Source of the DNA: Acidiphilium sp.
Lineage (GTDB): Bacteria > Pseudomonadota > Alphaproteobacteria > Acetobacterales > Acetobacteraceae
Reading direction: 5' to 3'
NCBI GenBank assembly: GCA_028688905.1
Contig: JAQTXH010000002.1
Location: 83,061-147,060 of the forward strand
DNA length: 64,000 nt
Part shown: piece after piece, positions 1 to 64,000 of the stretch
Layout: each line of letters opens with the position of its first letter
Numbering within the stretch: position 1 is the first letter of the stretch
Program-made: the position numbers and the translations under genes
The notes under the pieces: generated by a model
Database searches by the model: none
The model's input: only the letters and a program-made list of their open reading frames with translations
What the model was told of the DNA's origin: nothing

Positions 1-12
1 GGACATCGCGCC

Positions 13-735
13 ATGCTCGACCATCCATCGCCCGCGCTGAGCGACCCACCGCAAGCCGAGGTCACCGCACCGGTCTATGTCTATGAACTGCCGGTGCGGA
101 TCTGGCATTGGGTGATGGCGCTGGCGATCACCATCCTGGCATTCACCGGCTTTCTGATCGCCGACCCGATCTGGCCGTTGCAAATGGGCCAGCCCTACAA
201 TCATTACATGATGGGCGATATCCGGTTCGCCCATTTCGTCAGCGCCTATGCGCTGGTCCTGGCGATGGTGGTGCGGGTCTATTGGGCATTCGTCGGCAAT
301 CGCTATGCGCGCGAGATTTTTCTGCCCCGGGTCTGGTCGCGGCAATGGCGGGGCGAATTCGTCAAAACGGTGCGCTGGTATCTGCTGATCGAACCCGAGA
401 CCAGCAAGGAGAGTGGCCATAATCCGCTGGCGCAGACGGCGATGTTCGCGATGTTCCTGCTCGGCGTGATCTTCGAGATCGTCACCGGCTTCACCCTCTA
501 TGGCGAGGGTGTCGGCTACGGGTCCTGGTCGTATGATCTGTTCACCCGCTGGGTGGTGCCGCTGTTCGGCAGCAGCCAGACGGTGCGGACCTGGCACGTG
601 CTGGGCATGTGGTATCTGATCCTGTTCGTCATCGTGCATGTCTATATGGCGATCCGCGAGGACATCATGTCGCGTCAGACCATGATCAGCACGATGATCA
701 ACGGCTGGCGATTCTTCAAGGATAACCGGCCATGA
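13..735 (+). CDS. hupC: [NiFe]-hydrogenase b-type cytochrome subunit HupC
   Basis: Membrane cytochrome b (240 aa) that passes electrons from the uptake hydrogenase to the quinone pool. About four hydrophobic segments are visible (near residues 30-50, 75-95, 140-160, 195-215). Histidines suited to haem binding sit in IWHWVMA, RFAHFVSAY, TWHVLGMW and IVHVYMAI. Length and order are typical of the HupC/HyaC family. It overlaps hupD by 4 nt (ATGA), so it belongs to the hup operon. The structural genes hupSL, which normally precede it, are outside the window. Confidence 0.95.
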   Translation: MLDHPSPALSDPPQAEVTAPVYVYELPVRIWHWVMALAITILAFTGFLIADPIWPLQMGQPYNHYMMGDIRFAHFVSAYALVLAMVVRVYWAFVGNRYAREIFLPRVWSRQWRGEFVKTVRWYLLIEPETSKESGHNPLAQTAMFAMFLLGVIFEIVTGFTLYGEGVGYGSWSYDLFTRWVVPLFGSSQTVRTWHVLGMWYLILFVIVHVYMAIREDIMSRQTMISTMINGWRFFKDNRP

Positions 736-1295
736 CCAGCGATCGCGCCATCGTGGTGCTCGGCATCGGCAATATTTTATGGGCCGATGAAGGCTTCGGC
801 GTTCGCGCGGTCGAGGCGCTGCACGAGGCCTATGCGTTTCCTCCCGAAGTCACCCTGATCGACGGTGGCACCCAGGGGCTTGCGCTGCTGCCGCTGATCG
901 AGGCGGCGGATCTGCTGGTGGTGTTCGATGCCGTCGATTATGGACTCGAACCCGGCGTGCTGCACCTGATCGATGACGACGACGTGCCGCGCTATCTGAC
1001 CGCGAAAAAAATGAGCCTGCATCAGACCAGTTTCCAGGATGTGCTCGGCCTCGCCACGCTGTCGGGCCGGTTGCCGGGGCGGATGCATCTGATTGGGGTG
1101 CAGCCGCTCGATCTCGATGATTACGGGGCCAGCCTGACCGCGCCGGTCCGCGCCCGGCTCGAAGCGGCGGTCGCACACGCGGTCGCGTTTCTGGCGAGGT
1201 TCGGCATCATCGCATCCCCGCGCGTGGCGGACGATCCGGCCGAGCCGCTCGGCCCGGCGTCGGTCGGCCGGGAATCGTATGAGGCGGTAGCATGA
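732..1295 (+). CDS. hupD: Hydrogenase maturation endopeptidase HupD
   Basis: Ni-dependent protease that trims the C-terminus of the hydrogenase large subunit after nickel insertion. The 187-aa protein opens with VVLGIGNILWADEGFGV. The family's three metal-sensing residues are present as E20, D66 (VVFDAVDYG) and H97 (MSLHQTSF). Start and stop codons overlap hupC and hupG by 4 nt each, indicating translational coupling. The C-terminal ~25 residues are a low-complexity tail beyond the usual core. Confidence 0.95.
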   Translation: MTSDRAIVVLGIGNILWADEGFGVRAVEALHEAYAFPPEVTLIDGGTQGLALLPLIEAADLLVVFDAVDYGLEPGVLHLIDDDDVPRYLTAKKMSLHQTSFQDVLGLATLSGRLPGRMHLIGVQPLDLDDYGASLTAPVRARLEAAVAHAVAFLARFGIIASPRVADDPAEPLGPASVGRESYEAVA

Positions 1296-1669
1296 GCGGC
1301 GCGGTCGCACGGCTGTTGGCCCGGCCGGGCGTGGTCGCGCTGAACCCGGCAATGGTCGATGATTTCGTCGCAACCGGCACCTGCGTGTTGTTGTTCACCG
1401 GCGACGCCGCCCGGCATAAGGAAATCGACGATGTCGCCACGATCCTGCCCGACCTGATCGTTGCCTGCGGTCACGCGATGAGGATCGGCGTGATCGACCC
1501 CGATGCCGACCGTGCCAGCGCGATCCGATTCGGCGTCACGATCCGCCCGACGTTGGTGTTTCTGCATGGCGGCACCGTGCTCGGCGCGGTGCCGCGGATG
1601 AAGGACTGGGCGGTCTATCTGAGCGAGATTGCCACGATCTTCGCACCGCTGGCGCAGGGGGTGTCGTGA
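1292..1669 (+). CDS. hupG: Hydrogenase-1 expression HyaE/HupG family protein
   Basis: Thioredoxin-fold chaperone (125 aa) of the HyaE/HupG family, which in other bacteria helps the hydrogenase small subunit before Tat export. The sequence has the thioredoxin-like layout (FVATGTCVLLFTGDA, then IRPTLVFLHGG with the cis-Pro region) but no CxxC pair, so it is a chaperone-type rather than a redox-active fold. It sits between hupD (4-nt overlap) and hupH (1-nt gap). Confidence 0.88.
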   Translation: MSGAVARLLARPGVVALNPAMVDDFVATGTCVLLFTGDAARHKEIDDVATILPDLIVACGHAMRIGVIDPDADRASAIRFGVTIRPTLVFLHGGTVLGAVPRMKDWAVYLSEIATIFAPLAQGVS

Positions 1670-1670
1670 C

Positions 1671-2504
1671 ATGAGCGCCTTCATCCCCGCTCGTCCCGGC
1701 CCCGGCAGCTTCGGCGACGGGCCGGATTACCTGCCGCTGCCCAAGGACGTCACCGTCTTCGTCGCCCCCGACCTGCCGGACGATCCTGAACTGCGCCGGA
1801 TCGGCCCGGCCTGGCTCGGTCGCATCGGCGATGCGCTCGCCGCCTATCGCGACGATGGGCCGGCGCAGAGCATCGATCTCACGGGGTTGACCGCGACCGA
1901 ACGCCGGTTTCTCGATGAAGTGCTCGGCCATGGCGAGGTCACGGCACTGGTGCTCGGCAATCCGGCGATCCGGATCGAGGAGACGATTTTCACCGGTCTC
2001 TGGCGCATCCGCAGCGAGGCGGGTGAGGGGATGCCGGCGATCGACCGGCTGGAAATCGGCCCGATCCCGGCGATTCTGACCGCGCGCGCCGCGGCGGCGG
2101 CCGGGTCGCTCGATCTGCCCGATGCCGTAACCCTGCCGGAATTCCTGGTCAACGCGCCGCATATTCTGGCGGAACTGATTGCCCGCAGTGCGACGTTTGC
2201 GGCGACCGGCGCGGGCCATATGATCAATCTCGATCTGGTGCCGATGGGCAATGAAGAACTCACCTGGCTGGCCGGCGCGATCGGCGAGGGGCCGGTGGTC
2301 ATTCTCTCGGCCGGTTACGGCGCCTGTCGCATCCGCAGCACCCGGCTCACCGCGACCTGGTGGGTGCAATATTCCAACGCGAGCGACGCGCTCATTCTGA
2401 ATTCGCTGGAAATCGCGGCCATCCCCGCCGTCGCCTGCGCCGCCGCCGACGACATCGCGGAATCGGCCCTGCGCGTCCGCGCGGTGGCGGCGCTGTACCC
2501 ATGA
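1671..2504 (+). CDS. hupH: Hydrogenase expression/formation protein HupH
   Basis: HupH/HyaF family protein (277 aa) needed for small-subunit maturation, with no known catalytic activity. The start is taken at ATG 1671, one base after the hupG stop, giving MSAFIPARPGPGSFG and the conserved DYLPLPKDV segment; an upstream in-frame start would overlap hupG by 40 nt. The conserved C-terminal stretch GYGACRIRSTRLTATWWVQYSN is typical of the family. The stop overlaps the hupI start (ATGA). Confidence 0.92.
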   Translation: MSAFIPARPGPGSFGDGPDYLPLPKDVTVFVAPDLPDDPELRRIGPAWLGRIGDALAAYRDDGPAQSIDLTGLTATERRFLDEVLGHGEVTALVLGNPAIRIEETIFTGLWRIRSEAGEGMPAIDRLEIGPIPAILTARAAAAAGSLDLPDAVTLPEFLVNAPHILAELIARSATFAATGAGHMINLDLVPMGNEELTWLAGAIGEGPVVILSAGYGACRIRSTRLTATWWVQYSNASDALILNSLEIAAIPAVACAAADDIAESALRVRAVAALYP

Positions 2505-2689
2505 GCGCCCCGCTCCGCTACGAATGCCGGATCTGCTGGCAGGTCTATGATCCCGCGATCGGCGATCAGGTGGCGCAGATCCCGCCCGATACCGAATTCG
2601 CAGCACTGCCCGAGGATTGGCTCTGCCCGCGATGCGACGCGCCGAAACTCCAGTTCATCCTGATCGATCCGGAGACGGGGGATGCATGA
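2501..2689 (+). CDS. hupI: HupI-type rubredoxin
   Basis: Small rubredoxin (62 aa) with two CxxC iron-binding knuckles: YECRICWQVYDPAIGD near the N-terminus and WLCPRCDAPK near residue 45. HupI/HoxR-type rubredoxins are hydrogenase-cluster specific and are thought to protect maturation or electron transfer under oxygen. The start at 2501 is set by the 4-nt overlap with hupH. The start of hypA lies inside its last codons. Confidence 0.93.
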   Translation: MSAPLRYECRICWQVYDPAIGDQVAQIPPDTEFAALPEDWLCPRCDAPKLQFILIDPETGDA

Positions 2690-3023
2690 GATGGCGCTGT
2701 GTGAAAGCGTGGTGCAGGCGCTCGGCGAACAGGCCGCCGCGCAGGGGTTTGCCCGCGTCACCGCGGTGTGGCTGGAAATCGGCGCGCTCGCCAGCGTGGA
2801 ACCCGAAGCGATGCGGTTCGGCTTCGATGTGGTGACGCGCGACACCGTGGCCAATCAGGCGCGGCTCGAAATCATCGAGGTCGCGGGCGAGGCGTGGTGC
2901 ATGCAATGCGCCGCGAGGGTCGGGTTGCAGCGGTTCGGTGAGGCCTGTCCGCAGTGCGGCGGTTATCAGTTGCAGGTGCTGACCGGACAGCAAATCCGGA
3001 TCAAACAGATCGAGGTGATGTGA
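2682..3023 (+). CDS. hypA: Hydrogenase nickel insertion protein HypA
   Basis: Nickel-delivery chaperone (113 aa) that works with HypB. The N-terminal MHEMAL supplies the family's nickel ligand H2. A zinc site is formed by CMQC and CPQC in the C-terminal half. It overlaps hupI by 8 nt at its start and shares the TGATG junction with hypB at its end, so the two maturation genes are translationally coupled. Confidence 0.95.
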
Positions 3024-3853
3024 TGTGCGGCATATGTGGATGCGGAACGAGCGAGATGGTGGACACCGCGCCGGCGACCCTGGCGGAGCACCGCCATGAC
3101 CATGACCATGACGCCGGCGGTGCCCGTATGGTGCGGATCGAGCAGGATATCATGGCGAAAAACCAGCGCTACGCTGATGCCAACCGGCACTATTTCGCGG
3201 CGCATGGCATTTTCGTGGTCAATCTGATGTCCAGCCCCGGTGCCGGCAAGACCACGTTGCTGGTCCGCGCCGTCGAGGCGCTGAAGGGACGCGTGCCGGT
3301 CGCGGTGATCGAGGGCGATCAGCAGACCGGGCTGGATGCCGCGCGCATCGCCGCCACCGGCGTGCCGGCGTGGCAGATCAACACCGGCAAGGCGTGTCAC
3401 CTCGATGCCCATGCGATCGGCCATGCGCTCGATCATCTGCCGGCGCTGGATGGCGGGATTTTGTTCATCGAGAACGTCGGCAATCTGGTCTGTCCGGCCG
3501 GGTTCGACCTCGGCGAGGCGCATAAGGTGGTCATCCTGTCGATCACCGAGGGCGAGGACAAGCCGTTGAAATATTCCGACATGTTTCACGCCGCCGATCT
3601 GATGATCCTCAACAAGACGGACCTGCTGCCCTACGTGACGTTCGATGCCGACGCCGCCATCGCCTATGCGCGCCAAGTCAATCCGCAGATCGACGTGCAG
3701 GCGGTATCCGGCCTGTTCGGCGATGGGCTGGAGGCGTTTCTGGCGTGGCTGGACGTCGGCAGCATCCGCGCCCAGCAGGCGGCCCAGCAGGCGACACTGT
3801 CCAACAAGGTTGTGGTGGGAGACCGTATTGTGGTCGAACGGCGCGCCGGCTGA
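3023..3853 (+). CDS. hypB: Hydrogenase nickel incorporation GTPase HypB
   Basis: GTPase (276 aa) that drives nickel loading. The start at 3023 gives the conserved high-affinity metal motif [10 protein letters not shown] short His/Asp-rich stretch (HRHDHDHD, residues ~23-30) can store nickel. The P-loop [12 protein letters not shown], the metal-binding [10 protein letters not shown] and the guanine-specificity LNKTDLL motifs are intact. This is the last forward gene of the hup block and converges with hypE, 10 nt away. Confidence 0.95.
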
Positions 3854-3863
3854 CCGGACTGGT

Positions 3864-4910
3864 TCAGCAGATCCGCGGTAGTGGGTCGGCTTCAAGTTCG
3901 GCGAGGATGCGCGCACCGCCGATCCGGGTGTGCAGCATCACTGCGGGATCATCCAGGCCAGCGGGGTCGGCGATGCGGCCGATGATCGCGGCGGCACCAC
4001 CTTGCGGCAGCGCGCGCCAGGCCGCCAGTGCCGTGGTGGCCTGTTCGGGAGCGATCACCGCGACGACTCGTCCCTCGCTCGCCAGATAGAGCGGATCGTA
4101 GCCAAGCATGGCGCAGACCGAGGCTGTGGCCGGACTGATCGGAATCATGCCTTCGTCGAGATTGACCCGACGATGGGTGCCGCGCGCAATTTCATGGGCG
4201 ACTGTGGCGAGGCCGCCGCGCGTCGGGTCCCGCATGAAGCGCAGGCCGGGCAGGGGCAAAAGAGCCTGGGTCAGTGGCAGAACCGAGGCGGCGTCGGACT
4301 TGAGGTCGCCGCGCAGGCCGAACGCCTCGCGCGCCAGCATCACCGCAATGCCGTGATCACCGACCGGGCCGCTCAGCAGCACGACATCGCCCGAGCGGAT
4401 CGCTGCCATGCCGAGCGTGCAGCCCAGCGGGCGCACGCCGATGCCGGTGAGCGCCAGATACAGCCCGCCGCCCTGGCCGCGCGGCACCACCTTGGTATCG
4501 CCCGCCACCACCTTCACCCCCGCCGCATCTGCCGCGGTACCCAGGCTGGTGACAATCGTTTCGAGCAGTGCCATCGGCAATCCCTCCTCGATGAACATCG
4601 ACAGCGTGACATAGAGCGGCCGCGCGCCGGATACCGCGAGGTCGTTTACCGTGCCGTCGATGGCCAGCGCGCCGATGTCACCGCCCGGAAACTGCAAGGG
4701 TTGGACGGTGAAACCATCGGTGGTCACCACGATCTCGCCGGGCGGCAAGGTAATCGGCGCGGCGTCCGCCTCGGTATCCAGGGCCGGATTGCCGAGGTGC
4801 GGACGAAACAGGTTGGTGATCAACCCGCGCATCAACCGCCCGCCATTACCATGGGCGAGGCCGACATGCAGTGCAGCCGGGTCGAAATCATCCATGAGTG
4901 CGGCTTCCAT
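3864..4910 (-). CDS. hypE: Hydrogenase maturation protein HypE
   Basis: HypE (348 aa) dehydrates a carbamoylated C-terminal cysteine to a thiocyanate, providing the CN ligands of the [NiFe] site. The protein ends in PRIC, the required terminal cysteine. The ATP-binding AIR-synthase-like core is recognisable (LAHGNGGRLMRGLI; GDTKVVPRGQ; MRDPTRGGLATVAHE). The start may be 4910 or ATG 4895; both overlap the hypF stop. It is last in the reverse hypCDFE operon. Confidence 0.95.
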   Translation of the reverse strand: MEAALMDDFDPAALHVGLAHGNGGRLMRGLITNLFRPHLGNPALDTEADAAPITLPPGEIVVTTDGFTVQPLQFPGGDIGALAIDGTVNDLAVSGARPLYVTLSMFIEEGLPMALLETIVTSLGTAADAAGVKVVAGDTKVVPRGQGGGLYLALTGIGVRPLGCTLGMAAIRSGDVVLLSGPVGDHGIAVMLAREAFGLRGDLKSDAASVLPLTQALLPLPGLRFMRDPTRGGLATVAHEIARGTHRRVNLDEGMIPISPATASVCAMLGYDPLYLASEGRVVAVIAPEQATTALAAWRALPQGGAAAIIGRIADPAGLDDPAVMLHTRIGGARILAELEADPLPRIC

Positions 4911-7152
4911 ATTCGACGATCTGGCCGAAGCTCAGACCGGCGTCGTTGCAGGGAATCTCGCGCCCCAGATCGGCGGTGAACCCGTCGGCGCGCAGCAGCG
5001 TGAGCAGCCGTTCGGCCAGCCGGCGATTCTGGAACACGCCGCCCGCCAGTCCGATCGCGGCGACGCCATCCGAGCTTCGCACCCTGCGGGCGATGGCGAG
5101 CGCGGTCTGCGCCAGGGTCTCGTGAAACCGGGCGGCGCGTTCGGCGGCAGGGTTCGAGGCATTCAGCAGCATCGCGAGTAGCGGGGTCCAGTCGGCGATC
5201 AGGCAATCGTCGCGCGCGCTGACCGGCAAAGCCTTGTCTTGAAGCGGACCCGCCGGAGACGAATCGGCCAAGGCTTCGAGCCGTGCCGGCCCCTGACCCT
5301 CGTAACTCGTGTGGGTGCCGAGACCGAGCAGCGCGGATGCCGCGTCGAACAGGCGGCCAACCGCCGAACTTTCGTGGCAATTCAACCCCGCTGTCCAGGC
5401 GCGTCGGGCAAGCTCGGCATCCGCAGGCAGCACCGGCGCGGGCGGGGCGATGCCGCGCCCCCAGCACATTGCGGCGGCGCTGCGCCAGGGTTCGCGTCCG
5501 ACCCGATCGCCGCCTTGCAGCCGGAACCGCTCGAATCGCGCGACCGCGCGCCACGCACCGGGCCGGCCTAGCAGTGCCTCGCCACCCCACAGCGCGCCGT
5601 CTGGCCCCAGCCCGGCTCCATCCCAGGTGAACACCAGCATGGTACGATCCGGCGTACCGATCTCACCCGCCAGCGCCGAAGCATGTGCGGCGTGATGCCC
5701 GATCGGCATGGTTCGCAGCCCCTGGCCACGTGCCCAGATCGTACTGGCGTAGGACGGATGCGCATCGGTGAGAATGTACGTTGCCCGAACGCCATACAGT
5801 GCCTGCAAATCCCGCGCGGTGCGGGCGAGCAGCGCGAGGGCGGCGGGATCGTCGAGGTCGCCAAGATGCGGCGAGATCACCACCCGGTCGTCGAATCCCA
5901 GCGCGATGGTCGATTTCAGATGGCCGCCGACCGCGAGCACCGGCACATCCAGCCGGAATGTCAGGCTGCGCTCGATCGGTGCCGCGCCCCGGCCGGCGCG
6001 CAAGGTGCGGGGGAGGCGATCGATCACCCGGATCACGCTGTCATCGACCGGGCGTTCGATCGGGCGGTCATGGTGCAGGAACGCATCGGCGATGCCACCG
6101 AGCAAACATTCGGCCTCGGCGGGTTCGGTCACCATCGGCGCGCCGGAGCGGTTGGCCGAGGTCGCGACCAGCGGCGCGCCGAACGCCTCGATCAGCAGGT
6201 GATGCAACGGGCTGTCCGCCAGCATCACGCCCACGGTGTTCAGGCCAGGCGCGAGTGCCGCAGCCAGCGGCGCACCGGCCTGCCGTGCCGCCAGCACGAC
6301 CGGCCGCGCGGGCGCACGCAAGGCCGTGGCCGTTGCTTCATCGAACTCCACCCAGGCGGCGAGCCGGCCGGCGTCGTCGGGAACCAGCACGGCCAGGGGC
6401 TTGTCGGGTCGGCGCTTGCGGCGGCGCAGTGCGGTCACGCCGGTGTCCGAAGCGGCATCGCAGAATAAATGATAGCCGCCGACCCCTTTGACCGCGACGA
6501 TCGCCCCCGCTCGCAGGGCGGTGATGGCCGCCACCAGCGCCGCGTCGCCGACCACGCCCACGGCACCGGGGGCAACGAACCAACACTGCGGTCCGCACAC
6601 CGGGCACGCCACCGGCTCGGCATGAAACCGCCGATGCGCGGGGTTGGCGTATTCCGCCGCGCAATCCGCGCAGAGTGGAAACCCGGCCATCGACGTATTC
6701 GCCCGGTCGTAGGGCAACCGGCGGATCAGGCTGTAGCGCGGCCCGCATTGGGTGCAGTTGATGAACGGGTAGCGATAGCGCCGATCGGCCGGGTTCGCCA
6801 ATTCCGTGAGGCATTCCTTGCAGGGCGCGAGGTCGGGCGGCAGGAAATGCTGGTGCGCGCCGCTCGTCCGGCTGGCGCGGATGACGAAATCGTCCGATCT
6901 CCCGATGTTGGTGTCGGCCTCGGCATCCCGGCAATCGAGCAGTACCGGCCGCGCAGTCGCGGGGGCTTGCGCCAGCAGGCCGACCGCAAAACCATCCAGT
7001 GCCGTCACGTCGCCCGAGGCTAAAATCTCCACCGTACCTGCCCCATTGCGCACCCAGCCGGTCAGCCCATGTTCGCACGCCAGCCGATACACGAAGGGCC
7101 GGAACCCGACACCCTGCACCCGCCCGCCAAGGTCGATCCGCCACGTCGCCAT
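4888..7152 (-). CDS. hypF: Carbamoyltransferase HypF
   Basis: HypF (754 aa) makes the carbamoyl group passed to HypE. Domains in order: acylphosphatase (GRVQGVGFRPFVYR, residues ~10-25), four CxxC zinc knuckles (CKEC, CTQC, CADC, CPVC, ~100-185), a YrdC-like domain (~200-380) and a Kae1-like carbamoyltransferase domain (HHAAHAS region onward). ATG 7152 is chosen because it begins directly at the acylphosphatase domain and leaves 8 nt to the hypD stop; a longer start would run into hypD. Confidence 0.95.
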   Translation of the reverse strand: MATWRIDLGGRVQGVGFRPFVYRLACEHGLTGWVRNGAGTVEILASGDVTALDGFAVGLLAQAPATARPVLLDCRDAEADTNIGRSDDFVIRASRTSGAHQHFLPPDLAPCKECLTELANPADRRYRYPFINCTQCGPRYSLIRRLPYDRANTSMAGFPLCADCAAEYANPAHRRFHAEPVACPVCGPQCWFVAPGAVGVVGDAALVAAITALRAGAIVAVKGVGGYHLFCDAASDTGVTALRRRKRRPDKPLAVLVPDDAGRLAAWVEFDEATATALRAPARPVVLAARQAGAPLAAALAPGLNTVGVMLADSPLHHLLIEAFGAPLVATSANRSGAPMVTEPAEAECLLGGIADAFLHHDRPIERPVDDSVIRVIDRLPRTLRAGRGAAPIERSLTFRLDVPVLAVGGHLKSTIALGFDDRVVISPHLGDLDDPAALALLARTARDLQALYGVRATYILTDAHPSYASTIWARGQGLRTMPIGHHAAHASALAGEIGTPDRTMLVFTWDGAGLGPDGALWGGEALLGRPGAWRAVARFERFRLQGGDRVGREPWRSAAAMCWGRGIAPPAPVLPADAELARRAWTAGLNCHESSAVGRLFDAASALLGLGTHTSYEGQGPARLEALADSSPAGPLQDKALPVSARDDCLIADWTPLLAMLLNASNPAAERAARFHETLAQTALAIARRVRSSDGVAAIGLAGGVFQNRRLAERLLTLLRADGFTADLGREIPCNDAGLSFGQIVEYGSRTHG

Positions 7153-7160
7153 CGGTGCGC

Positions 7161-8258
7161 TCACCCCGGTCGCACGCCGGCCTGCCACCAGATATGACAG
7201 GCCCCTTCGTCGGAAACCATGCACGGCCCGATCGGGTGCGATGGTATGCAGGCCTTGCCATAGAGTCGGCAATGATCAGGCGCGATTTGGCCGAGCACCA
7301 CCGCGGCACAATCGCAGCCCGGCGGCATTTCGCCAGCGCGCGGCCGCGATTCCGTCCGGATCACGTGGCGCAACCGCGCATCGTAGCGCTGCCAGGGACC
7401 GCGCAGGCCGAAGCCGGAATCCGGAATGATGCCGATGCCGCGCCACATCGCGGGAATAATCTCGAACACCTCGGCCAGCAACCGCTGTGCTTCGATGTTG
7501 CCGCTCGCAGTGACCAGTTCGGGATAGCAATTATCCAGAAACGGCTCGCCTTGGATACTTTGCCGCAGCACCGAATACAGCGCCGCCAGCAGGCTTTCGC
7601 CGGTGAACCCGGCGACCGCCACCGGCAGGCAATAGCGTTCCGCGATGAAGCCCCATTCATTGGCTCCCATGATCGTCGCGACGTGGCCGGGCGCGATCAG
7701 GGCGTCGAGCGTGCTGTGGCCATCGCGCAGCAGCATTTCGACCGCCGGCCAGGTGAGCCGTGCGGCAAGCAGCACCGTCAGATTATCCGGCACCCCCTCG
7801 GCCAGCATCGCCGCAACGGGTGCCGACGTGGTTTCGAAACCGGCCACGAAAAACACCACCTCGCGCCGCGGTTCGGCATGGGCAATCGCAACCGCCTCCT
7901 GCGGCGAGGCGACCGGGCGGACATCGGCCCCCGCCTCGCGGGCCGCCGCGAGCGAGCGGATCTGGCCTTTCGGCGCGTTGATCGGCACCCGCAGCATGTC
8001 GCCGAACGCGACCAGGATCACCCGGTTTGCGGTGGCGAGCGTGATGGCATCGGCCAGATCGTCCTCCGGGCAGACGCACACTGGGCATCCAGGACCGGGG
8101 ATGATGCGGATCGACTTGGGCAGCACCGCGCGCAATCCGAGCATCGCGAGGCTGCGCTCATGGCCGCCGCAGACATTCATCACGGCCACCGGCCGGTCGA
8201 GCGGCAGTTGGCGGATACGGGCGAGCCAGGTTTGGGCGGTGTGGAGCGTTTCGCTCAT
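7161..8258 (-). CDS. hypD: Hydrogenase maturation Fe-S protein HypD
   Basis: HypD (365 aa) is the scaffold on which Fe(CN)2CO is built with HypC. It carries a [4Fe-4S] cluster. Signature motifs are NVCGGHERSLAM, GPGCPVCVCP, FVAGFETTSAP and the C-terminal cysteine-rich YGKACIPSHPIGPCMVSDEG. It lies between hypC (9-nt gap) and hypF in the reverse operon. Length and motifs match the family throughout. Confidence 0.96.
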   Translation of the reverse strand: MSETLHTAQTWLARIRQLPLDRPVAVMNVCGGHERSLAMLGLRAVLPKSIRIIPGPGCPVCVCPEDDLADAITLATANRVILVAFGDMLRVPINAPKGQIRSLAAAREAGADVRPVASPQEAVAIAHAEPRREVVFFVAGFETTSAPVAAMLAEGVPDNLTVLLAARLTWPAVEMLLRDGHSTLDALIAPGHVATIMGANEWGFIAERYCLPVAVAGFTGESLLAALYSVLRQSIQGEPFLDNCYPELVTASGNIEAQRLLAEVFEIIPAMWRGIGIIPDSGFGLRGPWQRYDARLRHVIRTESRPRAGEMPPGCDCAAVVLGQIAPDHCRLYGKACIPSHPIGPCMVSDEGACHIWWQAGVRPG

Positions 8259-8267
8259 CGCACCACC

Positions 8268-8498
8268 TCACGCCGCACCGGCGGCGATGATATGATCAAG
8301 CAGATCCCACACCGTCCGCGCGTCCTGATGGGTCATTTTCTGTAAGGCGTAGCCGACATGAACCATGACATAATCGCCCACCGCGAGATCGGTGTCCGCG
8401 ATCATGAACAGGCTGACCTCGCGCTGCACACCCTGTGCCTCGCAGGTTGCGACATAACGATCGATTGCGACGATCTGCATCGGAATCCCAAGACACAT
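8268..8498 (-). CDS. hypC: Hydrogenase assembly chaperone HypC/HupF
   Basis: HypC (76 aa) chaperone starting MCLGIPMQI, whose Cys2 binds the iron fragment on HypD and the immature large subunit. The start is fixed by the absolutely conserved MCLGIP; the longer open frame upstream runs through the promoter region. It is the first gene of the reverse hypCDFE operon and diverges from the PqqD-like gene across a 223-nt control region holding an FNR/FixK box. Confidence 0.95.
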   Translation of the reverse strand: MCLGIPMQIVAIDRYVATCEAQGVQREVSLFMIADTDLAVGDYVMVHVGYALQKMTHQDARTVWDLLDHIIAAGAA

Positions 8499-8589
8499 GG
8501 CGCGTCTCCTTGGTTGCCCCCGCATCGCTTCATCGGACTCGGTGATGTCACGGAGAATCGCAGACTGCGGTGCCGCAAAGTTTTTTTCA

Positions 8590-8603
8590 TTGATCTTGAT
8601 CAA
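8590..8603. promoter_or_regulatory. FNR/FixK-type operator in the hypC / RiPP-operon divergent region
   Basis: The sequence TTGATCTTGATCAA is a perfect palindromic match to the FNR/FixK consensus TTGAT-N4-ATCAA. It lies 91 nt upstream of hypC (reverse) and 118 nt upstream of the PqqD-like gene (forward). It could therefore make either or both operons respond to low oxygen. Binding is inferred from the motif; which direction is controlled cannot be read from sequence. Confidence 0.8.
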
Positions 8604-8721
8604 TGCCGGAGCCGTCAGACAACCGTTATAAAGTCTCCATTGGTCGCAGTAGTGCGGTCGCTGGACTTTATTATTGTGAATGGTGACGTGTCGGGTCAGC
8701 AAGGGTGAGGAGAATAAGGTT

Positions 8722-8982
8722 ATGCAACTGGCCAAATACGTGAAATTCCGCGAGGAACAATTCGGCGGCGTGCTGTTCGAAACCCAGTCGGAAAAAGTGT
8801 TCACGTTGAACGCCGCCGCCGTCGCCGTGGTGCGCGAACTGCCCGCCGGCGGCGATGCCGGTGCCATCGCGGCGCGGCTGAAGCAACGGTATCGGGATCC
8901 AGCCGGGGCGATCGAACGGGACGTTGCCGCCCTGATCGATGAGTTGCGCGCCAAGGGTCTGATCGTCGAGGCGACGGCGTGA
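8722..8982 (+). CDS. PqqD-like peptide chaperone (RiPP recognition protein)
   Basis: PqqD-family protein of 86 aa. In PQQ, mycofactocin and many radical SAM RiPP pathways such a protein binds the leader of the precursor peptide and presents it to the radical SAM enzyme. Visible family features are KVFTLNAAAVAVVRELPAG followed by a helical domain ending in IDELRAKGLIVE. ATG 8722 is preferred because GAGGAG lies 9 nt upstream; the upstream in-frame GTG lacks such a site. It is the first gene of a forward operon; its stop overlaps the GTG of the next gene. Related to PqqD/MftB, but pathway not assignable to either. Confidence 0.85.
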   Translation: MQLAKYVKFREEQFGGVLFETQSEKVFTLNAAAVAVVRELPAGGDAGAIAARLKQRYRDPAGAIERDVAALIDELRAKGLIVEATA

Positions 8983-9959
8983 CGCCAGCGGCCGACGGTT
9001 CCCAGGCGGTGCCGGTGCCGTCGGCCTCCAGCGGGCTACGCTCGCCGCTCTATATGGCGTGGCAGATCACCAACGAGTGCAATCTCGCCTGTATGCATTG
9101 CATTGAGGAAAGTGGACCAGGTAAGGCCTTCGCCGATGAATTGTCCGACGATCAGACCTTCGCGGTGTTGCGCCAGATCATCGAACTCGACGTGCCGTAT
9201 CTGTCGTTTTCCGGCGGTGAGCCGATGCTGCACCCGCGGTTTTTCGACATGGTCGCGTATGTTTGTTCGCACGGTGCCCAGCTCAAGATCGAAACCAACG
9301 CCCATTTTCTCGACCCTGTATCCTGCGCCAGGCTGAAAACCCTGGGGGTCAAGGCGGTGCAGGTCAGCCTCGATGGCGCGTCCGAGGCCAGTTTCAACCG
9401 CATGCGGGTGCGTGGCGACTTCAACCGCGCGGTCGAGGGTGTGCGCAATCTTCGCGCCGCCGGCGTGCCGATCGAGATCAACTATAGTCCGAGCCTGTTC
9501 AGCGCGCATGAAGCGGGTGCCGCGGTCGATCTCGCCTATGAGCTTGGCGCACAGAGTTTCTACTCCGGGCGCACCATGTACACCGGCAATGCGGTCAAGA
9601 CCTGGCAGAAACTCACGCCTTCCGAGGCGCAGTACGCTGTCCTGTTCGACACTCTGCGCGCCAAGGCGCTCGAATATGCCGGGCGCATGCGGGTCGATTT
9701 CCATGAGATGGGCCTGCTCGACGAATTGCGCTACCGGCTGCGCAACCCCGCCGCCCTGCTGATCGTGCTGCCGAACGGCCTGGTCAAGCTGATCAACGCG
9801 CTGCCCTTCACCTGTGGCGATCTGCGGACGCAATCCCTGAGCGAGGTGTGGCAAAACTTCCAGCGCGCCTGGCAGGACCCACGCGTCGCCACCTTCGTCG
9901 ACGATCTCGACCGTGACCCCGCCACCACCGCACAGCTGCACCGATGGATCGCGCTCTGA
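8979..9959 (+). CDS. Radical SAM peptide-modifying enzyme 1
   Basis: Radical SAM protein (326 aa, GTG start). The [4Fe-4S]/SAM motif is CNLACMHC (residues ~29-36), followed by SFSGGEPML and VSLDGASE. The C-terminal region has only a remnant of a SPASM-type auxiliary cluster domain: one cysteine in TCGDLRTQSLSEVW rather than the usual set. It overlaps the PqqD-like gene by 4 nt and the ubiA-like gene by 16 nt, consistent with one operon. It is a clear paralogue of the two radical SAM proteins downstream (shared ADELS and VPYLSFSGGEP segments). Most likely modifies the small peptide encoded in this operon. Confidence 0.85.
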   Translation: MTPAADGSQAVPVPSASSGLRSPLYMAWQITNECNLACMHCIEESGPGKAFADELSDDQTFAVLRQIIELDVPYLSFSGGEPMLHPRFFDMVAYVCSHGAQLKIETNAHFLDPVSCARLKTLGVKAVQVSLDGASEASFNRMRVRGDFNRAVEGVRNLRAAGVPIEINYSPSLFSAHEAGAAVDLAYELGAQSFYSGRTMYTGNAVKTWQKLTPSEAQYAVLFDTLRAKALEYAGRMRVDFHEMGLLDELRYRLRNPAALLIVLPNGLVKLINALPFTCGDLRTQSLSEVWQNFQRAWQDPRVATFVDDLDRDPATTAQLHRWIAL

Positions 9960-10906
9960 ACCTGCCGCACGCGCGCACCGCGCGCACCGCATCGCCCGTT
10001 TTGGGGCGGCTGATCCGTGTGTTCAGCCTGGTGCGCTACCGGTTCTTTCTCTACGCCGGGCTGCTGCCCTACCTGCTGGGCGCGGCCTTCGCCTATCGGG
10101 CCACCGGCCATTTCGCCGCGGCGCTGTTCTGGAGCGGTCTGCTCGGCATCATTCTCGCCGTGATCGGCGTCGAGGCGTTCAACGAATATTTCGACGACCG
10201 GATGGGAACCGATCGGGTGTTCAACCCGCAGGACATCCCCCCGATGTCCGACCTTGTGCTCTGGACCGGCGTGGCCGGATTCGCCGGCGCGTTCGGGTTC
10301 GGCATCTATCTTGCCCTGCACGCCGGCTGGCCGGTCCTGGTATTCGCCGCACTCGGCGGAATGGCCGCGGTATTTTATGTCGCGCCGCCGATCCGCTGGG
10401 CCTATCGCGGCCTGGGTGAAACCATGATCGCGCTATCCTACGGGCCGTGGATGGTGCTGGGCAGTCTTTATCTGCTCGCGCATCGCCTCACCGGCACCGC
10501 CTTCGCCGCCTCGTTGGTGCCCGGCCTTCTGATCATGGCGCTCGCGGTGGTCAACGCGATCCCGGATTTCCATCAGGATCGGCTGGTCGGCAAGCGCAAT
10601 CTGGTGGTGCGGCTGGGCCGGCGGCGCGGCGTGTTCCTCTATCTCGGGCTGGCCAGCACCGGCCTGCTGATCGTGCCGCTGGGCGTCGTGTTGGGCTGGT
10701 TTCCGCCCGCCAGCCTCGCCGCGCTGCTGGCGCTGCCCTGGCTGGTCGCGAGTGCCCGGGCCGCGCGCACCACCTACAACACGCCGCGGTTGTTCATTCC
10801 GGCGATCCGCGCGATCGTGACCTGCTACGCCGTCGCGGTCGGGCTGTTCACCCTCGCGATTGCCTTGACCGCCATCGTCCAGGTGTTCATGGGGAGCGGC
10901 CTATGA
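9944..10906 (+). CDS. UbiA-family prenyltransferase (MenA-like)
   Basis: Polytopic membrane prenyltransferase (320 aa) of the UbiA superfamily. Both Asp-rich Mg/diphosphate motifs are present: NEYFDDRMGTDR (~residues 80-91) and NAIPDFHQDRLVGKRN (~200-215). Eight or more hydrophobic helices follow the usual pattern. Such enzymes attach polyprenyl chains to aromatic acceptors such as 1,4-dihydroxy-2-naphthoate. No other quinone genes are present. It sits inside the radical SAM operon, overlapping the gene before by 16 nt and the gene after by 4 nt, so its acceptor is likely linked to the peptide pathway. That link is inferred. Confidence 0.85.
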   Translation: MDRALNLPHARTARTASPVLGRLIRVFSLVRYRFFLYAGLLPYLLGAAFAYRATGHFAAALFWSGLLGIILAVIGVEAFNEYFDDRMGTDRVFNPQDIPPMSDLVLWTGVAGFAGAFGFGIYLALHAGWPVLVFAALGGMAAVFYVAPPIRWAYRGLGETMIALSYGPWMVLGSLYLLAHRLTGTAFAASLVPGLLIMALAVVNAIPDFHQDRLVGKRNLVVRLGRRRGVFLYLGLASTGLLIVPLGVVLGWFPPASLAALLALPWLVASARAARTTYNTPRLFIPAIRAIVTCYAVAVGLFTLAIALTAIVQVFMGSGL

Positions 10907-11895
10907 ACAGACCAATGAACGGGATCGAATTGCTGGGCGCGCCGCTGTTCATCTCCTGGCAGATCACGCGTGACTGCGATCTCGCCTGCGTGCATTGCTG
11001 CACCGATTCCGCCCCCGGCCATGGGCTGGCCGATGAATTGACCGAAGCCGAAGCATTGGATCTGGCCGATCAAATCGTTGCCGCCGAGGTGCCGTATGTC
11101 ATGCTGTGCGGCGGCGAACCCTTGCGGGTGCCGCATTTCATCGCCCTCGCCGAGCGTCTCGGTCATGCCGGAGTGATGCTGAAAATCGAAACCAACGGCC
11201 AGTTGCTCGATCAGCCGATCATCGACCGTCTCGCTTCCCTGCCGATCCGCTCGATCCAGATCAGCCTCGATGCCGACACCCAGGACGTCTACGGCCGCCA
11301 GCGCCCCGGTGCCTCGCTTGCCAAGGTCCACGCGGCCTGCCGCGCGGTGCGTGAGGCCGGCATGCCGCTCGAAGTGACCTTCGCGCCGACCCGGCTGAAC
11401 ATCGATCAACTCGACGCGGTCATGCGTCGCGCGGCCGCGCTGGGTGCGTTCCGATTCAACACCGGCAGGCTGATGCGGATCGGTCGCGCGGCACGGCTGT
11501 GGCACAAAATCCGCCCCGACGAAGCAGACGAGGTCAAATTCCGCAACACACTCGACAGTTACACCGCAGGTCTTGTGTCATCTGGCGTTGACACAAAAAT
11601 GGAGATTTGTTATCTTCCCTTTACGGTGGCTGATGGACTTGATCAAAATCGTGATAAACCCCCCGCAACCATGCTGATCATGCCCAATGGACTGGTAAAA
11701 GTCGTTGGAGCCTCCGGTTATATTTGCAGTGATCTGGGTCGATCCAGCCTGCTGCATGCGTGGGACGATTATCGTGCGGCCTGGCACGATCAAGCGGTGC
11801 TCGACGACATCGATCGTTGCATCACCGATGAGGGTTTTCAGGCGAGGGCGAATGACTGGATTTCAACATTGAACGGAGTCAACCAACATGCGTAA
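10903..11895 (+). CDS. Radical SAM peptide-modifying enzyme 2
   Basis: Radical SAM protein (330 aa) with CDLACVHC (~residues 25-32), LCGGEPLRV, IETNGQ and ISLDADTQ. The start at 10903 overlaps the UbiA-like stop (ATGA). Only one cysteine (ICSDLGRSSLLHAW) remains of a SPASM-like C-terminal domain. It is paralogous to the enzymes encoded at 8979 and 12061. Its last 8 nt overlap the start of the putative precursor peptide gene, a tight coupling between enzyme and substrate. Residues after ~225 are encoded by locally more AT-rich DNA than the rest of the gene. Confidence 0.85.
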   Translation: MNRPMNGIELLGAPLFISWQITRDCDLACVHCCTDSAPGHGLADELTEAEALDLADQIVAAEVPYVMLCGGEPLRVPHFIALAERLGHAGVMLKIETNGQLLDQPIIDRLASLPIRSIQISLDADTQDVYGRQRPGASLAKVHAACRAVREAGMPLEVTFAPTRLNIDQLDAVMRRAAALGAFRFNTGRLMRIGRAARLWHKIRPDEADEVKFRNTLDSYTAGLVSSGVDTKMEICYLPFTVADGLDQNRDKPPATMLIMPNGLVKVVGASGYICSDLGRSSLLHAWDDYRAAWHDQAVLDDIDRCITDEGFQARANDWISTLNGVNQHA

Positions 11896-12046
11896 CACGA
11901 CCGAAACCGTGCAGGTCAAACCGGGATCGTCTGACGATGCCATTCAAAGCCGGACCCAGGCGAATGAGTTGCCGCTCTGGGTTTCGCCGCGCCTCGAGGA
12001 CGTGTCCGAGCAGGTGATGGCGCAGCCTTATATTCGCTTCACCTGA
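11888..12046 (+). CDS. Putative RiPP precursor peptide (52 aa)
   Basis: Unannotated small gene between two radical SAM genes. The 52-residue product is hydrophilic in its first 28 residues, then reads LWVSPRLEDVSEQ and ends VMAQPYIRFT. The W-x-x-P-x-L-E pattern resembles leader segments bound by PqqD-type recognition domains in other RiPPs. The short tail with Y48 and F51 is a plausible modification core. A GGAG site lies 8 nt upstream of the ATG, which overlaps the previous gene by 8 nt. No cysteine is present, excluding a sactipeptide-type thioether from its own Cys. Role is inferred from context. Confidence 0.7.
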   Translation: MRNTTETVQVKPGSSDDAIQSRTQANELPLWVSPRLEDVSEQVMAQPYIRFT

Positions 12047-12060
12047 GTCCGGGCCCAGCC

Positions 12061-13023
12061 ATGATGAGCGGCCGCTCGCTTGATAATTATGCCTCGCCGC
12101 TCTTCCTTGCCTGGCAATTGACCAATGGTTGCGACGCCGGGTGCCTCGCCTGCTGCGAGGAATCCGGCGTCGGCCATGCATGGCGCGACGAACTCACCCG
12201 CGATCAGGCGCTCGAGGTCACGCGTCAGATCATCGAGGCCGGTATCCCCTATGTCGCGTTCGGCGGCGGCGAACCGCTTAGCGTCGCGCATTGCTGGGAG
12301 GTGTTCGCGATGCTGGCCGAAGCCGGCATCGCCATCAAACTGGAAACCAACGGCAGCCTGATCGACGAAGCGACCGCCGCCCGGATCAGCGAACTCGGGA
12401 TCGACTGCGTGCAAATCTCGGTCGATGGTGCTACCGCCGCAACCCATGAGCGCATGCGCCCCGGTGCCCGCTTTACCGACGCCATCGGCGCGATCGACCA
12501 TCTGGTCGCCCGCGGCATCGCACCGCAATTCGTGTTCGTGCCCACCCGGCTTAACATCCATGACCTCGTGCCCGCGTTCGATCTCGCCGTGGCCCGTGGG
12601 TGCAGCGCCTTCGTCACCGGCCCGCTGATGCGCCTCGGCCGTGCCGCCGCCAACTGGGATCAACTCGTCTGCGACAACACCACGTGGCAAACCGCCGTCA
12701 CCGCCCTGCGCCAGCACGCCACCGCCATCAACACCCCTATCATCCTGTCGATCTACCCCTGGGATATCGTGACCGAATTGCAAACCCGGCTCGACAGCCC
12801 GCAAGCCATGCTGCTCGTAGTGCCGAACGGTAAGGTCAAACTGCTGAACGTCCTGCCGTTCGCCCCGGCCGACCTGAAACACGACGGCCTGGCGGCTGCG
12901 TGGCACGCCTATCGCCAAGCCTGGCGCACCCCAACCGTGCGCGACTTCATCCTGCGCTGCCAAACCCAACCCAACCTGCTCCGCCACGCTAACGAAACCT
13001 GGCCCCTGGCTTTTACTGCCTAA
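12061..13023 (+). CDS. Radical SAM peptide-modifying enzyme 3
   Basis: Radical SAM protein (320 aa) with CDAGCLACC (~residues 22-30), AFGGGEPLS, LETNGS and ISVDGATA. It is paralogous to the two upstream radical SAM proteins but has lost the C-terminal cysteine seen in both (APADLKHDGLAAAW at the equivalent place). It starts 14 nt after the putative precursor gene, with ATGATG and a weak ribosome-binding site. It is the last gene of the forward operon; the CBS gene converges on it 26 nt downstream. Confidence 0.83.
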   Translation: MMSGRSLDNYASPLFLAWQLTNGCDAGCLACCEESGVGHAWRDELTRDQALEVTRQIIEAGIPYVAFGGGEPLSVAHCWEVFAMLAEAGIAIKLETNGSLIDEATAARISELGIDCVQISVDGATAATHERMRPGARFTDAIGAIDHLVARGIAPQFVFVPTRLNIHDLVPAFDLAVARGCSAFVTGPLMRLGRAAANWDQLVCDNTTWQTAVTALRQHATAINTPIILSIYPWDIVTELQTRLDSPQAMLLVVPNGKVKLLNVLPFAPADLKHDGLAAAWHAYRQAWRTPTVRDFILRCQTQPNLLRHANETWPLAFTA

Positions 13024-13049
13024 TGGACCTCGCCCCAAACCGCTGGGTC

Positions 13050-13514
13050 TCAGCTACCGGCGAGGGCTCGTACGAGGTCGGCGCGGCTGACGATGCCGAC
13101 CAATTTGCCGTCGCGGACGACGGGCACGCGTTTGATGGCTTTGGACACGATCAGTTTTGCGATGTCGCCGAGTTTGGTATCTTCGGTGACGGAGACGATG
13201 TTGGTTTTCATGACGTGGAGCACTTTTTCGCGCTCTGCCTTGATCATGTTGAGATAGTCGGGTGCCAGATCGGTACCCTCCGCCAGCATTTCGAGCCACC
13301 ACGACTGCTTGGGACTGGGGTCTTCGGACCATTGCAGTAGGTCGGTTTCGCTGACGATGCCGAGCACGTGGTTATCCGGATCGACCACGGGTACACCGCT
13401 AATTTGATGGGTTGCGAATAGTTTGGCGACCTGGCGGACCGAGGTTGCGGGCGTCACGGTCACGATTTTCCGCGTCATGACATCGGCTGCGGTCAAGGTC
13501 GAGGTTTCAAGCAT
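13050..13514 (-). CDS. CBS-domain pair protein
   Basis: Stand-alone protein of 154 aa with two CBS motifs (~residues 8-65: TAADVMTRKIVTVTP to GIVSETDL; ~95-150: VMKTNIVSVTEDTKL to GIVSRADL). CBS pairs bind adenosine nucleotides and often act as energy sensors. ATG 13514 is chosen because AGGAGG lies about 9 nt upstream; a longer start would pass that site. It lies between the radical SAM operon and the B12-type radical SAM gene; partner unknown. Confidence 0.85.
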   Translation of the reverse strand: MLETSTLTAADVMTRKIVTVTPATSVRQVAKLFATHQISGVPVVDPDNHVLGIVSETDLLQWSEDPSPKQSWWLEMLAEGTDLAPDYLNMIKAEREKVLHVMKTNIVSVTEDTKLGDIAKLIVSKAIKRVPVVRDGKLVGIVSRADLVRALAGS

Positions 13515-13539
13515 TGGGGCGTCCCTCCTGGTTGGCAAC

Positions 13540-13571
13540 CCGGTGAGCGTTCGGGCCGGTGAGCGTTCGGG
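13540..13571. repeat. 16-bp tandem duplication upstream of the CBS gene
   Basis: Two exact copies of CCGGTGAGCGTTCGGG lie head to tail (13540-13555 and 13556-13571), just upstream of the CBS gene's ribosome-binding site. It could be a local slippage duplication or a pair of regulator half-sites; nothing in the sequence decides between these. Confidence 0.7.
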
Positions 13572-13612
13572 CTGGCGTTGGTATGATCATCGCAGTCTGG
13601 TACTGAAAGTCT

Positions 13613-13626
13613 TTGATCTGGCTCAA
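13613..13626. promoter_or_regulatory. Imperfect FNR/FixK-type box
   Basis: TTGATCTGGCTCAA matches TTGAT-N4-ATCAA with one mismatch in the second half-site. It lies 130 nt upstream of the B12-type radical SAM gene (forward) and 98 nt upstream of the CBS gene (reverse). Together with the perfect box at 8590 it suggests common low-oxygen control of this block. Weaker than that site. Confidence 0.5.
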
Positions 13627-13756
13627 GCAATTTCGTGCATGATCAAGCCGGGAATCGGCGGCGATGCCGGTGTGGCCCTATCTCGGTCCGGGCCAGCATG
13701 GCATAGCACAGGTTCTGCCGAAGTCTGAACAGCGGATGCGAAAACGGGGCACGCCA

Positions 13757-15493
13757 ATGGCAAAGATCGATCTGTTGCTGCTGCATGCGCCCAGCGTCTA
13801 TGATTTTCGCGACCATGCGATTCTTTATGGCCCGGTCAGCGACATGATCCCGTCCTCCACCGTGTTCGAAATGTATCCGCTTGGGTTCCTGACCATTGCG
13901 AGCTATCTGACCGCGCGGGGAATGAAGGTGCGCATCGTCAACCTCGCGCTGCGGATGATGGATGATCGGCGGTTCGACGTGCCGCGTTTCCTGGCCGGGC
14001 TGAACCCGGTGGCGATCGGCATCGATCTGCATTGGCTGCCGCATTGCCACGGCGCGCTGGAGGTGGCGCGGATCGCCAAGGAAATCCATCCCAACGTGCC
14101 GCTGATCATGGGCGGTCTGTCCTCGACCTACTTCCACCGCGAACTGATCGCCTATCCGCAGGTCGATTACGTGCTGCGCGGCGACAGTACAGAACCACCG
14201 CTGCATCAATTGCTGCTCGCCCTGCGCGGTGAGGGCCGGTTCGAGGACATCCCCAATCTGACCTGGCAACAGTCCGGCAACGTCATGGTCAATCCGCTGC
14301 GTTTCATTCCGGACACGCTCGACTATGCCGATCTCCGGCCGGACCTGATGGTCGAGATGGTGCTGCGCTATCGCGACATGAAAAGCGTGGTGCCGTTCGG
14401 CGGCTGGGTGAAAAACCCGATCACCACGGTGTTCACGGTGAAGGGCTGTTCGTATGAATGTGTCACCTGCGGCAGTTCGGCCACCGCCTGCACCCACCTC
14501 ACCCGGCGTCAGAAACCGGTGTTTCGTAGCCCTGCCAGCGTGGTTGCGAACATGCGGATGATCAGCCGGTTGATCCACGGCCCGATCTTTCTGGTAGGCG
14601 ATCTGTTGCAGGGCGGCGCTGGCTATGCCGAGGAGATTCTGAGCCGGCTCCACGAGGCGGCACTCGACAACGAGATCGTGTTCGAATTCTTCACGGTGCC
14701 GCCGGCCTCGTTTCTGGAAAGTATCGCGAAGCACGTGCGGCGCTGGAGCATGGAGTTCAGCCCGGAAAGCCACGAGCAGACGGTGCGTGACGCGCAGGAA
14801 GGCGAAACCGGCTATACCAATGCGAATATGGAGGCGATTTTCCGGAAGGCCCTGCACCTCGGCTGCTCACGGCTCGATGTGTTTTTCATGATCGGCCTGC
14901 CGGCGCAGACCGTCGCCTCGGTTGCCGCGACGATCGAATATTGCGGCCATCTGATGACACTGGGTGACAAGCGGATTTCCTGTTTCATCTCGCCGATGGG
15001 TCCGTTCATCGACCCCGGCAGCCGCGGATTCGAGGAGCCGGACCGGTTCGGCTACACGTTGTTCGCGCATACATTGGAAGAACACCGGCAATTACTGGTG
15101 CAACCAACCTGGGAGCGGATTCTGAATTATGAAACGAAGTGGATGACCCGTGCTGAACTGGTCGATGCGACCTACGACGCCGCCGAGCGGCTGAACGAGT
15201 TGAAAATGCAGCACGGCAGGATTTCGCAGCGGCGTGGCCGGTTGGTCGCCCGCCGAATCCGGCAGGCCCGGACGTTGCGTGCCGCGATCGACACCGAACT
15301 CGTGCAATCGGGCAAAATCGCGGATCATCCTCAATTGCGCGGCGCAATTTCACAATACAGCATGTCGACAGTGTGTGATAAGCGTGAATTATATTGGCCA
15401 AACCGGTTCGTGAACTTCAACCCCCGCACCATTGCCGGGATCGTCGGGCGCTATGCGTTATCGACCGTTCGGGCCTTGCGACCCGAACGGTAG
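13757..15493 (+). CDS. B12-binding-type radical SAM protein
   Basis: Protein of 578 aa. The N-terminal ~150 residues have the layout of a cobalamin-binding Rossmann domain (IDLLLLHAPS; LGFLTIASYLTARGMKVRIVNL; ANVPLIMGGLSSTYFHRE-like segment; YVLRGDSTEPPL). The radical SAM cluster motif is CSYECVTCGSS (~residue 232). The C-terminal part (AELVDATYDAAERLNELKMQ) is helical. ATG 13757 is preferred over the upstream in-frame ATG, which would begin in the promoter region. Such enzymes often do methylations or rearrangements; the substrate here is unknown. It may act with the peptide operon or on lipids. Confidence 0.82.
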   Translation: MAKIDLLLLHAPSVYDFRDHAILYGPVSDMIPSSTVFEMYPLGFLTIASYLTARGMKVRIVNLALRMMDDRRFDVPRFLAGLNPVAIGIDLHWLPHCHGALEVARIAKEIHPNVPLIMGGLSSTYFHRELIAYPQVDYVLRGDSTEPPLHQLLLALRGEGRFEDIPNLTWQQSGNVMVNPLRFIPDTLDYADLRPDLMVEMVLRYRDMKSVVPFGGWVKNPITTVFTVKGCSYECVTCGSSATACTHLTRRQKPVFRSPASVVANMRMISRLIHGPIFLVGDLLQGGAGYAEEILSRLHEAALDNEIVFEFFTVPPASFLESIAKHVRRWSMEFSPESHEQTVRDAQEGETGYTNANMEAIFRKALHLGCSRLDVFFMIGLPAQTVASVAATIEYCGHLMTLGDKRISCFISPMGPFIDPGSRGFEEPDRFGYTLFAHTLEEHRQLLVQPTWERILNYETKWMTRAELVDATYDAAERLNELKMQHGRISQRRGRLVARRIRQARTLRAAIDTELVQSGKIADHPQLRGAISQYSMSTVCDKRELYWPNRFVNFNPRTIAGIVGRYALSTVRALRPER

Positions 15494-15616
15494 AGTTTTC
15501 GTTTGTGGTCGAGCGAGTCTCGGCTGAGTTAGAGTAATATTGTTTGAGGTTGACGCCCACGCGGCAACGGAAGATCAAGGGCGCTTAAGGTGAACATCGC
15601 CTTTTGAACAGGTTGG

Positions 15617-15991
15617 CTAAAGAAGTCCCAGTTCGAGTCTGGCTTCCTGGCTCATCCGGTCGCGGGTCCAGGGCGGCGACCAGACGAGATTGACGAGCAC
15701 GACATTGACCCCAGGAACGAGTGAGACGAGGTGTTGAACTTGGCCAGGCAACGAACCGGCCACCGGGCAGGCCGGCGTGGTCAGGGTCATATCGATATGA
15801 ACCACCCCCTGCCGACTTACCGCGAGGCTGTAGATGAGCCCAAGATCGACCAGATTGACGGGAATTTCAGGATCGCGCACCATCTTCAGCGCCTCCATCA
15901 CTTCCGATCGCAGGGCCGGATCGCCGTCATCGATCGGCTCGAATACCTTGGCATCGTTGCGGGTCTCGATCACTGCCTGATCCTTGATCAT
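15617..15991 (-). CDS. sufT: SufT-type Fe-S assembly protein (MIP18/DUF59 family)
   Basis: Protein of 124 aa with the MIP18/DUF59 core: EVMEALKMVRDPEIPVNLVDLGLIY and the conserved MTLTTPACPVAGSL containing the reactive Cys. SufT proteins help mature Fe-S enzymes under high demand. Start ATG 15991 is 7 nt downstream of the sufU stop. It is the last gene of the reverse suf operon and converges with the B12-type radical SAM gene. Confidence 0.9.
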   Translation of the reverse strand: MIKDQAVIETRNDAKVFEPIDDGDPALRSEVMEALKMVRDPEIPVNLVDLGLIYSLAVSRQGVVHIDMTLTTPACPVAGSLPGQVQHLVSLVPGVNVVLVNLVWSPPWTRDRMSQEARLELGLL

Positions 15992-15998
15992 CGTCACG

Positions 15999-16463
15999 CT
16001 ACTCGGTCCGGACAATGGGGGTGACGCCGCCACCTTGCACGGCGGCCTCGAAAGCGTGCCAGGCAAGCGTTGCGCATTTCACCCGTGCGGGAAAAGTTTT
16101 TACGCCGGTCAGCGGGTCGAGGCGTTCGCCGTCATCTTCAAGTTCCGGCGGCACGGCGATCGGTTTGCCTCCCGTCACCTTGGCGTGAAACGCGCCGAAC
16201 AGAATTTCTGCCTCCGCCAGTGTTTTGCCTTTCAGTATCTCGGTCATGAGCGACGCGGAGGCTGTTGAGATTGCACAACCACGACCCTCGAAACTCACAT
16301 CGTCAATCCGCTCGCCGGCGAGCTGCAGATAGACCGTGACCTTGTCACCGCAGAGTGGGTTATGGCCCTGGGCGAAATGACTCGGTTTGTCCATGGCATG
16401 GAAATTTCGGGGGTGACGCCCGTGATCGAGAATGATGTCCTGATAAAGCTCGCGCAGATCCAT
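15999..16463 (-). CDS. sufU: SUF scaffold/sulfur-transfer protein SufU
   Basis: Protein of 154 aa beginning MDLRELYQDIILDHGRHPRN. Three conserved Cys occur in NPLCGDK, GRGCAISTASASLM and RVKCATLAW, together with the Asp of the first motif, forming the SufU metal site. SufU accepts sulfur from SufS in place of SufE; no sufE is seen. Start ATG 16463 fits the conserved N-terminus and leaves 7 nt to the sufS stop. Confidence 0.94.
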   Translation of the reverse strand: MDLRELYQDIILDHGRHPRNFHAMDKPSHFAQGHNPLCGDKVTVYLQLAGERIDDVSFEGRGCAISTASASLMTEILKGKTLAEAEILFGAFHAKVTGGKPIAVPPELEDDGERLDPLTGVKTFPARVKCATLAWHAFEAAVQGGGVTPIVRTE

Positions 16464-16470
16464 GATTTTT

Positions 16471-17718
16471 CTAGTCCCCGAATATTTTCTGTGCTGCACG
16501 CACCGCATGAACGAGTGCGTCCACGTCCGATTCATCATTGTAAATGCCGAACGAGGCACGGGCCGTGGCGGCAAGGCCGAGCCGATCCATCAAAGGCTGG
16601 GCGCAATGATGCCCAGCGCGGATGGCGACGTTCTGTTGGTCGAACACGGTGGCGAGGTCGTGCGGGTGAATCCCGGCGACCTCGAATGAAACCACTCCGA
16701 TCGGGTCGAGACCGGCACCAACTACGCTAACCCCCGCCACGGCGGAGAGTTGGTTCACGGCGTAGCGCGTGAGTAATTGCTCGTGTTCCTGGATGGTATT
16801 GCGACCAATCGTTTCCATGAAATCAAGCGCTATATCCAAGCCGATTGCACCCGATATATCCGGCGTTCCAGCCTCGAAGCGGTGTGGTGGGTCCAGGAAA
16901 GTCGTTGTCTCGAATGTCACCGTATGGATCATGTCGCCGCCGCCCTGCCAAGGGGGCATCACGTCGAGAATGCGCCGTTTGGCATAAAGGGCACCGATGC
17001 CCGTGGGGCCGTAACATTTATGGCCAGAGAAAACATAGAAGTCGCAATCGAGGGCACGGACATCCACCGGCAGGCGCGGCACCGCCTGGCAACCATCCAG
17101 AAGCACCAGTGCGCCATGTGCATGGGCGATCTTGATCACGTCCTCAACGGGCACGACATGGCCTGTGACATTCGCCAGATGCGTAATGGCCACCAATCGG
17201 GTGCGCGAGGTAAAACATTTTTCGAACGCCGTCAGATCCAACCCGCCAGTCTCGTCGATGGGTGCGACAACAAGCTTGATACCGAGACGTGAGCGCAACA
17301 ACTGCCAGGGCACGATGTTGGCATGATGCTCCATCTCGGAGATCACCACCTCGTCGCCTTCGGTAAGAAACGTAACACCCCAGGACTGGGCAACGAGGTT
17401 GATGCCCTCGGTGGCACCGCGAACAAACACAATCTCGCTGGCATCGCCAGCGTTGAGGAAGCGCTTGACCGTTTCGCGCGCCCGCTCGAAGCGTTCGGTC
17501 GAACGCGCGCTTAAGGCATAAACACCGCGATGTATGTTGGCATAATCCGTGCGGTAATATTCAGCGATGCCATCGATGACAGTGCTAGGCTTTTGCGCGC
17601 TCGCTGCGGTATCAAGAAACACCAGTCCCGGATTCCGCTCAAAGATCGGGAACTCACGCCGGATTTCCCGCGGATCGAAGGCAGCACCGGGAACCGCCCT
17701 GAGATGGACCTGTGGCAT
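16471..17718 (-). CDS. sufS: Cysteine desulfurase SufS
   Basis: Group II cysteine desulfurase (415 aa), PLP-dependent, mobilising sulfur from cysteine for cluster assembly. The PLP lysine lies in VFSGHKCYGPTGIGALY and the active-site cysteine in RAGHHCAQPLMDRLG. N-terminal FPIFERNPGLVFLDTAASAQKP is typical of SufS rather than NifS. Its ATG overlaps the sufD stop by one base. A separate nif-type desulfurase (nifS) is encoded at 40725. Confidence 0.96.
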   Translation of the reverse strand: MPQVHLRAVPGAAFDPREIRREFPIFERNPGLVFLDTAASAQKPSTVIDGIAEYYRTDYANIHRGVYALSARSTERFERARETVKRFLNAGDASEIVFVRGATEGINLVAQSWGVTFLTEGDEVVISEMEHHANIVPWQLLRSRLGIKLVVAPIDETGGLDLTAFEKCFTSRTRLVAITHLANVTGHVVPVEDVIKIAHAHGALVLLDGCQAVPRLPVDVRALDCDFYVFSGHKCYGPTGIGALYAKRRILDVMPPWQGGGDMIHTVTFETTTFLDPPHRFEAGTPDISGAIGLDIALDFMETIGRNTIQEHEQLLTRYAVNQLSAVAGVSVVGAGLDPIGVVSFEVAGIHPHDLATVFDQQNVAIRAGHHCAQPLMDRLGLAATARASFGIYNDESDVDALVHAVRAAQKIFGD

Positions 17719-19022
17719 TACGGCAAATGCTCCAGCCAGACCGATAAATGACGATGAAGATGCTGGCGGATGGTTTCGCCGGCACCGGAAGCGTCGATAA
17801 TATCGGCTGCGAATCCACCAATCAGCATCCGGCGCGCCGTGGCGGCGTCGATGCCACGGGCCTGCAGGTAAAACAGTGCGGAGTCGTCAAGATCGCCAAC
17901 CGTGGCACCATGGCTGCACTTTACGTCGTCTGCCAGGATTTCCAGCTCGGGCTTGGTATCGACCGAAGTACCCGCATTCAGCAGCAGGTTGCGGTTGGTC
18001 TGCCGCGCATCGGTCTGATCAGCTCCAGGACGAACCGCGATGGTGCCGAGAAACACGCCGTGTGCCTGGCCACCGATGACGCCCTTCACAAGCTGGCGGC
18101 TGGAGCATCCGGGAACCCGATGCTCCACAAAGGGGGCAAACGTAGCTTCCTGCTGACCACCCAGAAAATAGCCGCCATTCAGGGTGAAATCAGCCATCTC
18201 CCCAGCCAGCACCACTTGAATATCTTCACGTGACAGCAACGCACCGAAGCTGAGTACCGTGCTGTCGTAACTGGCGGCCTGCGCCAAAGTCGCACGGGTT
18301 TGGGCCAGGTGTATGGCAGCCGGGGACTCGGTTTGCAGCTTGACATGATGGAGTTTGGCACCGACTCCGAGATCGACGCAGGTGACGATGTTATTCCAGC
18401 CGGCACCGCTGCCGGTAAAATGTTCCATGACGGTCGCACTGGCACCCTCGCCCAGCAGAATGGCGCAACGTGGATGTGATGCGGCATCCGTGTTAACATG
18501 GATGATCTCGAAGGGCGCGTCGAAGGATACACCGGGTGCCAATGCCAGCAAAAAACCGCCGGTGAACAGAGCTTCGTTGAGGGCGGCAAAGGGTTGGTTG
18601 CCGGCGGGGTCGGTGGTGGCGAACGCAGCTTTCAGAAGATCGGGCCGGGTTTCGAGCGCCTCGGCGATGGACCCGAACCAGGCACCAGCCGGGAGATCCA
18701 CACCCGAAGACTGCGCCGCAACAACCGCCGAATTGTTCAGAACGAGGCGGCAGACCCGACCGGCGAGGCGTAAGGATTCGATAACACCGGCATCCGGATC
18801 GGGCAGGCTCGTTGCTGGATGCGCGGGCGGCATCGGTGCCTTGGTCAACCGACGTAGATTGGTAAAACGCCACGCCTCGTCACGCCGGGTTGGGAAACCC
18901 AGCACTGAAAATTGCTCGATGGCGGCGGCGCGGCGCACCCGAAGCCAAGTGGGTTCGGTGGTGTCGATCGCCGCCTGGTAGGCGGCGAGATAGGGCGTTG
19001 TCTCCGATTTGACGATCGTCAT
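17718..19022 (-). CDS. sufD: Fe-S cluster assembly protein SufD
   Basis: SufD (434 aa), the SufB paralogue of the SufBC2D scaffold complex. The beta-helix core and the conserved DDVKCSHGATVGDLDDSALFYLQARGI segment are clear. The start at 19022 (MTIVKSETTPYLAAY) leaves 10 nt to sufC; the longer frame would extend into sufC. It lies between sufC and sufS in the reverse operon. Confidence 0.94.
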   Translation of the reverse strand: MTIVKSETTPYLAAYQAAIDTTEPTWLRVRRAAAIEQFSVLGFPTRRDEAWRFTNLRRLTKAPMPPAHPATSLPDPDAGVIESLRLAGRVCRLVLNNSAVVAAQSSGVDLPAGAWFGSIAEALETRPDLLKAAFATTDPAGNQPFAALNEALFTGGFLLALAPGVSFDAPFEIIHVNTDAASHPRCAILLGEGASATVMEHFTGSGAGWNNIVTCVDLGVGAKLHHVKLQTESPAAIHLAQTRATLAQAASYDSTVLSFGALLSREDIQVVLAGEMADFTLNGGYFLGGQQEATFAPFVEHRVPGCSSRQLVKGVIGGQAHGVFLGTIAVRPGADQTDARQTNRNLLLNAGTSVDTKPELEILADDVKCSHGATVGDLDDSALFYLQARGIDAATARRMLIGGFAADIIDASGAGETIRQHLHRHLSVWLEHLP

Positions 19023-19032
19023 ACCACCACCC

Positions 19033-19791
19033 TCACGCAGCACTTGCGAGATGGGCGTAGCCGCGTTCCTCAAGATCCATGGCCAGGGTCTTATCGCCGG
19101 ATGCGACGATTTTTCCATCGCTGAGCACATGCACAAAATCGGGTTCAATATAATCGAGCAGGCGCTGATAATGCGTGATCATGACAATGGCGCGGCCGGG
19201 ATCGCGGAGCCGGTTGACGCCGTTGGCGACGGCGCGGAGGGCATCGATGTCGAGACCGCTATCGGTTTCGTCGAGAATCGCCAGCGCCGGCTCCAGCATC
19301 GCCATCTGGAAAATCTCGTTGCGCTTTTTCTCACCGCCGGAGAAGCCGACATTGACCGCGCGCTTGAGCAGATCCTCGCTGATATCGAGAAGACTAAGCT
19401 TGGCTTTGACAGCCTTTAAGAATTGGGCGGCATCGAGTTCGGCTTCGCCGCGCTGTTTGCGCACGGCATTCAGCGCGGCACGCAGAAAATACATGTTGTT
19501 CACGCCGGAGATTTCGACCGGATACTGGAAGGCGAGAAATATTCCCTGCCGCGCGCGCTCGTCTGGCCCCAGGCTGGCCAGTTCATGGCCCTGATAGAGG
19601 ACATGTCCCAAAGTGACTTCGTAACCCGGTTTGCCGGCCAGTACGCTGGACAGTGTGCTCTTTCCCGCGCCATTCGGTCCCATGATGGCGTGTACTTCGC
19701 CCGCCTTGATGGTGAGGTTGATGCCCTTGAGGATGTCCCGGCCACCGACGATGCGGGCATGCAGATCATGGATTTCGAGAAGATTCGTCAT
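19033..19791 (-). CDS. sufC: SUF system ATPase SufC
   Basis: ABC-type ATPase (252 aa) of the SufBCD complex. Walker [14 protein letters not shown], signature [13 protein letters not shown] and Walker [18 protein letters not shown] are intact. It is located 64 nt after sufB in the reverse operon. Confidence 0.96.
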
Positions 19792-19855
19792 GGAACGTCT
19801 CCGGTCTTGGGACTGATGGGGGAATATGTGTTATCCGGCGCTGTCATCGAGTGCG

Positions 19856-21310
19856 TCATCCGACGCTGCCTTCAAGGCTGACGGCCAGGAGTTTTTGCGC
19901 CTCGACCGCGAATTCCATCGGCAGCTCCTTCAAAACTTCCTTGCAAAAACCGTTGACGATCAGCGACAGCGCATCTTCCTGAGTCAGCCCACGCTGTTGG
20001 CAATAGAACATCTGCTCGTCGCTGACCTTCGACGCAGTTGCCTCATGCTCGACCCGCGCGGACGGGTTGCGCGAGTCGATGTAAGGGATCGCATGTGCGC
20101 CGCAGGTTTTGCCGATGAGCAGGGAATCGCATTGCGTATAGTTGCGGGCGTTTTCGGCCCCGGGCAGAATTTTGACGGCCCCGCGATAGGTATTCTGGCC
20201 GCGCCCTGCGGAAATACCCTTGGAGATGATCGTCGAGCGTGTGTTCCGCCCGATATGGATCATTTTTGTTCCAGTATCAGCCTGCTGCATATGATTGGTG
20301 ATGGCAACGGAATAGAATTCGCCGACGGAATTCTCGCCTTCAAGGATGCAGCTCGGATATTTCCAGGTGATCGCCGAGCCGGTTTCAACCTGGGTCCAGG
20401 CGATTTTAGCGTTCGCACCGCGACAGGCACCACGCTTGGTGACGAAATTGTAGATCCCACCTTTACCTTCCGCATCGCCGGGGTACCAGTTCTGTACTGT
20501 GGAATATTTGATTTCTGCATCTTCCTGGGCCACCAGTTCGACCACCGCCGCGTGTAGCTGGTTTTCATCGCGCTGCGGTGCTGTGCAGCCCTCAAGATAA
20601 GAAACATAGGCACCTTTATCGGCAATCAGCAGTGTTCTTTCGAACTGGCCGGATTTGGCGGCATTGATGCGAAAATAGGTCGATAGTTCCATCGGACAGC
20701 GAATCCCGGGTGGGATATAGGCGAAGGAACCGTCGCTGAAGACGGCCGAGTTGAGGGCCGAGAAAAAATTATCGCCTGGCGGGACGACGGAGCCGAGATA
20801 TTTCTGCACCAGTTCGGGGTGCTCGCGCACCGCGTCGCCGAATGAGCAAAAGATGATGCCCTGCGCCGCCAGCGTGTCCTTGAAAGTCGTGGCGACAGAA
20901 ACGCTGTCGAACACGGCATCGACAGCGATACCGGCCAGAGCGGCACGTTCGCCAAGCGGAATGCCGAGTTTCTCATAGGTCTTCAACAATTCGGGATCGA
21001 TTTCGTCGAGCGATTTTGGGCCACTCGCCGCTTTCGGGGCGGAGTAGTAGGTCGATGCCTGATAATCGATGGGTGCGATTTTGAGCTTGGCCCAATCGGG
21101 TGCCGTCATCCCCTGCCAGCGGCGGAACGCTTTTAAACGCCATTCCAGAAGCCAGGCCGGTTCAGCCTTCGTGGCCGAAATAAACCGGACCGTGTCTTCG
21201 TTCAGACCTGGCGGTAATTCATCGACGTCGATGTCCGTGACGAAGCCGTATTTATAGTTATCTTCGCCGGCGGCCAAGATGGTTTCCACGGTGTCCAGTG
21301 TAGCGCTCAT
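19856..21310 (-). CDS. sufB: Fe-S cluster assembly scaffold SufB
   Basis: SufB (484 aa), on which new clusters form. Typical segments are the C-terminal [27 protein letters not shown] and the central [28 protein letters not shown]. First gene of the reverse operon sufBCDSUT. No IscR or SufR gene precedes it; instead a perfect sigma-54 promoter and a NifA-type UAS lie upstream. Confidence 0.96.
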
Positions 21311-21373
21311 GACAAAATTCGGGCTCCGTTCATGATAAAGTCTTCATGCAAGGCAAGTTCACAGGCTCATGAG

Positions 21374-21389
21374 AGCAACTGCCGTGCCA
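21374..21389 (-). promoter_or_regulatory. Sigma-54 promoter of the suf operon
   Basis: Reverse-strand TGGCAC-GGCAG-TTGCT matches the -24/-12 consensus exactly. It lies 64 nt upstream of the sufB ATG. A NifA-type UAS (21451-21466) sits ~62 bp further upstream, the usual spacing for sigma-54 activation. Confidence 0.85.
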
Positions 21390-21450
21390 TAATGGATTTT
21401 GGCTACTATTCATGGGTTTTTTACGTTTTATCGTGCCAATCGTGGCCCTT

Positions 21451-21466
21451 TGTCGTAATGTCGACA
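21451..21466. promoter_or_regulatory. NifA upstream activator sequence, shared
   Basis: TGT-CGTAATGTCG-ACA fits the NifA UAS consensus TGT-N10-ACA. It is positioned 62 bp from the suf sigma-54 site and 77 bp from the forward sigma-54-like site at 21543, so one NifA site could serve both. Confidence 0.75.
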
Positions 21467-21542
21467 GTCTGGTTCTGGACGAAACGACACACACGACAAT
21501 TTTTTCTGGTATTATTCGAAACGCATTCAGCCATTCCTGCAT

Positions 21543-21558
21543 CGGCAAGAAATTTGCT
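21543..21558 (+). promoter_or_regulatory. Probable sigma-54 promoter for small ORFs
   Basis: CGGCAA-GAAAT-TTGCT keeps the invariant GG and GC at correct 10-nt spacing but departs from TGGCAC at two positions. It lies 52 nt upstream of the small gene starting at 21611 and is divergent from the suf promoter. Confidence 0.55.
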
Positions 21559-21610
21559 TGGAAGGGGTATCGGGCGTTCCGGCCGACAAACTATTGTCTG
21601 GAGATTTGAT

Positions 21611-21859
21611 ATGACATCAATGGCTTTGGGATTTTTTGTGGATTGGGATGGCAATGCACGCAGCACGCTCGACCCTGGCGGCGGCTATTCATGCGAAGCT
21701 GATCCTGTGGCCCGCTATGTCGCAATTGTCACTAGGAGCGGTGCCGTAATGCATGAGGCGACATTCTTCAAGACTCTCGCTGATATCAAAAAATCAGGCA
21801 TTAACGCGAGGCTTGTTCCAGGGTCGCATCCTTGGGGCAAACCCGAAGATGGATTTTAG
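21611..21859 (+). CDS. Small protein of unknown function
   Basis: An 82-aa open frame starting MTSMALGFFVDWDGNARSTL and ending GSHPWGKPEDGF. I do not recognise it. No signal peptide or membrane segment is evident. Support for it being real comes from a divergent sigma-54-like site 52 nt upstream with a UAS, and from codon use like the surrounding nif accessory genes. It overlaps the next small frame by a few bases. Confidence 0.45.
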   Translation: MTSMALGFFVDWDGNARSTLDPGGGYSCEADPVARYVAIVTRSGAVMHEATFFKTLADIKKSGINARLVPGSHPWGKPEDGF

Positions 21860-22004
21860 GGCAACCGGCCTGCCCAACGATCCGGTTGGACGGGGACAAA
21901 ATTGGTTCAATCCAAACAGCGAACCGCCCGCTAACATTTTGATTGGAGACAAAGTCACGTTCAAGGGGGGCATTGCCAATGCTGCCGACGACCATCCTAA
22001 TTGA
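21849..22004 (+). CDS. Very small unknown ORF (51 aa)
   Basis: Open frame MDFRATGLPNDPVGRG onwards, starting 11 nt before the end of the preceding small gene and ending inside the next one. No family recognised. It could be a translationally coupled peptide or a chance frame in a decayed gene. Confidence 0.25.
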   Translation: MDFRATGLPNDPVGRGQNWFNPNSEPPANILIGDKVTFKGGIANAADDHPN

Positions 22005-22218
22005 TGAATCGCCACGCTGCGTCGTGCGTCCGACAGATTTGAAGGATCTAACGCGATTCATGCGCAATGGCCGGGCTTACCTACTCTCCGGCAATCCACA
22101 GGGTCGGATGACGCATCGTAACGCCAATGAATGCGAAGCGGCAAAGTGGGGCGATGCGCTTGCGTTGCACAAGACCTGGGGCGGTGCCGAGGAGGAATTT
22201 TTTGGCGTGCCCCTCTGA
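21979..22218 (+). CDS. Small unknown ORF (79 aa)
   Basis: Open frame starting MLPTTILIDESPRCVVRPTD and ending GGAEEEFFGVPL. Not recognised. With the two frames before it, it forms a chain of three short overlapping ORFs in three different reading frames. That pattern fits either small coupled genes or a frameshifted remnant of one gene. Confidence 0.3.
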   Translation: MLPTTILIDESPRCVVRPTDLKDLTRFMRNGRAYLLSGNPQGRMTHRNANECEAAKWGDALALHKTWGGAEEEFFGVPL

Positions 22219-22331
22219 GTTCATGACAAAGGTGGGAAGCGTCATGAGGAGAGGAACCTGGGTCGGCCACCGCGTATGCAACGTGTTGGCGCGCACCAGG
22301 CCGCCATGGCACGACCGATGTCACAAGCATT

Positions 22332-22347
22332 TGGCACATTGATTGCT
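22332..22347 (+). promoter_or_regulatory. Sigma-54 promoter of the first Rieske gene
   Basis: TGGCAC-ATTGA-TTGCT is a perfect -24/-12 match, 59 nt upstream of the Rieske gene start. I could not find a canonical TGT-N10-ACA UAS in the ~150 nt before it, unlike most sigma-54 sites in this window. Confidence 0.8.
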
Positions 22348-22406
22348 TCAACGAGGGCATGTTCGGTTTCTTACAACCGAGGCATTCAACTTTGTCTGAA
22401 AAGGGT

Positions 22407-22841
22407 ATGTCGATGAATGAGCTTTTTGTCATATGTCGGACAGTGGAGATTGAAGACAGTCAGGTATCCGGTTTTGTTCTGATGCGAGCGGAGGAAACGG
22501 GCGAGTCCAAGCCCTGGCCAATCCTGATCACCCGGAGGGCCAATCAGTTCTTTGGATTTGAAAATGCTTGCCCACATCAAGGTTCGCGCCTGGATACGAG
22601 GCCGGGCGAATTTTTAGACGAAGACGGCAATTTCATTACCTGCGGCCAGCATCACGCCCAATTCGACCTGGATACGGGTCATTGCTTTATTGGTCCCTGT
22701 CAAGGCCAGCACCTGACACCGATCGCGCTGGTGATCGACGATGGCGATGTTTGCTTGACGGGGGTTCGGCTGACGGAAGAGGACGGACTTGATATTGCCG
22801 ATCCGGAGGAGATGGAAGAAGTCATGATTACACCAGACTAA
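22407..22841 (+). CDS. Nif-associated Rieske [2Fe-2S] protein 1
   Basis: Small soluble Rieske-type protein (144 aa). Cluster motifs are ENACPHQGSRL and ITCGQHHAQFDLDTG, i.e. C-x-H and C-x2-H. It has no transmembrane anchor and no oxygenase catalytic domain, so it is a ferredoxin-like carrier. The acidic C-terminus (EEDGLDIADPEEMEEV) is suited to docking. Start may be 22407 or ATG 22413. A perfect sigma-54 promoter precedes it. A paralogue is encoded at 38661. Partner not known. Confidence 0.85.
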   Translation: MSMNELFVICRTVEIEDSQVSGFVLMRAEETGESKPWPILITRRANQFFGFENACPHQGSRLDTRPGEFLDEDGNFITCGQHHAQFDLDTGHCFIGPCQGQHLTPIALVIDDGDVCLTGVRLTEEDGLDIADPEEMEEVMITPD

Positions 22842-22977
22842 TGATTCGAAATAGAACAAGCGAATCGCCAATCCACCGATGTCCCGTCACAGAACATTGC
22901 GCTTGGCATCACGCGCTTACGACCTCGCTCAACAATCGTCGATTCACTTTCTGGCTTTACTTGTTAGTCTGCAACGG

Positions 22978-23847
22978 TCATTTCACTAAGTGGAGCGAAT
23001 GTCGCTGATTTGTTATGATGCCTTGCCTCTGCATCGAGATTGCCTGCATGACGGCTCTGGTAAGATTGGCCGCCCGGTCCTCGACTCCATTCCAGACCGC
23101 CTTGCGGCCACGGGGGTCGACCTCAAGTAGCTTGACGCCTGCAGGTACCTCGGTGCCATCGCGAACGACGCCCCTCAGGATGCCATCGAATGGTGCCTGG
23201 ATTGGTGTGTTGCCCAGATACCCGATGATATAATCCTTGAAGATGCGTGTGCCGATCTCGATCGGAGTTCGCCACATGCCAGGAAACTCGGCGCGGACGA
23301 AGCGTTCTGCGCCGCGCCCCCCGAGCTGGGGAACGATGCCATCTGGCTTGTCCGTGGAACCACGTTGAATGATCTGGCCAGATTTTAGCGGTCGCGTCTC
23401 GATGGCGAAATCGCAGTTTTCCCCCGCGGAGAAGCTGGGGCCGAGTCCAATGGTAAACTTTGCCAGTCGACGCAGGTCGGGTGTGACCTGGTATTTCTGC
23501 ATCCTCGCGTCGATCAGGATCAAGGGGGTTTGCACGATCATCAAATCCAGGAGGCCGAGTTCGGTAATGATGACACCCTCGGCCTTTTCATGAAGGGTAA
23601 GAATTTCCAGACCGGTATCGGCCCGTTGCGCGATGACGCCGTCAAGAACGACCGGGTCGTCGAAAAGCGCATCATGAAACGCCATTTTTCGGCGGATGAC
23701 GGGCGGATACGGATCGTGGGACAGTACTGTGAAATAGCCGCCATGATGAAGGCTGACCGCCACGGCGGAGGCGATTTCGTTGGTACCGAGGATCACGGCA
23801 AAAACATGGAGGCCAGCTCGTTTTCCGGAGTGTCGCTTGTGGCTCAT
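22978..23847 (-). CDS. YqeB/EF2563-type molybdenum-hydroxylase accessory protein
   Basis: Protein of 289 aa resembling the EF2563/YqeB family linked to selenium-dependent molybdenum hydroxylases. Visible features: a nucleotide-binding-like start VFAVILGTNEIASAVAVSLH, then LILIDARMQKYQVTPDL and TIGLGPSFSAGENCDFAIETRP. ATG 23847 has AGGGGA just upstream; the in-frame ATG further up lacks it. A sigma-54 promoter lies 32 nt upstream, so it probably belongs to the nif regulon, perhaps handling molybdenum. That role is inferred, as no molybdenum hydroxylase gene is nearby. Confidence 0.7.
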   Translation of the reverse strand: MSHKRHSGKRAGLHVFAVILGTNEIASAVAVSLHHGGYFTVLSHDPYPPVIRRKMAFHDALFDDPVVLDGVIAQRADTGLEILTLHEKAEGVIITELGLLDLMIVQTPLILIDARMQKYQVTPDLRRLAKFTIGLGPSFSAGENCDFAIETRPLKSGQIIQRGSTDKPDGIVPQLGGRGAERFVRAEFPGMWRTPIEIGTRIFKDYIIGYLGNTPIQAPFDGILRGVVRDGTEVPAGVKLLEVDPRGRKAVWNGVEDRAANLTRAVMQAISMQRQGIITNQRHSLHLVK

Positions 23848-23878
23848 GAGGTCCCCTGTTCCATGCAAGTCAGTGGAA

Positions 23879-23894
23879 AGCAAAAGTTGCGCCA
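23879..23894 (-). promoter_or_regulatory. Sigma-54 promoter of the YqeB-like gene
   Basis: Reverse-strand TGGCGC-AACTT-TTGCT has intact GG and GC at correct spacing, with one change from TGGCAC. It sits 32 nt upstream of the start and about 73 bp from the UAS at 23967. Confidence 0.7.
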
Positions 23895-23966
23895 TGAATA
23901 TCCAGAGTGTTTCAGGACATAATTGCGGGCTAGCCTGTCATGTTTGGGATGGTGTTGGACATCGAC

Positions 23967-23982
23967 TGTCGGAATTGCAACA
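23967..23982. promoter_or_regulatory. NifA UAS between YqeB-like gene and grxD
   Basis: TGT-CGGAATTGCA-ACA fits TGT-N10-ACA. It is midway between two divergent sigma-54 sites (23879 reverse, 24045 forward). Confidence 0.7.
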
Positions 23983-24044
23983 TTCCAATCGGAACATGAG
24001 GACGGCAACATGGCGATGACGGGTTCGTGAGGTGCCGGAATAAC

Positions 24045-24060
24045 TGGCCTCGTTCTTGCT
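24045..24060 (+). promoter_or_regulatory. Sigma-54 promoter of grxD-like gene
   Basis: TGGCCT-CGTTC-TTGCT keeps the invariant GG/GC and a perfect -12 element. It lies 43 nt upstream of the glutaredoxin ATG and 62 bp after the UAS at 23967. Confidence 0.7.
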
Positions 24061-24102
24061 TCTCAGGGTTTATGCAGCTTTGATTCGGGGAGGATGTGGG
24101 TT

Positions 24103-24438
24103 ATGACGGAACCAGTATTTGAACGCATTTTGGGGATTATTGCCAGCAATCATGTCGTACTTTTCATGAAGGGGGTGACTGAGGCACCACAATGTGGCTT
24201 TTCCGCCAGTGTTGTGCAGATTTTGTCGCAACATAGCATTGCGTTCACGAGCGTGAATGTATTGGCGGACCCTGAGTTACGCGAGGGTATAAAACAGTTT
24301 TCCAACTGGCCGACGATTCCGCAGCTTTATGTCGGCGGCGAGTTTATCGGGGGCGCTGATATCGTGCGCGAAATGAACCAGAGCGGTGAACTTGCACTTG
24401 TTTTGAAAGGTGAGGATACCGCGGCGACGCTACAATGA
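24103..24438 (+). CDS. grxD: Grx4-type monothiol glutaredoxin
   Basis: Monothiol glutaredoxin of 111 aa with the CGFS active site (MKGVTEAPQCGFSASVV) and glutathione-binding segments NWPTIPQLYVGGEFIGGADI. CGFS glutaredoxins bind and transfer [2Fe-2S] clusters. The start MTEPVFERI is preferred over an in-frame GTG 9 nt upstream. A sigma-54 promoter suggests a nif-dedicated copy assisting Fe-S delivery to nitrogenase. Confidence 0.92.
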   Translation: MTEPVFERILGIIASNHVVLFMKGVTEAPQCGFSASVVQILSQHSIAFTSVNVLADPELREGIKQFSNWPTIPQLYVGGEFIGGADIVREMNQSGELALVLKGEDTAATLQ

Positions 24439-24450
24439 TTTTCTGGAACG

Positions 24451-24807
24451 GTGTGTGCTTGTTGGCCGGGTCGGGAGACGTTTTTTGAACATCGTAGCGG
24501 ACATCCCCAGCTTTATAAGCGTCATATTTTTGCCTGCCACACGCAACGACCGCCGGCACATCCGCGCGGGAGCTGTGGTGCAGCAGGGGCGCAGCCGCTC
24601 TGGCACTGGTTGGGTAAACGGATTGAAGTGGAAGGACTAACCGCGGAAGTCGGTTTCGATTTTTGCTCGGCTGGTCCGTTGATGGTGATTTATCCCGAGG
24701 GGATATGGTGCCGGCCAAAAACGGCTGAGGACATTGATGAAATTGTCGAATCGCATCTCAAGCGAGGGGTACTGGTCGAGTCCCTGATCGTAGTCCTGGC
24801 GCGATAA
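24451..24807 (+). CDS. Thioredoxin-like [2Fe-2S] ferredoxin, variant cluster site
   Basis: Protein of 118 aa related to Shethna-type/thioredoxin-like [2Fe-2S] ferredoxins: YKRHIFACHTQRPPAHPRGS, then GFDFCSAGPLMVIYPEGIWC. Cys29 and Cys42 keep the C-x12-C pair and Cys72 fits the fourth ligand. The third ligand position (expected at 68) is glycine (codon GGT). Cys87 or the N-terminal Cys2/Cys4 might substitute. GTG 24451 is the only reasonable start, 12 nt after grxD in the same frame, giving an N-terminal extension of ~20 residues. Probably co-transcribed with grxD. Confidence 0.7.
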   Translation: MCACWPGRETFFEHRSGHPQLYKRHIFACHTQRPPAHPRGSCGAAGAQPLWHWLGKRIEVEGLTAEVGFDFCSAGPLMVIYPEGIWCRPKTAEDIDEIVESHLKRGVLVESLIVVLAR

Positions 24808-24808
24808 C

Positions 24809-25582
24809 CTACACCGCCGGCACTCCGACGCGGAAGGTCTGACGCAACAATGTTAGACATTTGCCATTTGCCGCCATATCCAGGACAGTAAAACCATCCA
24901 GGGTTTCCAAAGATGTATCGGCTTTTGCCCGAAGCAATTGCTCGACAATAACAGATTTGCCGGTTGAGGCGGCATACATCAGCGGCGTGGCACCATTATC
25001 GTTTTGATTGTTGAGATCGATGCCGGCTTCGAGGAGCGCATTGATCGCAGCGGGATGACCGCCAACGCAGGCGAGCCAGAGGGCATTATTCCCATCGTGA
25101 TTGCGTGCATTCAGCGACGCGCCGGCCACGATGAGCAGACGCATAATATCTGTGCGGCCGCTATGGCTTGCCTGCATCAGGGGCGTCGTGCCATTGCCGA
25201 TGGGCAGGTCAACCCGTCCGGTCAAAAAACCGTGGAATTCAAGCCATTGGTCCAGCAAATCATTTTGGACGCGATGGCGGACAGTTTGCCGGTTGGTCCA
25301 GGCAACGTGGCCACCATCAAGACTATAGACCTCCAAAAATCCAAAATCGGAGAAGATCTGTGCATATTCCTGGCTGGCATGGCCATGGTAGCAATATATC
25401 AGAATCGGGGTGGTCTTTGGCGTTGCGCGGAGCACTTCTGAAAGATTGGTGATCGAAATGTTTTGCGCGAACTGGATATGAGTTTGGGCGAAAGCATCCG
25501 CATCGCGAACGTCGAACACACGGACCTCAGGGTGGGCGATGACGGCCTGCGCCTCAGTTACGCTTATTCGTTTGAATGCCAT
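24809..25582 (-). CDS. Rhodanese-ankyrin repeat fusion protein
   Basis: Protein of 257 aa. Residues ~1-100 form a single rhodanese domain with the active-site loop IYCYHGHASQEYA (catalytic Cys). Residues ~130-255 form ankyrin repeats (GTTPLMQASHSGRTDIMRLL; GNNALWLACVGGHPAAINAL; GATPLMYAASTGKSVIVEQL). The fusion suggests sulfur transfer directed by a protein-binding platform. ATG 25582 has GAGG 6 nt upstream. Third gene of a reverse group with the ArsC-like and pseudo-receiver genes. Confidence 0.88.
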   Translation of the reverse strand: MAFKRISVTEAQAVIAHPEVRVFDVRDADAFAQTHIQFAQNISITNLSEVLRATPKTTPILIYCYHGHASQEYAQIFSDFGFLEVYSLDGGHVAWTNRQTVRHRVQNDLLDQWLEFHGFLTGRVDLPIGNGTTPLMQASHSGRTDIMRLLIVAGASLNARNHDGNNALWLACVGGHPAAINALLEAGIDLNNQNDNGATPLMYAASTGKSVIVEQLLRAKADTSLETLDGFTVLDMAANGKCLTLLRQTFRVGVPAV

Positions 25583-25674
25583 GCGCTGCCTCATTGTTCA
25601 GTCTCCTTGACCGTCGGCGGATCGTGTCCCAGCAATTGGTGTAGGAATTGTTGATATGCGTGCCGGAGCGACGG

Positions 25675-26112
25675 TCACGTGGTACCGCCCTTACCTGGGG
25701 TTGGGCAGGGCACGGAACTGCCAGGACGGCTGCAACCCTGTGGAGTGGTATCCGGATCGAGATCCAGGCCGAGACGGGTGGCCAGATGTGTCGCGTTAAA
25801 ACCCGCGCATTGCATGCCATCGATTTCAAGCAATGGGCGTTTGATCAACAGCGGATCGGCACGCATGAGGGCGAGTGCCTCGGCATCATCGACCGCCAGG
25901 GGGTCGATGGTGCCCGATTTTATCGCTGGAGCGGCCATGTTGAACCAAGCTGATACCGGTTCATCACCAAAGAAACCGCGCAGCCGCGCGTCGGTCCAGG
26001 GTTCCGTTAGCAGGTTCAGTGCGCGTATTTCATGGCCGGCGGAAGCCAGAATCTGCTTCTGACGGGCATTGGTTCGGCAACCTGGTTTTTCATAAAAGAT
26101 GATCGTGGCCAA
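25675..26112 (-). CDS. ArsC-like nitrogenase-associated protein
   Basis: Thioredoxin-fold protein (145 aa) of the ArsC-related nitrogenase-associated family. It begins LATIIFYEKPGCRTNARQKQIL. The initiator is taken as TTG 26112, because family members start exactly at MATIIFYEKPGC and AAGGGG lies 8 nt upstream; an ATG at 26151 is the alternative. The conserved KRPLLEIDGMQCAGF segment is present. Role in nitrogen fixation is not established. Confidence 0.82.
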   Translation of the reverse strand: MATIIFYEKPGCRTNARQKQILASAGHEIRALNLLTEPWTDARLRGFFGDEPVSAWFNMAAPAIKSGTIDPLAVDDAEALALMRADPLLIKRPLLEIDGMQCAGFNATHLATRLGLDLDPDTTPQGCSRPGSSVPCPTPGKGGTT

Positions 26113-26201
26113 AGTGCATCCCCTTTTTAGGGCAGGATCGATTAAGGACAAATCTGCTCCATCTCGATTTTTGCGCGCAATTTCATTGCTGATTTCATTG
26201 C

Positions 26202-26633
26202 TTAGGTGAAGCCAAGCTGCACGATGGCTGCCGCACCACCGCGACCAAGGATCGTGTCCACCTTTTTACGCACAGTTTCGAGTGTGAGTGGCTTGGCAAG
26301 CGTGCCATGCGCCCCCGCCTTCATCCCCTCCAGCGCTGTAGCCTCATCGGTTTTGTCGTAGACGATGAGAATGCGAACGCCAGGGAAGCCTGCGCTGAGT
26401 TGGCCGATGAGCGCCGGCCCTCGCTTGTTCAGAAACGAGGCCCCCAGCAGCAGAACCTGGGGTTTGAGCCACTCCGTTGCCTTTTGATAGGCATCTTCCG
26501 GGCTGGCGAGCTCATGCGTCTCGATTTCATCATGCAGCATGAACTGCAACACGGTACGGGTAATTTCGTCCTCGTCGATGACGAAAACGCGCCGCTGGTC
26601 GACCGCCTTGGAAGATTCAACACCGATTTGCAT
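26202..26633 (-). CDS. Degenerate response-regulator receiver domain protein
   Basis: Single receiver-like domain (143 aa) without an output domain. The acidic pocket VFVIDEDEITRT and the conserved Lys in GTLAKPLTLE are present, but the phospho-acceptor Asp at the end of beta-3 is replaced by Gly (QVLLLGASFLNKRG). It therefore should not be phosphorylated there. It is first in the reverse group facing nifH and has a sigma-54-like site upstream. Probably a phosphorylation-independent interaction module. Confidence 0.8.
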   Translation of the reverse strand: MQIGVESSKAVDQRRVFVIDEDEITRTVLQFMLHDEIETHELASPEDAYQKATEWLKPQVLLLGASFLNKRGPALIGQLSAGFPGVRILIVYDKTDEATALEGMKAGAHGTLAKPLTLETVRKKVDTILGRGGAAAIVQLGFT

Positions 26634-26688
26634 ATCACCCTCGCTGAGTGGTTTTGCGATGGCCCGTGTAGCGACCGCCAGTTATGTA

Positions 26689-26704
26689 AGCAAATTCCGC
26701 GCCG
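26689..26704 (-). promoter_or_regulatory. Probable sigma-54 promoter of the pseudo-receiver group
   Basis: Reverse-strand CGGCGC-GGAAT-TTGCT has correct GG/GC spacing and a perfect -12 element but a variant -24. It is 56 nt upstream of the pseudo-receiver gene and shares the nifH UAS pair ~105 bp away. Confidence 0.5.
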
Positions 26705-26756
26705 TCATCAGGCATGGATTGTTCCAGATTTTCTGGAGCCGATTCGTCGATTCAAT

Positions 26757-26790
26757 TCAATGCTCAGCACCGGTCAATGCTCAGCACCGG
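26757..26790. repeat. 17-bp tandem duplication upstream of nifH
   Basis: Two exact adjacent copies of TCAATGCTCAGCACCGG (26757-26773 and 26774-26790) lie between the pseudo-receiver promoter and the nifH UAS elements. They may be recent slippage or an additional binding site. Confidence 0.75.
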
Positions 26791-26806
26791 AATTTCTGCC
26801 AATATT

Positions 26807-26852
26807 TGTTTTGTTTCCTACAGGCTGACACGAAGCTGTCGGTTTCGACACA
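26807..26852. promoter_or_regulatory. Two NifA UAS elements upstream of nifH
   Basis: TGT-TTTGTTTCCT-ACA (26807-26822) and TGT-CGGTTTCGAC-ACA (26837-26852) both fit TGT-N10-ACA. Their starts are 30 bp apart, close to three helical turns, so they lie on the same face of the DNA. They sit 68-114 bp before the nifH -24 element. Confidence 0.85.
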
Positions 26853-26920
26853 TTGCACCCATTGTTGCGCGGTTCAAAATAATCCAGTCTTTATCAATAG
26901 CTTACCAGTAAAAAAACAAT

Positions 26921-26936
26921 TGGCACGATGGTTGCT
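26921..26936 (+). promoter_or_regulatory. Sigma-54 promoter of nifHDK
   Basis: TGGCAC-GATGG-TTGCT is a perfect -24/-12 site. The predicted transcript start is near 26948, giving a ~145-nt leader before nifH. Confidence 0.9.
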
Positions 26937-27062
26937 TTTATTGGTTTGGGACGGCGAGTGAGGGCTGAGCACAGGCTGACGCAAAGACGAGCGATGTGTT
27001 CCTTCCCGCGACCGCGAGCACGTTTCCGAGAGTGGAGAAGTCTCGCGCCGAAGGTGCGGTGA

Positions 27063-27977
<915 letters not shown>

Positions 27978-27992
27978 AGCCAGCCCGATACC

Positions 27993-28018
27993 CCCGGCCC
28001 CTCGCCAGAGGGACCGGG
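27993..28018 (+). repeat. Hairpin between nifH and nifD
   Basis: CCGGCCCCT and AGGGACCGG form a stem (one C-A mismatch) around a 6-nt loop, extended by one more pair. No T-run follows. Hairpins here commonly protect the abundant nifH transcript from decay; that role is inferred. Confidence 0.6.
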
Positions 28019-28057
28019 CACCGGCGTCGCAAATGGATTTAAGTTAAGGAGAGTGAA

Positions 28058-29560
28058 ATGAGTTTGGTGAAAACCCAGAGCATCGCGGAGATCAAAGCCC
28101 GCAACAAGGAATTGATCGACGAAGTTTTGCTGATTTATCCAGAAAAAACAGCAAAAAGACGTGCCAAGCATCTGAATGTTCACGAAGCCGGAAAATCCGA
28201 TTGCGGCGTGAAGTCGAACCTTAAATCAATTCCGGGTGTCATGACGATCCGTGGTTGTGCCTATGCGGGTTCCAAAGGCGTGGTGTGGGGACCGGTTAAG
28301 GACATGATCCATATCAGCCATGGCCCGGTCGGTTGCGGCCAGTATTCATGGGCCTCACGGCGCAGCTATTATATTGGTACGACGGGGGTCGATACTTTCG
28401 TGACCATGCAGTTCACGTCCGACTTCCAGGAAAACGATATCGTCTTCGGTGGCGATAAAAAGCTTTCGAAGGTTATGGACGAGATTGAGGTACTATTTCC
28501 GCTCAACCGGGGCATTACAGTGCAATCTGAATGCCCGATCGGTCTGATTGGCGACGATATCGAGGCGGTCTCCAAGGCTAAGTCGAAGCAATACGAGGGT
28601 AAGACCATTGTGCCCGTCCGCTGCGAAGGGTTTCGCGGTGTGTCGCAGTCGCTCGGTCATCATATCGCGAACGATGCGATCCGGGACTGGATTTTGGACA
28701 AAGTGCCAGCGGACGTTGCGCCAAAATTCGAGCCGTCACCCTATGACGTGGCGATTATTGGTGACTATAATATTGGCGGCGATGCATGGTCTTCTCGGAT
28801 ACTGCTCGAAGAAATGGGACTGCGCGTGATCGCCCAATGGTCCGGCGACGGTACCCTGGCCGAGATGGAGGCAACTCCGAAAGCCAAGCTGAATGTGCTG
28901 CATTGCTATCGGTCGATGAACTATATTTCGCGGCATATGGAAGAGAAATACGGGATCCCCTGGGTCGAGTACAATTTTTTCGGACCCAGCAAGATAGCTG
29001 AATCGCTGCGCAAAATCGCCAGTTTCTTCGACGACAAAATTAAGGAGGGTGCCGAGCGGGTAATCGCACAGTATCAGCCGTTGATGGATGCGGTTATCGC
29101 AAAATACCGGCCGCGCCTCGAAGGCAAGACGGTGATGCTGTTTGTCGGCGGTCTGCGCCCGCGCCATGTGATCGGCGCGTATGAAGATCTGGGCATGGAA
29201 GTTGTCGGCACCGGCTACGAGTTTGGCCATAATGATGACTATCAGCGCACGGCGCAGCATGACGTGAAAGACGGCACGCTGATCTATGACGACGTGACGG
29301 GCTATGAGTTCGAAAAATTTGTCGAGACGATGCAGCCCGATCTTGTCGGCTCTGGGATTAAAGAAAAATACGTGTTCCAGAAAATGGGCGTGCCTTTCAG
29401 GCAGATGCATTCGTGGGATTACTCGGGTCCCTACCATGGCTATGACGGTTTTGCGATTTTCGCGCGGGATATGGACATGGCTATCAATGCGCCGGTCTGG
29501 AAGATGGCCAAGGTACCGTGGAAGTTAGAGCCGGCACCGGTTCTGATGGCGGCGGAATAA
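28058..29560 (+). CDS. nifD: Nitrogenase MoFe protein alpha subunit NifD
   Basis: NifD (500 aa) carries FeMo-cofactor. P-cluster region [17 protein letters not shown] and [10 protein letters not shown]; the FeMo-co cysteine in LHCYRSMNY; the FeMo-co histidine in [15 protein letters not shown]. These, and the absence of VnfD/AnfD-like features, mark a molybdenum enzyme. Ribosome-binding GGAGAG precedes ATG 28058. Confidence 0.98.
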
Positions 29561-29567
29561 ATGAATT

Positions 29568-29597
29568 CCCTGGCTCTTTCTTTCGGAAGAGCCAGGG
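29568..29597 (+). repeat. Perfect hairpin between nifD and nifK
   Basis: CCCTGGCTCTT and AAGAGCCAGGG pair as an 11-bp perfect stem with an 8-nt loop, just after the nifD stop and 38 nt before the nifK start. No poly-T tract follows, so it looks like an mRNA-stability or coupling element rather than a terminator. Confidence 0.75.
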
Positions 29598-29634
29598 TCA
29601 CCAGACCATAACGACATTTGAAGAGGGCTTCACC

Positions 29635-31194
29635 GTGACACAAAACGCTGAACATGTGCTTGATCACTTCGACTTATTCCGGGGTCCGGAATACCAGCAG
29701 ATGCTGGCGAACAAAAAGAAAATGTTCGAAAATCCGCACGATCCCGCCGAGGTGGAACGCGTGCGCGAATGGACCAAGACCCCGGAGTATCGCGAGAAAA
29801 ATTTCGCGCGTGAAGCGCTAACGGTAAATCCCGCCAAAGCCTGTCAGCCGCTCGGTGCGGTGTTCGCGGCGGTTGGGTTTGAGGGTACCATACCGTTTGT
29901 CCATGGCTCGCAGGGTTGCGTTGCCTATTACCGCAGCCATTTTTCGCGGCACTTCAAGGAGCCGAGTTCCTGCGTGTCGTCATCGATGACCGAGGATGCC
30001 GCAGTGTTTGGTGGCCTCAACAACATGATCGACGGGCTCGCCAACACGTACAGCATGTACAAGCCGAAGATGATTGCGGTATCCACGACATGCATGGCGG
30101 AGGTGATCGGCGACGATCTCAATGCCTTCATCAAGACGGCCAAGGAAAAAGGTTCAGTTCCCGCCGAGTATGATGTCCCGTTCGCGCATACGCCGGCCTT
30201 CGTTGGCAGCCACATCACCGGCTATGACAATGTAATGAAGGGAATCGTCGAGCATTTCTGGGATGGCAAGGCTGGTACTGCACCGAAACTTGAGCGCCGG
30301 CCCAATGGAAAGATCAATTTCATCGGTGGCTTTGATGGCTACACAGTTGGCAATCTACGTGAGATTAAACGCCTTTTTGGTTTGATGGACGTTGAATACA
30401 CTATTCTTGGAGATAATAGCGATGTGTGGGACACGCCGACCGATGGCGAGTTCCGCATGTATGATGGCGGCACGACACTTGAGGAAGCCGCCGATGCCGT
30501 TCATGCCAAGGCAACGATTTCGATGCAGGAATACTGCTCCGAAAAGACGCTGCCGCTGATCGCGGCGCATGGACAGGAGGTTCTGGCTTTCAATCACCCG
30601 GTGGGTGTCGCTGCAACGGATAAATTTCTCATGGAGGTTTCGCGGATTACCGGCAAGGCGATCCCGGAATCGATTGCACGTGAACGCGGCCGGTTTGTCG
30701 ATGCGATCGCGGATTCAAGCGCCCATATCCATGGCAAGAAATTCGCGATCTATGGCGATCCGGATTTGTGTCTGGGCTTGGCAGGTTTTCTGTTGGAATT
30801 GGGTGCCGAACCGACCCATGTACTCGCTACGAATGGCAGCAAAAACTGGGTGAACAAAGTCCAGGCGCTGTTCGACAGTTCGCCTTTTGGCAAGGATTGT
30901 CATGTGTATGGGGGTAAGGATCTGTGGCACATGCGCTCGCTTCTTTTTACTGATCCTGTAGATTTTCTGATTGGAAATACTTACGGAAAATATTTGGAGC
31001 GCGATACCGGTACCCCGCTGATCCGGATCGGCTTCCCGATCTTTGATCGTCATCACCACCACCGTTATCCGGTTTGGGGTTATCAAGGCGGAATGAATGT
31101 TCTTGTGACCATCCTGGACAAGATTTTTGATGAAATCGATAAAAGCACAATTGGTACCGCCACAACCGACTTCAGTTTTGATATCATTCGTTAA
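29635..31194 (+). CDS. nifK: Nitrogenase MoFe protein beta subunit NifK
   Basis: NifK (519 aa). The N-terminal P-cluster ligands are in [16 protein letters not shown] and [18 protein letters not shown]; a third lies near [17 protein letters not shown]. The start is taken as GTG 29635 after AGAGGG, giving [21 protein letters not shown], close to the usual NifK N-terminus; the longer frame would overlap nifD and the hairpin. Confidence 0.97.
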
Positions 31195-31201
31195 TACAAA
31201 A

Positions 31202-31256
31202 AAACTCATCCACCAACCTACTTAAACTAGGAAAATAATAGGCGGTGGATGAGTTT
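31202..31256 (+). repeat. Hairpin between nifK and nifE
   Basis: AAACTCATCCACC (31202-31214) and GGTGGATGAGTTT (31244-31256) are perfect 13-nt inverted repeats with a 29-nt A/T-rich loop. A short T-stretch is part of the right arm only. It may attenuate read-through from nifHDK into nifENX, lowering assembly-gene expression. Confidence 0.75.
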
Positions 31257-31329
31257 CTAGACGATACCATGCGTGCTGTGTCCGCCTGATATACTTAACT
31301 CCGTGACGTAATAAAGACAGGAGTAGAGA

Positions 31330-33000
31330 ATGAGTTCACTATCGGCCACAATCCAGAACGTATTCAATGAGCCGGGCTGCGGGAAAAACGCAAACAAATC
31401 CGAAGCTGAACGGAAAAAGGGCTGCACAAAGCAGTTGCAGCCGGGTGGTGCCGCGGGTGGCTGCGCCTTCGACGGGGCAAAGATTGCACTCCAGCCGATC
31501 ACCGATGTCGCGCATTTGGTGCATGGACCGATCGCGTGCGAGGGGAATTCGTGGGACAATCGCGGTGCCGCGTCGTCAAGTTCCAATATCTGGCGGACTG
31601 GATTTACGACCGACATCAATGAGACGGACATTGTGTTCGGTGGTGAGAAACGCCTTTATAAAGCGATCAAGGAAATCATTGATAAATACGACCCGCCGGC
31701 GGTGTTCGTCTATCAAACCTGCGTTCCAGCCATGACCGGCGATGATATTAACGCTGTCTGCAAAGCTGCGTCGAAAAAATTTGGCAAACCGGTGATCCCG
31801 GTCAATGCGCCCGGCTTCGTCGGGCCAAAAAATCTTGGAAACAAGCTGGCCGGGGAGGCATTGCTCGATTATGTGATCGGGACTGAAGAGCCTGATTATA
31901 CCACCCCATATGATTTGAATATCATTGGCGAATATAATCTCTCTGGCGAATTGTGGCAGATCAAACCATTGTTTGATGAGTTGGGTATCCGCATTCTGTC
32001 AACCATTTCCGGAGACGGAAAATATCGCGAAGTAGCCTATTCTCACCGCGCTCGCGCCGCGATGATGGTTTGCTCCAAGGCGATGATCAATGTCGCCCGT
32101 AAGATGGAGGAGCGCTATGGAATTCCATTTTTTGAGGGTTCTTTTTACGGGATAGAAGATTCCAGCGATTCTCTGCGCGAGATTGCCAGGATGCTGGTTG
32201 ACCGTGGTGCGCCCGACGATTTGATCGGACGGACGGACGTTGTGATTGCGCGTGAAGAAGCGAAAGCCTGGGCGGCAATTGAACCATACAAGCCGCGTTT
32301 TAAAGGCAAAAAAGTTCTGTTGATTACGGGTGGAGTAAAATCCTGGTCGGTTGTCGCCGCATTGCAGGAGGCCGGGTTAGAACTGGTTGGCACCAGCGTT
32401 AAAAAATCGACCAAAGAGGACAAGGAGCGGATCAAGGAACTGATGGGTCAGGATGTCCATATGATCGAAGATATGACGCCACGCGAAATGTACAAAATGC
32501 TGAAGGACGCGCAGGCAGATATCATGCTTTCCGGTGGCCGCTCGCAGTTTATCGCACTGAAGGCGGGAATGCCTTGGCTCGACATCAACCAGGAACGCCA
32601 CCACGCCTATATGGGCTATGTCGGCATGGTGGCGTTGGTCCGGCAGATCGATAAGGCACTGTATAACCCCGTATGGGAACAGGTGCGCAAGCCGGCACCT
32701 TGGGACGATCCCGCTGAAAACTGGCAAAACAAGGCCATCGCGCAGATGGACATCGAAGCAGCGGAGCTGGCGGCCGATCCGGTGCGTGCGGAAGCGGCCC
32801 GGCGGGCCAGAAATATCTGTAACTGCAAGGTGGTCGATCTGGGCACGATCGAAGATGCGATCCACGATCATGGCCTGACCACAGTTCAGGGTGTCAAGGA
32901 CCATACAAGCGCATCGGGTGGGTGCGGCACCTGCTCTGAACGGGTCCAGGGCGTTCTCGATGCCATGTTGGCCATGCCCGCAGCGCTTGCAGCGGAGTGA
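31330..33000 (+). CDS. nifE: FeMo-cofactor scaffold NifE with C-terminal BFD-like domain
   Basis: NifE (556 aa), alpha-like subunit of the NifEN scaffold for FeMo-co maturation. Conserved segments: GGCAFDGAKIALQPITDVAHLVHGP, IACEGNSWDNRG, and a NifD-like fold. It is about 80 residues longer than the shortest NifE proteins. The tail contains C-N-C, then 32 residues, then C-G-T-C, the ligand spacing of bacterioferritin-associated-ferredoxin [2Fe-2S] domains. Similar tails occur in other alphaproteobacterial NifE proteins. Confidence 0.96.
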   Translation: MSSLSATIQNVFNEPGCGKNANKSEAERKKGCTKQLQPGGAAGGCAFDGAKIALQPITDVAHLVHGPIACEGNSWDNRGAASSSSNIWRTGFTTDINETDIVFGGEKRLYKAIKEIIDKYDPPAVFVYQTCVPAMTGDDINAVCKAASKKFGKPVIPVNAPGFVGPKNLGNKLAGEALLDYVIGTEEPDYTTPYDLNIIGEYNLSGELWQIKPLFDELGIRILSTISGDGKYREVAYSHRARAAMMVCSKAMINVARKMEERYGIPFFEGSFYGIEDSSDSLREIARMLVDRGAPDDLIGRTDVVIAREEAKAWAAIEPYKPRFKGKKVLLITGGVKSWSVVAALQEAGLELVGTSVKKSTKEDKERIKELMGQDVHMIEDMTPREMYKMLKDAQADIMLSGGRSQFIALKAGMPWLDINQERHHAYMGYVGMVALVRQIDKALYNPVWEQVRKPAPWDDPAENWQNKAIAQMDIEAAELAADPVRAEAARRARNICNCKVVDLGTIEDAIHDHGLTTVQGVKDHTSASGGCGTCSERVQGVLDAMLAMPAALAAE

Positions 33001-33009
33001 GATAGCGCC

Positions 33010-34398
33010 ATGGTTGCCATCACCACCAGCAAGAAAGCATGCGCGGTAAATCCGCTGAAAATGAGTCAACCTATTGGCGGTGCTCTCGCTTTCATGGGAT
33101 TGCGTGGGGCAATGCCGTTATTGCATGGTTCGCAAGGTTGCACATCTTTTGGCTTGGTTTTGTTTGTTAGACATTTCAAGGAGGCTATTCCTCTACAGAC
33201 AACCGCAATGAGTGAGGTTGCGACCGTGCTTGGCGGATTCGAAAATGTCGAGCAGGCCATTCTGAATATTCACAAGCGGACCAAGCCGGAAATCATCGGA
33301 ATTTGCTCAACCGGCGTCACTGAAACCAAGGGTGATGATGTTGAAGGCTACATCAAGCTGGTCAGGCAGAAGCATCCTGAGTTAGAAAATTTCCCGATCG
33401 TCTATGTCTCCACGCCTGATTTCAAGGATGCGTTCCAGGATGGCTGGGGAAAGACGGTGGCCCGGATGATCGAAGTGCTGGTGGAGGTGCCGGCTCATCT
33501 GGCACGCCGCGATCCCCAGCGCGTCAATGTTCTACCCGGTTGTCATATGACGCCAGGCGATCTTGACGAGTTGCGGACCATGATTGAAGACTTTGGACTT
33601 AAGCCGTCATTTTTACCGGACCTGGCCGGGTCGCTCGATGGTCACATCCCCGATGAATTTACGCCGACGACGATCGGCGGCATTGGCGTGGAAGAGGTGG
33701 CAAGCATGGGCCAAGCGGGCTGGACGATCGCAATCGGTGAACAGATGCGCCGCGCCGCCGAAGCATTACAGGCAAAAACCAGTGTACCCTACAGGCTATT
33801 CAATCGGCTTTGCGGACTCGGCCCCAATGATGCGTTCATCATGTTTCTTGCTGAAATTAGCGGCAGGCCGGTGCCCGTAAAATACCGAAGGCAGCGTGGC
33901 CAGCTTGTGGATGCGATGCTGGATGGGCATTTCCATATCGGTGGACGAAAGCTTGCGATCGGCGCGGAGCCTGATCTGTTGTTTGATGTCAGCAGCATGT
34001 TGCAGGAAATGGGGGCGCAGATTGTGGTGGCCATCACCACGACGCAATCGCCGGTTCTTGGCCTTGTTGTCACCGATGACGTGCTGATCGGGGATCTTGA
34101 AGACCTTGAAATGCTGGCAAAGGAGCGGGGTGGCGATCTTCTGATCACGCATTCACATGGCCGGCAGGCCGCCGAGCGATTGCAAATCCCTTTTTTTCGG
34201 ATGGGGTTGCCGATGTTTGACCGGTTGGGCGCAGGTCATCTGGTTTCAGTCGGATATCGCGGCACGCGCGATCTGATTTTCAGCATCAGCAATCTGCTGA
34301 TTGCCGATGCTGAAGAACACCATAAGCCAACACCCGATACGTGGCGCATAACTAACGCGGAATTACCTGATACCAGAATAGGAGTGGAGGCAGCGTGA
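33010..34398 (+). CDS. nifN: FeMo-cofactor scaffold NifN
   Basis: NifN (462 aa), beta-like partner of NifE. N-terminal KKACAVNPLKMSQPIGGALAFMGLRG and LLHGSQGCTSFGLVLFVRHFKE are diagnostic. Ribosome-binding site and start lie 9 nt after the nifE stop; its stop overlaps the nifX GTG. Confidence 0.97.
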   Translation: MVAITTSKKACAVNPLKMSQPIGGALAFMGLRGAMPLLHGSQGCTSFGLVLFVRHFKEAIPLQTTAMSEVATVLGGFENVEQAILNIHKRTKPEIIGICSTGVTETKGDDVEGYIKLVRQKHPELENFPIVYVSTPDFKDAFQDGWGKTVARMIEVLVEVPAHLARRDPQRVNVLPGCHMTPGDLDELRTMIEDFGLKPSFLPDLAGSLDGHIPDEFTPTTIGGIGVEEVASMGQAGWTIAIGEQMRRAAEALQAKTSVPYRLFNRLCGLGPNDAFIMFLAEISGRPVPVKYRRQRGQLVDAMLDGHFHIGGRKLAIGAEPDLLFDVSSMLQEMGAQIVVAITTTQSPVLGLVVTDDVLIGDLEDLEMLAKERGGDLLITHSHGRQAAERLQIPFFRMGLPMFDRLGAGHLVSVGYRGTRDLIFSISNLLIADAEEHHKPTPDTWRITNAELPDTRIGVEAA

Positions 34399-34790
34399 AA
34401 ATAGCATTCGCAACCCAGGACCTGAAGCGCGTTGACGCGCATTTTGGTTGGGCCAAGAACATCGCAATCTATGAGATCGGGCCAGATGGGTACCAGTTTC
34501 TTGAGGTTGTGCAGTTCGACGGTGATCTCAAGGAAGACGGCGATGAAGATAAGCTCGGGCCAAAGATTGAGGCCATCAAAGACTGCGCTATTTTATATGT
34601 TGCAGCTATCGGCGGTTCAGGTGCCGCGCGGGTCGTGGCAAAAAATATTCATCCCATGAAGGTGAACCAGCCCGAGGAAATCACTGATCTTCTGCTCAAG
34701 CTGGAGGATGTGCTGAAAGGCACGCCGCCACCATGGCTGCGCAAAGCTCTGGCAAAAGACAGAGAAAAAGTACTGAATTTTGATGAATGA
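34395..34790 (+). CDS. nifX: Nitrogenase cofactor carrier NifX
   Basis: NifX (131 aa), which holds NifB-co/FeMo-co precursors between NifB and NifEN. Begins with the family pattern [22 protein letters not shown] and includes [22 protein letters not shown] start overlaps the nifN stop by 4 nt. Confidence 0.95.
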
Positions 34791-34798
34791 GGAATGAT

Positions 34799-35269
34799 AT
34801 GTTTGAAGTCGTTGAGGGCGTGCAAGAAATTTCTGTGGCAGAGGCGCCGTTTATCAAGGCGCTTATCGCGGTGTGGCGGGCGCAGGATGCGCATGGTACT
34901 TGGGAGGGTAAGGCAGATCTGGAGTTGCTCGAACCCTATATACTGAACAAGGAAGCGCGCCGTGCTCTGCCAATTATTGGTGATCCTGATCCTGAGACGC
35001 TCTGGCGGCTTGAATTGTTCTTCAATGCGGTGTGCCTGTTGATCGAACGGGAGACAGGCGTGATGATTTCGCCGATGCTGAAAATGAGCCACGAGGGGTT
35101 TGGACGGATGGTGTTGATCGGCGGTCGGTTGATTACCGTCAACAAGCAGTTGCGCGATGTGCATCGGTTCGGCTTCGACACGCTTGATAAGCTGGCCGAG
35201 GAAGGTAGCAAACAAGTCAAAGCCGGGGTTGAGATGATCGAAAAATATCCTGATGTAGCGAAATACTGA
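34799..35269 (+). CDS. NifX-associated nitrogen fixation protein (DUF269)
   Basis: Protein of 156 aa of the DUF269 family that always accompanies nifX. Typical segments are [20 protein letters not shown] and [21 protein letters not shown] 34799 follows GAGGA closely; another ATG at 34787 overlaps the nifX stop and is possible. Function unknown but nif-specific. Confidence 0.92.
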
Positions 35270-35284
35270 ACAGGACGAAGAACA

Positions 35285-35485
35285 ATGAGCGAGCTTGAGG
35301 CGTTGAAGGCGGAAATCAAAAAGCTTTCGGCAAGGGCGATGCAGGCAAAGATGGACCTGCATGATTTGTCGGAGGAGCTGCCGATCGGTTGGCAGACGAT
35401 TCAGAGCACTGCCCAACGGGCACATGAGGCTTTCGCCGAACTGGAACAAAAGCGCGCAAAATTAAAGCTGCTCGAGACTGCGTGA
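35285..35485 (+). CDS. CCE_0567-family nif protein (DUF683)
   Basis: Small helical protein (66 aa) with the DUF683 pattern LEALKAEIKKLSARAMQAKMDLHDLSEELP. It forms antiparallel helical bundles in relatives. Invariably found between nifX and fdxB in alphaproteobacteria, as here. Function unknown. Confidence 0.9.
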   Translation: MSELEALKAEIKKLSARAMQAKMDLHDLSEELPIGWQTIQSTAQRAHEAFAELEQKRAKLKLLETA

Positions 35486-35507
35486 TTTCACATAAGGTGG
35501 TGGCGGC

Positions 35508-35807
35508 ATGTCCTATTCAGCCCGTGATGGACGATCCTGGCAGCCTGAATATCTGCTGGCAATCAATCCGGAGAAATGCATCGGTTGCGGTCGCTGTTTC
35601 AAGGTTTGCGGCCGTGAGGTGATGACCCTCAAGGGGATCACCGAGGATGGGGAGCTGATATCGCTTGATGATGACGAGGACGACGAAATCGAAAAAAAGG
35701 TGATGGTGATGAACGACGAGGGCGCTTGCATCGGTTGCGGTGCCTGCGCGCGGGTGTGCCCGACCAATTGCCAGACCCACGCGGCGCAAATTGTGGAAGC
35801 CACTTGA
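35508..35807 (+). CDS. fdxB: Nif-specific ferredoxin III FdxB
   Basis: Ferredoxin of 99 aa with two cysteine clusters: CIGCGRCFKVC near residue 24 and CIGCGACARVC near residue 74, separated by an acidic insert (SLDDDEDDEIEKK). Each is a C-x2-C-x2-C-x3-C motif for a [4Fe-4S] cluster. Possible electron donor for cofactor assembly or nitrogenase. Confidence 0.94.
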   Translation: MSYSARDGRSWQPEYLLAINPEKCIGCGRCFKVCGREVMTLKGITEDGELISLDDDEDDEIEKKVMVMNDEGACIGCGACARVCPTNCQTHAAQIVEAT

Positions 35808-35819
35808 GATAGGGTACTC

Positions 35820-36443
35820 ATGAACGCGAACGAGGCATATCAATGGCTGATAACGGCATCGGGAAATTCGGAATGCGACCCGTTCGATATCCATGTGCTG
35901 GCATCGATTCTGGCAATTGCCGTAGCGGAGGCCAGAGGCGATGAGCGCGCCCTATGCGACGGGGTGGGGCTATCCGGCGCGCTGTTGAACGATCTGATCA
36001 CCAAGGCCTTTCCCGGTGCGTTAGCCATGTTTGTGGATCTGTCCGATGATATCACCATCGAGGTTGATGCAGAGGAACAATCCCTTCGTGATGTTCTGCT
36101 CATGTATGGCTCCGGAACGACGTCGTTGGCACTACATTTGTCAGCGATGATCGCACGGCGTTGCAGATTTCCGCACCACCTGTGGCAGGACCTCGGACTA
36201 CAGGATCGGGCTGAGTTGTCGCACCTGATGAACCGGCATTTCGAAACACTCGCACGACGCAACGACAACAATATGAAATGGAAAAAATTCCTTTACCGGT
36301 TGGTCTGCCGATCGGAAGGGTTTTCCCTGTGTGTTGCTCCGGTCTGCTCGGACTGCGATGATTTTTCCGCCTGCTTCGGGGCCGAGGACGGTGAAGCAAG
36401 ACTAGCGCGCGTTCGCAACGGCATGGAAATTGTAGCCGCCTGA
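35820..36443 (+). CDS. nifQ: Molybdenum delivery protein NifQ
   Basis: NifQ (207 aa) supplies molybdenum in an Fe-Mo-S cluster to NifEN. The C-terminal cluster motif CVAPVCSDCDDFSACFG has the NifQ spacing C-x4-C-x2-C-x5-C. MKWKKFLYRLVC just before it is also typical. Last gene of the nifENX-fdxB-nifQ run; it converges with a reverse hypothetical gene 14 nt away. Confidence 0.95.
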   Translation: MNANEAYQWLITASGNSECDPFDIHVLASILAIAVAEARGDERALCDGVGLSGALLNDLITKAFPGALAMFVDLSDDITIEVDAEEQSLRDVLLMYGSGTTSLALHLSAMIARRCRFPHHLWQDLGLQDRAELSHLMNRHFETLARRNDNNMKWKKFLYRLVCRSEGFSLCVAPVCSDCDDFSACFGAEDGEARLARVRNGMEIVAA

Positions 36444-36457
36444 TTCCCCAGGACTTG

Positions 36458-36772
36458 CTATTCAATCCCTTCATCGCGGGCTTTACGCATCGCGGCAATA
36501 CGGAATCGCTCGTTGATGGCGACAGGGCTGGCGAGGATTTCCGCTTCCACGTTCTTGAGAGCGGCGGTGGCGATATCGGCTTCTTCGCGAGTCAGGACCA
36601 CTCGTCCGGCCATATGCGTGGCCTCGGGCAGCACCTTGAGGATCGCACGCTGATTCGGATGTGACTTGACCTCCGTCAGATCGAATGCTTCAAGTTTGCC
36701 GTCCAGACAGATTGCGAGTCCGCGAACCTCCAGTCTGCGTCCGTCCTCGGTGATTTTGACGAGTGTCGGCAT
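36458..36772 (-). CDS. Hypothetical protein, nif region
   Basis: Unrecognised protein of 104 aa, MPTLVKITEDGRRLEVRGLA. The C-terminal half looks helical and charged. ATG 36772 overlaps the stop of the upstream 86-aa gene (ATGA), indicating translational coupling. It is last in the reverse block 38471-36458. Confidence 0.65.
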   Translation of the reverse strand: MPTLVKITEDGRRLEVRGLAICLDGKLEAFDLTEVKSHPNQRAILKVLPEATHMAGRVVLTREEADIATAALKNVEAEILASPVAINERFRIAAMRKARDEGIE

Positions 36773-37032
36773 CAGGGAGTCTCCTCTGCAAGCCAGCCAT
36801 AACCACCCTGGTCCCAGAGTTGCGCCAGGGTCTGATCGTCCGGCCAATCCGGATATTGCAGTCGTATCGTTTGGTAGTCCGTGTGAAACCGGGTGGCGTC
36901 GTCGCCGCGCAGATGGGCCGATATTGCTTCGGTTTTGAAGGTGAGCACAAAGGCGGTGCGATCTTCGCTCGATGACAGCGCATAGTCGCTGCCGTCCGCG
37001 ATCAATATGAGTGGCCCGCGCGGCGTGGTCAT
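36772..37032 (-). CDS. Hypothetical protein, nif region
   Basis: Unrecognised 86-aa protein, MTTPRGPLILIADGSDYALS, with an aromatic and Asp-rich C-terminus (YPDWPDDQTLAQLWDQGGYGW). The start is set at ATG 37032, 4 nt after the sulfurtransferase stop. It is coupled to the downstream 104-aa gene. Confidence 0.6.
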   Translation of the reverse strand: MTTPRGPLILIADGSDYALSSSEDRTAFVLTFKTEAISAHLRGDDATRFHTDYQTIRLQYPDWPDDQTLAQLWDQGGYGWLAEETP

Positions 37033-37036
37033 GGTT

Positions 37037-37918
37037 TCATACCGCGACCATGCTGATGACCGGTGTGGCCTGTGCGGGGCCGTCGTCCAATAGTCCCCAT
37101 TCTGCCCAGGACCCGTCATAAACCGCCACGTCACGATGGCCGAGGATGTAAAGTGCCAAGGCGACGACGCAGGAGGTCAGGCCAGAGGCGCAGGTCGTGA
37201 CGATAGGACGTTGCAGCGAGATGCCGGCGCGCCGAAAACGCGATTGCAGCTCATCGGGGGGGAGGAGAGCGCCGGTTTCGGGATGGATCAGGTCACCCCA
37301 CGAAATATTCACGGCATTGGGCATGTGGCCTAGTTTTTTATAAGGGAAAACATCTGCCTGCGTACCGTCAAACTTGGCCGGGCCGCGCGCGTCGATCAAC
37401 TGCTCGGCACCGCCGGTCACGGTGGTTTTCATCTGGGTGAGGGTGCGCACCAGAGACGGGGTGAAGGTGGCGGTAAATTTTCGGGGATCGGGGCGAACAG
37501 CCGTCATTTCGGTAGGCAGTTCCTCTTTGGTCCATTTGCCATAGCCACCATCCAGCATTGCCACATTGTCATGACCGAAGCTGCGGAACATCCACCAGAC
37601 ACGTGCGGCGGCGGCACCGCCACACATTCGGTCATAGACCACGATGCGATCGCCACTGCCAATGCCAAGTAGCCCGACTTTGTCTGCAAATTCCGTCGGC
37701 TTTGGCAGCATATGCGGGAGCGGATTGGTTTTGTCGGCAATATGGTCAATATCAAAATGCACTGAACCTGGCAGATGGCGGCCGCGATATTGCGTTCGAC
37801 CGTCCAGGTGCGTGCTGACATGATGCCAAGTGCAATCGAGAATTCGCAGATCAGGATCGGTGAGATGCGCGGCGAGCCAAGCGGTACTGACCAGAGCGTC
37901 GTTGTATTGTGGAGTCAT
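37037..37918 (-). CDS. Tandem-rhodanese sulfurtransferase (SseA-like)
   Basis: Thiosulfate/3-mercaptopyruvate sulfurtransferase of 293 aa with two rhodanese domains. The N-terminal domain is inactive-type; the active Cys is in the second, in TTCASGLTSCVVALAL. The CASGLTS loop is nearer to mercaptopyruvate than to thiosulfate-type loops. Given its place among nif genes it may feed sulfur to cluster assembly. Confidence 0.88.
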   Translation of the reverse strand: MTPQYNDALVSTAWLAAHLTDPDLRILDCTWHHVSTHLDGRTQYRGRHLPGSVHFDIDHIADKTNPLPHMLPKPTEFADKVGLLGIGSGDRIVVYDRMCGGAAAARVWWMFRSFGHDNVAMLDGGYGKWTKEELPTEMTAVRPDPRKFTATFTPSLVRTLTQMKTTVTGGAEQLIDARGPAKFDGTQADVFPYKKLGHMPNAVNISWGDLIHPETGALLPPDELQSRFRRAGISLQRPIVTTCASGLTSCVVALALYILGHRDVAVYDGSWAEWGLLDDGPAQATPVISMVAV

Positions 37919-38012
37919 GTTGGGTTTGTCTCCATGTCAGGAATGAGACATATGTCAGCAAGTGAACATCGGGCCGGTAAAGCTACAGTCTTCATCGTCG
38001 AGTGTGCCGGAT

Positions 38013-38471
38013 TTACGGAGACTGGTGGAGCGGATAGCCGGAGCGCGGTTTTGTATCGTAGTAGTCGCGCCGTTCCGGCCAGGCGTTCTCGGCCATGAAC
38101 CTGAATTCTGTGATGGAGACCGGCACATTGTTGGAGAAGGAGACTTCGTTGAACTTGATCTCACGGTTACCCGGGCCGGCCGAAAAATCCGCGATAATGG
38201 TTCCGTCCGCCATGCAGGCCCGTGCAAAGCCAGGCGTGCCGACGCCGCTGGCGGGCACAATATCCTGTGTGAATTGAGGAGTTTGCAAATCACTCATCGC
38301 TGTACCGAAGGCCGGCGATGAAAATGTAAAAGTGGCTAGCACACCACTGCGTTCAACCGGCAGATCTGCGGATACCGGGCGGGCTACAGAATAAACAGTC
38401 AAGGTACCCCCTGCGAGGGCCGCCATAAGGTCATCTGTGCAAAGATGAGCGTAAGCTAATGCAACATTCAT
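38013..38471 (-). CDS. Hypothetical protein, nif region
   Basis: Unrecognised 152-aa protein starting MNVALAYAHLCTDDLMAAL. No membrane segment or signal peptide is evident; the middle is beta-rich (GVLATFTFSSPAFG, DGTIIADFSAGPG). AGGAGAG precedes ATG 38471. First gene of a probable four-gene reverse operon with the sulfurtransferase. Confidence 0.6.
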   Translation of the reverse strand: MNVALAYAHLCTDDLMAALAGGTLTVYSVARPVSADLPVERSGVLATFTFSSPAFGTAMSDLQTPQFTQDIVPASGVGTPGFARACMADGTIIADFSAGPGNREIKFNEVSFSNNVPVSITEFRFMAENAWPERRDYYDTKPRSGYPLHQSP

Positions 38472-38660
38472 AACAATCTCTCCTCGTTCCGGTCTGTTTG
38501 AATGTGTCATACACAAGATCTGTGCCAACGCGCCGGCGTCGCCGCATGTCGATTCAGGGCGCGCATGAATCTTGCAACGCCTGCGGGGCGCCGCCGCTGT
38601 CTGGCAGGAATTCTTACGGGTACCAAAGCGTTGCTTTTGACCAAATGTAACGAGGACAAC

Positions 38661-39068
38661 ATGAATACAAGTACAGTCTATGCCATTTGCGCCATGAGCG
38701 ATATTCCAAGCCAGAAAGCCAAGGGTTTTCTACTCATGCGGGTCGATGATGATGGTATGACACGCCCCTGGCCCGTCGTGGTGGTGCGCTGGGGTCAGCG
38801 GGTCTTCGGCTATGTCAACAAATGCCCGCACGACGGCGTCACTCTCGATTGGGAGCGCAATCAATTCCTCGATCCCAACGGTATCCGGCTCATGTGCGGC
38901 AAACATGGCGCGCTGTTCGAGCTTGGAACCGGCATATGCGTGGAAGGACCCTGCAAGGGCCGGAGTCTCCAACCTGTGGCGCTCAGCATCTTCGACGGAG
39001 ACATCTGCATCACAGATGTGAAGCTGGTCGAGGACGACGAGGTCCTGCCAAATGGGAGGGAGACCTGA
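38661..39068 (+). CDS. Nif-associated Rieske [2Fe-2S] protein 2
   Basis: Rieske-type protein of 135 aa, paralogous to the one at 22407. Cluster motifs are NKCPHDGVTLDW and RLMCGKHGALFELGTG (C-x-H, C-x2-H). Shared N-terminal plan: SQKAKGFLLMRVDDDGMTRPWPVVV against the SGFVLMRAEETGESKPWPILI region of the first copy. Soluble, no membrane anchor. ATG 38661 follows GAGG. No clear sigma-54 promoter was found upstream. Confidence 0.84.
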   Translation: MNTSTVYAICAMSDIPSQKAKGFLLMRVDDDGMTRPWPVVVVRWGQRVFGYVNKCPHDGVTLDWERNQFLDPNGIRLMCGKHGALFELGTGICVEGPCKGRSLQPVALSIFDGDICITDVKLVEDDEVLPNGRET

Positions 39069-39074
39069 CCCAAA

Positions 39075-39665
39075 TCAAACGGGCCGGTTTTCATTACGGT
39101 TTTTGATCGGTTCCATCCGCGCGAGGCCTTGTTCATAGGAAATTACCTCATATTTTGCATCCAGCTTGACTGCGGCATCGACTAAATAATCCAGCTTGCC
39201 CGCAACGCTAAGCTTTTTGATGTCATTTTTGTCAATGCTGAGGAGATACTGCAATTCCTTCCATACGGTCGATTCATCGCAAGGTAGTACAAAGAATGTG
39301 ATCTCGCCGATGGTCACGCGATATTTGGCGAGCAGGTCGATATTGTTACAAAACATGAGATAGGTCCCGGTCGGACTTAGGAGGCCGGCCAGTACCTCAG
39401 ATACCGATTTCAGATAGCTGAAGGAATGCAAATATCCGGCAAGGACGGGAATTGTTGGCCTGCCTTCCTCGGCAATCGTGAATACCTGTTCGATTGAAAA
39501 CTCGGGCGGACGTTTTTCATCGGCGAATTGGGTCTGGAATTTCAGCGCGATGTCACCGCGGAATCCAAATCGTCCTGGCTTTGTGGTCGGGGTCTTCAAA
39601 ACGGCATTCAGCAATCGCTGCTCCTCGCTCAGGCGGTTAAGAGCGGTCATCTTGATCATGGTCAT
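39075..39665 (-). CDS. Conserved-looking hypothetical protein, nif region
   Basis: Unrecognised soluble protein of 196 aa, MTMIKMTALNRLSEEQRLLN. Notable segments are GRFGFRGDIALKFQTQF and SVAGKLDYLVDAAVKLDAKYEVI. ATG 39665 is preferred; the longer frame runs through the control region. A sigma-54-like element (39706-39721) and UAS lie upstream, so it may be nif-regulated. Confidence 0.65.
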   Translation of the reverse strand: MTMIKMTALNRLSEEQRLLNAVLKTPTTKPGRFGFRGDIALKFQTQFADEKRPPEFSIEQVFTIAEEGRPTIPVLAGYLHSFSYLKSVSEVLAGLLSPTGTYLMFCNNIDLLAKYRVTIGEITFFVLPCDESTVWKELQYLLSIDKNDIKKLSVAGKLDYLVDAAVKLDAKYEVISYEQGLARMEPIKNRNENRPV

Positions 39666-39705
39666 GTAAATTCCTTGCCTGCATGGGGTGGATTGGACGC
39701 GCATT

Positions 39706-39721
39706 CGCGCAGCTTGTGCCA
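39706..39721 (-). promoter_or_regulatory. Possible sigma-54 promoter of the 196-aa gene
   Basis: Reverse-strand TGGCAC-AAGCT-GCGCG has a perfect -24 element and the invariant -12 GC but not the TT before it. It lies 41 nt upstream of ATG 39665 and about 90 bp from the UAS at 39812. Confidence 0.45.
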
Positions 39722-39811
39722 ATGCAAGGAGTTTGCCGTGCGGGTTTCGCTGATCAAAACTGACATGATTTGGGTGGCTCTGGCGTAAGTATGCCACTTG
39801 ATAGACAGATT

Positions 39812-39827
39812 TGTCTGAAAACCGACA
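39812..39827. promoter_or_regulatory. NifA UAS upstream of iscA
   Basis: TGT-CTGAAAACCG-ACA matches TGT-N10-ACA, 59 bp before the forward sigma-54 site at 39887. Confidence 0.75.
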
Positions 39828-39886
39828 CTTGTTGCAAATGCCTGAATCAGCAAGAAAAATGAAATAAATACCAAGGGATTGTCTCG

Positions 39887-39902
39887 TGGCACATCTCTTG
39901 CT
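39887..39902 (+). promoter_or_regulatory. Sigma-54 promoter of iscA-nfu-nifS
   Basis: TGGCAC-ATCTC-TTGCT is a perfect -24/-12 match, 43 nt before the iscA ATG. Confidence 0.88.
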
Positions 39903-39945
39903 TTTCAATCATTGAAACCTTTCACAGCATGAACAAGGACGAACG

Positions 39946-40266
39946 ATGATCAATCTCACTGACAGCGCATTGAATGCCGTCCGGACGGCCATGGCAGGTG
40001 CTGCCGGGCCGGTCGGTGGCCTGCGGATCATGGTAGAAACCGGGGGTTGTGCCGGCAACAAATATTCCATGGGTCTCGTGAACGATGCTGATCCCAGCGA
40101 CATGGTTGTCGAGCGCGATGGCATCAAACTCTATATGGACTCGAAGAGCCGCGAGCTGCTCGCCGGCACGACGATCGATTTTGTCGTGGCACTTCAGGGT
40201 TCTGGCTTCACCTTCGAAAACCCGAACGCAACCTCGAGCTGTTCGTGCGGCAAATCGTTCAGCTGA
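39946..40266 (+). CDS. Nif-associated IscA/HesB A-type carrier
   Basis: A-type Fe-S carrier (106 aa) with all three cysteines: ETGGCAGNKYSMGLV and the C-terminal SSCSCGKSFS. First gene of the operon leading to nfu, nifS and nifV, driven by a sigma-54 promoter. Corresponds to the (nif)IscA found next to nifU/nifS elsewhere. Confidence 0.92.
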   Translation: MINLTDSALNAVRTAMAGAAGPVGGLRIMVETGGCAGNKYSMGLVNDADPSDMVVERDGIKLYMDSKSRELLAGTTIDFVVALQGSGFTFENPNATSSCSCGKSFS

Positions 40267-40318
40267 CACGGTATCACCGCCGCAATTTTTGATCCTCTCT
40301 TGGCGAAAAGGTTACATC

Positions 40319-40609
40319 ATGCTTGTCGTACCTCAGCAGACCAGACAACCGGAAGCAATACAGGATGCGCGGACCAGACTGATCGAAGACGTCATCGCCG
40401 AGATCCGGCCAAACTTGAAGCGGGACGGCGGCGATTGCGTGCTTCTTGGTGTTGAAGGCAACAAAATCATGGTCCGACTTTCCGGTGCTTGTGTGTTTTG
40501 TAAACTTAGCAGTGCAACGCTTGAGGGAATTCAATCTCGAATTGTTGAACGGCTTGGTGAGCTGGTGCGAGTTATCCCGGTAATGGGGGGAGTCATGGCA
40601 AACTCTTAG
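40319..40609 (+). CDS. NifU C-terminal domain (Nfu-type) protein
   Basis: Protein of 96 aa matching only the Nfu domain of NifU: EDVIAEIRPNLKRDGGDCVLLG and the CxxC cluster site SGACVFCKLSS. The IscU-like scaffold and central [2Fe-2S] domain of full NifU are absent. ATG 40319 is chosen; the upstream frame overlaps iscA. Acts as cluster carrier; the scaffold role may be filled by the nif-regulated SUF system. Confidence 0.92.
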   Translation: MLVVPQQTRQPEAIQDARTRLIEDVIAEIRPNLKRDGGDCVLLGVEGNKIMVRLSGACVFCKLSSATLEGIQSRIVERLGELVRVIPVMGGVMANS

Positions 40610-40663
40610 ACCCCCAGTGTGTGATCGCCGGAGCCGCCAATCACATGTGAAACCAAAGAGCTG

Positions 40664-40702
40664 GAGTCTGTCAGGCGCTTTTATCAGTATTTTGACAGAC
40701 TC
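40664..40702 (+). repeat. Hairpin upstream of nifS
   Basis: GAGTCTGTCA (40664-40673) and TGACAGACTC (40693-40702) form a perfect 10-bp stem with a 19-nt loop, ending 22 nt before the nifS start. No T-run follows. Possible RNA-stability or translation-control element. Confidence 0.65.
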
Positions 40703-40724
40703 TGGTCATTAAGGGAGTAGAGGC

Positions 40725-41927
40725 ATGGAGCCGATCTATCTCGACAACAACGCGACCACGCGGATGGACCCCGAGGTGCTCGACGCCATGCTGCCTTATT
40801 TTTCTACACAGTTCGGCAATGCCTCGTCGGCGCATCATTTCGGAATCGAGGTCGGCGGCGCGCTGAAGCTGGCCCGCCGACAATTGCAGTCGTTGGTGGG
40901 TGCGGCGTTCGATCACGAGATCATTTACACTTCGGGCGGTACGGAATCCGACAATACAGCCATATTGTCGGCGCTTGAAACCAGGTCCGAGCGGAACGAA
41001 ATTGTTACGACCACAGTTGAACATCCTGCAATCCTTGCGCTTGTCGGGCATCTGGAGAGATCGCGCGATATCAAGGTGCATTACATAAAAGTTGATCCGC
41101 AGGGCCGCCTCGATATTGAGGGTTATCGGCGTGCGCTGGGACCGAAAACGGTGCTTGCCTCCGTCATGTGGGCTAATAACGAGACGGGGACAATTTTCCC
41201 CGTCGCTGAGTTGGCTGAGTTGGCGCATGACGCCGGCGCACTATTTCATACCGACGCGGTGCAGGCGGTTGGAAAAATACCGATCGATCTCAAAGCGACG
41301 GCAATCGACATGTTATCACTCTCGGGACATAAATTGCACGGCCCTAAAGGCATTGGTGCGCTATATGTCCGTAAAGGTACAGAATTCAAGCCGCTGATCC
41401 GTGGCGGTCATCAAGAGCGCGGCCGACGCGGCGGCACGGAGAATGTGCCCGCTATTGTCGGACTCGGCAAAGCCTCGGAGCTTGCTGCTGCTTCCCTCTC
41501 CGAGGAACTGACGCGTGTGCGCGACTTGCGCGATCGACTGGAGTTTGGAATTCTGGAGCAGATTGGCCATTGCTTTGTTACCGGCGACATTGAAAACCGT
41601 TTGTCGAATACTTCTAACATTGCCTTCGAATATATCGATGGCGAGGCGATTCTTTTGCACATGAACCGTGCGGGAATTGCCGCCTCGTCTGGTGCCGCCT
41701 GCACTTCGGGTTCTATGGAGCCCTCGCATGTACTCCGCGCGATGGGGGTGCCTTTCGAGGCCCTGCATGGTGCCATTCGGTTTTCACTCTCGCGTAACAA
41801 TTCCGACCGCGAGGTGAGTACGGTTCTCGAAGCGCTACCAGGCATTTTCACCAAATTAAGAGCGCTTTCGCCACTCTGGCGGGACCGAAAGCAAGGTCAG
41901 GATCTTGGGATGCGTGATTATGTATAA
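40725..41927 (+). CDS. nifS: Nitrogenase-specific cysteine desulfurase NifS
   Basis: Group I cysteine desulfurase (400 aa). Starts [22 protein letters not shown] lysine in [18 protein letters not shown]; catalytic cysteine in [21 protein letters not shown]. Supplies sulfur for nitrogenase clusters. Followed by nifV within 20 nt. Confidence 0.97.
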
Positions 41928-41943
41928 ACAAAAAGTGATCGCC

Positions 41944-43110
41944 ATGCCGTCTTGTCCGCTGCCGATTATTATCAACGACACGACACTCCGTGACGGTGAG
42001 CAGGCACCAGGTGTCGCGTTTACACTGTCGGAAAAGATTTTGATTGCACAGAAACTTGACGCGGCAGGGGTCGATGAAATCGAGGCGGGTGTCCCGGCAA
42101 TGGGTGCGGCCGAGATTGATTCGATTGCGGCAGTGAACGACGCGGTTCGGAACGCTGCTGTGATCGCATGGTGCCGAATGACAGAAGCTGATGTGGATGC
42201 GGCTCTGAAAACGGGCGTCAGGCGGATTAACCTCTCCATACCGGTCTCGGACCGCCAGATTTGGGTTAAATTCCGCTCCGACCGGCAGGATGTGCTCGCA
42301 AGGGTCCGTCGGGTTGTTGCCTACGCCCTTGACCGGGGCTTGTCGGTCGCAGTCGGCGGTGAGGATTCAAGCCGCGCTGACCTGGATTTTCTGCTGCGCG
42401 TCGTGACAGAAGCAGAAGAGGCGGGAGCACATCGCTTTCGCTTCGCGGATACGCTGGGGGTGCTCGATCCCTTCGCCACCCACGATATTTTCCGACGCCT
42501 CTGCGCCGAAACTGATCTGGAGTTGGAGTTTCACGGGCATGATGATCTTGGACTTGCGACGGCCAATACACTCGCCGCCGTACGTGGGGGTGCCACCCAT
42601 GCAAGTGTTTGCGTGCTTGGCCTTGGCGAGCGCGCCGGCAATGCGGCGCTGGAGGAAGTGGTCGTGGCCCTAGCTCAGGTGGAAGGTCAAAAATCCAGGG
42701 TTAATTTTGCTCAGCTTACCGATCTTGCAGCACTGGTTGCGAGAGCCGCCGGGCGGCCAATTCCGGCGTGCAAATCCATCGTCGGTTCTGCGGCTTTCGC
42801 GCATGAATCAGGCATCCATGTCTCTGGCCTTTTGCGCGACCCTGAATGCTATGAATCCCTCAATCCTGCGTGGTTTGGTCGCTCGCGCCAAATTGTCTTG
42901 GGTAAGCATTCTGGCGTCGCGGCGGTGGTGAACGCGCTCACCGCCTTGGGCCTGGACGCTGATCAGGGGATGGCTCGTCAAGTGCTTCACGAGGTTCGCA
43001 AGTCTGCGAGCGCTTTCAAGCGTCCGATCAGTGAGATCGAGTTGATAGAATTCTACCATGCTGTCGCACCGGGTCGAGCGGTACTCGCAGCCCAGGAAGG
43101 TTCGGATTGA
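41944..43110 (+). CDS. nifV: Homocitrate synthase NifV
   Basis: Homocitrate synthase (388 aa) making the organic ligand of FeMo-co from acetyl-CoA and 2-oxoglutarate. Metal/catalytic motif [18 protein letters not shown]; metal-binding [16 protein letters not shown]-terminal [16 protein letters not shown] 41944 is chosen as closest to the conserved N-terminus; ATG 41920 is an alternative. Confidence 0.95.
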
Positions 43111-43125
43111 AAAAGGGCATCGACC

Positions 43126-43917
43126 ATGCAAACGTGTGACCTGACCGGCCCCATCCGGCGTGAAGCCGGCTTCTGGCGGCGGATTGATGAGGACATCGAC
43201 TGCGTGAAGTCGCGTGATCCGGCCGCTCGGCACAAGCTTGAAATTATACTCACTTATCCTGGCGTGCATGCAATTGTTTTTTACCGGCTCGCCAATGGCC
43301 TCTGGCGTCGGAACTGGCGGTTTATGGCGAGGCTGCTGTCATGGTTTGCGCGGCTTGTCACGAATGTCGACATCCATCCTGGTGCTACGATCGGGCACCG
43401 GTTCTTTATCGACCATGGTGCCGGCGTGGTTATTGGTGAAACTTCGGTCATTGGCGACGATGTCACGCTATATCACGGGGTCACGCTTGGCGGCACGAGT
43501 TGGTCCTCCGGTAAACGCCACCCGACAATTGAACATGGGGTCATGATCGGTGCTGGCGCAAAAATTCTGGGTCCTATCACTGTATGCGCGCGGTCGCGGA
43601 TCGGCGCGAATTCGGTGGTCGTCGAAGATGTTCCTCCGGACATGACGGTCGTGGGTATTCCGGGCAAAATCGTGCGCGATCCGCGTGACCGCCGCCGGGG
43701 CGATGGGCGGATCGATCTCGAGCACCACCTCATCCCGGATCCGGTGGGGGAAGCGCTGGCAATGATGCTTGACCGCATCGAATTTTTGGAAGCACGAATG
43801 TCGCATTTGCAGGCGCCGGTGCGCGCGTACCGCTCGACTTTGAAAGCCGCCGCTATGAAGGATTCTACGGTATCGGAAGACGCTGTGGCCAGAATGCCAG
43901 GAGTGCATAGAGCATGA
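43126..43917 (+). CDS. cysE: Serine O-acetyltransferase CysE
   Basis: Serine acetyltransferase (263 aa) making O-acetylserine for cysteine, the sulfur source of NifS. Left-handed beta-helix hexapeptides [26 protein letters not shown] with the catalytic His, and [20 protein letters not shown]. Located in nif clusters of many diazotrophs to raise cysteine supply. Stop overlaps nifW. Confidence 0.94.
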
Positions 43918-44267
43918 GCGTAATTGACGAACTTCGGCGATTGTCCGCAGCGGAAGATTTTTTTCTTTTCCTTGATGTGCCTTTCGAGACCTCTGTCGTC
44001 CAGGTTGCGCGGCTGCATATTCTGCGCCGAATGGGCCAGTATCTGAGACAGAGCGAAGCGGATGACGCGTTCAAAGGGTTGGAGGATCCCGAAATACGTG
44101 GCGTCTGTCGCGCGCATCTGGAGCAGGCCTATCAGGATTTTGTGGAATCTTCGCCCATCCAGGAGCGGCTCTTCAAAGTCCATAAGGACGCGGTGGCACC
44201 GACACCACAGCCACCCAAACCGTTTGTGGCGCTTGCCTCCATCGCGATGCTGGCCAAGGACAAGTGA
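43914..44267 (+). CDS. nifW: Nitrogenase stabilizing/protective protein NifW
   Basis: NifW (117 aa), thought to protect or help assemble the MoFe protein. Family pattern [19 protein letters not shown] and [14 protein letters not shown]. It overlaps cysE by 4 nt and is the last gene before the fixABCX promoter. Confidence 0.94.
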
Positions 44268-44275
44268 CAAACACT

Positions 44276-44291
44276 TGTCGCCTACCCGACA
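44276..44291. promoter_or_regulatory. NifA UAS upstream of fixA
   Basis: TGT-CGCCTACCCG-ACA fits TGT-N10-ACA, 80 bp before the fixA sigma-54 promoter. Confidence 0.8.
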
Positions 44292-44371
44292 AGCAAGGGG
44301 TGACTTCAGTCGGGATCGGACAAGCGTGGCGCTCATTCGCCATTTTCGGCAAGTTCTGGTGCGCCGAATGT

Positions 44372-44387
44372 TGGCATGATGCTTGCG
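44372..44387 (+). promoter_or_regulatory. Sigma-54 promoter of fixABCX
   Basis: TGGCAT-GATGC-TTGCG keeps the GG/GC core and spacing, differing from the consensus at the last base of each element. It lies 91 nt upstream of the fixA start. Confidence 0.75.
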
Positions 44388-44478
44388 AACCAGATCTGGC
44401 GAGGCTGTCGTGATTTGGGTTTGATTGAAAATTTGAGCTGGTAAATTTCGGCCGGCTCCAGGATGAAAGTGACGACCG

Positions 44479-45333
44479 ATGCATATTGTTGTCTGCATGA
44501 AACAGGTCCCCGATAGCGCTCAGATCCGCGTGCATCCGGTTACGAACACCATCATGCGTCAAGGCGTCCCAACCATCATTAACCCGTACGACCTCTTCGC
44601 GCTCGAGGAAGCCTTGCGCTTACGCGATGTTATCGGCGGCGAAGTCACGGTTTTGACGATGGGACCGCCAATGGCGGAGGAGTCGCTGCGTAAGGCGCTC
44701 ACCTTCGGCGCGGATCGAGCTGTTCTGCTGACCGACCGGTTTTTTGCCGGTTCCGACACGTTGGCAACAAGTTTCGCACTCGCCGCCGCGTTGACCAAGA
44801 TCGGGGAGGAATTCGGCGTACCTCCGATCGTGTTCACAGGAAAACAGACGATCGATGGCGACACCGCGCAAGTCGGTCCCGGTATTGCCAAGCGCTTAGG
44901 GTTCAACCAGCTCACCTATGTTGCACGGATCGTAGATCTGGCACCGGAGGTTGGCACCATTACCGTCGAGCGGCGCGCCGAGGGTGGCGTGCAGGTTCTC
45001 TCGACGCGCTTGCCGGTCCTCATCACCATGCTTGAAGGGGTCAACGAGATACGCCGCGGCACGCTGGAAGATGCATTTCGAGCGTCGCGCGCCAAAATCG
45101 TCACATGGAACGCCGCCGATGCCGGTATCACGGATATGACCAAATGCGGCCTGCGCGGCTCACCTACGATTGTGAAGAAGATTTTTTCGCCTCCACCGCG
45201 CGCCGAGGCCGCTCAGCTCATTGCCACGATCGACCAATCCTATGATGCAATCGCCGCTTCGGTGATGAGTGAAATCTTCAAAAGCCAGCCGGCGCTCGAA
45301 GACGATCTGATGCGCTTTTCCGCCGGCCCATAA
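44479..45333 (+). CDS. fixA: Electron-bifurcating ETF beta subunit FixA
   Basis: FixA (284 aa), ETF-beta-like. Starts MHIVVCMKQVPDSAQIRV. FixABCX oxidises NADH, sending one electron pair to quinone and the other to ferredoxin or flavodoxin for nitrogenase. FAD/AMP region ALTKIGEEFGVPPIVFTGKQTIDGDTAQVGPG. First of four co-directional fix genes. Confidence 0.96.
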   Translation: MHIVVCMKQVPDSAQIRVHPVTNTIMRQGVPTIINPYDLFALEEALRLRDVIGGEVTVLTMGPPMAEESLRKALTFGADRAVLLTDRFFAGSDTLATSFALAAALTKIGEEFGVPPIVFTGKQTIDGDTAQVGPGIAKRLGFNQLTYVARIVDLAPEVGTITVERRAEGGVQVLSTRLPVLITMLEGVNEIRRGTLEDAFRASRAKIVTWNAADAGITDMTKCGLRGSPTIVKKIFSPPPRAEAAQLIATIDQSYDAIAASVMSEIFKSQPALEDDLMRFSAGP

Positions 45334-45346
45334 GGAGACTTGAAGC

Positions 45347-46444
45347 ATGAGCGATGCACCAAAGTCAGCCCCTGCACCAAGCGGCCGGGCTGGTACCAAA
45401 AAGGAGCTTCCCGAGCATTTCAAGGCCTATAAGCATGTTTGGGTCGCGGTCGAATCCGAGCATGGCCTGGTCCATCCGGTATCGTTTGAACTTCTGGGTG
45501 AAGGCCGCAAACTTGCCGACAAGCGCGGCGTCGAACTGGGTGCGGTGGTTATGGGTAGCGATCCCCAGGCGATTGCGGATGCGGCAAATGCTTGTTTCGA
45601 GTATGGTGCGGATATCGTCTACACGGTTACTGACCCGGTGCTGACCCATTACCGCAATGAGGCTTACACCAAGGCGCTTACCGATATCGTCAACATCTAC
45701 CAGCCCGAAATTCTGCTGCTCGGTGCGACCACGCTGGGACGCGACTTGGCCGGCTCGGTGGCAACGACGCTGCGAACCGGGCTGACCGCTGATTGCACTG
45801 AACTGGCGATCGATGAGGAAGGCTCGCTCGCGGCGACACGTCCGACCTTTGGCGGCTCGCTGCTTTGCACGATCATGACCCTGAACTTCCGGCCGCAAAT
45901 GGCCACTGTGCGACCACGGGTTCTCTCAATGCCCAAACGCACGCCCGGCAGGCAGGGGCGGATTGTGCAACACCCGCTTGGCTTGGCCGAGGAAGATGTG
46001 GTCACAAAAATCCTGCAATTCATCGCCGACCGTGATTCGAACAAGGCGCAACTTGCCTATGCGGAAATTGTCGTTGCCGGTGGCCTTGGGTTGCGGTCCG
46101 CCGAGAATTTTCAGCTGGTCAAAGATCTGGCCGCCGTGTTGGGCGCGGAATATGGCGGCTCGCGTCCGCTGGTCCAAAAAGGCTGGATCACCGGAGACCG
46201 GCAAATCGGCCAGACCGGCAAAACCATCAGGCCCAAGCTCTATATTGCCGCCGGCATTTCCGGCGCGATTCAGCACCGTGTCGGCGTCGAGGGTTCGGAT
46301 CTGATCGTCGCGATCAATACCGATCCGAACGCCCAGATTTTTCAATTCGCCCATTTGGGAATTGTTGCCGACGCGGTCGAATTGTTGCCGGCATTGACCG
46401 AGGCGTTTCGTAAATACCTGTCGGTCAATCGTCTGGCCGGGTGA
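45347..46444 (+). CDS. fixB: Electron-bifurcating ETF alpha subunit FixB
   Basis: FixB (365 aa), ETF-alpha-like. The C-terminal FAD-binding segment is clear ([35 protein letters not shown]). The first ~30 residues are a less conserved, Pro/Ala-rich extension. Ribosome-binding AAGGAG precedes ATG 45347. Confidence 0.96.
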
Positions 46445-46454
46445 GGAACACAAT

Positions 46455-47759
46455 ATGATCAAGGAACGGTTTGATGCGATCGTGGTAGGGGCTGGCCCCT
46501 CGGGAAACGCAGCGGCCTATACGATGGCCAAGGAAGGTTTAAAAGTTCTGCAACTGGAGCGTGGTGAGTATTCTGGATCAAAAAACGTTCAGGGCGCGAT
46601 CCTTTACGCAAATGCGCTGGAAAAAATCATCCCGGATTTTCGGGATGACGCCCCCCTGGAACGTCATGTCATCGAGCAGCGTTTGTGGACGATGGACGAT
46701 ACATCCTACGTCGGGATGCATTACCGTTCGCAGGATTTCAACGAAGAGCGACCCAATCGCTATACCATCATCCGCGCACAGTTCGACAAATGGTTCAGCC
46801 GCAAGGTGCGTGAAGCGGGTGCCGTGCTGCTGTGCGAGACCACCGTTCAAGAATTGCTTCGCGATTCCCGTGGCAAAGTCATCGGTGTGCGGACCGATCG
46901 GGGTGATGGCACGGTGTTTGCCGATGTTGTGGTTTTGGCGGAAGGCGTGAACGGTCTAATCGGCCAGCGTTCAGGCTTGCGGGCGGAGGTGCGGACCGAC
47001 AGCGTGGCGCTCGCCGTCAAGGAAATGCACTTTCTGCCTCGGGAAGTGATTGAAAGCCGGTTCAATCTGAAGGGCAATGAGGGCGTCGTGATTGAGGCGA
47101 TGGGAACGATCACGGCGGGCATGACCGGAACTGCGTTCCTCTATACCAACCAGGAATCCATTTCTGTCGGTATCGGCTGCATCGTGGCAGATTTCGAGGG
47201 CAGTGGGCAAACCCCCTATGGCTTGCTGGAAGCCTTCAAAAATCACCCCAGCATCAAGCCGCTGCTCGAGAATTCGGAATGCAAGGAGTATGCGGCGCAT
47301 TTGATCCCCGAAGGCGGTTACAATGCGATGCCGGAACTCTACGGCGATGGCTGGATCGTGGTTGGCGATGCCGGACAGTTTGTGAATGCCGTGCATCGGG
47401 AGGGATCGAACCTGGCGATGACGACGGGGCGGCTCGCGGGTGAAACGATTGTATGGCTGAAACGGCGAAAGGAAATAGCATCCAAAGCCAACCTTTCCGA
47501 ATACCGGCGCCGGCTGGATGAGACCTTCGTGATGAAAGACCTTAAGAAGTACAAAAATATTCCGGCATTTTTGCACGGCACGCGGCAAGTATTCGGCGTC
47601 TACCCGCAGCTCCTCAGCCGTGCTGCGCAGACCTGGTTCCGTGTGGATGGTACCGACAAGCTCAGCAAGGAAAAAGAAATTCTGAAATCGTTCCGCAAAG
47701 CCCGGACGATGCCGGGGTTGATCGGGGATGCGTTTAAACTCGTGAGGGCATGGCGATGA
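46455..47759 (+). CDS. fixC: FixC flavoprotein (ETF-quinone oxidoreductase-like)
   Basis: FixC (434 aa), FAD-containing quinone-reducing arm of FixABCX. N-terminal dinucleotide motif [24 protein letters not shown] motif [25 protein letters not shown]. Stop overlaps the fixX ATG. Confidence 0.96.
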
Positions 47760-48067
47760 CAAATGTTGCTAAAATGAGTTCGGCAGGCGGCAAGGTTGAA
47801 GAGAAACTTTTTCAGAACCGCTATCTTGTGGATGCGGGGCGTAGCCACATCAAGGTGCGTCCCCATACGACGCCATCCAAGGCATTATTGTCCTTGACGT
47901 ATACTTGCCCAGCCGGGTGTTATAGTGTGAACGACAAAGGACAGGTCGAGATCACATCGGACGGCTGTCTGGAATGCGGAACCTGCCGTATCGTGACTGC
48001 CAAGACCGGAGAGGTCGAATGGAATTACCCGCGCGGCGGGTTCGGCGTTTTGTACAAGTTTGGGTGA
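47756..48067 (+). CDS. fixX: Ferredoxin-like protein FixX
   Basis: FixX (103 aa) carries the [4Fe-4S] clusters of the FixCX arm. Motifs [10 protein letters not shown] and [13 protein letters not shown]; closing [11 protein letters not shown] is typical. ATG 47756 is preferred over 47750 because GAGGG lies 7 nt before it and it overlaps fixC in the ATGA manner. Confidence 0.95.
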
Positions 48068-48949
48068 TTGCCTTTGACTAATTTCAGCCGATCCGACGAA
48101 TTTTTACGACTTTCCGACGGGGAGATCGAGCGACTCTTCGAGGAAGATATTCGCTTTGGCGACCTGACGACGCGCGCGCTCGGCATCGGCGACCAACCGG
48201 GGCGCATGAGTTTCACAGCGCGGCAGGATATGGTCCTATGCGGATCCGACGAGGCATCACGCCTGCTGTCGCGCTTGGGGGTTCACGTCACCTTCACCGC
48301 CAAAACGGGTAGCCGCGCAGCAAAAGGGTCGCTGCTGCTTGCGGCGGAGGGATCGGCTGCCATGCTCCATATGGGATGGAAGATTGCCCAAACGATGATG
48401 GAATGGGCGTCTGGCATCGCGACGATGACCCATGAGATCGTGTTGGCAGCTAATGTTGGCGCGGTCCATATTCCGGTACTTTGCACACGAAAATCAATTC
48501 CGTTTACCAGACAACTCTCTCTGAAAGCGGTCATTGCGGGTGGCGGTGAGATCCACCGGCTCGGATTGTCCGATACCATCATGCTATTTGCTGAACACCG
48601 GGCTTTTCTGGACAAATCGGACGATATAAAGAATGCCGTGATGCGACTGAAGGCGAGGGTTCCCGAACGTGCGGTAATGGTCGAGGTAACGAGCGAGGCT
48701 GACGCCTGGCTTGCGGCAGAAGCCCTGGCGGATGTTATCCAACTCGAAAAATTTGAGCCTGCCGCCGTGCAACGTATTGTAAAACAGATTTGCAAAAGAT
48801 CGGATAATCGGCCCCTGATCGCAGTGGCTGGCGGAATCGGCCCCAAAAACGCGGCGGATTACGTAAGGGCCGGCACCGACACGATCGTGACCTCTGCCCC
48901 CTTTTATGCCAAGCCACAGGATATTCAGGTTCGAATTGAGAAGTTGTGA
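48068..48949 (+). CDS. modD: ModD-type NadC-like protein
   Basis: ModD (293 aa), a homologue of quinolinate phosphoribosyltransferase found in molybdenum loci. Fold signatures: EDIRFGDLTTRALGIG, HMGWKIAQTMMEWASGIATMT, TRKSIPFTRQLSLKAVIAGGGEIHRLGLSD, and IAVAGGIGPKNAADYVRAG. TTG 48068 directly follows the fixX stop; another TTG at 48074 is possible. Co-transcription with fixX suggests NifA control. The true reaction of ModD is not established. Confidence 0.85.
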   Translation: MPLTNFSRSDEFLRLSDGEIERLFEEDIRFGDLTTRALGIGDQPGRMSFTARQDMVLCGSDEASRLLSRLGVHVTFTAKTGSRAAKGSLLLAAEGSAAMLHMGWKIAQTMMEWASGIATMTHEIVLAANVGAVHIPVLCTRKSIPFTRQLSLKAVIAGGGEIHRLGLSDTIMLFAEHRAFLDKSDDIKNAVMRLKARVPERAVMVEVTSEADAWLAAEALADVIQLEKFEPAAVQRIVKQICKRSDNRPLIAVAGGIGPKNAADYVRAGTDTIVTSAPFYAKPQDIQVRIEKL

Positions 48950-49090
48950 GTGCTATAAATAAGACGTGGGCGTGCGACATAATTAACTTGCTAGGATGGG
49001 CCTTATCCTGCGATACTTTGCAAGTCATCGACGGTTATTGGATGCAAGGTAACCGTTGCCCTGGGAGGATGCGCCCGAAAGGTATGGGGT

Positions 49091-50872
49091 GTGATGGGAG
49101 ATGTAAATCTAAGTCAGGAATCGTTGGAGCCTGCTGGTTTGGGGGAAACCCGTTCAAATGGCCCGGCCGCAGTGCCCGGTGAGTATTCGACCCGTGCGGA
49201 AATTGCGCTACACGGCGTATATGAAATTTCGAAAGTACTCGCGACCCCCGCCCGCCTGGAGACAACTTTAGCAAATGTGCTCAGTTTGCTTTCAAGCTTT
49301 CTGGATATGCATCACGGGATCATAGCGCTCCTCAACGCAGAAGGCCTCCCTGAGATGGTTGTCGGCGCGGGATGGAGTGAAGAGACCGCAAAAGATTATT
49401 TCAATTGTCTACCGGAGCGGGCCATTGGGCAAATTGTCACTACTAAAATGCCAGTCGTCGTCGAAAATGTCAAAACAAATCCATTGTTCGTAGGCTGGGC
49501 GGAGACCGAGTGGGGGCATGTGAGTGGTTTCGTTTCGTTTATTGGCGTTCCCGTCAAGGTCCGTGAAAAAGTCGTCGGTACGCTGACCCTCGATCGTGTT
49601 TGGGATGGGCAAAGAGCCGTATTGCTGGACAATGATGTCAGGTTTCTCGCGATGATTGCGAATCTTGTGGGTCAAACGATCCGCTTGCACGATGTCATTG
49701 AGCGCGACCGTGAACGCCTTATGACCGAGCAGCGACGTCTGGAAAAGGAACTTTCAGAGGCCACAAAGGCCGACTGCGGGAAGAGTCTCAGGAATATCAT
49801 TGGTGAAAGTCAAGCAATTCGCGAGGTCATCGAGAAAATAGCGATTGTTGCACGCAGTAACTCCGCAGTGTTGCTGCGAGGGGAATCGGGCACGGGCAAG
49901 GAACTGTTTGCCCACGCAACACACGATTTATCGTCACGAAAGTCCGAACCCTTCGTGAAGGTGAACTGCGCCGCACTCCCGGAATCGATGTTGGAATCAG
50001 AACTATTTGGACATGAAAAAGGCGCGTTTACCGGCGCGCTTGTCCAGCGTAAGGGCCGATTTGAACTTGCTCATAAGGGTACCCTCTTTTTGGATGAAAT
50101 CGGCGAAATCTCGCCTGCCTTTCAAGCCAAGCTGCTTCGCGTTCTGCAGGAAGGTGAGTTTGAACGTGTTGGTGGAATGCGAACGCTGAAGGCGGATGTT
50201 CGTCTAGTTACTGCAACCAACAAAAATTTAGAAGATGCCGTAACCCGCGGAGACTTTCGAGCTGATCTGTACTATCGAATCAATGTTGTTTCGATTTTGT
50301 TGCCACCCCTTCGCGACCGGCCTGATGATGTCTTTCGTTTGGCACAGGAATTCATCCGTCGCTTCAACGAGGAACATGGCACACGGAAGTCGTTGACACC
50401 AACGGCCAAAGATGTGCTTCAAGAATGCTATTTCCCGGGAAATGTTCGGGAGTTGGAGAATTGTATCCGCCGAACCGCAACCATGTCCAAAGACAGCAAA
50501 ATCATTGCAAATGATTTTGCATGTCGGCATGATGAATGCCTTTCGTCGACCCTTTGGCGGGGCGTCACTGCAACCGCGGGTCCAATAAATATCATCCAAG
50601 CCATACCCAATCCAGCGGTCCGTACCGCGCCGCCGGTCGGGATTCCATCGGAATCGGACAGTGCTATCAGTGTCAATAAATCAAATCCATGCCCCCAGTT
50701 GGACTCATGCAAGGCCATGCAAAGTGAAGGGAATTTGGGCAGGGAACAATTGCTGCAAGCGATGGAGGGAGCAGGATGGGTTCAAGCGAAGGCAGCGCGT
50801 TTGTTGTGCGTGACACCGCGCCAGATCGGCTATGCACTTCGCAAGCACAATATTGCGATCAGGAAATTTTAA
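49091..50872 (+). CDS. nifA: Nif-specific transcriptional activator NifA
   Basis: NifA (593 aa). Domains: GAF (~40-200), sigma-54-interacting AAA+ (~235-470; Walker A LRGESGTGKELFAHA, GAFTGA loop, Walker B GTLFLDEIGE) and C-terminal helix-turn-helix (AKAARLLCVTPRQIGYALRKH). Cysteines fit C-x11-C-x19-C-x4-C (CYFPGNVRELENC then FACRHDEC), the oxygen-sensitive alphaproteobacterial form. A Pro/Ser-rich linker precedes the HTH. GTG 49091 or ATG 49094 are both plausible starts. No convincing UAS upstream. Confidence 0.97.
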   Translation: MMGDVNLSQESLEPAGLGETRSNGPAAVPGEYSTRAEIALHGVYEISKVLATPARLETTLANVLSLLSSFLDMHHGIIALLNAEGLPEMVVGAGWSEETAKDYFNCLPERAIGQIVTTKMPVVVENVKTNPLFVGWAETEWGHVSGFVSFIGVPVKVREKVVGTLTLDRVWDGQRAVLLDNDVRFLAMIANLVGQTIRLHDVIERDRERLMTEQRRLEKELSEATKADCGKSLRNIIGESQAIREVIEKIAIVARSNSAVLLRGESGTGKELFAHATHDLSSRKSEPFVKVNCAALPESMLESELFGHEKGAFTGALVQRKGRFELAHKGTLFLDEIGEISPAFQAKLLRVLQEGEFERVGGMRTLKADVRLVTATNKNLEDAVTRGDFRADLYYRINVVSILLPPLRDRPDDVFRLAQEFIRRFNEEHGTRKSLTPTAKDVLQECYFPGNVRELENCIRRTATMSKDSKIIANDFACRHDECLSSTLWRGVTATAGPINIIQAIPNPAVRTAPPVGIPSESDSAISVNKSNPCPQLDSCKAMQSEGNLGREQLLQAMEGAGWVQAKAARLLCVTPRQIGYALRKHNIAIRKF

Positions 50873-51006
50873 ATTTTGTTTTGGGGAGTTTTGGGTTATC
50901 TTTGGATCTCGCGTAATCTTGTTAAGTTACCTCGGTCGGAAAATTCTCTTTATCGAAGGTAATTTATTTTGATCATTATGGTTTAGTTGTAACTAGGAAG
51001 TAAACG

Positions 51007-51213
51007 ATGAAACTAAGCGCGCGCAACATCATTTCCGGAAAAGTTGTTTCTGTAACAAAGGGTATGACGACAGCGAATATTAAAATTGAGATTGCTTCAG
51101 GCTGCCTGGTCACGTCCTCGATCACGAATGAGTCTGTCGATGATTTGGCGATCGAAATCGGTGATATCGTTTCTGCTATTATTAAATCATCAGATGTAAT
51201 TATTGGAAAATAG
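51007..51213 (+). CDS. mop: Molybdate-binding protein Mop (molbindin)
   Basis: Single TOBE-domain molbindin (68 aa): LSARNIISGKVVSVTKGMTTANIKIEI, the TSSITNESVDDLAIEIGD segment and VSAIIKSSDVIIGK. Such proteins form hexamers that buffer molybdate in the cytoplasm. Located 134 nt after nifA. The preceding region is A/T-rich; no sigma-54 site found. Confidence 0.93.
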   Translation: MKLSARNIISGKVVSVTKGMTTANIKIEIASGCLVTSSITNESVDDLAIEIGDIVSAIIKSSDVIIGK

Positions 51214-51279
51214 CCATGGGGTTTGAATAAGGCAAATTGCTTACAACTGAACAACAAAACTAACTGAACAATAAATCGC

Positions 51280-51870
51280 TCATGTCGCGACTGGCATTGT
51301 CGCGGAAAAGTTTGACCTGCGGCGATCTAGCTTGCGTGCAATATCATGCCACCAGTCTTGGATGACGGCGTCGTCACATAATAATGTCGTGCCAAACCCA
51401 CCAGTAAAAGCGCGCCACGCCGGATAAACACGCGTGGACACCGCAGTCAGCACCGGTCTGCCTGCAACGATGGCTTCGGCGATCTCGGCGCGTAAACCAC
51501 GCCCTTCAGCCTCCGTTTTACCGAATTTGTTGACAATGACCAGATCCACTTCATCCGCGATTGCCTGTCGTACGGCTTGAACGGCTTCGGCAAGCCCAGC
51601 CTCGTCGAGCTTGCAGGCGGTCGATCCCGGACCAAGATTCTGGCAGATCGGAATTGTTCGATCGGTCATCAGGTCAATCACCTCCATTAACTTGGTTGGT
51701 CCACAATCCTTACGCCAATTTTGTTGAACAATGCCGCCCAACCGGCAACCATCATTGCGCAGATGGTGAGCAAACGATGCCAACAAACTGTCAATGTCGT
51801 CTTCTGGATGATAGATTACTGCGGCCAGGTTGAGCAGGTTTTCGGTAAAAGCAAAACGATCCGGCGACAT
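51280..51870 (-). CDS. DUF2478-family protein, Mo-linked
   Basis: Protein of 196 aa matching the DUF2478 pattern: LAAVIYHPEDDIDSLLASFAHHLR, GGIVQQN, DLVIVNKFGKTEAEGRGLRAEI, GRPVLTAVS. This resembles a P-loop NTPase-like fold, and the family often neighbours molybdenum genes. AAGGGAG precedes ATG 51870. A sigma-54 promoter lies ~84 nt upstream. Function unknown. Confidence 0.8.
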   Translation of the reverse strand: MSPDRFAFTENLLNLAAVIYHPEDDIDSLLASFAHHLRNDGCRLGGIVQQNWRKDCGPTKLMEVIDLMTDRTIPICQNLGPGSTACKLDEAGLAEAVQAVRQAIADEVDLVIVNKFGKTEAEGRGLRAEIAEAIVAGRPVLTAVSTRVYPAWRAFTGGFGTTLLCDDAVIQDWWHDIARKLDRRRSNFSATMPVAT

Positions 51871-51953
51871 AAAAGCTCCCTTTCGAAAACAATTTCGACC
51901 TCGATGGATATTGCCAAACTCCGTCAGTCACTCTGCGATTCTCAAATACCGGC

Positions 51954-51969
51954 TGCAAGCATTATGCCA
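51954..51969 (-). promoter_or_regulatory. Sigma-54 promoter of the DUF2478 gene
   Basis: Reverse-strand TGGCAT-AATGC-TTGCA has intact GG/GC and correct spacing. It lies 51 bp from the UAS at 52020. Confidence 0.72.
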
Positions 51970-52019
51970 CCAGAGCAGGGCGCGGCAAGCACGGTTGAAC
52001 GCATCGCATCGCACAACAA

Positions 52020-52035
52020 TGTCGTGATTCTCACA
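52020..52035. promoter_or_regulatory. NifA UAS between DUF2478 gene and ferredoxin gene
   Basis: TGT-CGTGATTCTC-ACA matches TGT-N10-ACA and lies between two divergent sigma-54 sites (51954 reverse, 52108 forward). Confidence 0.78.
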
Positions 52036-52107
52036 AGAATTGTCTTGGTGCAGGGTCGCTGCAACGATTTTCGCCAAAAAATGGGGCAAATCATACAACA
52101 ATCGCGG

Positions 52108-52123
52108 TGGCACAGTGCTTGCT
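52108..52123 (+). promoter_or_regulatory. Sigma-54 promoter of the fdxN-like/nifT/SIR2 operon
   Basis: TGGCAC-AGTGC-TTGCT is a perfect -24/-12 match, 68 nt upstream of the ferredoxin ATG. The 321-nt region 51871-52191 holds these control sites and no credible gene. Confidence 0.88.
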
Positions 52124-52191
52124 CCTCATACCGGAGGATCATTTAGTGACGTGGGTTCTGTAGGTTCTACGGCACGCACAAGGAGTTCTTC

Positions 52192-52386
52192 ATGGCATAC
52201 AAGATTGTTGCGTCCCAATGCAGCGGCTGCAGTATCTGCGAGTTCGAGTGTCCTAACGCGGCGATCTCGATGAAGCGTGAGGTTTTTGTGATCGACCCGA
52301 AAAAATGCACCGAATGCGAGGGGAAATTCGATAGCCCGAAATGCAATGAGGTATGCCCGGTGCCAAATACCTGCATTCCGGCTTAG
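52192..52386 (+). CDS. 2[4Fe-4S] ferredoxin, FdxN-like
   Basis: Ferredoxin of 64 aa with [11 protein letters not shown] and CTEC-x8-CNEVC, i.e. two [4Fe-4S] sites with an 8-residue insert in the second, typical of nif ferredoxins. Probable electron carrier to nitrogenase or NifB. A close paralogue is encoded at 55375. Strong sigma-54 promoter upstream. Confidence 0.92.
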
Positions 52387-52455
52387 GGCGATGCAAACTC
52401 TGCCGCCATGTTCCGAACAATCCTCCCGCCGTCAATCTGATCAGGGAACTCATTG

Positions 52456-52680
52456 ATGAAAATCATGATCCGCCGCTCTCCCGAAACCGGCCTATCGATC
52501 TATGTTCCCAAAAAGGACCTGGAGGAGCCAATTATCGAGTCAGAGCATGAAACGCTCTGGGGAGGGTGGATCCGCATCGCTAACGGTTGGATCCTCGACC
52601 TTCCGGAAATGGCACCGGATACGCATCTACCCATCACGGTCAATGCGCGCAAACGCGACGAAGAGGAGAGCCGGACATGA
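52456..52680 (+). CDS. nifT: NifT/FixU family protein
   Basis: NifT (74 aa): MKIMIRRSPETGLSIYVPKKDLEE and the conserved WGGWIRIANGWILDLPEM. Function unknown; usually beside nifK or nifB. ATG 52456 chosen over the adjacent TTG. Stop overlaps the SIR2-like start (ATGA). Confidence 0.92.
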   Translation: MKIMIRRSPETGLSIYVPKKDLEEPIIESEHETLWGGWIRIANGWILDLPEMAPDTHLPITVNARKRDEEESRT

Positions 52681-53546
52681 GTGTATCCTTACAAACCGAT
52701 GAAGTCGTCAAATATGCGGATGCGGAGAGGGTACTAACCAGCATCATCGAGCCATTGCGCGCAGGTCGTATCATCCCCTATCTCGGGTCTGGCGTGGCGG
52801 AGCTTTCGAATACCAGGATACCAACGACACCTGAGGCGCTGGCGGCATTCTTTGGGACCAAGGTGGCGTTGCCGCGCCGTGCCAAGGGGAATGCCTGGGC
52901 CGCTGCTCAGCATATCGAAAGTATGAAGCACCGTTCGACAGTCTCCGCATTTATGAAAGAGGCATTTGGACCTGCCGTTGAACCAACCGCACTGCATTAT
53001 TATCTCGCATCACTGAACCTGCCGATGATCGTCGATACCTGGTACGATGGCACCATGGGTGCCGCGCTGGCATCCTGCCGCGATTGGGGCGAGATCCAAG
53101 GCATAACGCGAGCGGGAATTGGGGAGGATCGCTGGTACCGCTACTATGATTCCAAAGGCAAGGAAGCCGATTGCGCGGCAGCGGCGGTATGGACCACAAT
53201 TCTCTACAAACCACATGGCGGCATCCTGCCGGCTGGAAATTTCCTGATCTCCGATGCGGACTATGTCGAGGTTCTGACAGAGATCGACATTCAGACACCA
53301 ATCCCCGACACTGTAAAGGACCGCCGAATAGGTCGTAGTTTTTTGTTTATTGGTTGCAGATTTAACGATCAACTCCTGCGGACATACGCCCGGCAGATTA
53401 TGAAACGGTCATCGGCTATACACTATGTCATCATTGATCCAGATACGCTTTCCCGGAATGAAGCGTGGTTTCTGTCGACGCAGGGACTTACTCCGATCGC
53501 GCTTCCATTGTCCCGTGCGATAGAAATAATCCTGGCGCATGAATGA
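52677..53546 (+). CDS. SIR2-like domain protein, nif-associated
   Basis: Protein of 289 aa with a SIR2-like nucleotide-binding start (LRAGRIIPYLGSGVAEL) and a C-terminal SFLFIGCRFNDQLLRTYARQI segment typical of SIR2_2-type proteins. No second effector domain is visible. It is translationally coupled to nifT and lies before nifB, so a role in nitrogen fixation is more likely than defence. Possible NAD-binding or NAD-hydrolysing activity is inferred. Confidence 0.8.
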   Translation: MSVSLQTDEVVKYADAERVLTSIIEPLRAGRIIPYLGSGVAELSNTRIPTTPEALAAFFGTKVALPRRAKGNAWAAAQHIESMKHRSTVSAFMKEAFGPAVEPTALHYYLASLNLPMIVDTWYDGTMGAALASCRDWGEIQGITRAGIGEDRWYRYYDSKGKEADCAAAAVWTTILYKPHGGILPAGNFLISDADYVEVLTEIDIQTPIPDTVKDRRIGRSFLFIGCRFNDQLLRTYARQIMKRSSAIHYVIIDPDTLSRNEAWFLSTQGLTPIALPLSRAIEIILAHE

Positions 53547-53605
53547 AGAGCTACATTTTCAGGTGGGTGGGCATGGTCGTGGATACGAACGACATCCAGC
53601 CACTG

Positions 53606-53621
53606 TGTCATGTTTCAGACA
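53606..53621. promoter_or_regulatory. NifA UAS upstream of nifB
   Basis: TGT-CATGTTTCAG-ACA matches TGT-N10-ACA, 77 bp upstream of the nifB sigma-54 site. Confidence 0.8.
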
Positions 53622-53698
53622 GGAGGACAATGTTGGCTAAGTAACAATTGCCAAGCGCTAACTTGCTGAATCTTTGTAAAAATAATGGATTTTGGCGA

Positions 53699-53714
53699 TG
53701 GCACATTAGTTGCT
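53699..53714 (+). promoter_or_regulatory. Sigma-54 promoter of nifB
   Basis: TGGCAC-ATTAG-TTGCT is a perfect -24/-12 match, 57 nt upstream of the preferred nifB start. An earlier in-frame ATG (53685) would lie before this promoter and is therefore not used. Confidence 0.9.
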
Positions 53715-53771
53715 GATACTCCACCAAAATGGTTTCCAAATATTGGTTTTGTCGCAGAACAAGGAGCGAAT

Positions 53772-55334
53772 ATGTACGCGTCAACAGAGCAGGTAAGCAG
53801 TGAAGTAGGTCTGACGGGCACGATCGAGGAGCTGATGCAGACGGTTGCCGAGCACAAGGGCTGCGGAACCGAAGGCGGTAGCGGTAAAGCGAGTTGTGGG
53901 TCCGCCGCGGGTCAGGGCGATCTCCCATCGGAAGTTTGGGAAAAAGTTAAAAATCACCCTTGTTACAGTGAAGAAGCACATCATCATTACGCGCGTATGC
54001 ATGTAGCGGTCGCACCCGCCTGCAATATCCAGTGCAATTACTGCAACCGGAAATACGATTGCGCCAATGAATCGCGCCCAGGTGTTGTCAGCGAAAAGCT
54101 GACTCCCGAACAGGCGGCGAAAAAAGTTCTCGCGGTTGCCTCGACGATTCCACAAATGACCGTGCTCGGCATTGCTGGTCCTGGTGACCCGCTTGCTAAT
54201 CCTGAGAAGACGTTCAAGACCTTCGACCTGATCATGCGTACCGCGCCGGACATCAAACTTTGCCTGTCCACCAACGGCCTGGCGTTGCCCGATCTTGTGG
54301 ACACTATCGCCGGGTTCAATGTTGACCACGTCACCATCACCATCAACATGGTCGACCCCGAAATCGGCGCAAAAATCTATCCTTGGGTGTTCTGGAAACA
54401 TCATCGCTACACTGGTGTGGAGGCTGCCAAACTCCTCACGGACCGCCAGTTGCTGGGGCTGGAGATGCTCACCGAACGCGGCATTCTCTGCAAGGTCAAC
54501 TCCGTGATGATCCCGGGTGTGAATGATAAACATCTTGTCGAAGTCAACAAAGCCGTAAAATCACGCGGCGCGTTTTTACATAACATCATGCCGCTCATTT
54601 CGGCACCGGAACACGGAACAGTATTTGGTCTTACTGGGCAGCGCGGTCCGACTGCGCAGGAATTGAAGGCTCTGCAGGATAGCTGCGAGGGGGAGATGAA
54701 CATGATGCGCCATTGCCGACAATGCCGGGCTGACGCCGTGGGCCTTCTTGGCGAGGATCGCAGCGCCGAGTTCACCACCGACAAAATCATGGCGATGGAC
54801 GTGAATTACGATCTCGACTCCCGCAAAGCCTATCAGGCCCATGTGGAAGGTGAGCGTCAGGCGAAGGTGGCGGCGAAGCAGGAGGAACTCGAAACACTGG
54901 TAGGCAAGGTTAGCGATATCAAACTTCTTGTCGCCGTGGCAACTAAAGGTTCAGGACTCATCAACGAACATTTCGGTCATGCCAAAGAGTTTCAAGTTTA
55001 CGAGCTCTCGACTGCAGGTGCCAAATTCGTCGGACACCGCCGTGTCGATCTCTACTGTCAGGGCGGTTATGGCGATGAGGAAAGCCTCGAGACTGTCATC
55101 CGCGCGATCAATGATTGCCACGCGGTATTTGTCGCCAAAATAGGTGGATGTCCGAAGGCGGATCTGCTTAAGGCCGGGATCGATCCGGTCGACCAGTTCG
55201 CGCATGAGTTCATCGAGAAATCAGCGATCATCTGGTTCAAGACATATCTTGATAAGGTGAAGTCTGGCACGATCGAGCATGTTGAACGTGGAGACGCGGC
55301 GATTCGCCAGGGTGCGCTGATCGCGGCCGCATAA
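53772..55334 (+). CDS. nifB: NifB, FeMo-cofactor biosynthesis radical SAM enzyme
   Basis: NifB (520 aa) fuses two [4Fe-4S] clusters into NifB-co. Radical SAM motif [14 protein letters not shown] (~residues 75-88) with the following ANESRPGV; auxiliary cysteines [13 protein letters not shown] NifX-like domain occupies roughly residues 385-520 ([23 protein letters not shown]). ATG 53772 has AAGGAG 6 nt upstream and follows the sigma-54 promoter. Confidence 0.97.
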
Positions 55335-55374
55335 CAAATTAGTACCTCCCAGTACCGAGACAGGAGAACGGATC

Positions 55375-55599
55375 ATGACTTTAAAAATCATAGCCTCCCA
55401 ATGCACGGGGTGCTCAGCCTGCGAAGCAGAGTGTCCAAATGTGGCAATTTCAGAGAAGGGAGGTACTTTTATCATCAATCCGAAAAAATGCACCGAATGC
55501 ATCGGGCATTTTGACTCGCCGCAATGCGCGGCGGTTTGTCCGGTCGATGACACTTGCGTGATTGATACTTCCTATCCACGCTATCAACCTGCGGCATAG
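55375..55599 (+). CDS. 2[4Fe-4S] ferredoxin, second FdxN-like copy
   Basis: Ferredoxin of 74 aa with [11 protein letters not shown] and CTEC-x8-CAAVC, closely similar to the 52192 product but with a ~9-residue C-terminal tail (SYPRYQPAA). Directly after nifB, a common place for the ferredoxin that supports NifB activity. AGGAG precedes the ATG. Confidence 0.93.
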
Positions 55600-55610
55600 G
55601 AGCTGGTTAC

Positions 55611-55922
55611 ATGAACATCGAGATAACGCCAGCGGCGCAAAAATTCATTCGCTTCATGCTGCGGACCGATGGCACTCCGCAGAGTGGCTTTCGGCTTTCG
55701 GTAACTCCAGGTGGCTGTTCAGGACTTGCGGCCGATATAAGCGTAAAGTCGGCACCGGAACCCGGAGATGCAGTGGTCGAGCGTGATGGCGTGAAGCTCT
55801 TTCTACCGGCGGAAAGTCGTATTTTGTTGGACGGGGTGACGATCGACTTTGCGGACACCGTTGCGCAAACAGGATTAGTATTTCATGATCCGAAAGGCTC
55901 GTCATGTGCATCGCATCGCTAA
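55611..55922 (+). CDS. IscA/HesB-like protein lacking the CxC end
   Basis: A-type carrier family protein (103 aa). First cysteine present in TPGGCSGLAADI, but the C-terminus reads SSCASHR, with a single Cys instead of the usual C-G-C. It may bind clusters differently or act through partners. Lies between the second ferredoxin and the TPR-like gene in the nifB operon. Confidence 0.85.
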   Translation: MNIEITPAAQKFIRFMLRTDGTPQSGFRLSVTPGGCSGLAADISVKSAPEPGDAVVERDGVKLFLPAESRILLDGVTIDFADTVAQTGLVFHDPKGSSCASHR

Positions 55923-55953
55923 GTGCATACGCGAGAGACAGGAGAGTCGGCGG

Positions 55954-56496
55954 ATGACCAATGCCACAGGCCGGGCAACGCTAGGTCCCCAAGTCGTGGA
56001 GCAAGCCGTTTTTGCCAAAGCTCTGTTGGGAGAGGGACTGCCGCCGGAGGCCGAACGTCATTTGCGACAGGCTGGGCTTTTCTACCACATGGACGACATT
56101 GCCGAAACCCATCTGCTGAAGGCGCAAGCTTTGGCACCTGAGCATGCAGCGGTTCTCATCGGCCTTTACCGATTCTACTTCTATAAAGGCCGATTGAGTG
56201 CAGCGCTTGATATTGCAATGACTTGTCTTACGAAAGCCGCGCAGGAAAACAACCTCCCGAATGACTGGCGCAACCTTAAGGCAGGTGATGCCATGTTTAG
56301 CAGCTATGACGACATGCCTTTGCGCTTTTTTTTGTTTGCACTTAAAGGTTATGCTTATTTGCAAATGCGACTCGGCAATGTGGATGAAGGTTTGATCGCG
56401 ATCCAGAAACTGCTGGAACTCGATCCCACCGATAAAATTGGTTCCAGGGTTTTGCTGGAAGTGATCCAACGGATGGGAGCAGATGATGATCTCTGA
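55954..56496 (+). CDS. TPR-like helical protein, nif-associated
   Basis: Protein of 180 aa with helix pairs like tetratricopeptide repeats (DDIAETHLLKAQALAPEHAAVLIGLYRFYFYKGRLSAAL; FFLFALKGYAYLQMRLGNVDEGLIAIQKLLELDP). Probably a scaffold for protein contacts. CAGGAGAG precedes ATG 55954. Overlaps the next gene by 14 nt. Confidence 0.8.
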   Translation: MTNATGRATLGPQVVEQAVFAKALLGEGLPPEAERHLRQAGLFYHMDDIAETHLLKAQALAPEHAAVLIGLYRFYFYKGRLSAALDIAMTCLTKAAQENNLPNDWRNLKAGDAMFSSYDDMPLRFFLFALKGYAYLQMRLGNVDEGLIAIQKLLELDPTDKIGSRVLLEVIQRMGADDDL

Positions 56497-57259
56497 AATC
56501 GATGAAGCCCGAGACTGGCTCGGTAACGAAGTAAATTGCGCTGCTTGCGTGCATGAACTGCTGCTGGCAACCGCAAAGTGCAAGCTTATGCATGCCTGCG
56601 TAAACGACCGCTACGCAAGGCGTATCGACCGATTTTTTAATTGGAACCAGCATGAAGCCAACGCGTATCTAAATCACCCGCACTTCGAGGTTCGTGCGAT
56701 CGCGGCAAGCCATGCCGACATATTTCTCCTGGCCGCGCTGCTCGACGATCCGGACGAAACCGTTCGATGGAATGCGGCCCGCCGTCTCCCGCGCAATCGT
56801 ATCCTGAAACTACGCACGGACTTGCATCGGGAGGTGCGAATTCGCATTGCCTCGCGGCTGGACGATTCGGATCTCATCGTCATGATGGGAGACCCTGACT
56901 ATTATGTGCGATTGGTGATTGCGCGGCGTATCTCGCCGTCATTATTGACACGTTTCATCCACGATGAGGAAGCCGAGGTCCGGCGCGTGGTGGCGCGTCG
57001 TGTTCCGGTCGAATGGCTCTTTCAAATGTCTGCTGACGCGGATGCCACCGTCAGATGGGAAGTTGCGCAACGTCTGGCACCGGATCTTCTGGACCGGCTA
57101 CTGTACGATCCGGACTGGCGCGTACGCTTCGAGGTGGCGCGCCGCATTCCAGCCACGCAATTGAGTGAACTGATGGAGGACGCCGACCCGTTGGTGTGTG
57201 AGATGGCGCAGTCAAGGTTGATCCAGAGGCCTTCGCAGATAAAGACGATTGCACAATGA
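56483..57259 (+). CDS. Leucine-rich-variant (LRV) Fe-S protein
   Basis: Protein of 258 aa. An N-terminal cysteine cluster (NCAACVHELLLATAKCKLMHAC, ~residues 18-39) can hold a [4Fe-4S] cluster. It is followed by about eight LRV repeats (such as DPDETVRWNAARRLP, DPDYYVRLVIARRIS, DPDWRVRFEVARRIP). This matches the LRV protein known beside nif genes in Azotobacter. Function unknown. Stop overlaps nifZ. Confidence 0.9.
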   Translation: MMISEIDEARDWLGNEVNCAACVHELLLATAKCKLMHACVNDRYARRIDRFFNWNQHEANAYLNHPHFEVRAIAASHADIFLLAALLDDPDETVRWNAARRLPRNRILKLRTDLHREVRIRIASRLDDSDLIVMMGDPDYYVRLVIARRISPSLLTRFIHDEEAEVRRVVARRVPVEWLFQMSADADATVRWEVAQRLAPDLLDRLLYDPDWRVRFEVARRIPATQLSELMEDADPLVCEMAQSRLIQRPSQIKTIAQ

Positions 57260-57576
57260 GCAACATTGTTCGTGACAGCGATGTGGTTGAACTATCGCAG
57301 CCGCCCTATTTCGGGTTTGGTGAAAAGGTGAAAGCCAAGCGGGCAATCCGCAATGATGGCACCTATGCTGGTAAAGAAATTGGCGAGCTACTAGCAAAAA
57401 AAGGCGAGGAAGGCTACGTCGTCAGTATCGGAACGTTCTTGCAACAATTCTACATCTATGGCGTGGAATTTGTGGAAAGCGGCAACCGTGTCGGTATGAA
57501 GCGGAAGGAACTCGAGCCCGTCCAGTCACGGGTCGATGATAGTGATCCACCATTGCCGGGAGGGATCGCATTGTGA
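57256..57576 (+). CDS. nifZ: NifZ, first copy
   Basis: NifZ (106 aa), which assists P-cluster formation in the MoFe protein. Family pattern PPYFGFGEKVKAKRAIRNDGTYAGKEIGELLAKKGEEGYV. Overlaps the LRV gene and the second nifZ by 4 nt each. Confidence 0.93.
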   Translation: MSNIVRDSDVVELSQPPYFGFGEKVKAKRAIRNDGTYAGKEIGELLAKKGEEGYVVSIGTFLQQFYIYGVEFVESGNRVGMKRKELEPVQSRVDDSDPPLPGGIAL

Positions 57577-57818
57577 TTGAGCCAAGGTTGCCAAAATATC
57601 AATGGGGTCAGCGTGTCCAGGTGCTTACCGATTTGCATAATGACGGTACATTTCCGGATGCGGCCGCTGGAGAGTTACTGGCCGGCATCGGTGATCAGGG
57701 AGAAATTGTCCAGGTTGGTTCACATGTTGAATCAAGTATACCGATTTATCTAGTCGAATTCGGCGATCTTCGGGTCATTGGTTGCCTCGAAGAAGAGATC
57801 GGTCCGGTTTGTGCATGA
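57573..57818 (+). CDS. NifZ-family protein, second copy
   Basis: Second, shorter NifZ-like protein (81 aa): KYQWGQRVQVLTDLHNDGTFPDAAAGELLAGIGDQGEIV. GTG start overlaps the first nifZ stop. Divergent enough from copy 1 that the duplication is old; possible division of labour or heteromer. Confidence 0.9.
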   Translation: MIEPRLPKYQWGQRVQVLTDLHNDGTFPDAAAGELLAGIGDQGEIVQVGSHVESSIPIYLVEFGDLRVIGCLEEEIGPVCA

Positions 57819-57866
57819 TAATGTTTAGAGTTATCCCTTTTTCTGCAATGTTTGGTGGTATGAGTT

Positions 57867-57906
57867 ATGAGTTTGTGGGTAGCTTTGCTACTTCACCGAA
57901 ACTCAT
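57867..57906 (+). repeat. Nested hairpin downstream of nifZ pair
   Basis: ATGAGTTT (57867-57874) pairs with AAACTCAT (57899-57906), enclosing a second perfect stem GTAGC-TTT-GCTAC (57879-57891). No T-run follows. May terminate weakly or protect the upstream mRNA. Confidence 0.55.
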
Positions 57907-57919
57907 GCGCGTCTAGACG

Positions 57920-58288
57920 ATGGTGAACCGGATGGAATTTTCAACCGTAACGGAAGCGACAGAGCGGCTCCCCCATCCTAACGACGTTGATCGAAAACGC
58001 ATCGAACGCGCGCTCGAAGCACGTATGCGCTATCGCTACGTCGCACCGCGCGTGCTGGCGGTTGCCGGGGGCTATCGGATTGAAAGCCCGTGCTGTTCGC
58101 GTAACATAGATACTGAAGGCGGTGTCATCGATGTTGCGTTGATCGCGTACCAGACCGATACAAAGACTTGGTGCCTTTATCAAAAAAATCATGCTCAAGA
58201 CAGTTGGACATTTGAAAATTCATACTGCCGACTGAACGAAGCATTGGAGCAGTTAAATACGGATCCTGAGCGGAAATTTTGGCAATGA
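57920..58288 (+). CDS. Hypothetical protein, nif region
   Basis: Unrecognised protein of 122 aa. Motifs: RMRYRYVAPRVLAVAGGYRIESPCCSRNID, then WCLYQKNHAQDSWTF and a closing DPERKFWQ. The CC pair and aromatic-rich end look conserved-family like. Start 57920 or ATG 57932. Downstream of nifZ and followed by other unknown genes. Confidence 0.7.
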   Translation: MVNRMEFSTVTEATERLPHPNDVDRKRIERALEARMRYRYVAPRVLAVAGGYRIESPCCSRNIDTEGGVIDVALIAYQTDTKTWCLYQKNHAQDSWTFENSYCRLNEALEQLNTDPERKFWQ

Positions 58289-58358
58289 ATTTGCATAATA
58301 AATTTGCGTAACGATAAGCAATGACCGGAAGACAGATGTTGAAAGCAGTGAGATAGCC

Positions 58359-58631
58359 ATGGCGATGAGTGTTGCTGATCTACAGGCGATCGATGCCCTG
58401 CTCGCGGGTGCCGACCTGGAAAAGGGTTTAATCGCGGCACTGCGCCGGCAATTCCCGCATTTGTCATGGACAGGCTGTGATGCATCGGATGTGACCGACA
58501 CGCCTTTCCGTATCTATGAATATGTTGACATCCATTTGCTGAACAGCACAGATCACTGCGCGCAACTCACATCGGATCTCGCCAGTGCTACCGGCGTTAT
58601 ATTAGCAAAGCGGAGTGCTGAACATGACTGA
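58359..58631 (+). CDS. Hypothetical protein, nif region
   Basis: Unrecognised 90-aa protein, MAMSVADLQAIDALLAGADL, with a helical first half and FRIYEYVDIHLLNSTDHCAQL. Stop overlaps the start of the DegT-like gene by 8 nt, so the two are probably translated together. Confidence 0.65.
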   Translation: MAMSVADLQAIDALLAGADLEKGLIAALRRQFPHLSWTGCDASDVTDTPFRIYEYVDIHLLNSTDHCAQLTSDLASATGVILAKRSAEHD

Positions 58632-59832
58632 AAAAATATCTGCGATACTTCAAGATTGTGAAAGCGAAGATGTACAGACTGAGGTGGATGATTCTTTCAT
58701 TGTACTGTCAGATCCTGACATTACGGTGGCCGAACTCGCCGCGGTCGATGCTGTTCTGCGCTCGCCGAGACTTTCGACAGGCGCAGTCGCCGAGACGTTT
58801 GAAGCGGAATTCGCGGCGTATCTGGGGCGCAAATATGCTATTGCCGTGCCAAGTGGCACGCTTGGCCTGCTCATTGCCTTGGCAGCCTATGGGATCGGTG
58901 CGGGCGACGAGGTCATCGCATCGTCCTATTCCTTCCGTGAGACGGCTCATGCCATCAGCCTCTGCGGTGCCAGGCCCGTATTTGCCGACATTGATTATTG
59001 GGCGGGTACCATACTGCCAGAAAAGGTCGCAGCGCGAATTACCAAAAAAACCCGGGCAATCATTGGCGGTAATAATAATGGACATCCTGCTGCCTGGATG
59101 GAGTTACGTAAACTTGCTAAGACACACGGACTGATCTTGATCGAGGATTCAACGGAGGCGATTGGTTCAAAATATCAAGGCGCACTTGTCGGGACATTCG
59201 GTGATACGGCGATATTTGATTTTGCGCAGCCATTAGCTCTCACCTGCGGGGAGGGCGGGATGGTTGTTACTGATGATATCGATATTGCTGTGGCGCTGCG
59301 GTCTCATCGTGCGCATCGTCTGTCGGAGCGGTCCTCTGTGGTGGTGAGTGCAACACCTCCCTACCAAGCCGGCATGAGCGATCTGTCCGCGGCCCTGGGT
59401 CTCGCCCAGTTGCGGCGTCTGGATGAAATCTTAGAGCGCCGCCTCTGGTCGGAACAACTATACTACAAATACGTCCAATCCTTCGAAGGGATCAAAGATC
59501 CCTATATTGGGCCGGAGGTGACGGAGATAAACTGGTTTCTCTATAATGTTCATCTGGGTACGCGCTTTTCTCGGTCTAGCCGGGATGCCATTATTGAGGA
59601 TATGCGTGTCGAACAGGTTGAAGCTGTGGCTTACTGCAATCCGCTCCATCTGCAGCGGCACTATTTCGACTTTGGTTATCGCCGTGGCGATTATTTCGTG
59701 ACCGAAAAAGTCGCGGACCGTGCCGTGGCGCTTCCCTTTCACACCAACCTCACTGAAGATCAGATTTCCTTCATTGTTTCAACCATGAAGGATGCCTCGA
59801 TCAACGTGGGAGCAGGTGCTGCCATCTACTGA
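58624..59832 (+). CDS. DegT/DnrJ/EryC1-family pseudo-aminotransferase
   Basis: Fold-type I PLP protein (402 aa) of the sugar aminotransferase family. Conserved parts: AVPSGTLGLLIAL, LILIEDSTEAIGSKYQG, GEGGMVVTDD. The PLP-binding Lys expected in SFxxxK before GEGG is absent: the sequence is FDFAQPLALTCGEGG, with Leu (codon TTA) at that place. It therefore should not make the usual internal aldimine and may be a sensor or a dehydratase-like variant. Sits in the nif region with coupled unknown genes. Confidence 0.85.
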   Translation: MTEKISAILQDCESEDVQTEVDDSFIVLSDPDITVAELAAVDAVLRSPRLSTGAVAETFEAEFAAYLGRKYAIAVPSGTLGLLIALAAYGIGAGDEVIASSYSFRETAHAISLCGARPVFADIDYWAGTILPEKVAARITKKTRAIIGGNNNGHPAAWMELRKLAKTHGLILIEDSTEAIGSKYQGALVGTFGDTAIFDFAQPLALTCGEGGMVVTDDIDIAVALRSHRAHRLSERSSVVVSATPPYQAGMSDLSAALGLAQLRRLDEILERRLWSEQLYYKYVQSFEGIKDPYIGPEVTEINWFLYNVHLGTRFSRSSRDAIIEDMRVEQVEAVAYCNPLHLQRHYFDFGYRRGDYFVTEKVADRAVALPFHTNLTEDQISFIVSTMKDASINVGAGAAIY

Positions 59833-59840
59833 ATCTTCCC

Positions 59841-59859
59841 AAGTCGCATGTCGCGACTT
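59841..59859 (+). repeat. Short hairpin before ferredoxin gene
   Basis: AAGTCGC-ATGTC-GCGACTT forms a perfect 7-bp stem between the DegT-like stop and the ferredoxin ribosome-binding site. Probably an intercistronic stability element. Confidence 0.5.
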
Positions 59860-59881
59860 TCAATACGAAAGGAGTAATTCA

Positions 59882-60190
59882 ATGTCTCTGGTTACCATTT
59901 TGCCTTCAGGAAAGGCTGTTGATGTGGCGGCGGGAACGACGCTGTTGGCGGCAATTCTTGCGTCCGAGGCGTTGGAAAATCATGTGTGCAATGGCAAAAT
60001 GACTTGCGGTGCATGTCATATTTTTGTTCAAGAGGGCCGCAAGGGACTTTCTAAAATAAATCGTGAGGAAAATGAAAAACTCGATAGCATTGTTGGCATT
60101 GGCTCAAAATCACGCCTTGCCTGCTTTGCGACGGTTCTTGGTACCGAAAATATCAGCATTGAACTGCTGAGCTTTGGATCTGGTTTATAA
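59882..60190 (+). CDS. [2Fe-2S] ferredoxin (adrenodoxin-like)
   Basis: Ferredoxin of 102 aa with CNGKMTCGACHIFV and a fourth cysteine in RLACFATVLG, the C-x5-C-x2-C...C plan of adrenodoxin/Isc-type ferredoxins. Start ATG 59882 follows AAAGGAG. Probably donates electrons in Fe-S assembly for nitrogenase. Confidence 0.9.
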   Translation: MSLVTILPSGKAVDVAAGTTLLAAILASEALENHVCNGKMTCGACHIFVQEGRKGLSKINREENEKLDSIVGIGSKSRLACFATVLGTENISIELLSFGSGL

Positions 60191-60208
60191 AAATTACAGG
60201 AGTTTCCG

Positions 60209-60424
60209 ATGAAAACTGATAAAGTACTGATTCATGTTCGCTTTGCACCTGACGGAAGAGTCATCGAGATTGGTGAGCGTCCCGTTGCGTTGAGTCCACA
60301 GAAATGGTTTGAGTGCCTAAGTGATAAAGCCGGAACTCACTATCAGCCGTTTGCGGGTGGGCGCGGATTATTCCGGCTTGAACGCCAAGAGGTTGATGTC
60401 GTGAAAAATAGTATTGCAGCGTGA
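60209..60424 (+). CDS. Small hypothetical protein, nif region
   Basis: Unrecognised 71-aa protein: VLIHVRFAPDGRVIEIGERPVALSPQKWFECLS. AGGAG lies before the ATG. Located between the [2Fe-2S] ferredoxin gene and modA, 18 nt after the former. Confidence 0.65.
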   Translation: MKTDKVLIHVRFAPDGRVIEIGERPVALSPQKWFECLSDKAGTHYQPFAGGRGLFRLERQEVDVVKNSIAA

Positions 60425-60433
60425 GAAAGAAAT

Positions 60434-61246
60434 ATGATGGCAAATTTTATGGGGTATAGTTTTACCGAAACTATACGGCGCTGTATTGGACTATGCATAA
60501 AGCTTCTGACATTTGCGTTGGTTGGCATTTTTATTTTGACATCATCCCCAGCCTGGGCACGCAATGTTTTGGTTGCGGTTGCCGCGAATTTCATGGCACC
60601 CGCTCATAAAATTGCCGCGGCATTCCATTCGAAGACCGGTTACGGAGTGGAACTCAGCTTTGGTTCTTCGGGGCAGTTTTATGCGCAGATCAAACAAGGC
60701 GCGCCGTTTGAAGTCTTTTTGTCAGCTGACGCGGCCCGTCCCCAAAAAGCGGAAGCCGATGGGTTGGCAGTGCCCGGCTCTGTTTTCACTTATGCAATCG
60801 GAAAACTTGTTCTTTGGAGTGCCAATGCCCAGTTGGTCGATCCACACGGTGCTATTTTGCGCAGCGGCACCTTCACTCATATTGCGAATTGCAACCCTGA
60901 CTCAGCACCTTATGGCACCGCGGGCATTCAAACCTTGAAAGCGCTCGGACTTTATAATCAGATTGATCCGAAGATTGTGACCGCGGCAAATCTATCGCAA
61001 GCGTATCAGTTCATCGCCAGCGGTAATGCCGAACTTGGTTTTGTTGCGCTGTCGCAGGTGATGAACAATAGCAAAGGATCAAAATGGATTGTTCCTCAAA
61101 CCCTTTATTCGCCAATCATCCAGGATGCCGTTCTGCTCAAAACCGGCGCGAAGGACCCCGGCGCACGTGCCTTTCTGGCGTTTCTGAAATCGAAAACAGC
61201 GATCAAAATCATTCACAGCTACGGTTACTCTACGCCCGGAGGCTGA
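60434..61246 (+). CDS. modA: Molybdate ABC transporter binding protein ModA
   Basis: Periplasmic molybdate-binding protein (270 aa). A signal peptide spans about residues 16-43 (LCIKLLTFALVGIFILT, cleavage after AWA). Binding-site motifs are AVAANFMAP, FGSSGQFYAQI and CNPDSAPYGTAG. An ATG three bases downstream is an alternative start. Confidence 0.95.
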   Translation: MMANFMGYSFTETIRRCIGLCIKLLTFALVGIFILTSSPAWARNVLVAVAANFMAPAHKIAAAFHSKTGYGVELSFGSSGQFYAQIKQGAPFEVFLSADAARPQKAEADGLAVPGSVFTYAIGKLVLWSANAQLVDPHGAILRSGTFTHIANCNPDSAPYGTAGIQTLKALGLYNQIDPKIVTAANLSQAYQFIASGNAELGFVALSQVMNNSKGSKWIVPQTLYSPIIQDAVLLKTGAKDPGARAFLAFLKSKTAIKIIHSYGYSTPGG

Positions 61247-61249
61247 CCG

Positions 61250-61915
61250 ATGTGGCCGGCGATTGTGCTGACGCTGGAGCTGGCAACTGTCACAACGGCA
61301 ATTCTCATTCTTATTGGCACACCACTGGCCTGGTGGCTCGCGCGCAGCAAGAGCTGGACCGCCGACGTCATCTCGACCGTCGTCGCATTGCCGATTGTTC
61401 TACCGCCTACGGCTCTGGGTTTCTATCTTCTGGTTGCGCTCGGGCCGCATGGTCCGTTCGCGTCCCTGCTACCGTTTTTCGGTCTGCGCTCTCTGGCCTT
61501 CAGCTTCAATGGGCTGGTGATTGGCTCCGTGATTTATTCGTTGCCCTTCATGGTACAACCGATTCGCAATGCCTTTCGGGTCATTGGCGATGCCCCGTTG
61601 GAGGTGGCGGCGATGCTTCGGGCGTCTCCCCTTGATGCATTTTTTTCGGTCGCCGTGCCACTGGCGCAAGGCGGCATCTTTACCGGTTCTATTCTGAGCT
61701 TCGCGCATACAATCGGCGAATTCGGCGTGGTTCTGATGATTGGCGGCGATATTCCCGGAAAAACGGAAGTGTTGTCCATCATTATTTTCAATGATGTTGA
61801 AACGATGCAATGGAGGGCGGCTAATATCGTATCTGCCTATATGGTGCTCTTTGCCTTTGCTGTGATTTTGGTTACGATGATGATCGAAAGACGGACAAGA
61901 AGGCTGTTTCCTTGA
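61250..61915 (+). CDS. modB: Molybdate ABC transporter permease ModB
   Basis: Inner-membrane permease (221 aa) with about five to six membrane helices and the EAA-type loop [33 protein letters not shown]. It begins 3 nt after modA and overlaps modC by 4 nt. Confidence 0.95.
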
Positions 61916-63003
61916 GTCCTGTGGAAGCGCGTTTCATGGGAAATATCGGGTCTTTTCCCTTGGATATTTCTTTTACCGCGCCAGCCCAGGGTGTTACCGG
62001 TCTGTTCGGACCCTCGGGTTGCGGCAAAACCACAATTCTTCGCTGTCTCGCCGGGTTTATTCGCCTGGAGGGCGGCTATCTGCGCGTCGGCGATGCGGTG
62101 TGGCAGGAATCTGCGCACTTTCTGGCACCTCACAAGCGGCCGGTCGGCTACGTCTTTCAGGAGCCGCGTCTTTTTGCGCATCTATCGGTCCTTGACAATC
62201 TGCGCTACGGGCTGCGCCGGGTTCGAATGATGGCTCCCTCCATCGGGCTTGAGCCGATGATTGATCTTATGGGCCTTCGTGGTCTCCTGCGGCGCTCGCC
62301 CGCGGCACTTTCGGGCGGTGAGCGGCAACGCGTCGCCATCGGCCGCGCGATCCTCGCCCAGCCCCGGCTGCTCTTGATGGATGAACCGCTCTCGGCACTC
62401 GACCGTGATGCCAAGAATGAAATTCTTCCTTATCTTGTGGAGCTTCCGGCCGTATTGTCGATTCCGATTATTTATGTCTCTCACGACTTCACCGAACTTG
62501 AACAGCTTGCAGATTATCTCATTCTCATGCGCAAAGACGGTCGGGTTCAGGCTTCCGGGGCGCTGCATACCTTGCTGGCAGATATCTCTCTGCCCCTTGC
62601 CCGCATGCCGGAATCGGCGATGATTCTCGCTGTCTGCGTAGAAGATTACGATGCCGCCTATGACATTACGGCCTGCACAGCCAACGGTGTGAGGATTTTG
62701 GTGCCAGGCTTGCTGGGGACTGCCGGAACCACAAGGCGCCTGCGCGTGCGAGCGAGCGATGTCAGCCTTATCAAAGGCACGCCGCAAAATTCCAGCGTAC
62801 TCAACATTCTCCCGGCTCATATCCTGGCAGCCGAAATGGCCAGCGCCAATCAGATGCTTGTTCTGCTTGGCCTGGATGGGCAGGCCAGCGAAACGCGGCT
62901 GGTTTCCAGCATTACGCGAAAATCATGGAATACCCTCGCACTGCAAATCGGCGATAATGTCTTTGCGCAAATCAAAGGCATGGCGCTGGCTGATGCACGA
63001 TGA
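61912..63003 (+). CDS. modC: Molybdate ABC transporter ATPase ModC
   Basis: ATPase (363 aa) of the ModABC importer. Walker [15 protein letters not shown], signature [16 protein letters not shown], Walker [17 protein letters not shown]-terminal TOBE-type molybdate-sensing region occupies ~residues 290-360. TTG 61912 overlaps the modB stop and is the likely start. Confidence 0.95.
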
Positions 63004-63119
63004 TGGGGTCTTGAGCATGAGTACTGAGGGGCACCAAGATGAAGATTCAGCAATGCCACAGGAGAGCCACAGCAGCCGAAGGCTGAAACGCACTATTCTG
63101 GCCCTCGGCTGTGGGCAAT

Positions 63120-63998
63120 TCAGCCCTTCGCCCAGTCGGCCGCCATGTCACTGGCAAAATCACGATAGCTTCGCGGCGGGTGACCGAGCAGCGCGCTTAA
63201 GCGATCGACGTCGGTCGCCGTCGCGGCCGCGCCATCTTCCTGATAGCGGCGCATCATCAGGCGCAAATCATAGGCGAGCCAGCTTGGGCCGAACGCCCGG
63301 AGGCGTTGCTCGAGCAGGTCGAGATCATCACCACCGTAGGAGATGCCCCGGCCCAGTACCTCGCTCCAGATTGCGGCGAGCGCATTGCCGTCGAGGCAAT
63401 CGGGGCCAACGAGTTCGTAGATCTCGCTTGGAAGTGGGGCATTCGCCTGTTCGCGCCGAAGCAATTCGCGCGCGGCCGCCTCACCGATGTCGCGCGTGTC
63501 GACCATCGAGATGCCCTTGCGCCCCACCGGCATCCCATAGACGCCGTGGGTCAGGAGCGCGTCCTTCTGGCGGGCGTCGTTCTGGATGAAATAGGCAGGA
63601 CGCAGAATGGTTGCCGGCACCTCGCGCTGCTCGATCATGCGTTCGATCGTATATTTGCCGGCAAAATGCGGCACATCAGTATAGGTCTCGCCCTTGAACA
63701 CCGACAGATAGACTATGCCCTTCATGCCGGCATCGCGCGCCGCATTCAGCGTCAGCATCGCCTGGGTCAGTTCGTCGGCGATATTGGGCACCAGCAGGAA
63801 TAGCGTGCTGACCCCCTTCAAAGCTTCGCGAATACTGTCGATGTCGGAAATGTCGCCCTTTACGGCGGTGACACCCTCGGCGAAGCGAACTGTCTCGGGC
63901 GAGCGCGTAAGCGCACGCAGTTCGACCCCGTGGCCCCGCAAGCTTGCCAGCACTGCGGACCCGATCGTCCCTGTGCTTCCGGTCACTAGAATAGCCAT
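63120..63998 (-). CDS. NmrA-like NAD(P)-binding protein (atypical SDR)
   Basis: Protein of 292 aa with an N-terminal Rossmann motif AILVTGSTGTIGSAVLASL and the NmrA-family layout (LRALTRSPETVRF; STLFLLVPNI; ATILRPAYFIQN). It lacks a clear YxxxK catalytic pair, so a sensor or a reductase are both possible. Complete within the window, with ATG at 63998. GC-rich like the first part of the window and unrelated to nif genes. Confidence 0.88.
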   Translation of the reverse strand: MAILVTGSTGTIGSAVLASLRGHGVELRALTRSPETVRFAEGVTAVKGDISDIDSIREALKGVSTLFLLVPNIADELTQAMLTLNAARDAGMKGIVYLSVFKGETYTDVPHFAGKYTIERMIEQREVPATILRPAYFIQNDARQKDALLTHGVYGMPVGRKGISMVDTRDIGEAAARELLRREQANAPLPSEIYELVGPDCLDGNALAAIWSEVLGRGISYGGDDLDLLEQRLRAFGPSWLAYDLRLMMRRYQEDGAAATATDVDRLSALLGHPPRSYRDFASDMAADWAKG

Positions 63999-64000
63999 TG

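Follow-up and report, generated by a model that had tools for sequence, protein, structure and literature searches.

Here, we describe a six-gene operon of Acidiphilium sp. and propose, with a probability of about 0.6, that it encodes a pathway from a ribosomally made peptide to an isoprenoid quinone, with menaquinone or a close naphthoquinone relative as the likeliest product. The operon product is probably a prenylated quinone-type lipid; that it is menaquinone itself is a more tentative suggestion. The same tentativeness attaches to a third menaquinone pathway, in which radical SAM enzymes would make the naphthoquinone ring from residues of a translated peptide and a MenA-like enzyme would then prenylate it. 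The proposal draws on what was computed here: the gene set and its conservation, its MenA-like and polyprenyl-diphosphate synthase partners, the fact that almost every searched carrier lacks known menaquinone genes, a distribution that does not overlap with that of futalosine genes, and the respiratory linkage of some copies. From these, we infer every chemical step, the cleavage of the peptide and which quinone is made.

The window, by which we mean the whole 64-kb stretch of DNA that was analyzed, holds the operon beside a set of hydrogenase genes (Table 1). All six reading frames are open and lie in the order given by the original prediction, with overlaps of 4-16 bases at the first four junctions and a 14-base gap at the last. 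Together with Pfam scores of 75 bits for UbiA and ~77 bits for each of the three radical SAM proteins, this establishes the six-gene operon as real. Identity to rSAM2 is 32% for rSAM1 and 37% for rSAM3.

Table 1. Positions in the window of the operon genes and of the regulatory box upstream of them.
Feature	Position	Strand	Basis
FNR/FixK-type box TTGATCTTGATCAA, perfect	8590..8603	.	Divergent hypC/operon intergenic region
PqqD-like peptide chaperone (RiPP recognition element), 86 aa	8722..8982	+	Pfam PF05402, 49.7 bits, cut-off 23.4
Radical SAM enzyme 1 (rSAM1), PqqE/SkfB-like fold	8979..9959	+	Pfam, NCBIfam, AlphaFold model
MenA-like UbiA-superfamily prenyltransferase	9944..10906	+	NCBIfam MenA models best; fold nearest UBIAD1
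Radical SAM enzyme 2 (rSAM2)	10903..11895	+	Pfam/NCBIfam; one supported group, quick tree
52-aa precursor peptide, PqqA-like spacing, C-terminus MAQPYIRFT	11888..12046	+	Conserved C-terminus across copies
Radical SAM enzyme 3 (rSAM3)	12061..13023	+	Pfam/NCBIfam; one supported group, quick tree

Related loci, at least 66 in number, span Pseudomonadota, Elusimicrobia, Omnitrophota, and Planctomycetota. Among the 66 studied here, which were drawn from the best 80 of 120 candidates and have at least 4 kb of flank on both sides in 35 cases, 49 retain the full six-gene set in unchanged order, and the arrangement is therefore not a product of chance. Seven carry a shorter, minimal version with a single radical SAM gene, whose best relative in the window operon is rSAM1, and the remaining 10 are divergent, disrupted, or cut by contig ends. 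Around the window, a trio-type match was limited to the window's own genome in samples of 13 (genus), 120 (family), 385 (class), and 398 (phylum) genomes, each of which includes that genome; other matches over threshold in these samples were much weaker (147.5 bits at best vs. 561 to 566). A plasmid collection queried with rSAM2 returned 67 records, and the 20 matches listed were all at or below 36.5% identity, being MftC, TIGR04053, NirJ, generic or unannotated radical SAM proteins. The peptide core had no match in that collection.

A PqqD-like protein, radical SAM enzymes and a small peptide follow the logic of PQQ and mycofactocin biosynthesis, and the claim that the operon nonetheless belongs to neither system is borne out by curated cut-offs. 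With PQQ biosynthesis (pqqABCDE), the operon shares a PqqD-like chaperone, a PqqE/SkfB-like radical SAM fold (the rSAM1 AlphaFold model, pLDDT 92.7, best matches SkfB and PqqE in the PDB) and a PqqA-like W/P/Tyr spacing in the small precursor. It differs in having three radical SAM enzymes and a MenA-like prenyltransferase, and in the few C-terminal cysteines of rSAM1, which does keep the CX3CX2C motif. The operon PqqD exceeds the Pfam PqqD cut-off (49.7 vs. 23.4 bits) but stays under that of NCBIfam PQQ_PqqD (37.9 vs. 46 bits). rSAM1 reached 77.8 bits against the PqqE equivalog cut-off of 381, with rSAM2 and rSAM3 lower still, and the peptide had no PqqA match; PQQ proper was rejected. Mycofactocin (mft) clusters likewise have a PqqD-like protein, a radical SAM enzyme near MftC, and an invariant peptide C-terminus, and the MftC model was indeed the closest or nearly the closest. 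However, scores of 104.6 to 115.4 bits vs. a cut-off of 265 for MftC and 24.1 vs. 33 for MftB, an unmatched peptide, and a prenyltransferase and polyprenyl synthase in place of mft genes set the operon apart, and mycofactocin proper was rejected on the cut-offs for the MftA/MftB/MftC set. In a quick tree of 73 chosen rows, rSAM2 and rSAM3 each formed one supported group.

The precursor peptide is present in 62/62 loci whose sequence reaches its site, and its C-terminus reads AQPYIRFT in 63/63 copies and MAQPYIRFT in 62/63. It has the W-P-D/E-Y spacing of PqqA: a W-x-x-P motif and, 17 residues beyond the W, a Tyr. This Tyr is in register with the Tyr of PqqA, and the position of the Glu that PqqE links to Tyr in PqqA is taken by Met in 62/63 copies and by Thr in one. 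Overall likeness of the consensus to PqqA is weak (4 identities in 22, shuffle p 0.03), and the peptide had no match in NCBIfam models, PHROGs, or the PDB. Among open-licence PubMed Central papers, none was found on the peptide core or on this gene combination with hydrogenase and RiPP.

The prenyltransferase suggests a quinone product. NCBIfam MenA models are its best matches, far under their curated cut-offs (99.9 vs. 264 bits for the window protein), and they match all 44 copies scanned out of ~64. The nearest solved structure is UBIAD1, known as a menaquinone-4 synthase. A polyprenyl-diphosphate synthase gene adjoins or lies near 37 loci, just upstream in 32 and downstream in 5 (within 45 bp in 4 of these); five members were confirmed by family models and are predicted to be long-chain enzymes. 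In Pseudomonadota loci, this gene is not adjacent to the operon. Family searches tied 3/7 minimal clusters to respiratory-chain genes: two (L104, L105) are directly preceded by an NQR/Rnf-type cluster and followed by genes for NrfD-type subunits, and the third (L102) has nuoA-E starting 4.9 kb downstream. Scores of the NQR/Rnf-type genes mix both types, and Rnf is not known to use quinone.

Two menaquinone routes are known, both starting from chorismate. Among 48 carrier genomes, some of which may lack genes as drafts do, MenD exceeded the cut-off in one (G884, a true MenD), and MqnA/D gave one weak partial match, to a PF02621 protein (G915). The operon resembles the Men and futalosine pathways in its MenA-like last step, its polyprenyl-diphosphate synthase and, in Elusimicrobiota, its association with oxidase-bearing genomes, and differs from them in the near absence of MenD and MqnA/D and in a head group that is apparently peptide-derived. 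The Rhodopila globiformis genome contained no MenD and no MqnA/D, and the operon enzyme is its only MenA-like UbiA protein; its four other UbiA-family proteins (heme O synthase, 4-hydroxybenzoate transferase, bacteriochlorophyll synthase, and a PRK08238-type protein) do not match MenA models at E 1e-15. Rhodothalassium, whose menaquinone is presumably MK-10, has a second MenA-like protein besides that of the operon. Further UbiA proteins also occur in other Pseudomonadota carriers. All carriers of this phylum should produce ubiquinone too. Outside the named Pseudomonadota, the operon UbiA is the sole UbiA protein in 5 of 18 carriers, and in the remaining 13 its companions are heme O synthases. 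Papers on Rhodopila globiformis and Rhodovibrio, rather than on the window organism, place menaquinone in carriers: R. globiformis is reported to produce MK-9 (PMC12542754) and to have MQ at QA (PMC9640540), and Rhodovibrio, also a carrier genus, to have MK-10 (PMC7179689). R. globiformis is a cultured strain. A text search of a study of the quinone repertoire of Pseudomonadota found no mention of Rhodopila, Rhodothalassium, Rhodovibrio, or Elusimicrobia (PMC11707229).

A screen of 198 Elusimicrobiota genomes, in which the operon, MqnA/D, and oxidases were scored, placed the operon in 17 and futalosine pairs (full-length MqnA/D) in 9, with no overlap. Heme-copper oxidases occur in 14/17 operon carriers (the other three had no oxidase match) vs. 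11/181 other Elusimicrobiota (p 2.5e-12), and either the operon or a futalosine pair is found in 21 of the 25 oxidase-bearing genomes, with neither in 4. The lack of overlap has a p of 6.9e-4 within these 25 genomes and of 1.0 over all 198; these Fisher p-values ignore relatedness. This lack of overlap is a further trait shared with known menaquinone routes, which rarely coincide according to a recent survey (PMC13386864). An older survey recorded neither menaquinone genes nor MenA in its two Elusimicrobia genomes (PMC3914697).

It was originally predicted that the operon makes a new peptide-derived redox cofactor or lipidated peptide for use with the uptake hydrogenase. Both kinds of product come near our conclusion; the role tied to the hydrogenase is unsupported. 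The operon does stand back to back with hypC, which runs leftwards from ~8500 on the minus strand, divergent from the operon and ~220 bases away. In the window, HypA, HypB, HypC, HypD, HypF, HupH, a HupD-type protease, and the cytochrome b subunit match their respective Pfam families, and HypE was named from its AIR-synthase domains and place. With the window hup/hyp genes as queries, relatives were also seen near only 3/66 loci (L061, L059, and L092). This adjacency favors a peptide cofactor or modification dedicated to the uptake hydrogenase, but 22/48 carrier genomes have no match to a NiFe-hydrogenase large subunit and 38/48 have no full-length one, so that the gene set is common without hydrogenases. 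The 10 genomes with a full-length subunit are all Pseudomonadota, and the hydrogenase lies near the operon, by contig and position, in only two of them (the window genome and G879). Moreover, the carrier Rhodothalassium salexigens is without hup genes according to its genome paper (PMC11762602). We therefore consider a hydrogenase-specific cofactor highly improbable and reject it on co-occurrence. The FNR/FixK-type box is the only perfect match in the window, against an expectation of 0.06; of the related loci scanned, Rhodothalassium alone has another, 145 nt before its PqqD match. Since the box sits between hypC and the operon, the neighborhood may be an anaerobic regulon. Quinone is the electron acceptor of uptake hydrogenases of the window's type, and a loose link between operon and hydrogenase is thus possible.

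In the route that we propose, PqqD would deliver the PqqA-like peptide to the radical SAM enzymes, which would convert the invariant AQPYIRFT into an aromatic quinol-type head group, most likely beginning at the Tyr in register with that used in PQQ. Proteases encoded elsewhere would release the head group, and the MenA-like enzyme would add a long polyprenyl tail. The product would serve respiratory complexes as a membrane quinone and, in the window bacterium, possibly also the uptake hydrogenase as acceptor. The chemistry leading from peptide to naphthoquinone is not obvious.

Another candidate product is a membrane-anchored prenylated peptide or amino-acid-derived redox carrier, a lipid cousin of mycofactocin rather than a free quinone. 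It would account for the sharing of one operon by prenyltransferase and peptide even in the minimal version, for the invariance of the whole C-terminus, which exceeds the need of one or two aromatic residues, and for the lack of a protease among the operon genes, which also include no methyltransferase. UbiA enzymes, however, prenylate small aromatic acceptors, and R. globiformis has menaquinone although its genome shows no MenD, no MqnA/D, and no second MenA-like enzyme; we regard such a carrier as unlikely. Less likely again, the RiPP genes could make a PQQ-like cofactor while UbiA acts on a separate substrate, the two being merely co-regulated. PqqD, radical SAM enzyme, and peptide are by themselves a known cofactor-making set, and the MenA-like scores fall under the cut-off, yet the UbiA gene sits between those of rSAM1 and rSAM2 in 49/66 loci and directly after the radical SAM gene in 7/7 minimal clusters, and the MenA substrate is known to come from MenD and MqnA/D, which nearly all searched carriers are missing. 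Peptide, radical SAM enzyme, and prenyltransferase are also combined in peptide natural products, but a core constant over four phyla and an operon that tracks oxidases in Elusimicrobiota make a prenylated antimicrobial or signaling peptide very improbable.

The peptide-to-quinone route bears on a gap in quinone biology. In a 2026 survey of 26,264 genomes, four species have measured menaquinone but no genomic pathway, an alternative route is inferred for Gloeobacter, and many lineages are without any quinone pathway, with the caution that errors may lie behind part of the discordant cases (PMC13386864). Gloeobacter is not among our 66 loci from the best 80 of 120 candidates. A search of open-licence PubMed Central papers yielded no third or novel menaquinone pathway, and neither did the titles and abstract openings listed. 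The operon is a concrete candidate for the missing menaquinone route. If so, it would explain the orphan menaquinone of purple bacteria and the missing quinone routes of some Elusimicrobiota and Omnitrophota, and it would be a new way of making menaquinone (vitamin K2), a molecule central to respiration, or a relative of it. We know of no lipid electron carrier derived from a translated peptide; the operon product would be the first, and RiPP chemistry would thereby be linked to core respiration.

We read the operon as a conserved RiPP-plus-prenyltransferase system whose product is most likely a lipoquinone. Its six genes overlap at their ends or nearly so, and the assignments made in the original prediction, to a PqqD protein, three radical SAM enzymes (rSAM1 to rSAM3) and a UbiA prenyltransferase, are supported by Pfam. 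As also described there, hypC is divergent from the operon. The hup and hyp genes lie to the left on both strands. The 52-residue peptide had no match in Pfam, NCBIfam, PHROGs or PDB. No relative of the window's TIGR04190 protein was found in the 66 related loci, and a CBS-domain gene on the opposite strand separates its gene from the operon.

Coordinates of the operon genes and two adjacent features
Feature	Position	Strand	Remark
FNR/FixK-type box	8590-8603		perfect
PqqD	8722-8982	+	
rSAM1	8979-9959	+	
UbiA	9944-10906	+	
rSAM2	10903-11895	+	
52-residue peptide	11888-12046	+	
rSAM3	12061-13023	+	
B12-binding radical SAM protein, TIGR04190	13736-15493	+	620.6 bits, cut-off 500; just downstream of operon

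Those 66 loci came from a genome scan with an alignment of the three radical SAM enzymes, which kept the top 80 of its 120 confirmed matches. The order PqqD-rSAM1-UbiA-rSAM2-peptide-rSAM3 occurs in 49 loci and a minimal cluster, peptide-PqqD-rSAM-UbiA, in seven, which belong to Omnitrophota, Planctomycetota and, in one case, a 'bacterium'. Of the others, L114 has the full cluster in divergent form, L115 is truncated, with a distant rSAM elsewhere, and the remaining eight are truncated by contig ends or disrupted (L091). Around the window organism the operon is rare: its own genome, itself counted, gave the only trio-type match in samples of 13 (genus), 120 (family), 385 (class) and 398 (phylum) genomes. 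One Omnitrophota genome (G909) holds two minimal clusters with unlike neighbours (L104 and L113). A copy in a metagenome bin labelled Bordetella parapertussis (L065) has environmental Pseudomonadota as tree neighbours, and the label looks wrong. L109, L081 and L091, one of them from a complete genome, hold copies with fragmented or misordered matches, put down to sequencing error or decay. At Elusimicrobia loci such as L084 (8072-8512), the PqqD reading frame begins right where a polyprenyl synthase gene ends, which suggests an N-terminal extension of ~60 residues on PqqD.

The proposal that the product is used with the uptake hydrogenase was not borne out by co-occurrence. PF00374 was matched in 26 of 48 genomes with the operon (carriers), mostly by short partial matches, and a full-length NiFe large subunit (>675 bits) was found in 10, all among the 17 named Pseudomonadota carriers. 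Only in two of these, the window's genome and G879, is it close to the operon, and hup/hyp relatives occur in 3/66 loci. The window's sole perfect FNR-type box stands between hypC and the operon, so joint anaerobic regulation may account for their proximity here. Such a box precedes the operon in Rhodothalassium too.

Peptide copies were found by similarity to the window peptide, with operon position playing no part, and the peptide is encoded in all 62 loci that reach its site. Including the window copy, all 63 end in AQPYIRFT (62 in MAQPYIRFT), 62 keep a tryptophan, all 63 have the proline three residues after it, and the 22-residue region exists in 33 distinct versions. This region equals in length the stretch of Klebsiella PqqA from its tryptophan to its end, and an ungapped comparison brings W, P, D/E and Tyr into register; because the consensus shares 4/22 identities (shuffle p 0.03), this apparent likeness is a lead only. 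The PqqA Tyr is one of two residues joined by PqqE, as described in PMC10906245. Among the enzyme copies checked, CX3CX2C is kept in 54/55 rSAM1, 53/53 rSAM2, 52/52 rSAM3 and 7/7 minimal rSAM. At most two cysteines follow position 200 in 52/55, 40/53, 49/52 and 6/7, respectively (maximum 4), few enough that full SPASM-type auxiliary clusters have probably been lost. For the rSAM1 structure model (mean pLDDT 92.7), SkfB and PqqE were the nearest matches. The enzyme alignment excluded L087 and L102 and had L114 shortened. A quick tree recovered a single supported group for each of rSAM2, rSAM3 and the minimal rSAM; for rSAM1, 3 changes are required.

Neighbours of the operon include a candidate supplier of the prenyl tail and, in some loci, genes of respiratory type. 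Clustering of flanking frames gave a polyprenyl-diphosphate synthase family of 38 members, five of them confirmed with family models. With the L058 member set aside as distant from the operon, 32/37 lie just upstream of PqqD and 5/37 downstream of UbiA in minimal clusters (four within 45 bp, L106 1.8 kb off); an adjacent synthase is absent from 19 Pseudomonadota loci with upstream sequence and from L096, L102 and L103. Two minimal clusters follow NQR/Rnf-type genes, L104 directly and L105 after one small frame, with RnfC, RnfD and NqrF models over cut-off in the former, RnfD and NqrB in the latter, and other subunits below. NrfD-type membrane subunits lie 7.4 kb (L104) and 3.4 kb (L105) past UbiA, and L105 also has an ArrA-like arsenate reductase downstream (1299.7 bits vs. 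a cut-off of 1600). In L102, nuoA to nuoE begin 4.9 kb downstream of the minimal cluster, and L103 resembles it by eye; L113 adjoins sulfhydrogenase-type subunits scoring below cut-off. An Omnitrophota survey describes 4-hydroxybenzoate polyprenyltransferases without chorismate lyase, and complex I in some genomes of those classes (PMC10066038).

All 44 scanned copies of the operon UbiA (of ~64) matched a set of eight NCBIfam models, MenA-type or related, the window protein scoring under their cut-offs. Sequence and fold alike place UBIAD1 as the structure closest to this enzyme. The carrier set comprised 47 genomes represented by 48 loci plus the window's own; L068 and 17/66 loci fall outside it. 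UbiA proteins are present in all 48: the operon's is the sole one in five (G905, G907, G908, G911, G915), and in 13 further carriers the one or two others belong to a set of 20 proteins, every one of which matched models of heme O synthase (best E 3.7e-72), some matching other UbiA families far more weakly. These 20 came from 18 genomes, five with additional UbiA matches outside the classification, which otherwise covered Rhodopila globiformis and part of Rhodothalassium salexigens. Of the two known menaquinone routes, MenD was over cut-off in 1/48 carriers (G884), the weaker matches in most others being, by score, other thiamine-diphosphate enzymes, and MqnA/D was matched in 1/48 (G915, 32.8 bits). 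R. salexigens (L060) probably contains MK-10; its genome has neither MenD over cut-off nor MqnA/D, and encodes a second MenA-like prenyltransferase (111.2 bits, L145). R. globiformis, which carries the operon (L055), is reported to contain MK-9 alongside UQ-9 and rhodoquinone (PMC12542754), with menaquinone at QA of its reaction centre (PMC9640540). A search of its genome found neither MenD nor MqnA/D, and its four other UbiA proteins, over cut-offs as heme O synthase, 4-hydroxybenzoate transferase, chlorophyll synthase and PRK08238, matched no MenA model at E 1e-15. MK-10 is reported for Rhodovibrio, the genus of the carrier L068 (PMC7179689), and a 2026 survey reports four species with measured menaquinone and the pathway absent, inferring an alternative route for Gloeobacter (PMC13386864).

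Co-occurrence was analyzed in 198 Elusimicrobiota genomes, searched for the operon (rSAM1 at E 1e-60), the COX1 family and, from the known menaquinone routes, MqnA/D only. The operon was found in 17 and COX1 in 25, although G986, G1020 and G1024 gave only weaker COX1 matches (187 to 220 bits). Nine genomes have a pair of full-length MqnA/D proteins and three a single weak PF02621 match; no genome had both operon and Mqn pair. The 25 oxidase-bearing genomes divide into 14 with the operon, seven with Mqn and four with neither. Statistics that ignore relatedness gave p 2.5e-12 for operon vs. oxidase (all 198) and p 6.9e-4 for operon vs. Mqn (the 25); the operon/Mqn non-overlap taken alone over all 198 is not significant (p 1.0). 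The weak PF02621 proteins belong to three of the four 'neither' genomes (G978 at L149, G1068, G1083), with another in the divergent operon carrier G915, and are perhaps a further quinone-related family. The analysis shows the genes, how they are conserved, their partners, the missing known routes and the co-occurrence patterns. We infer the chemistry of the operon, at every step, and the identity of its product; the lipoquinone would possibly be made via a third menaquinone route.
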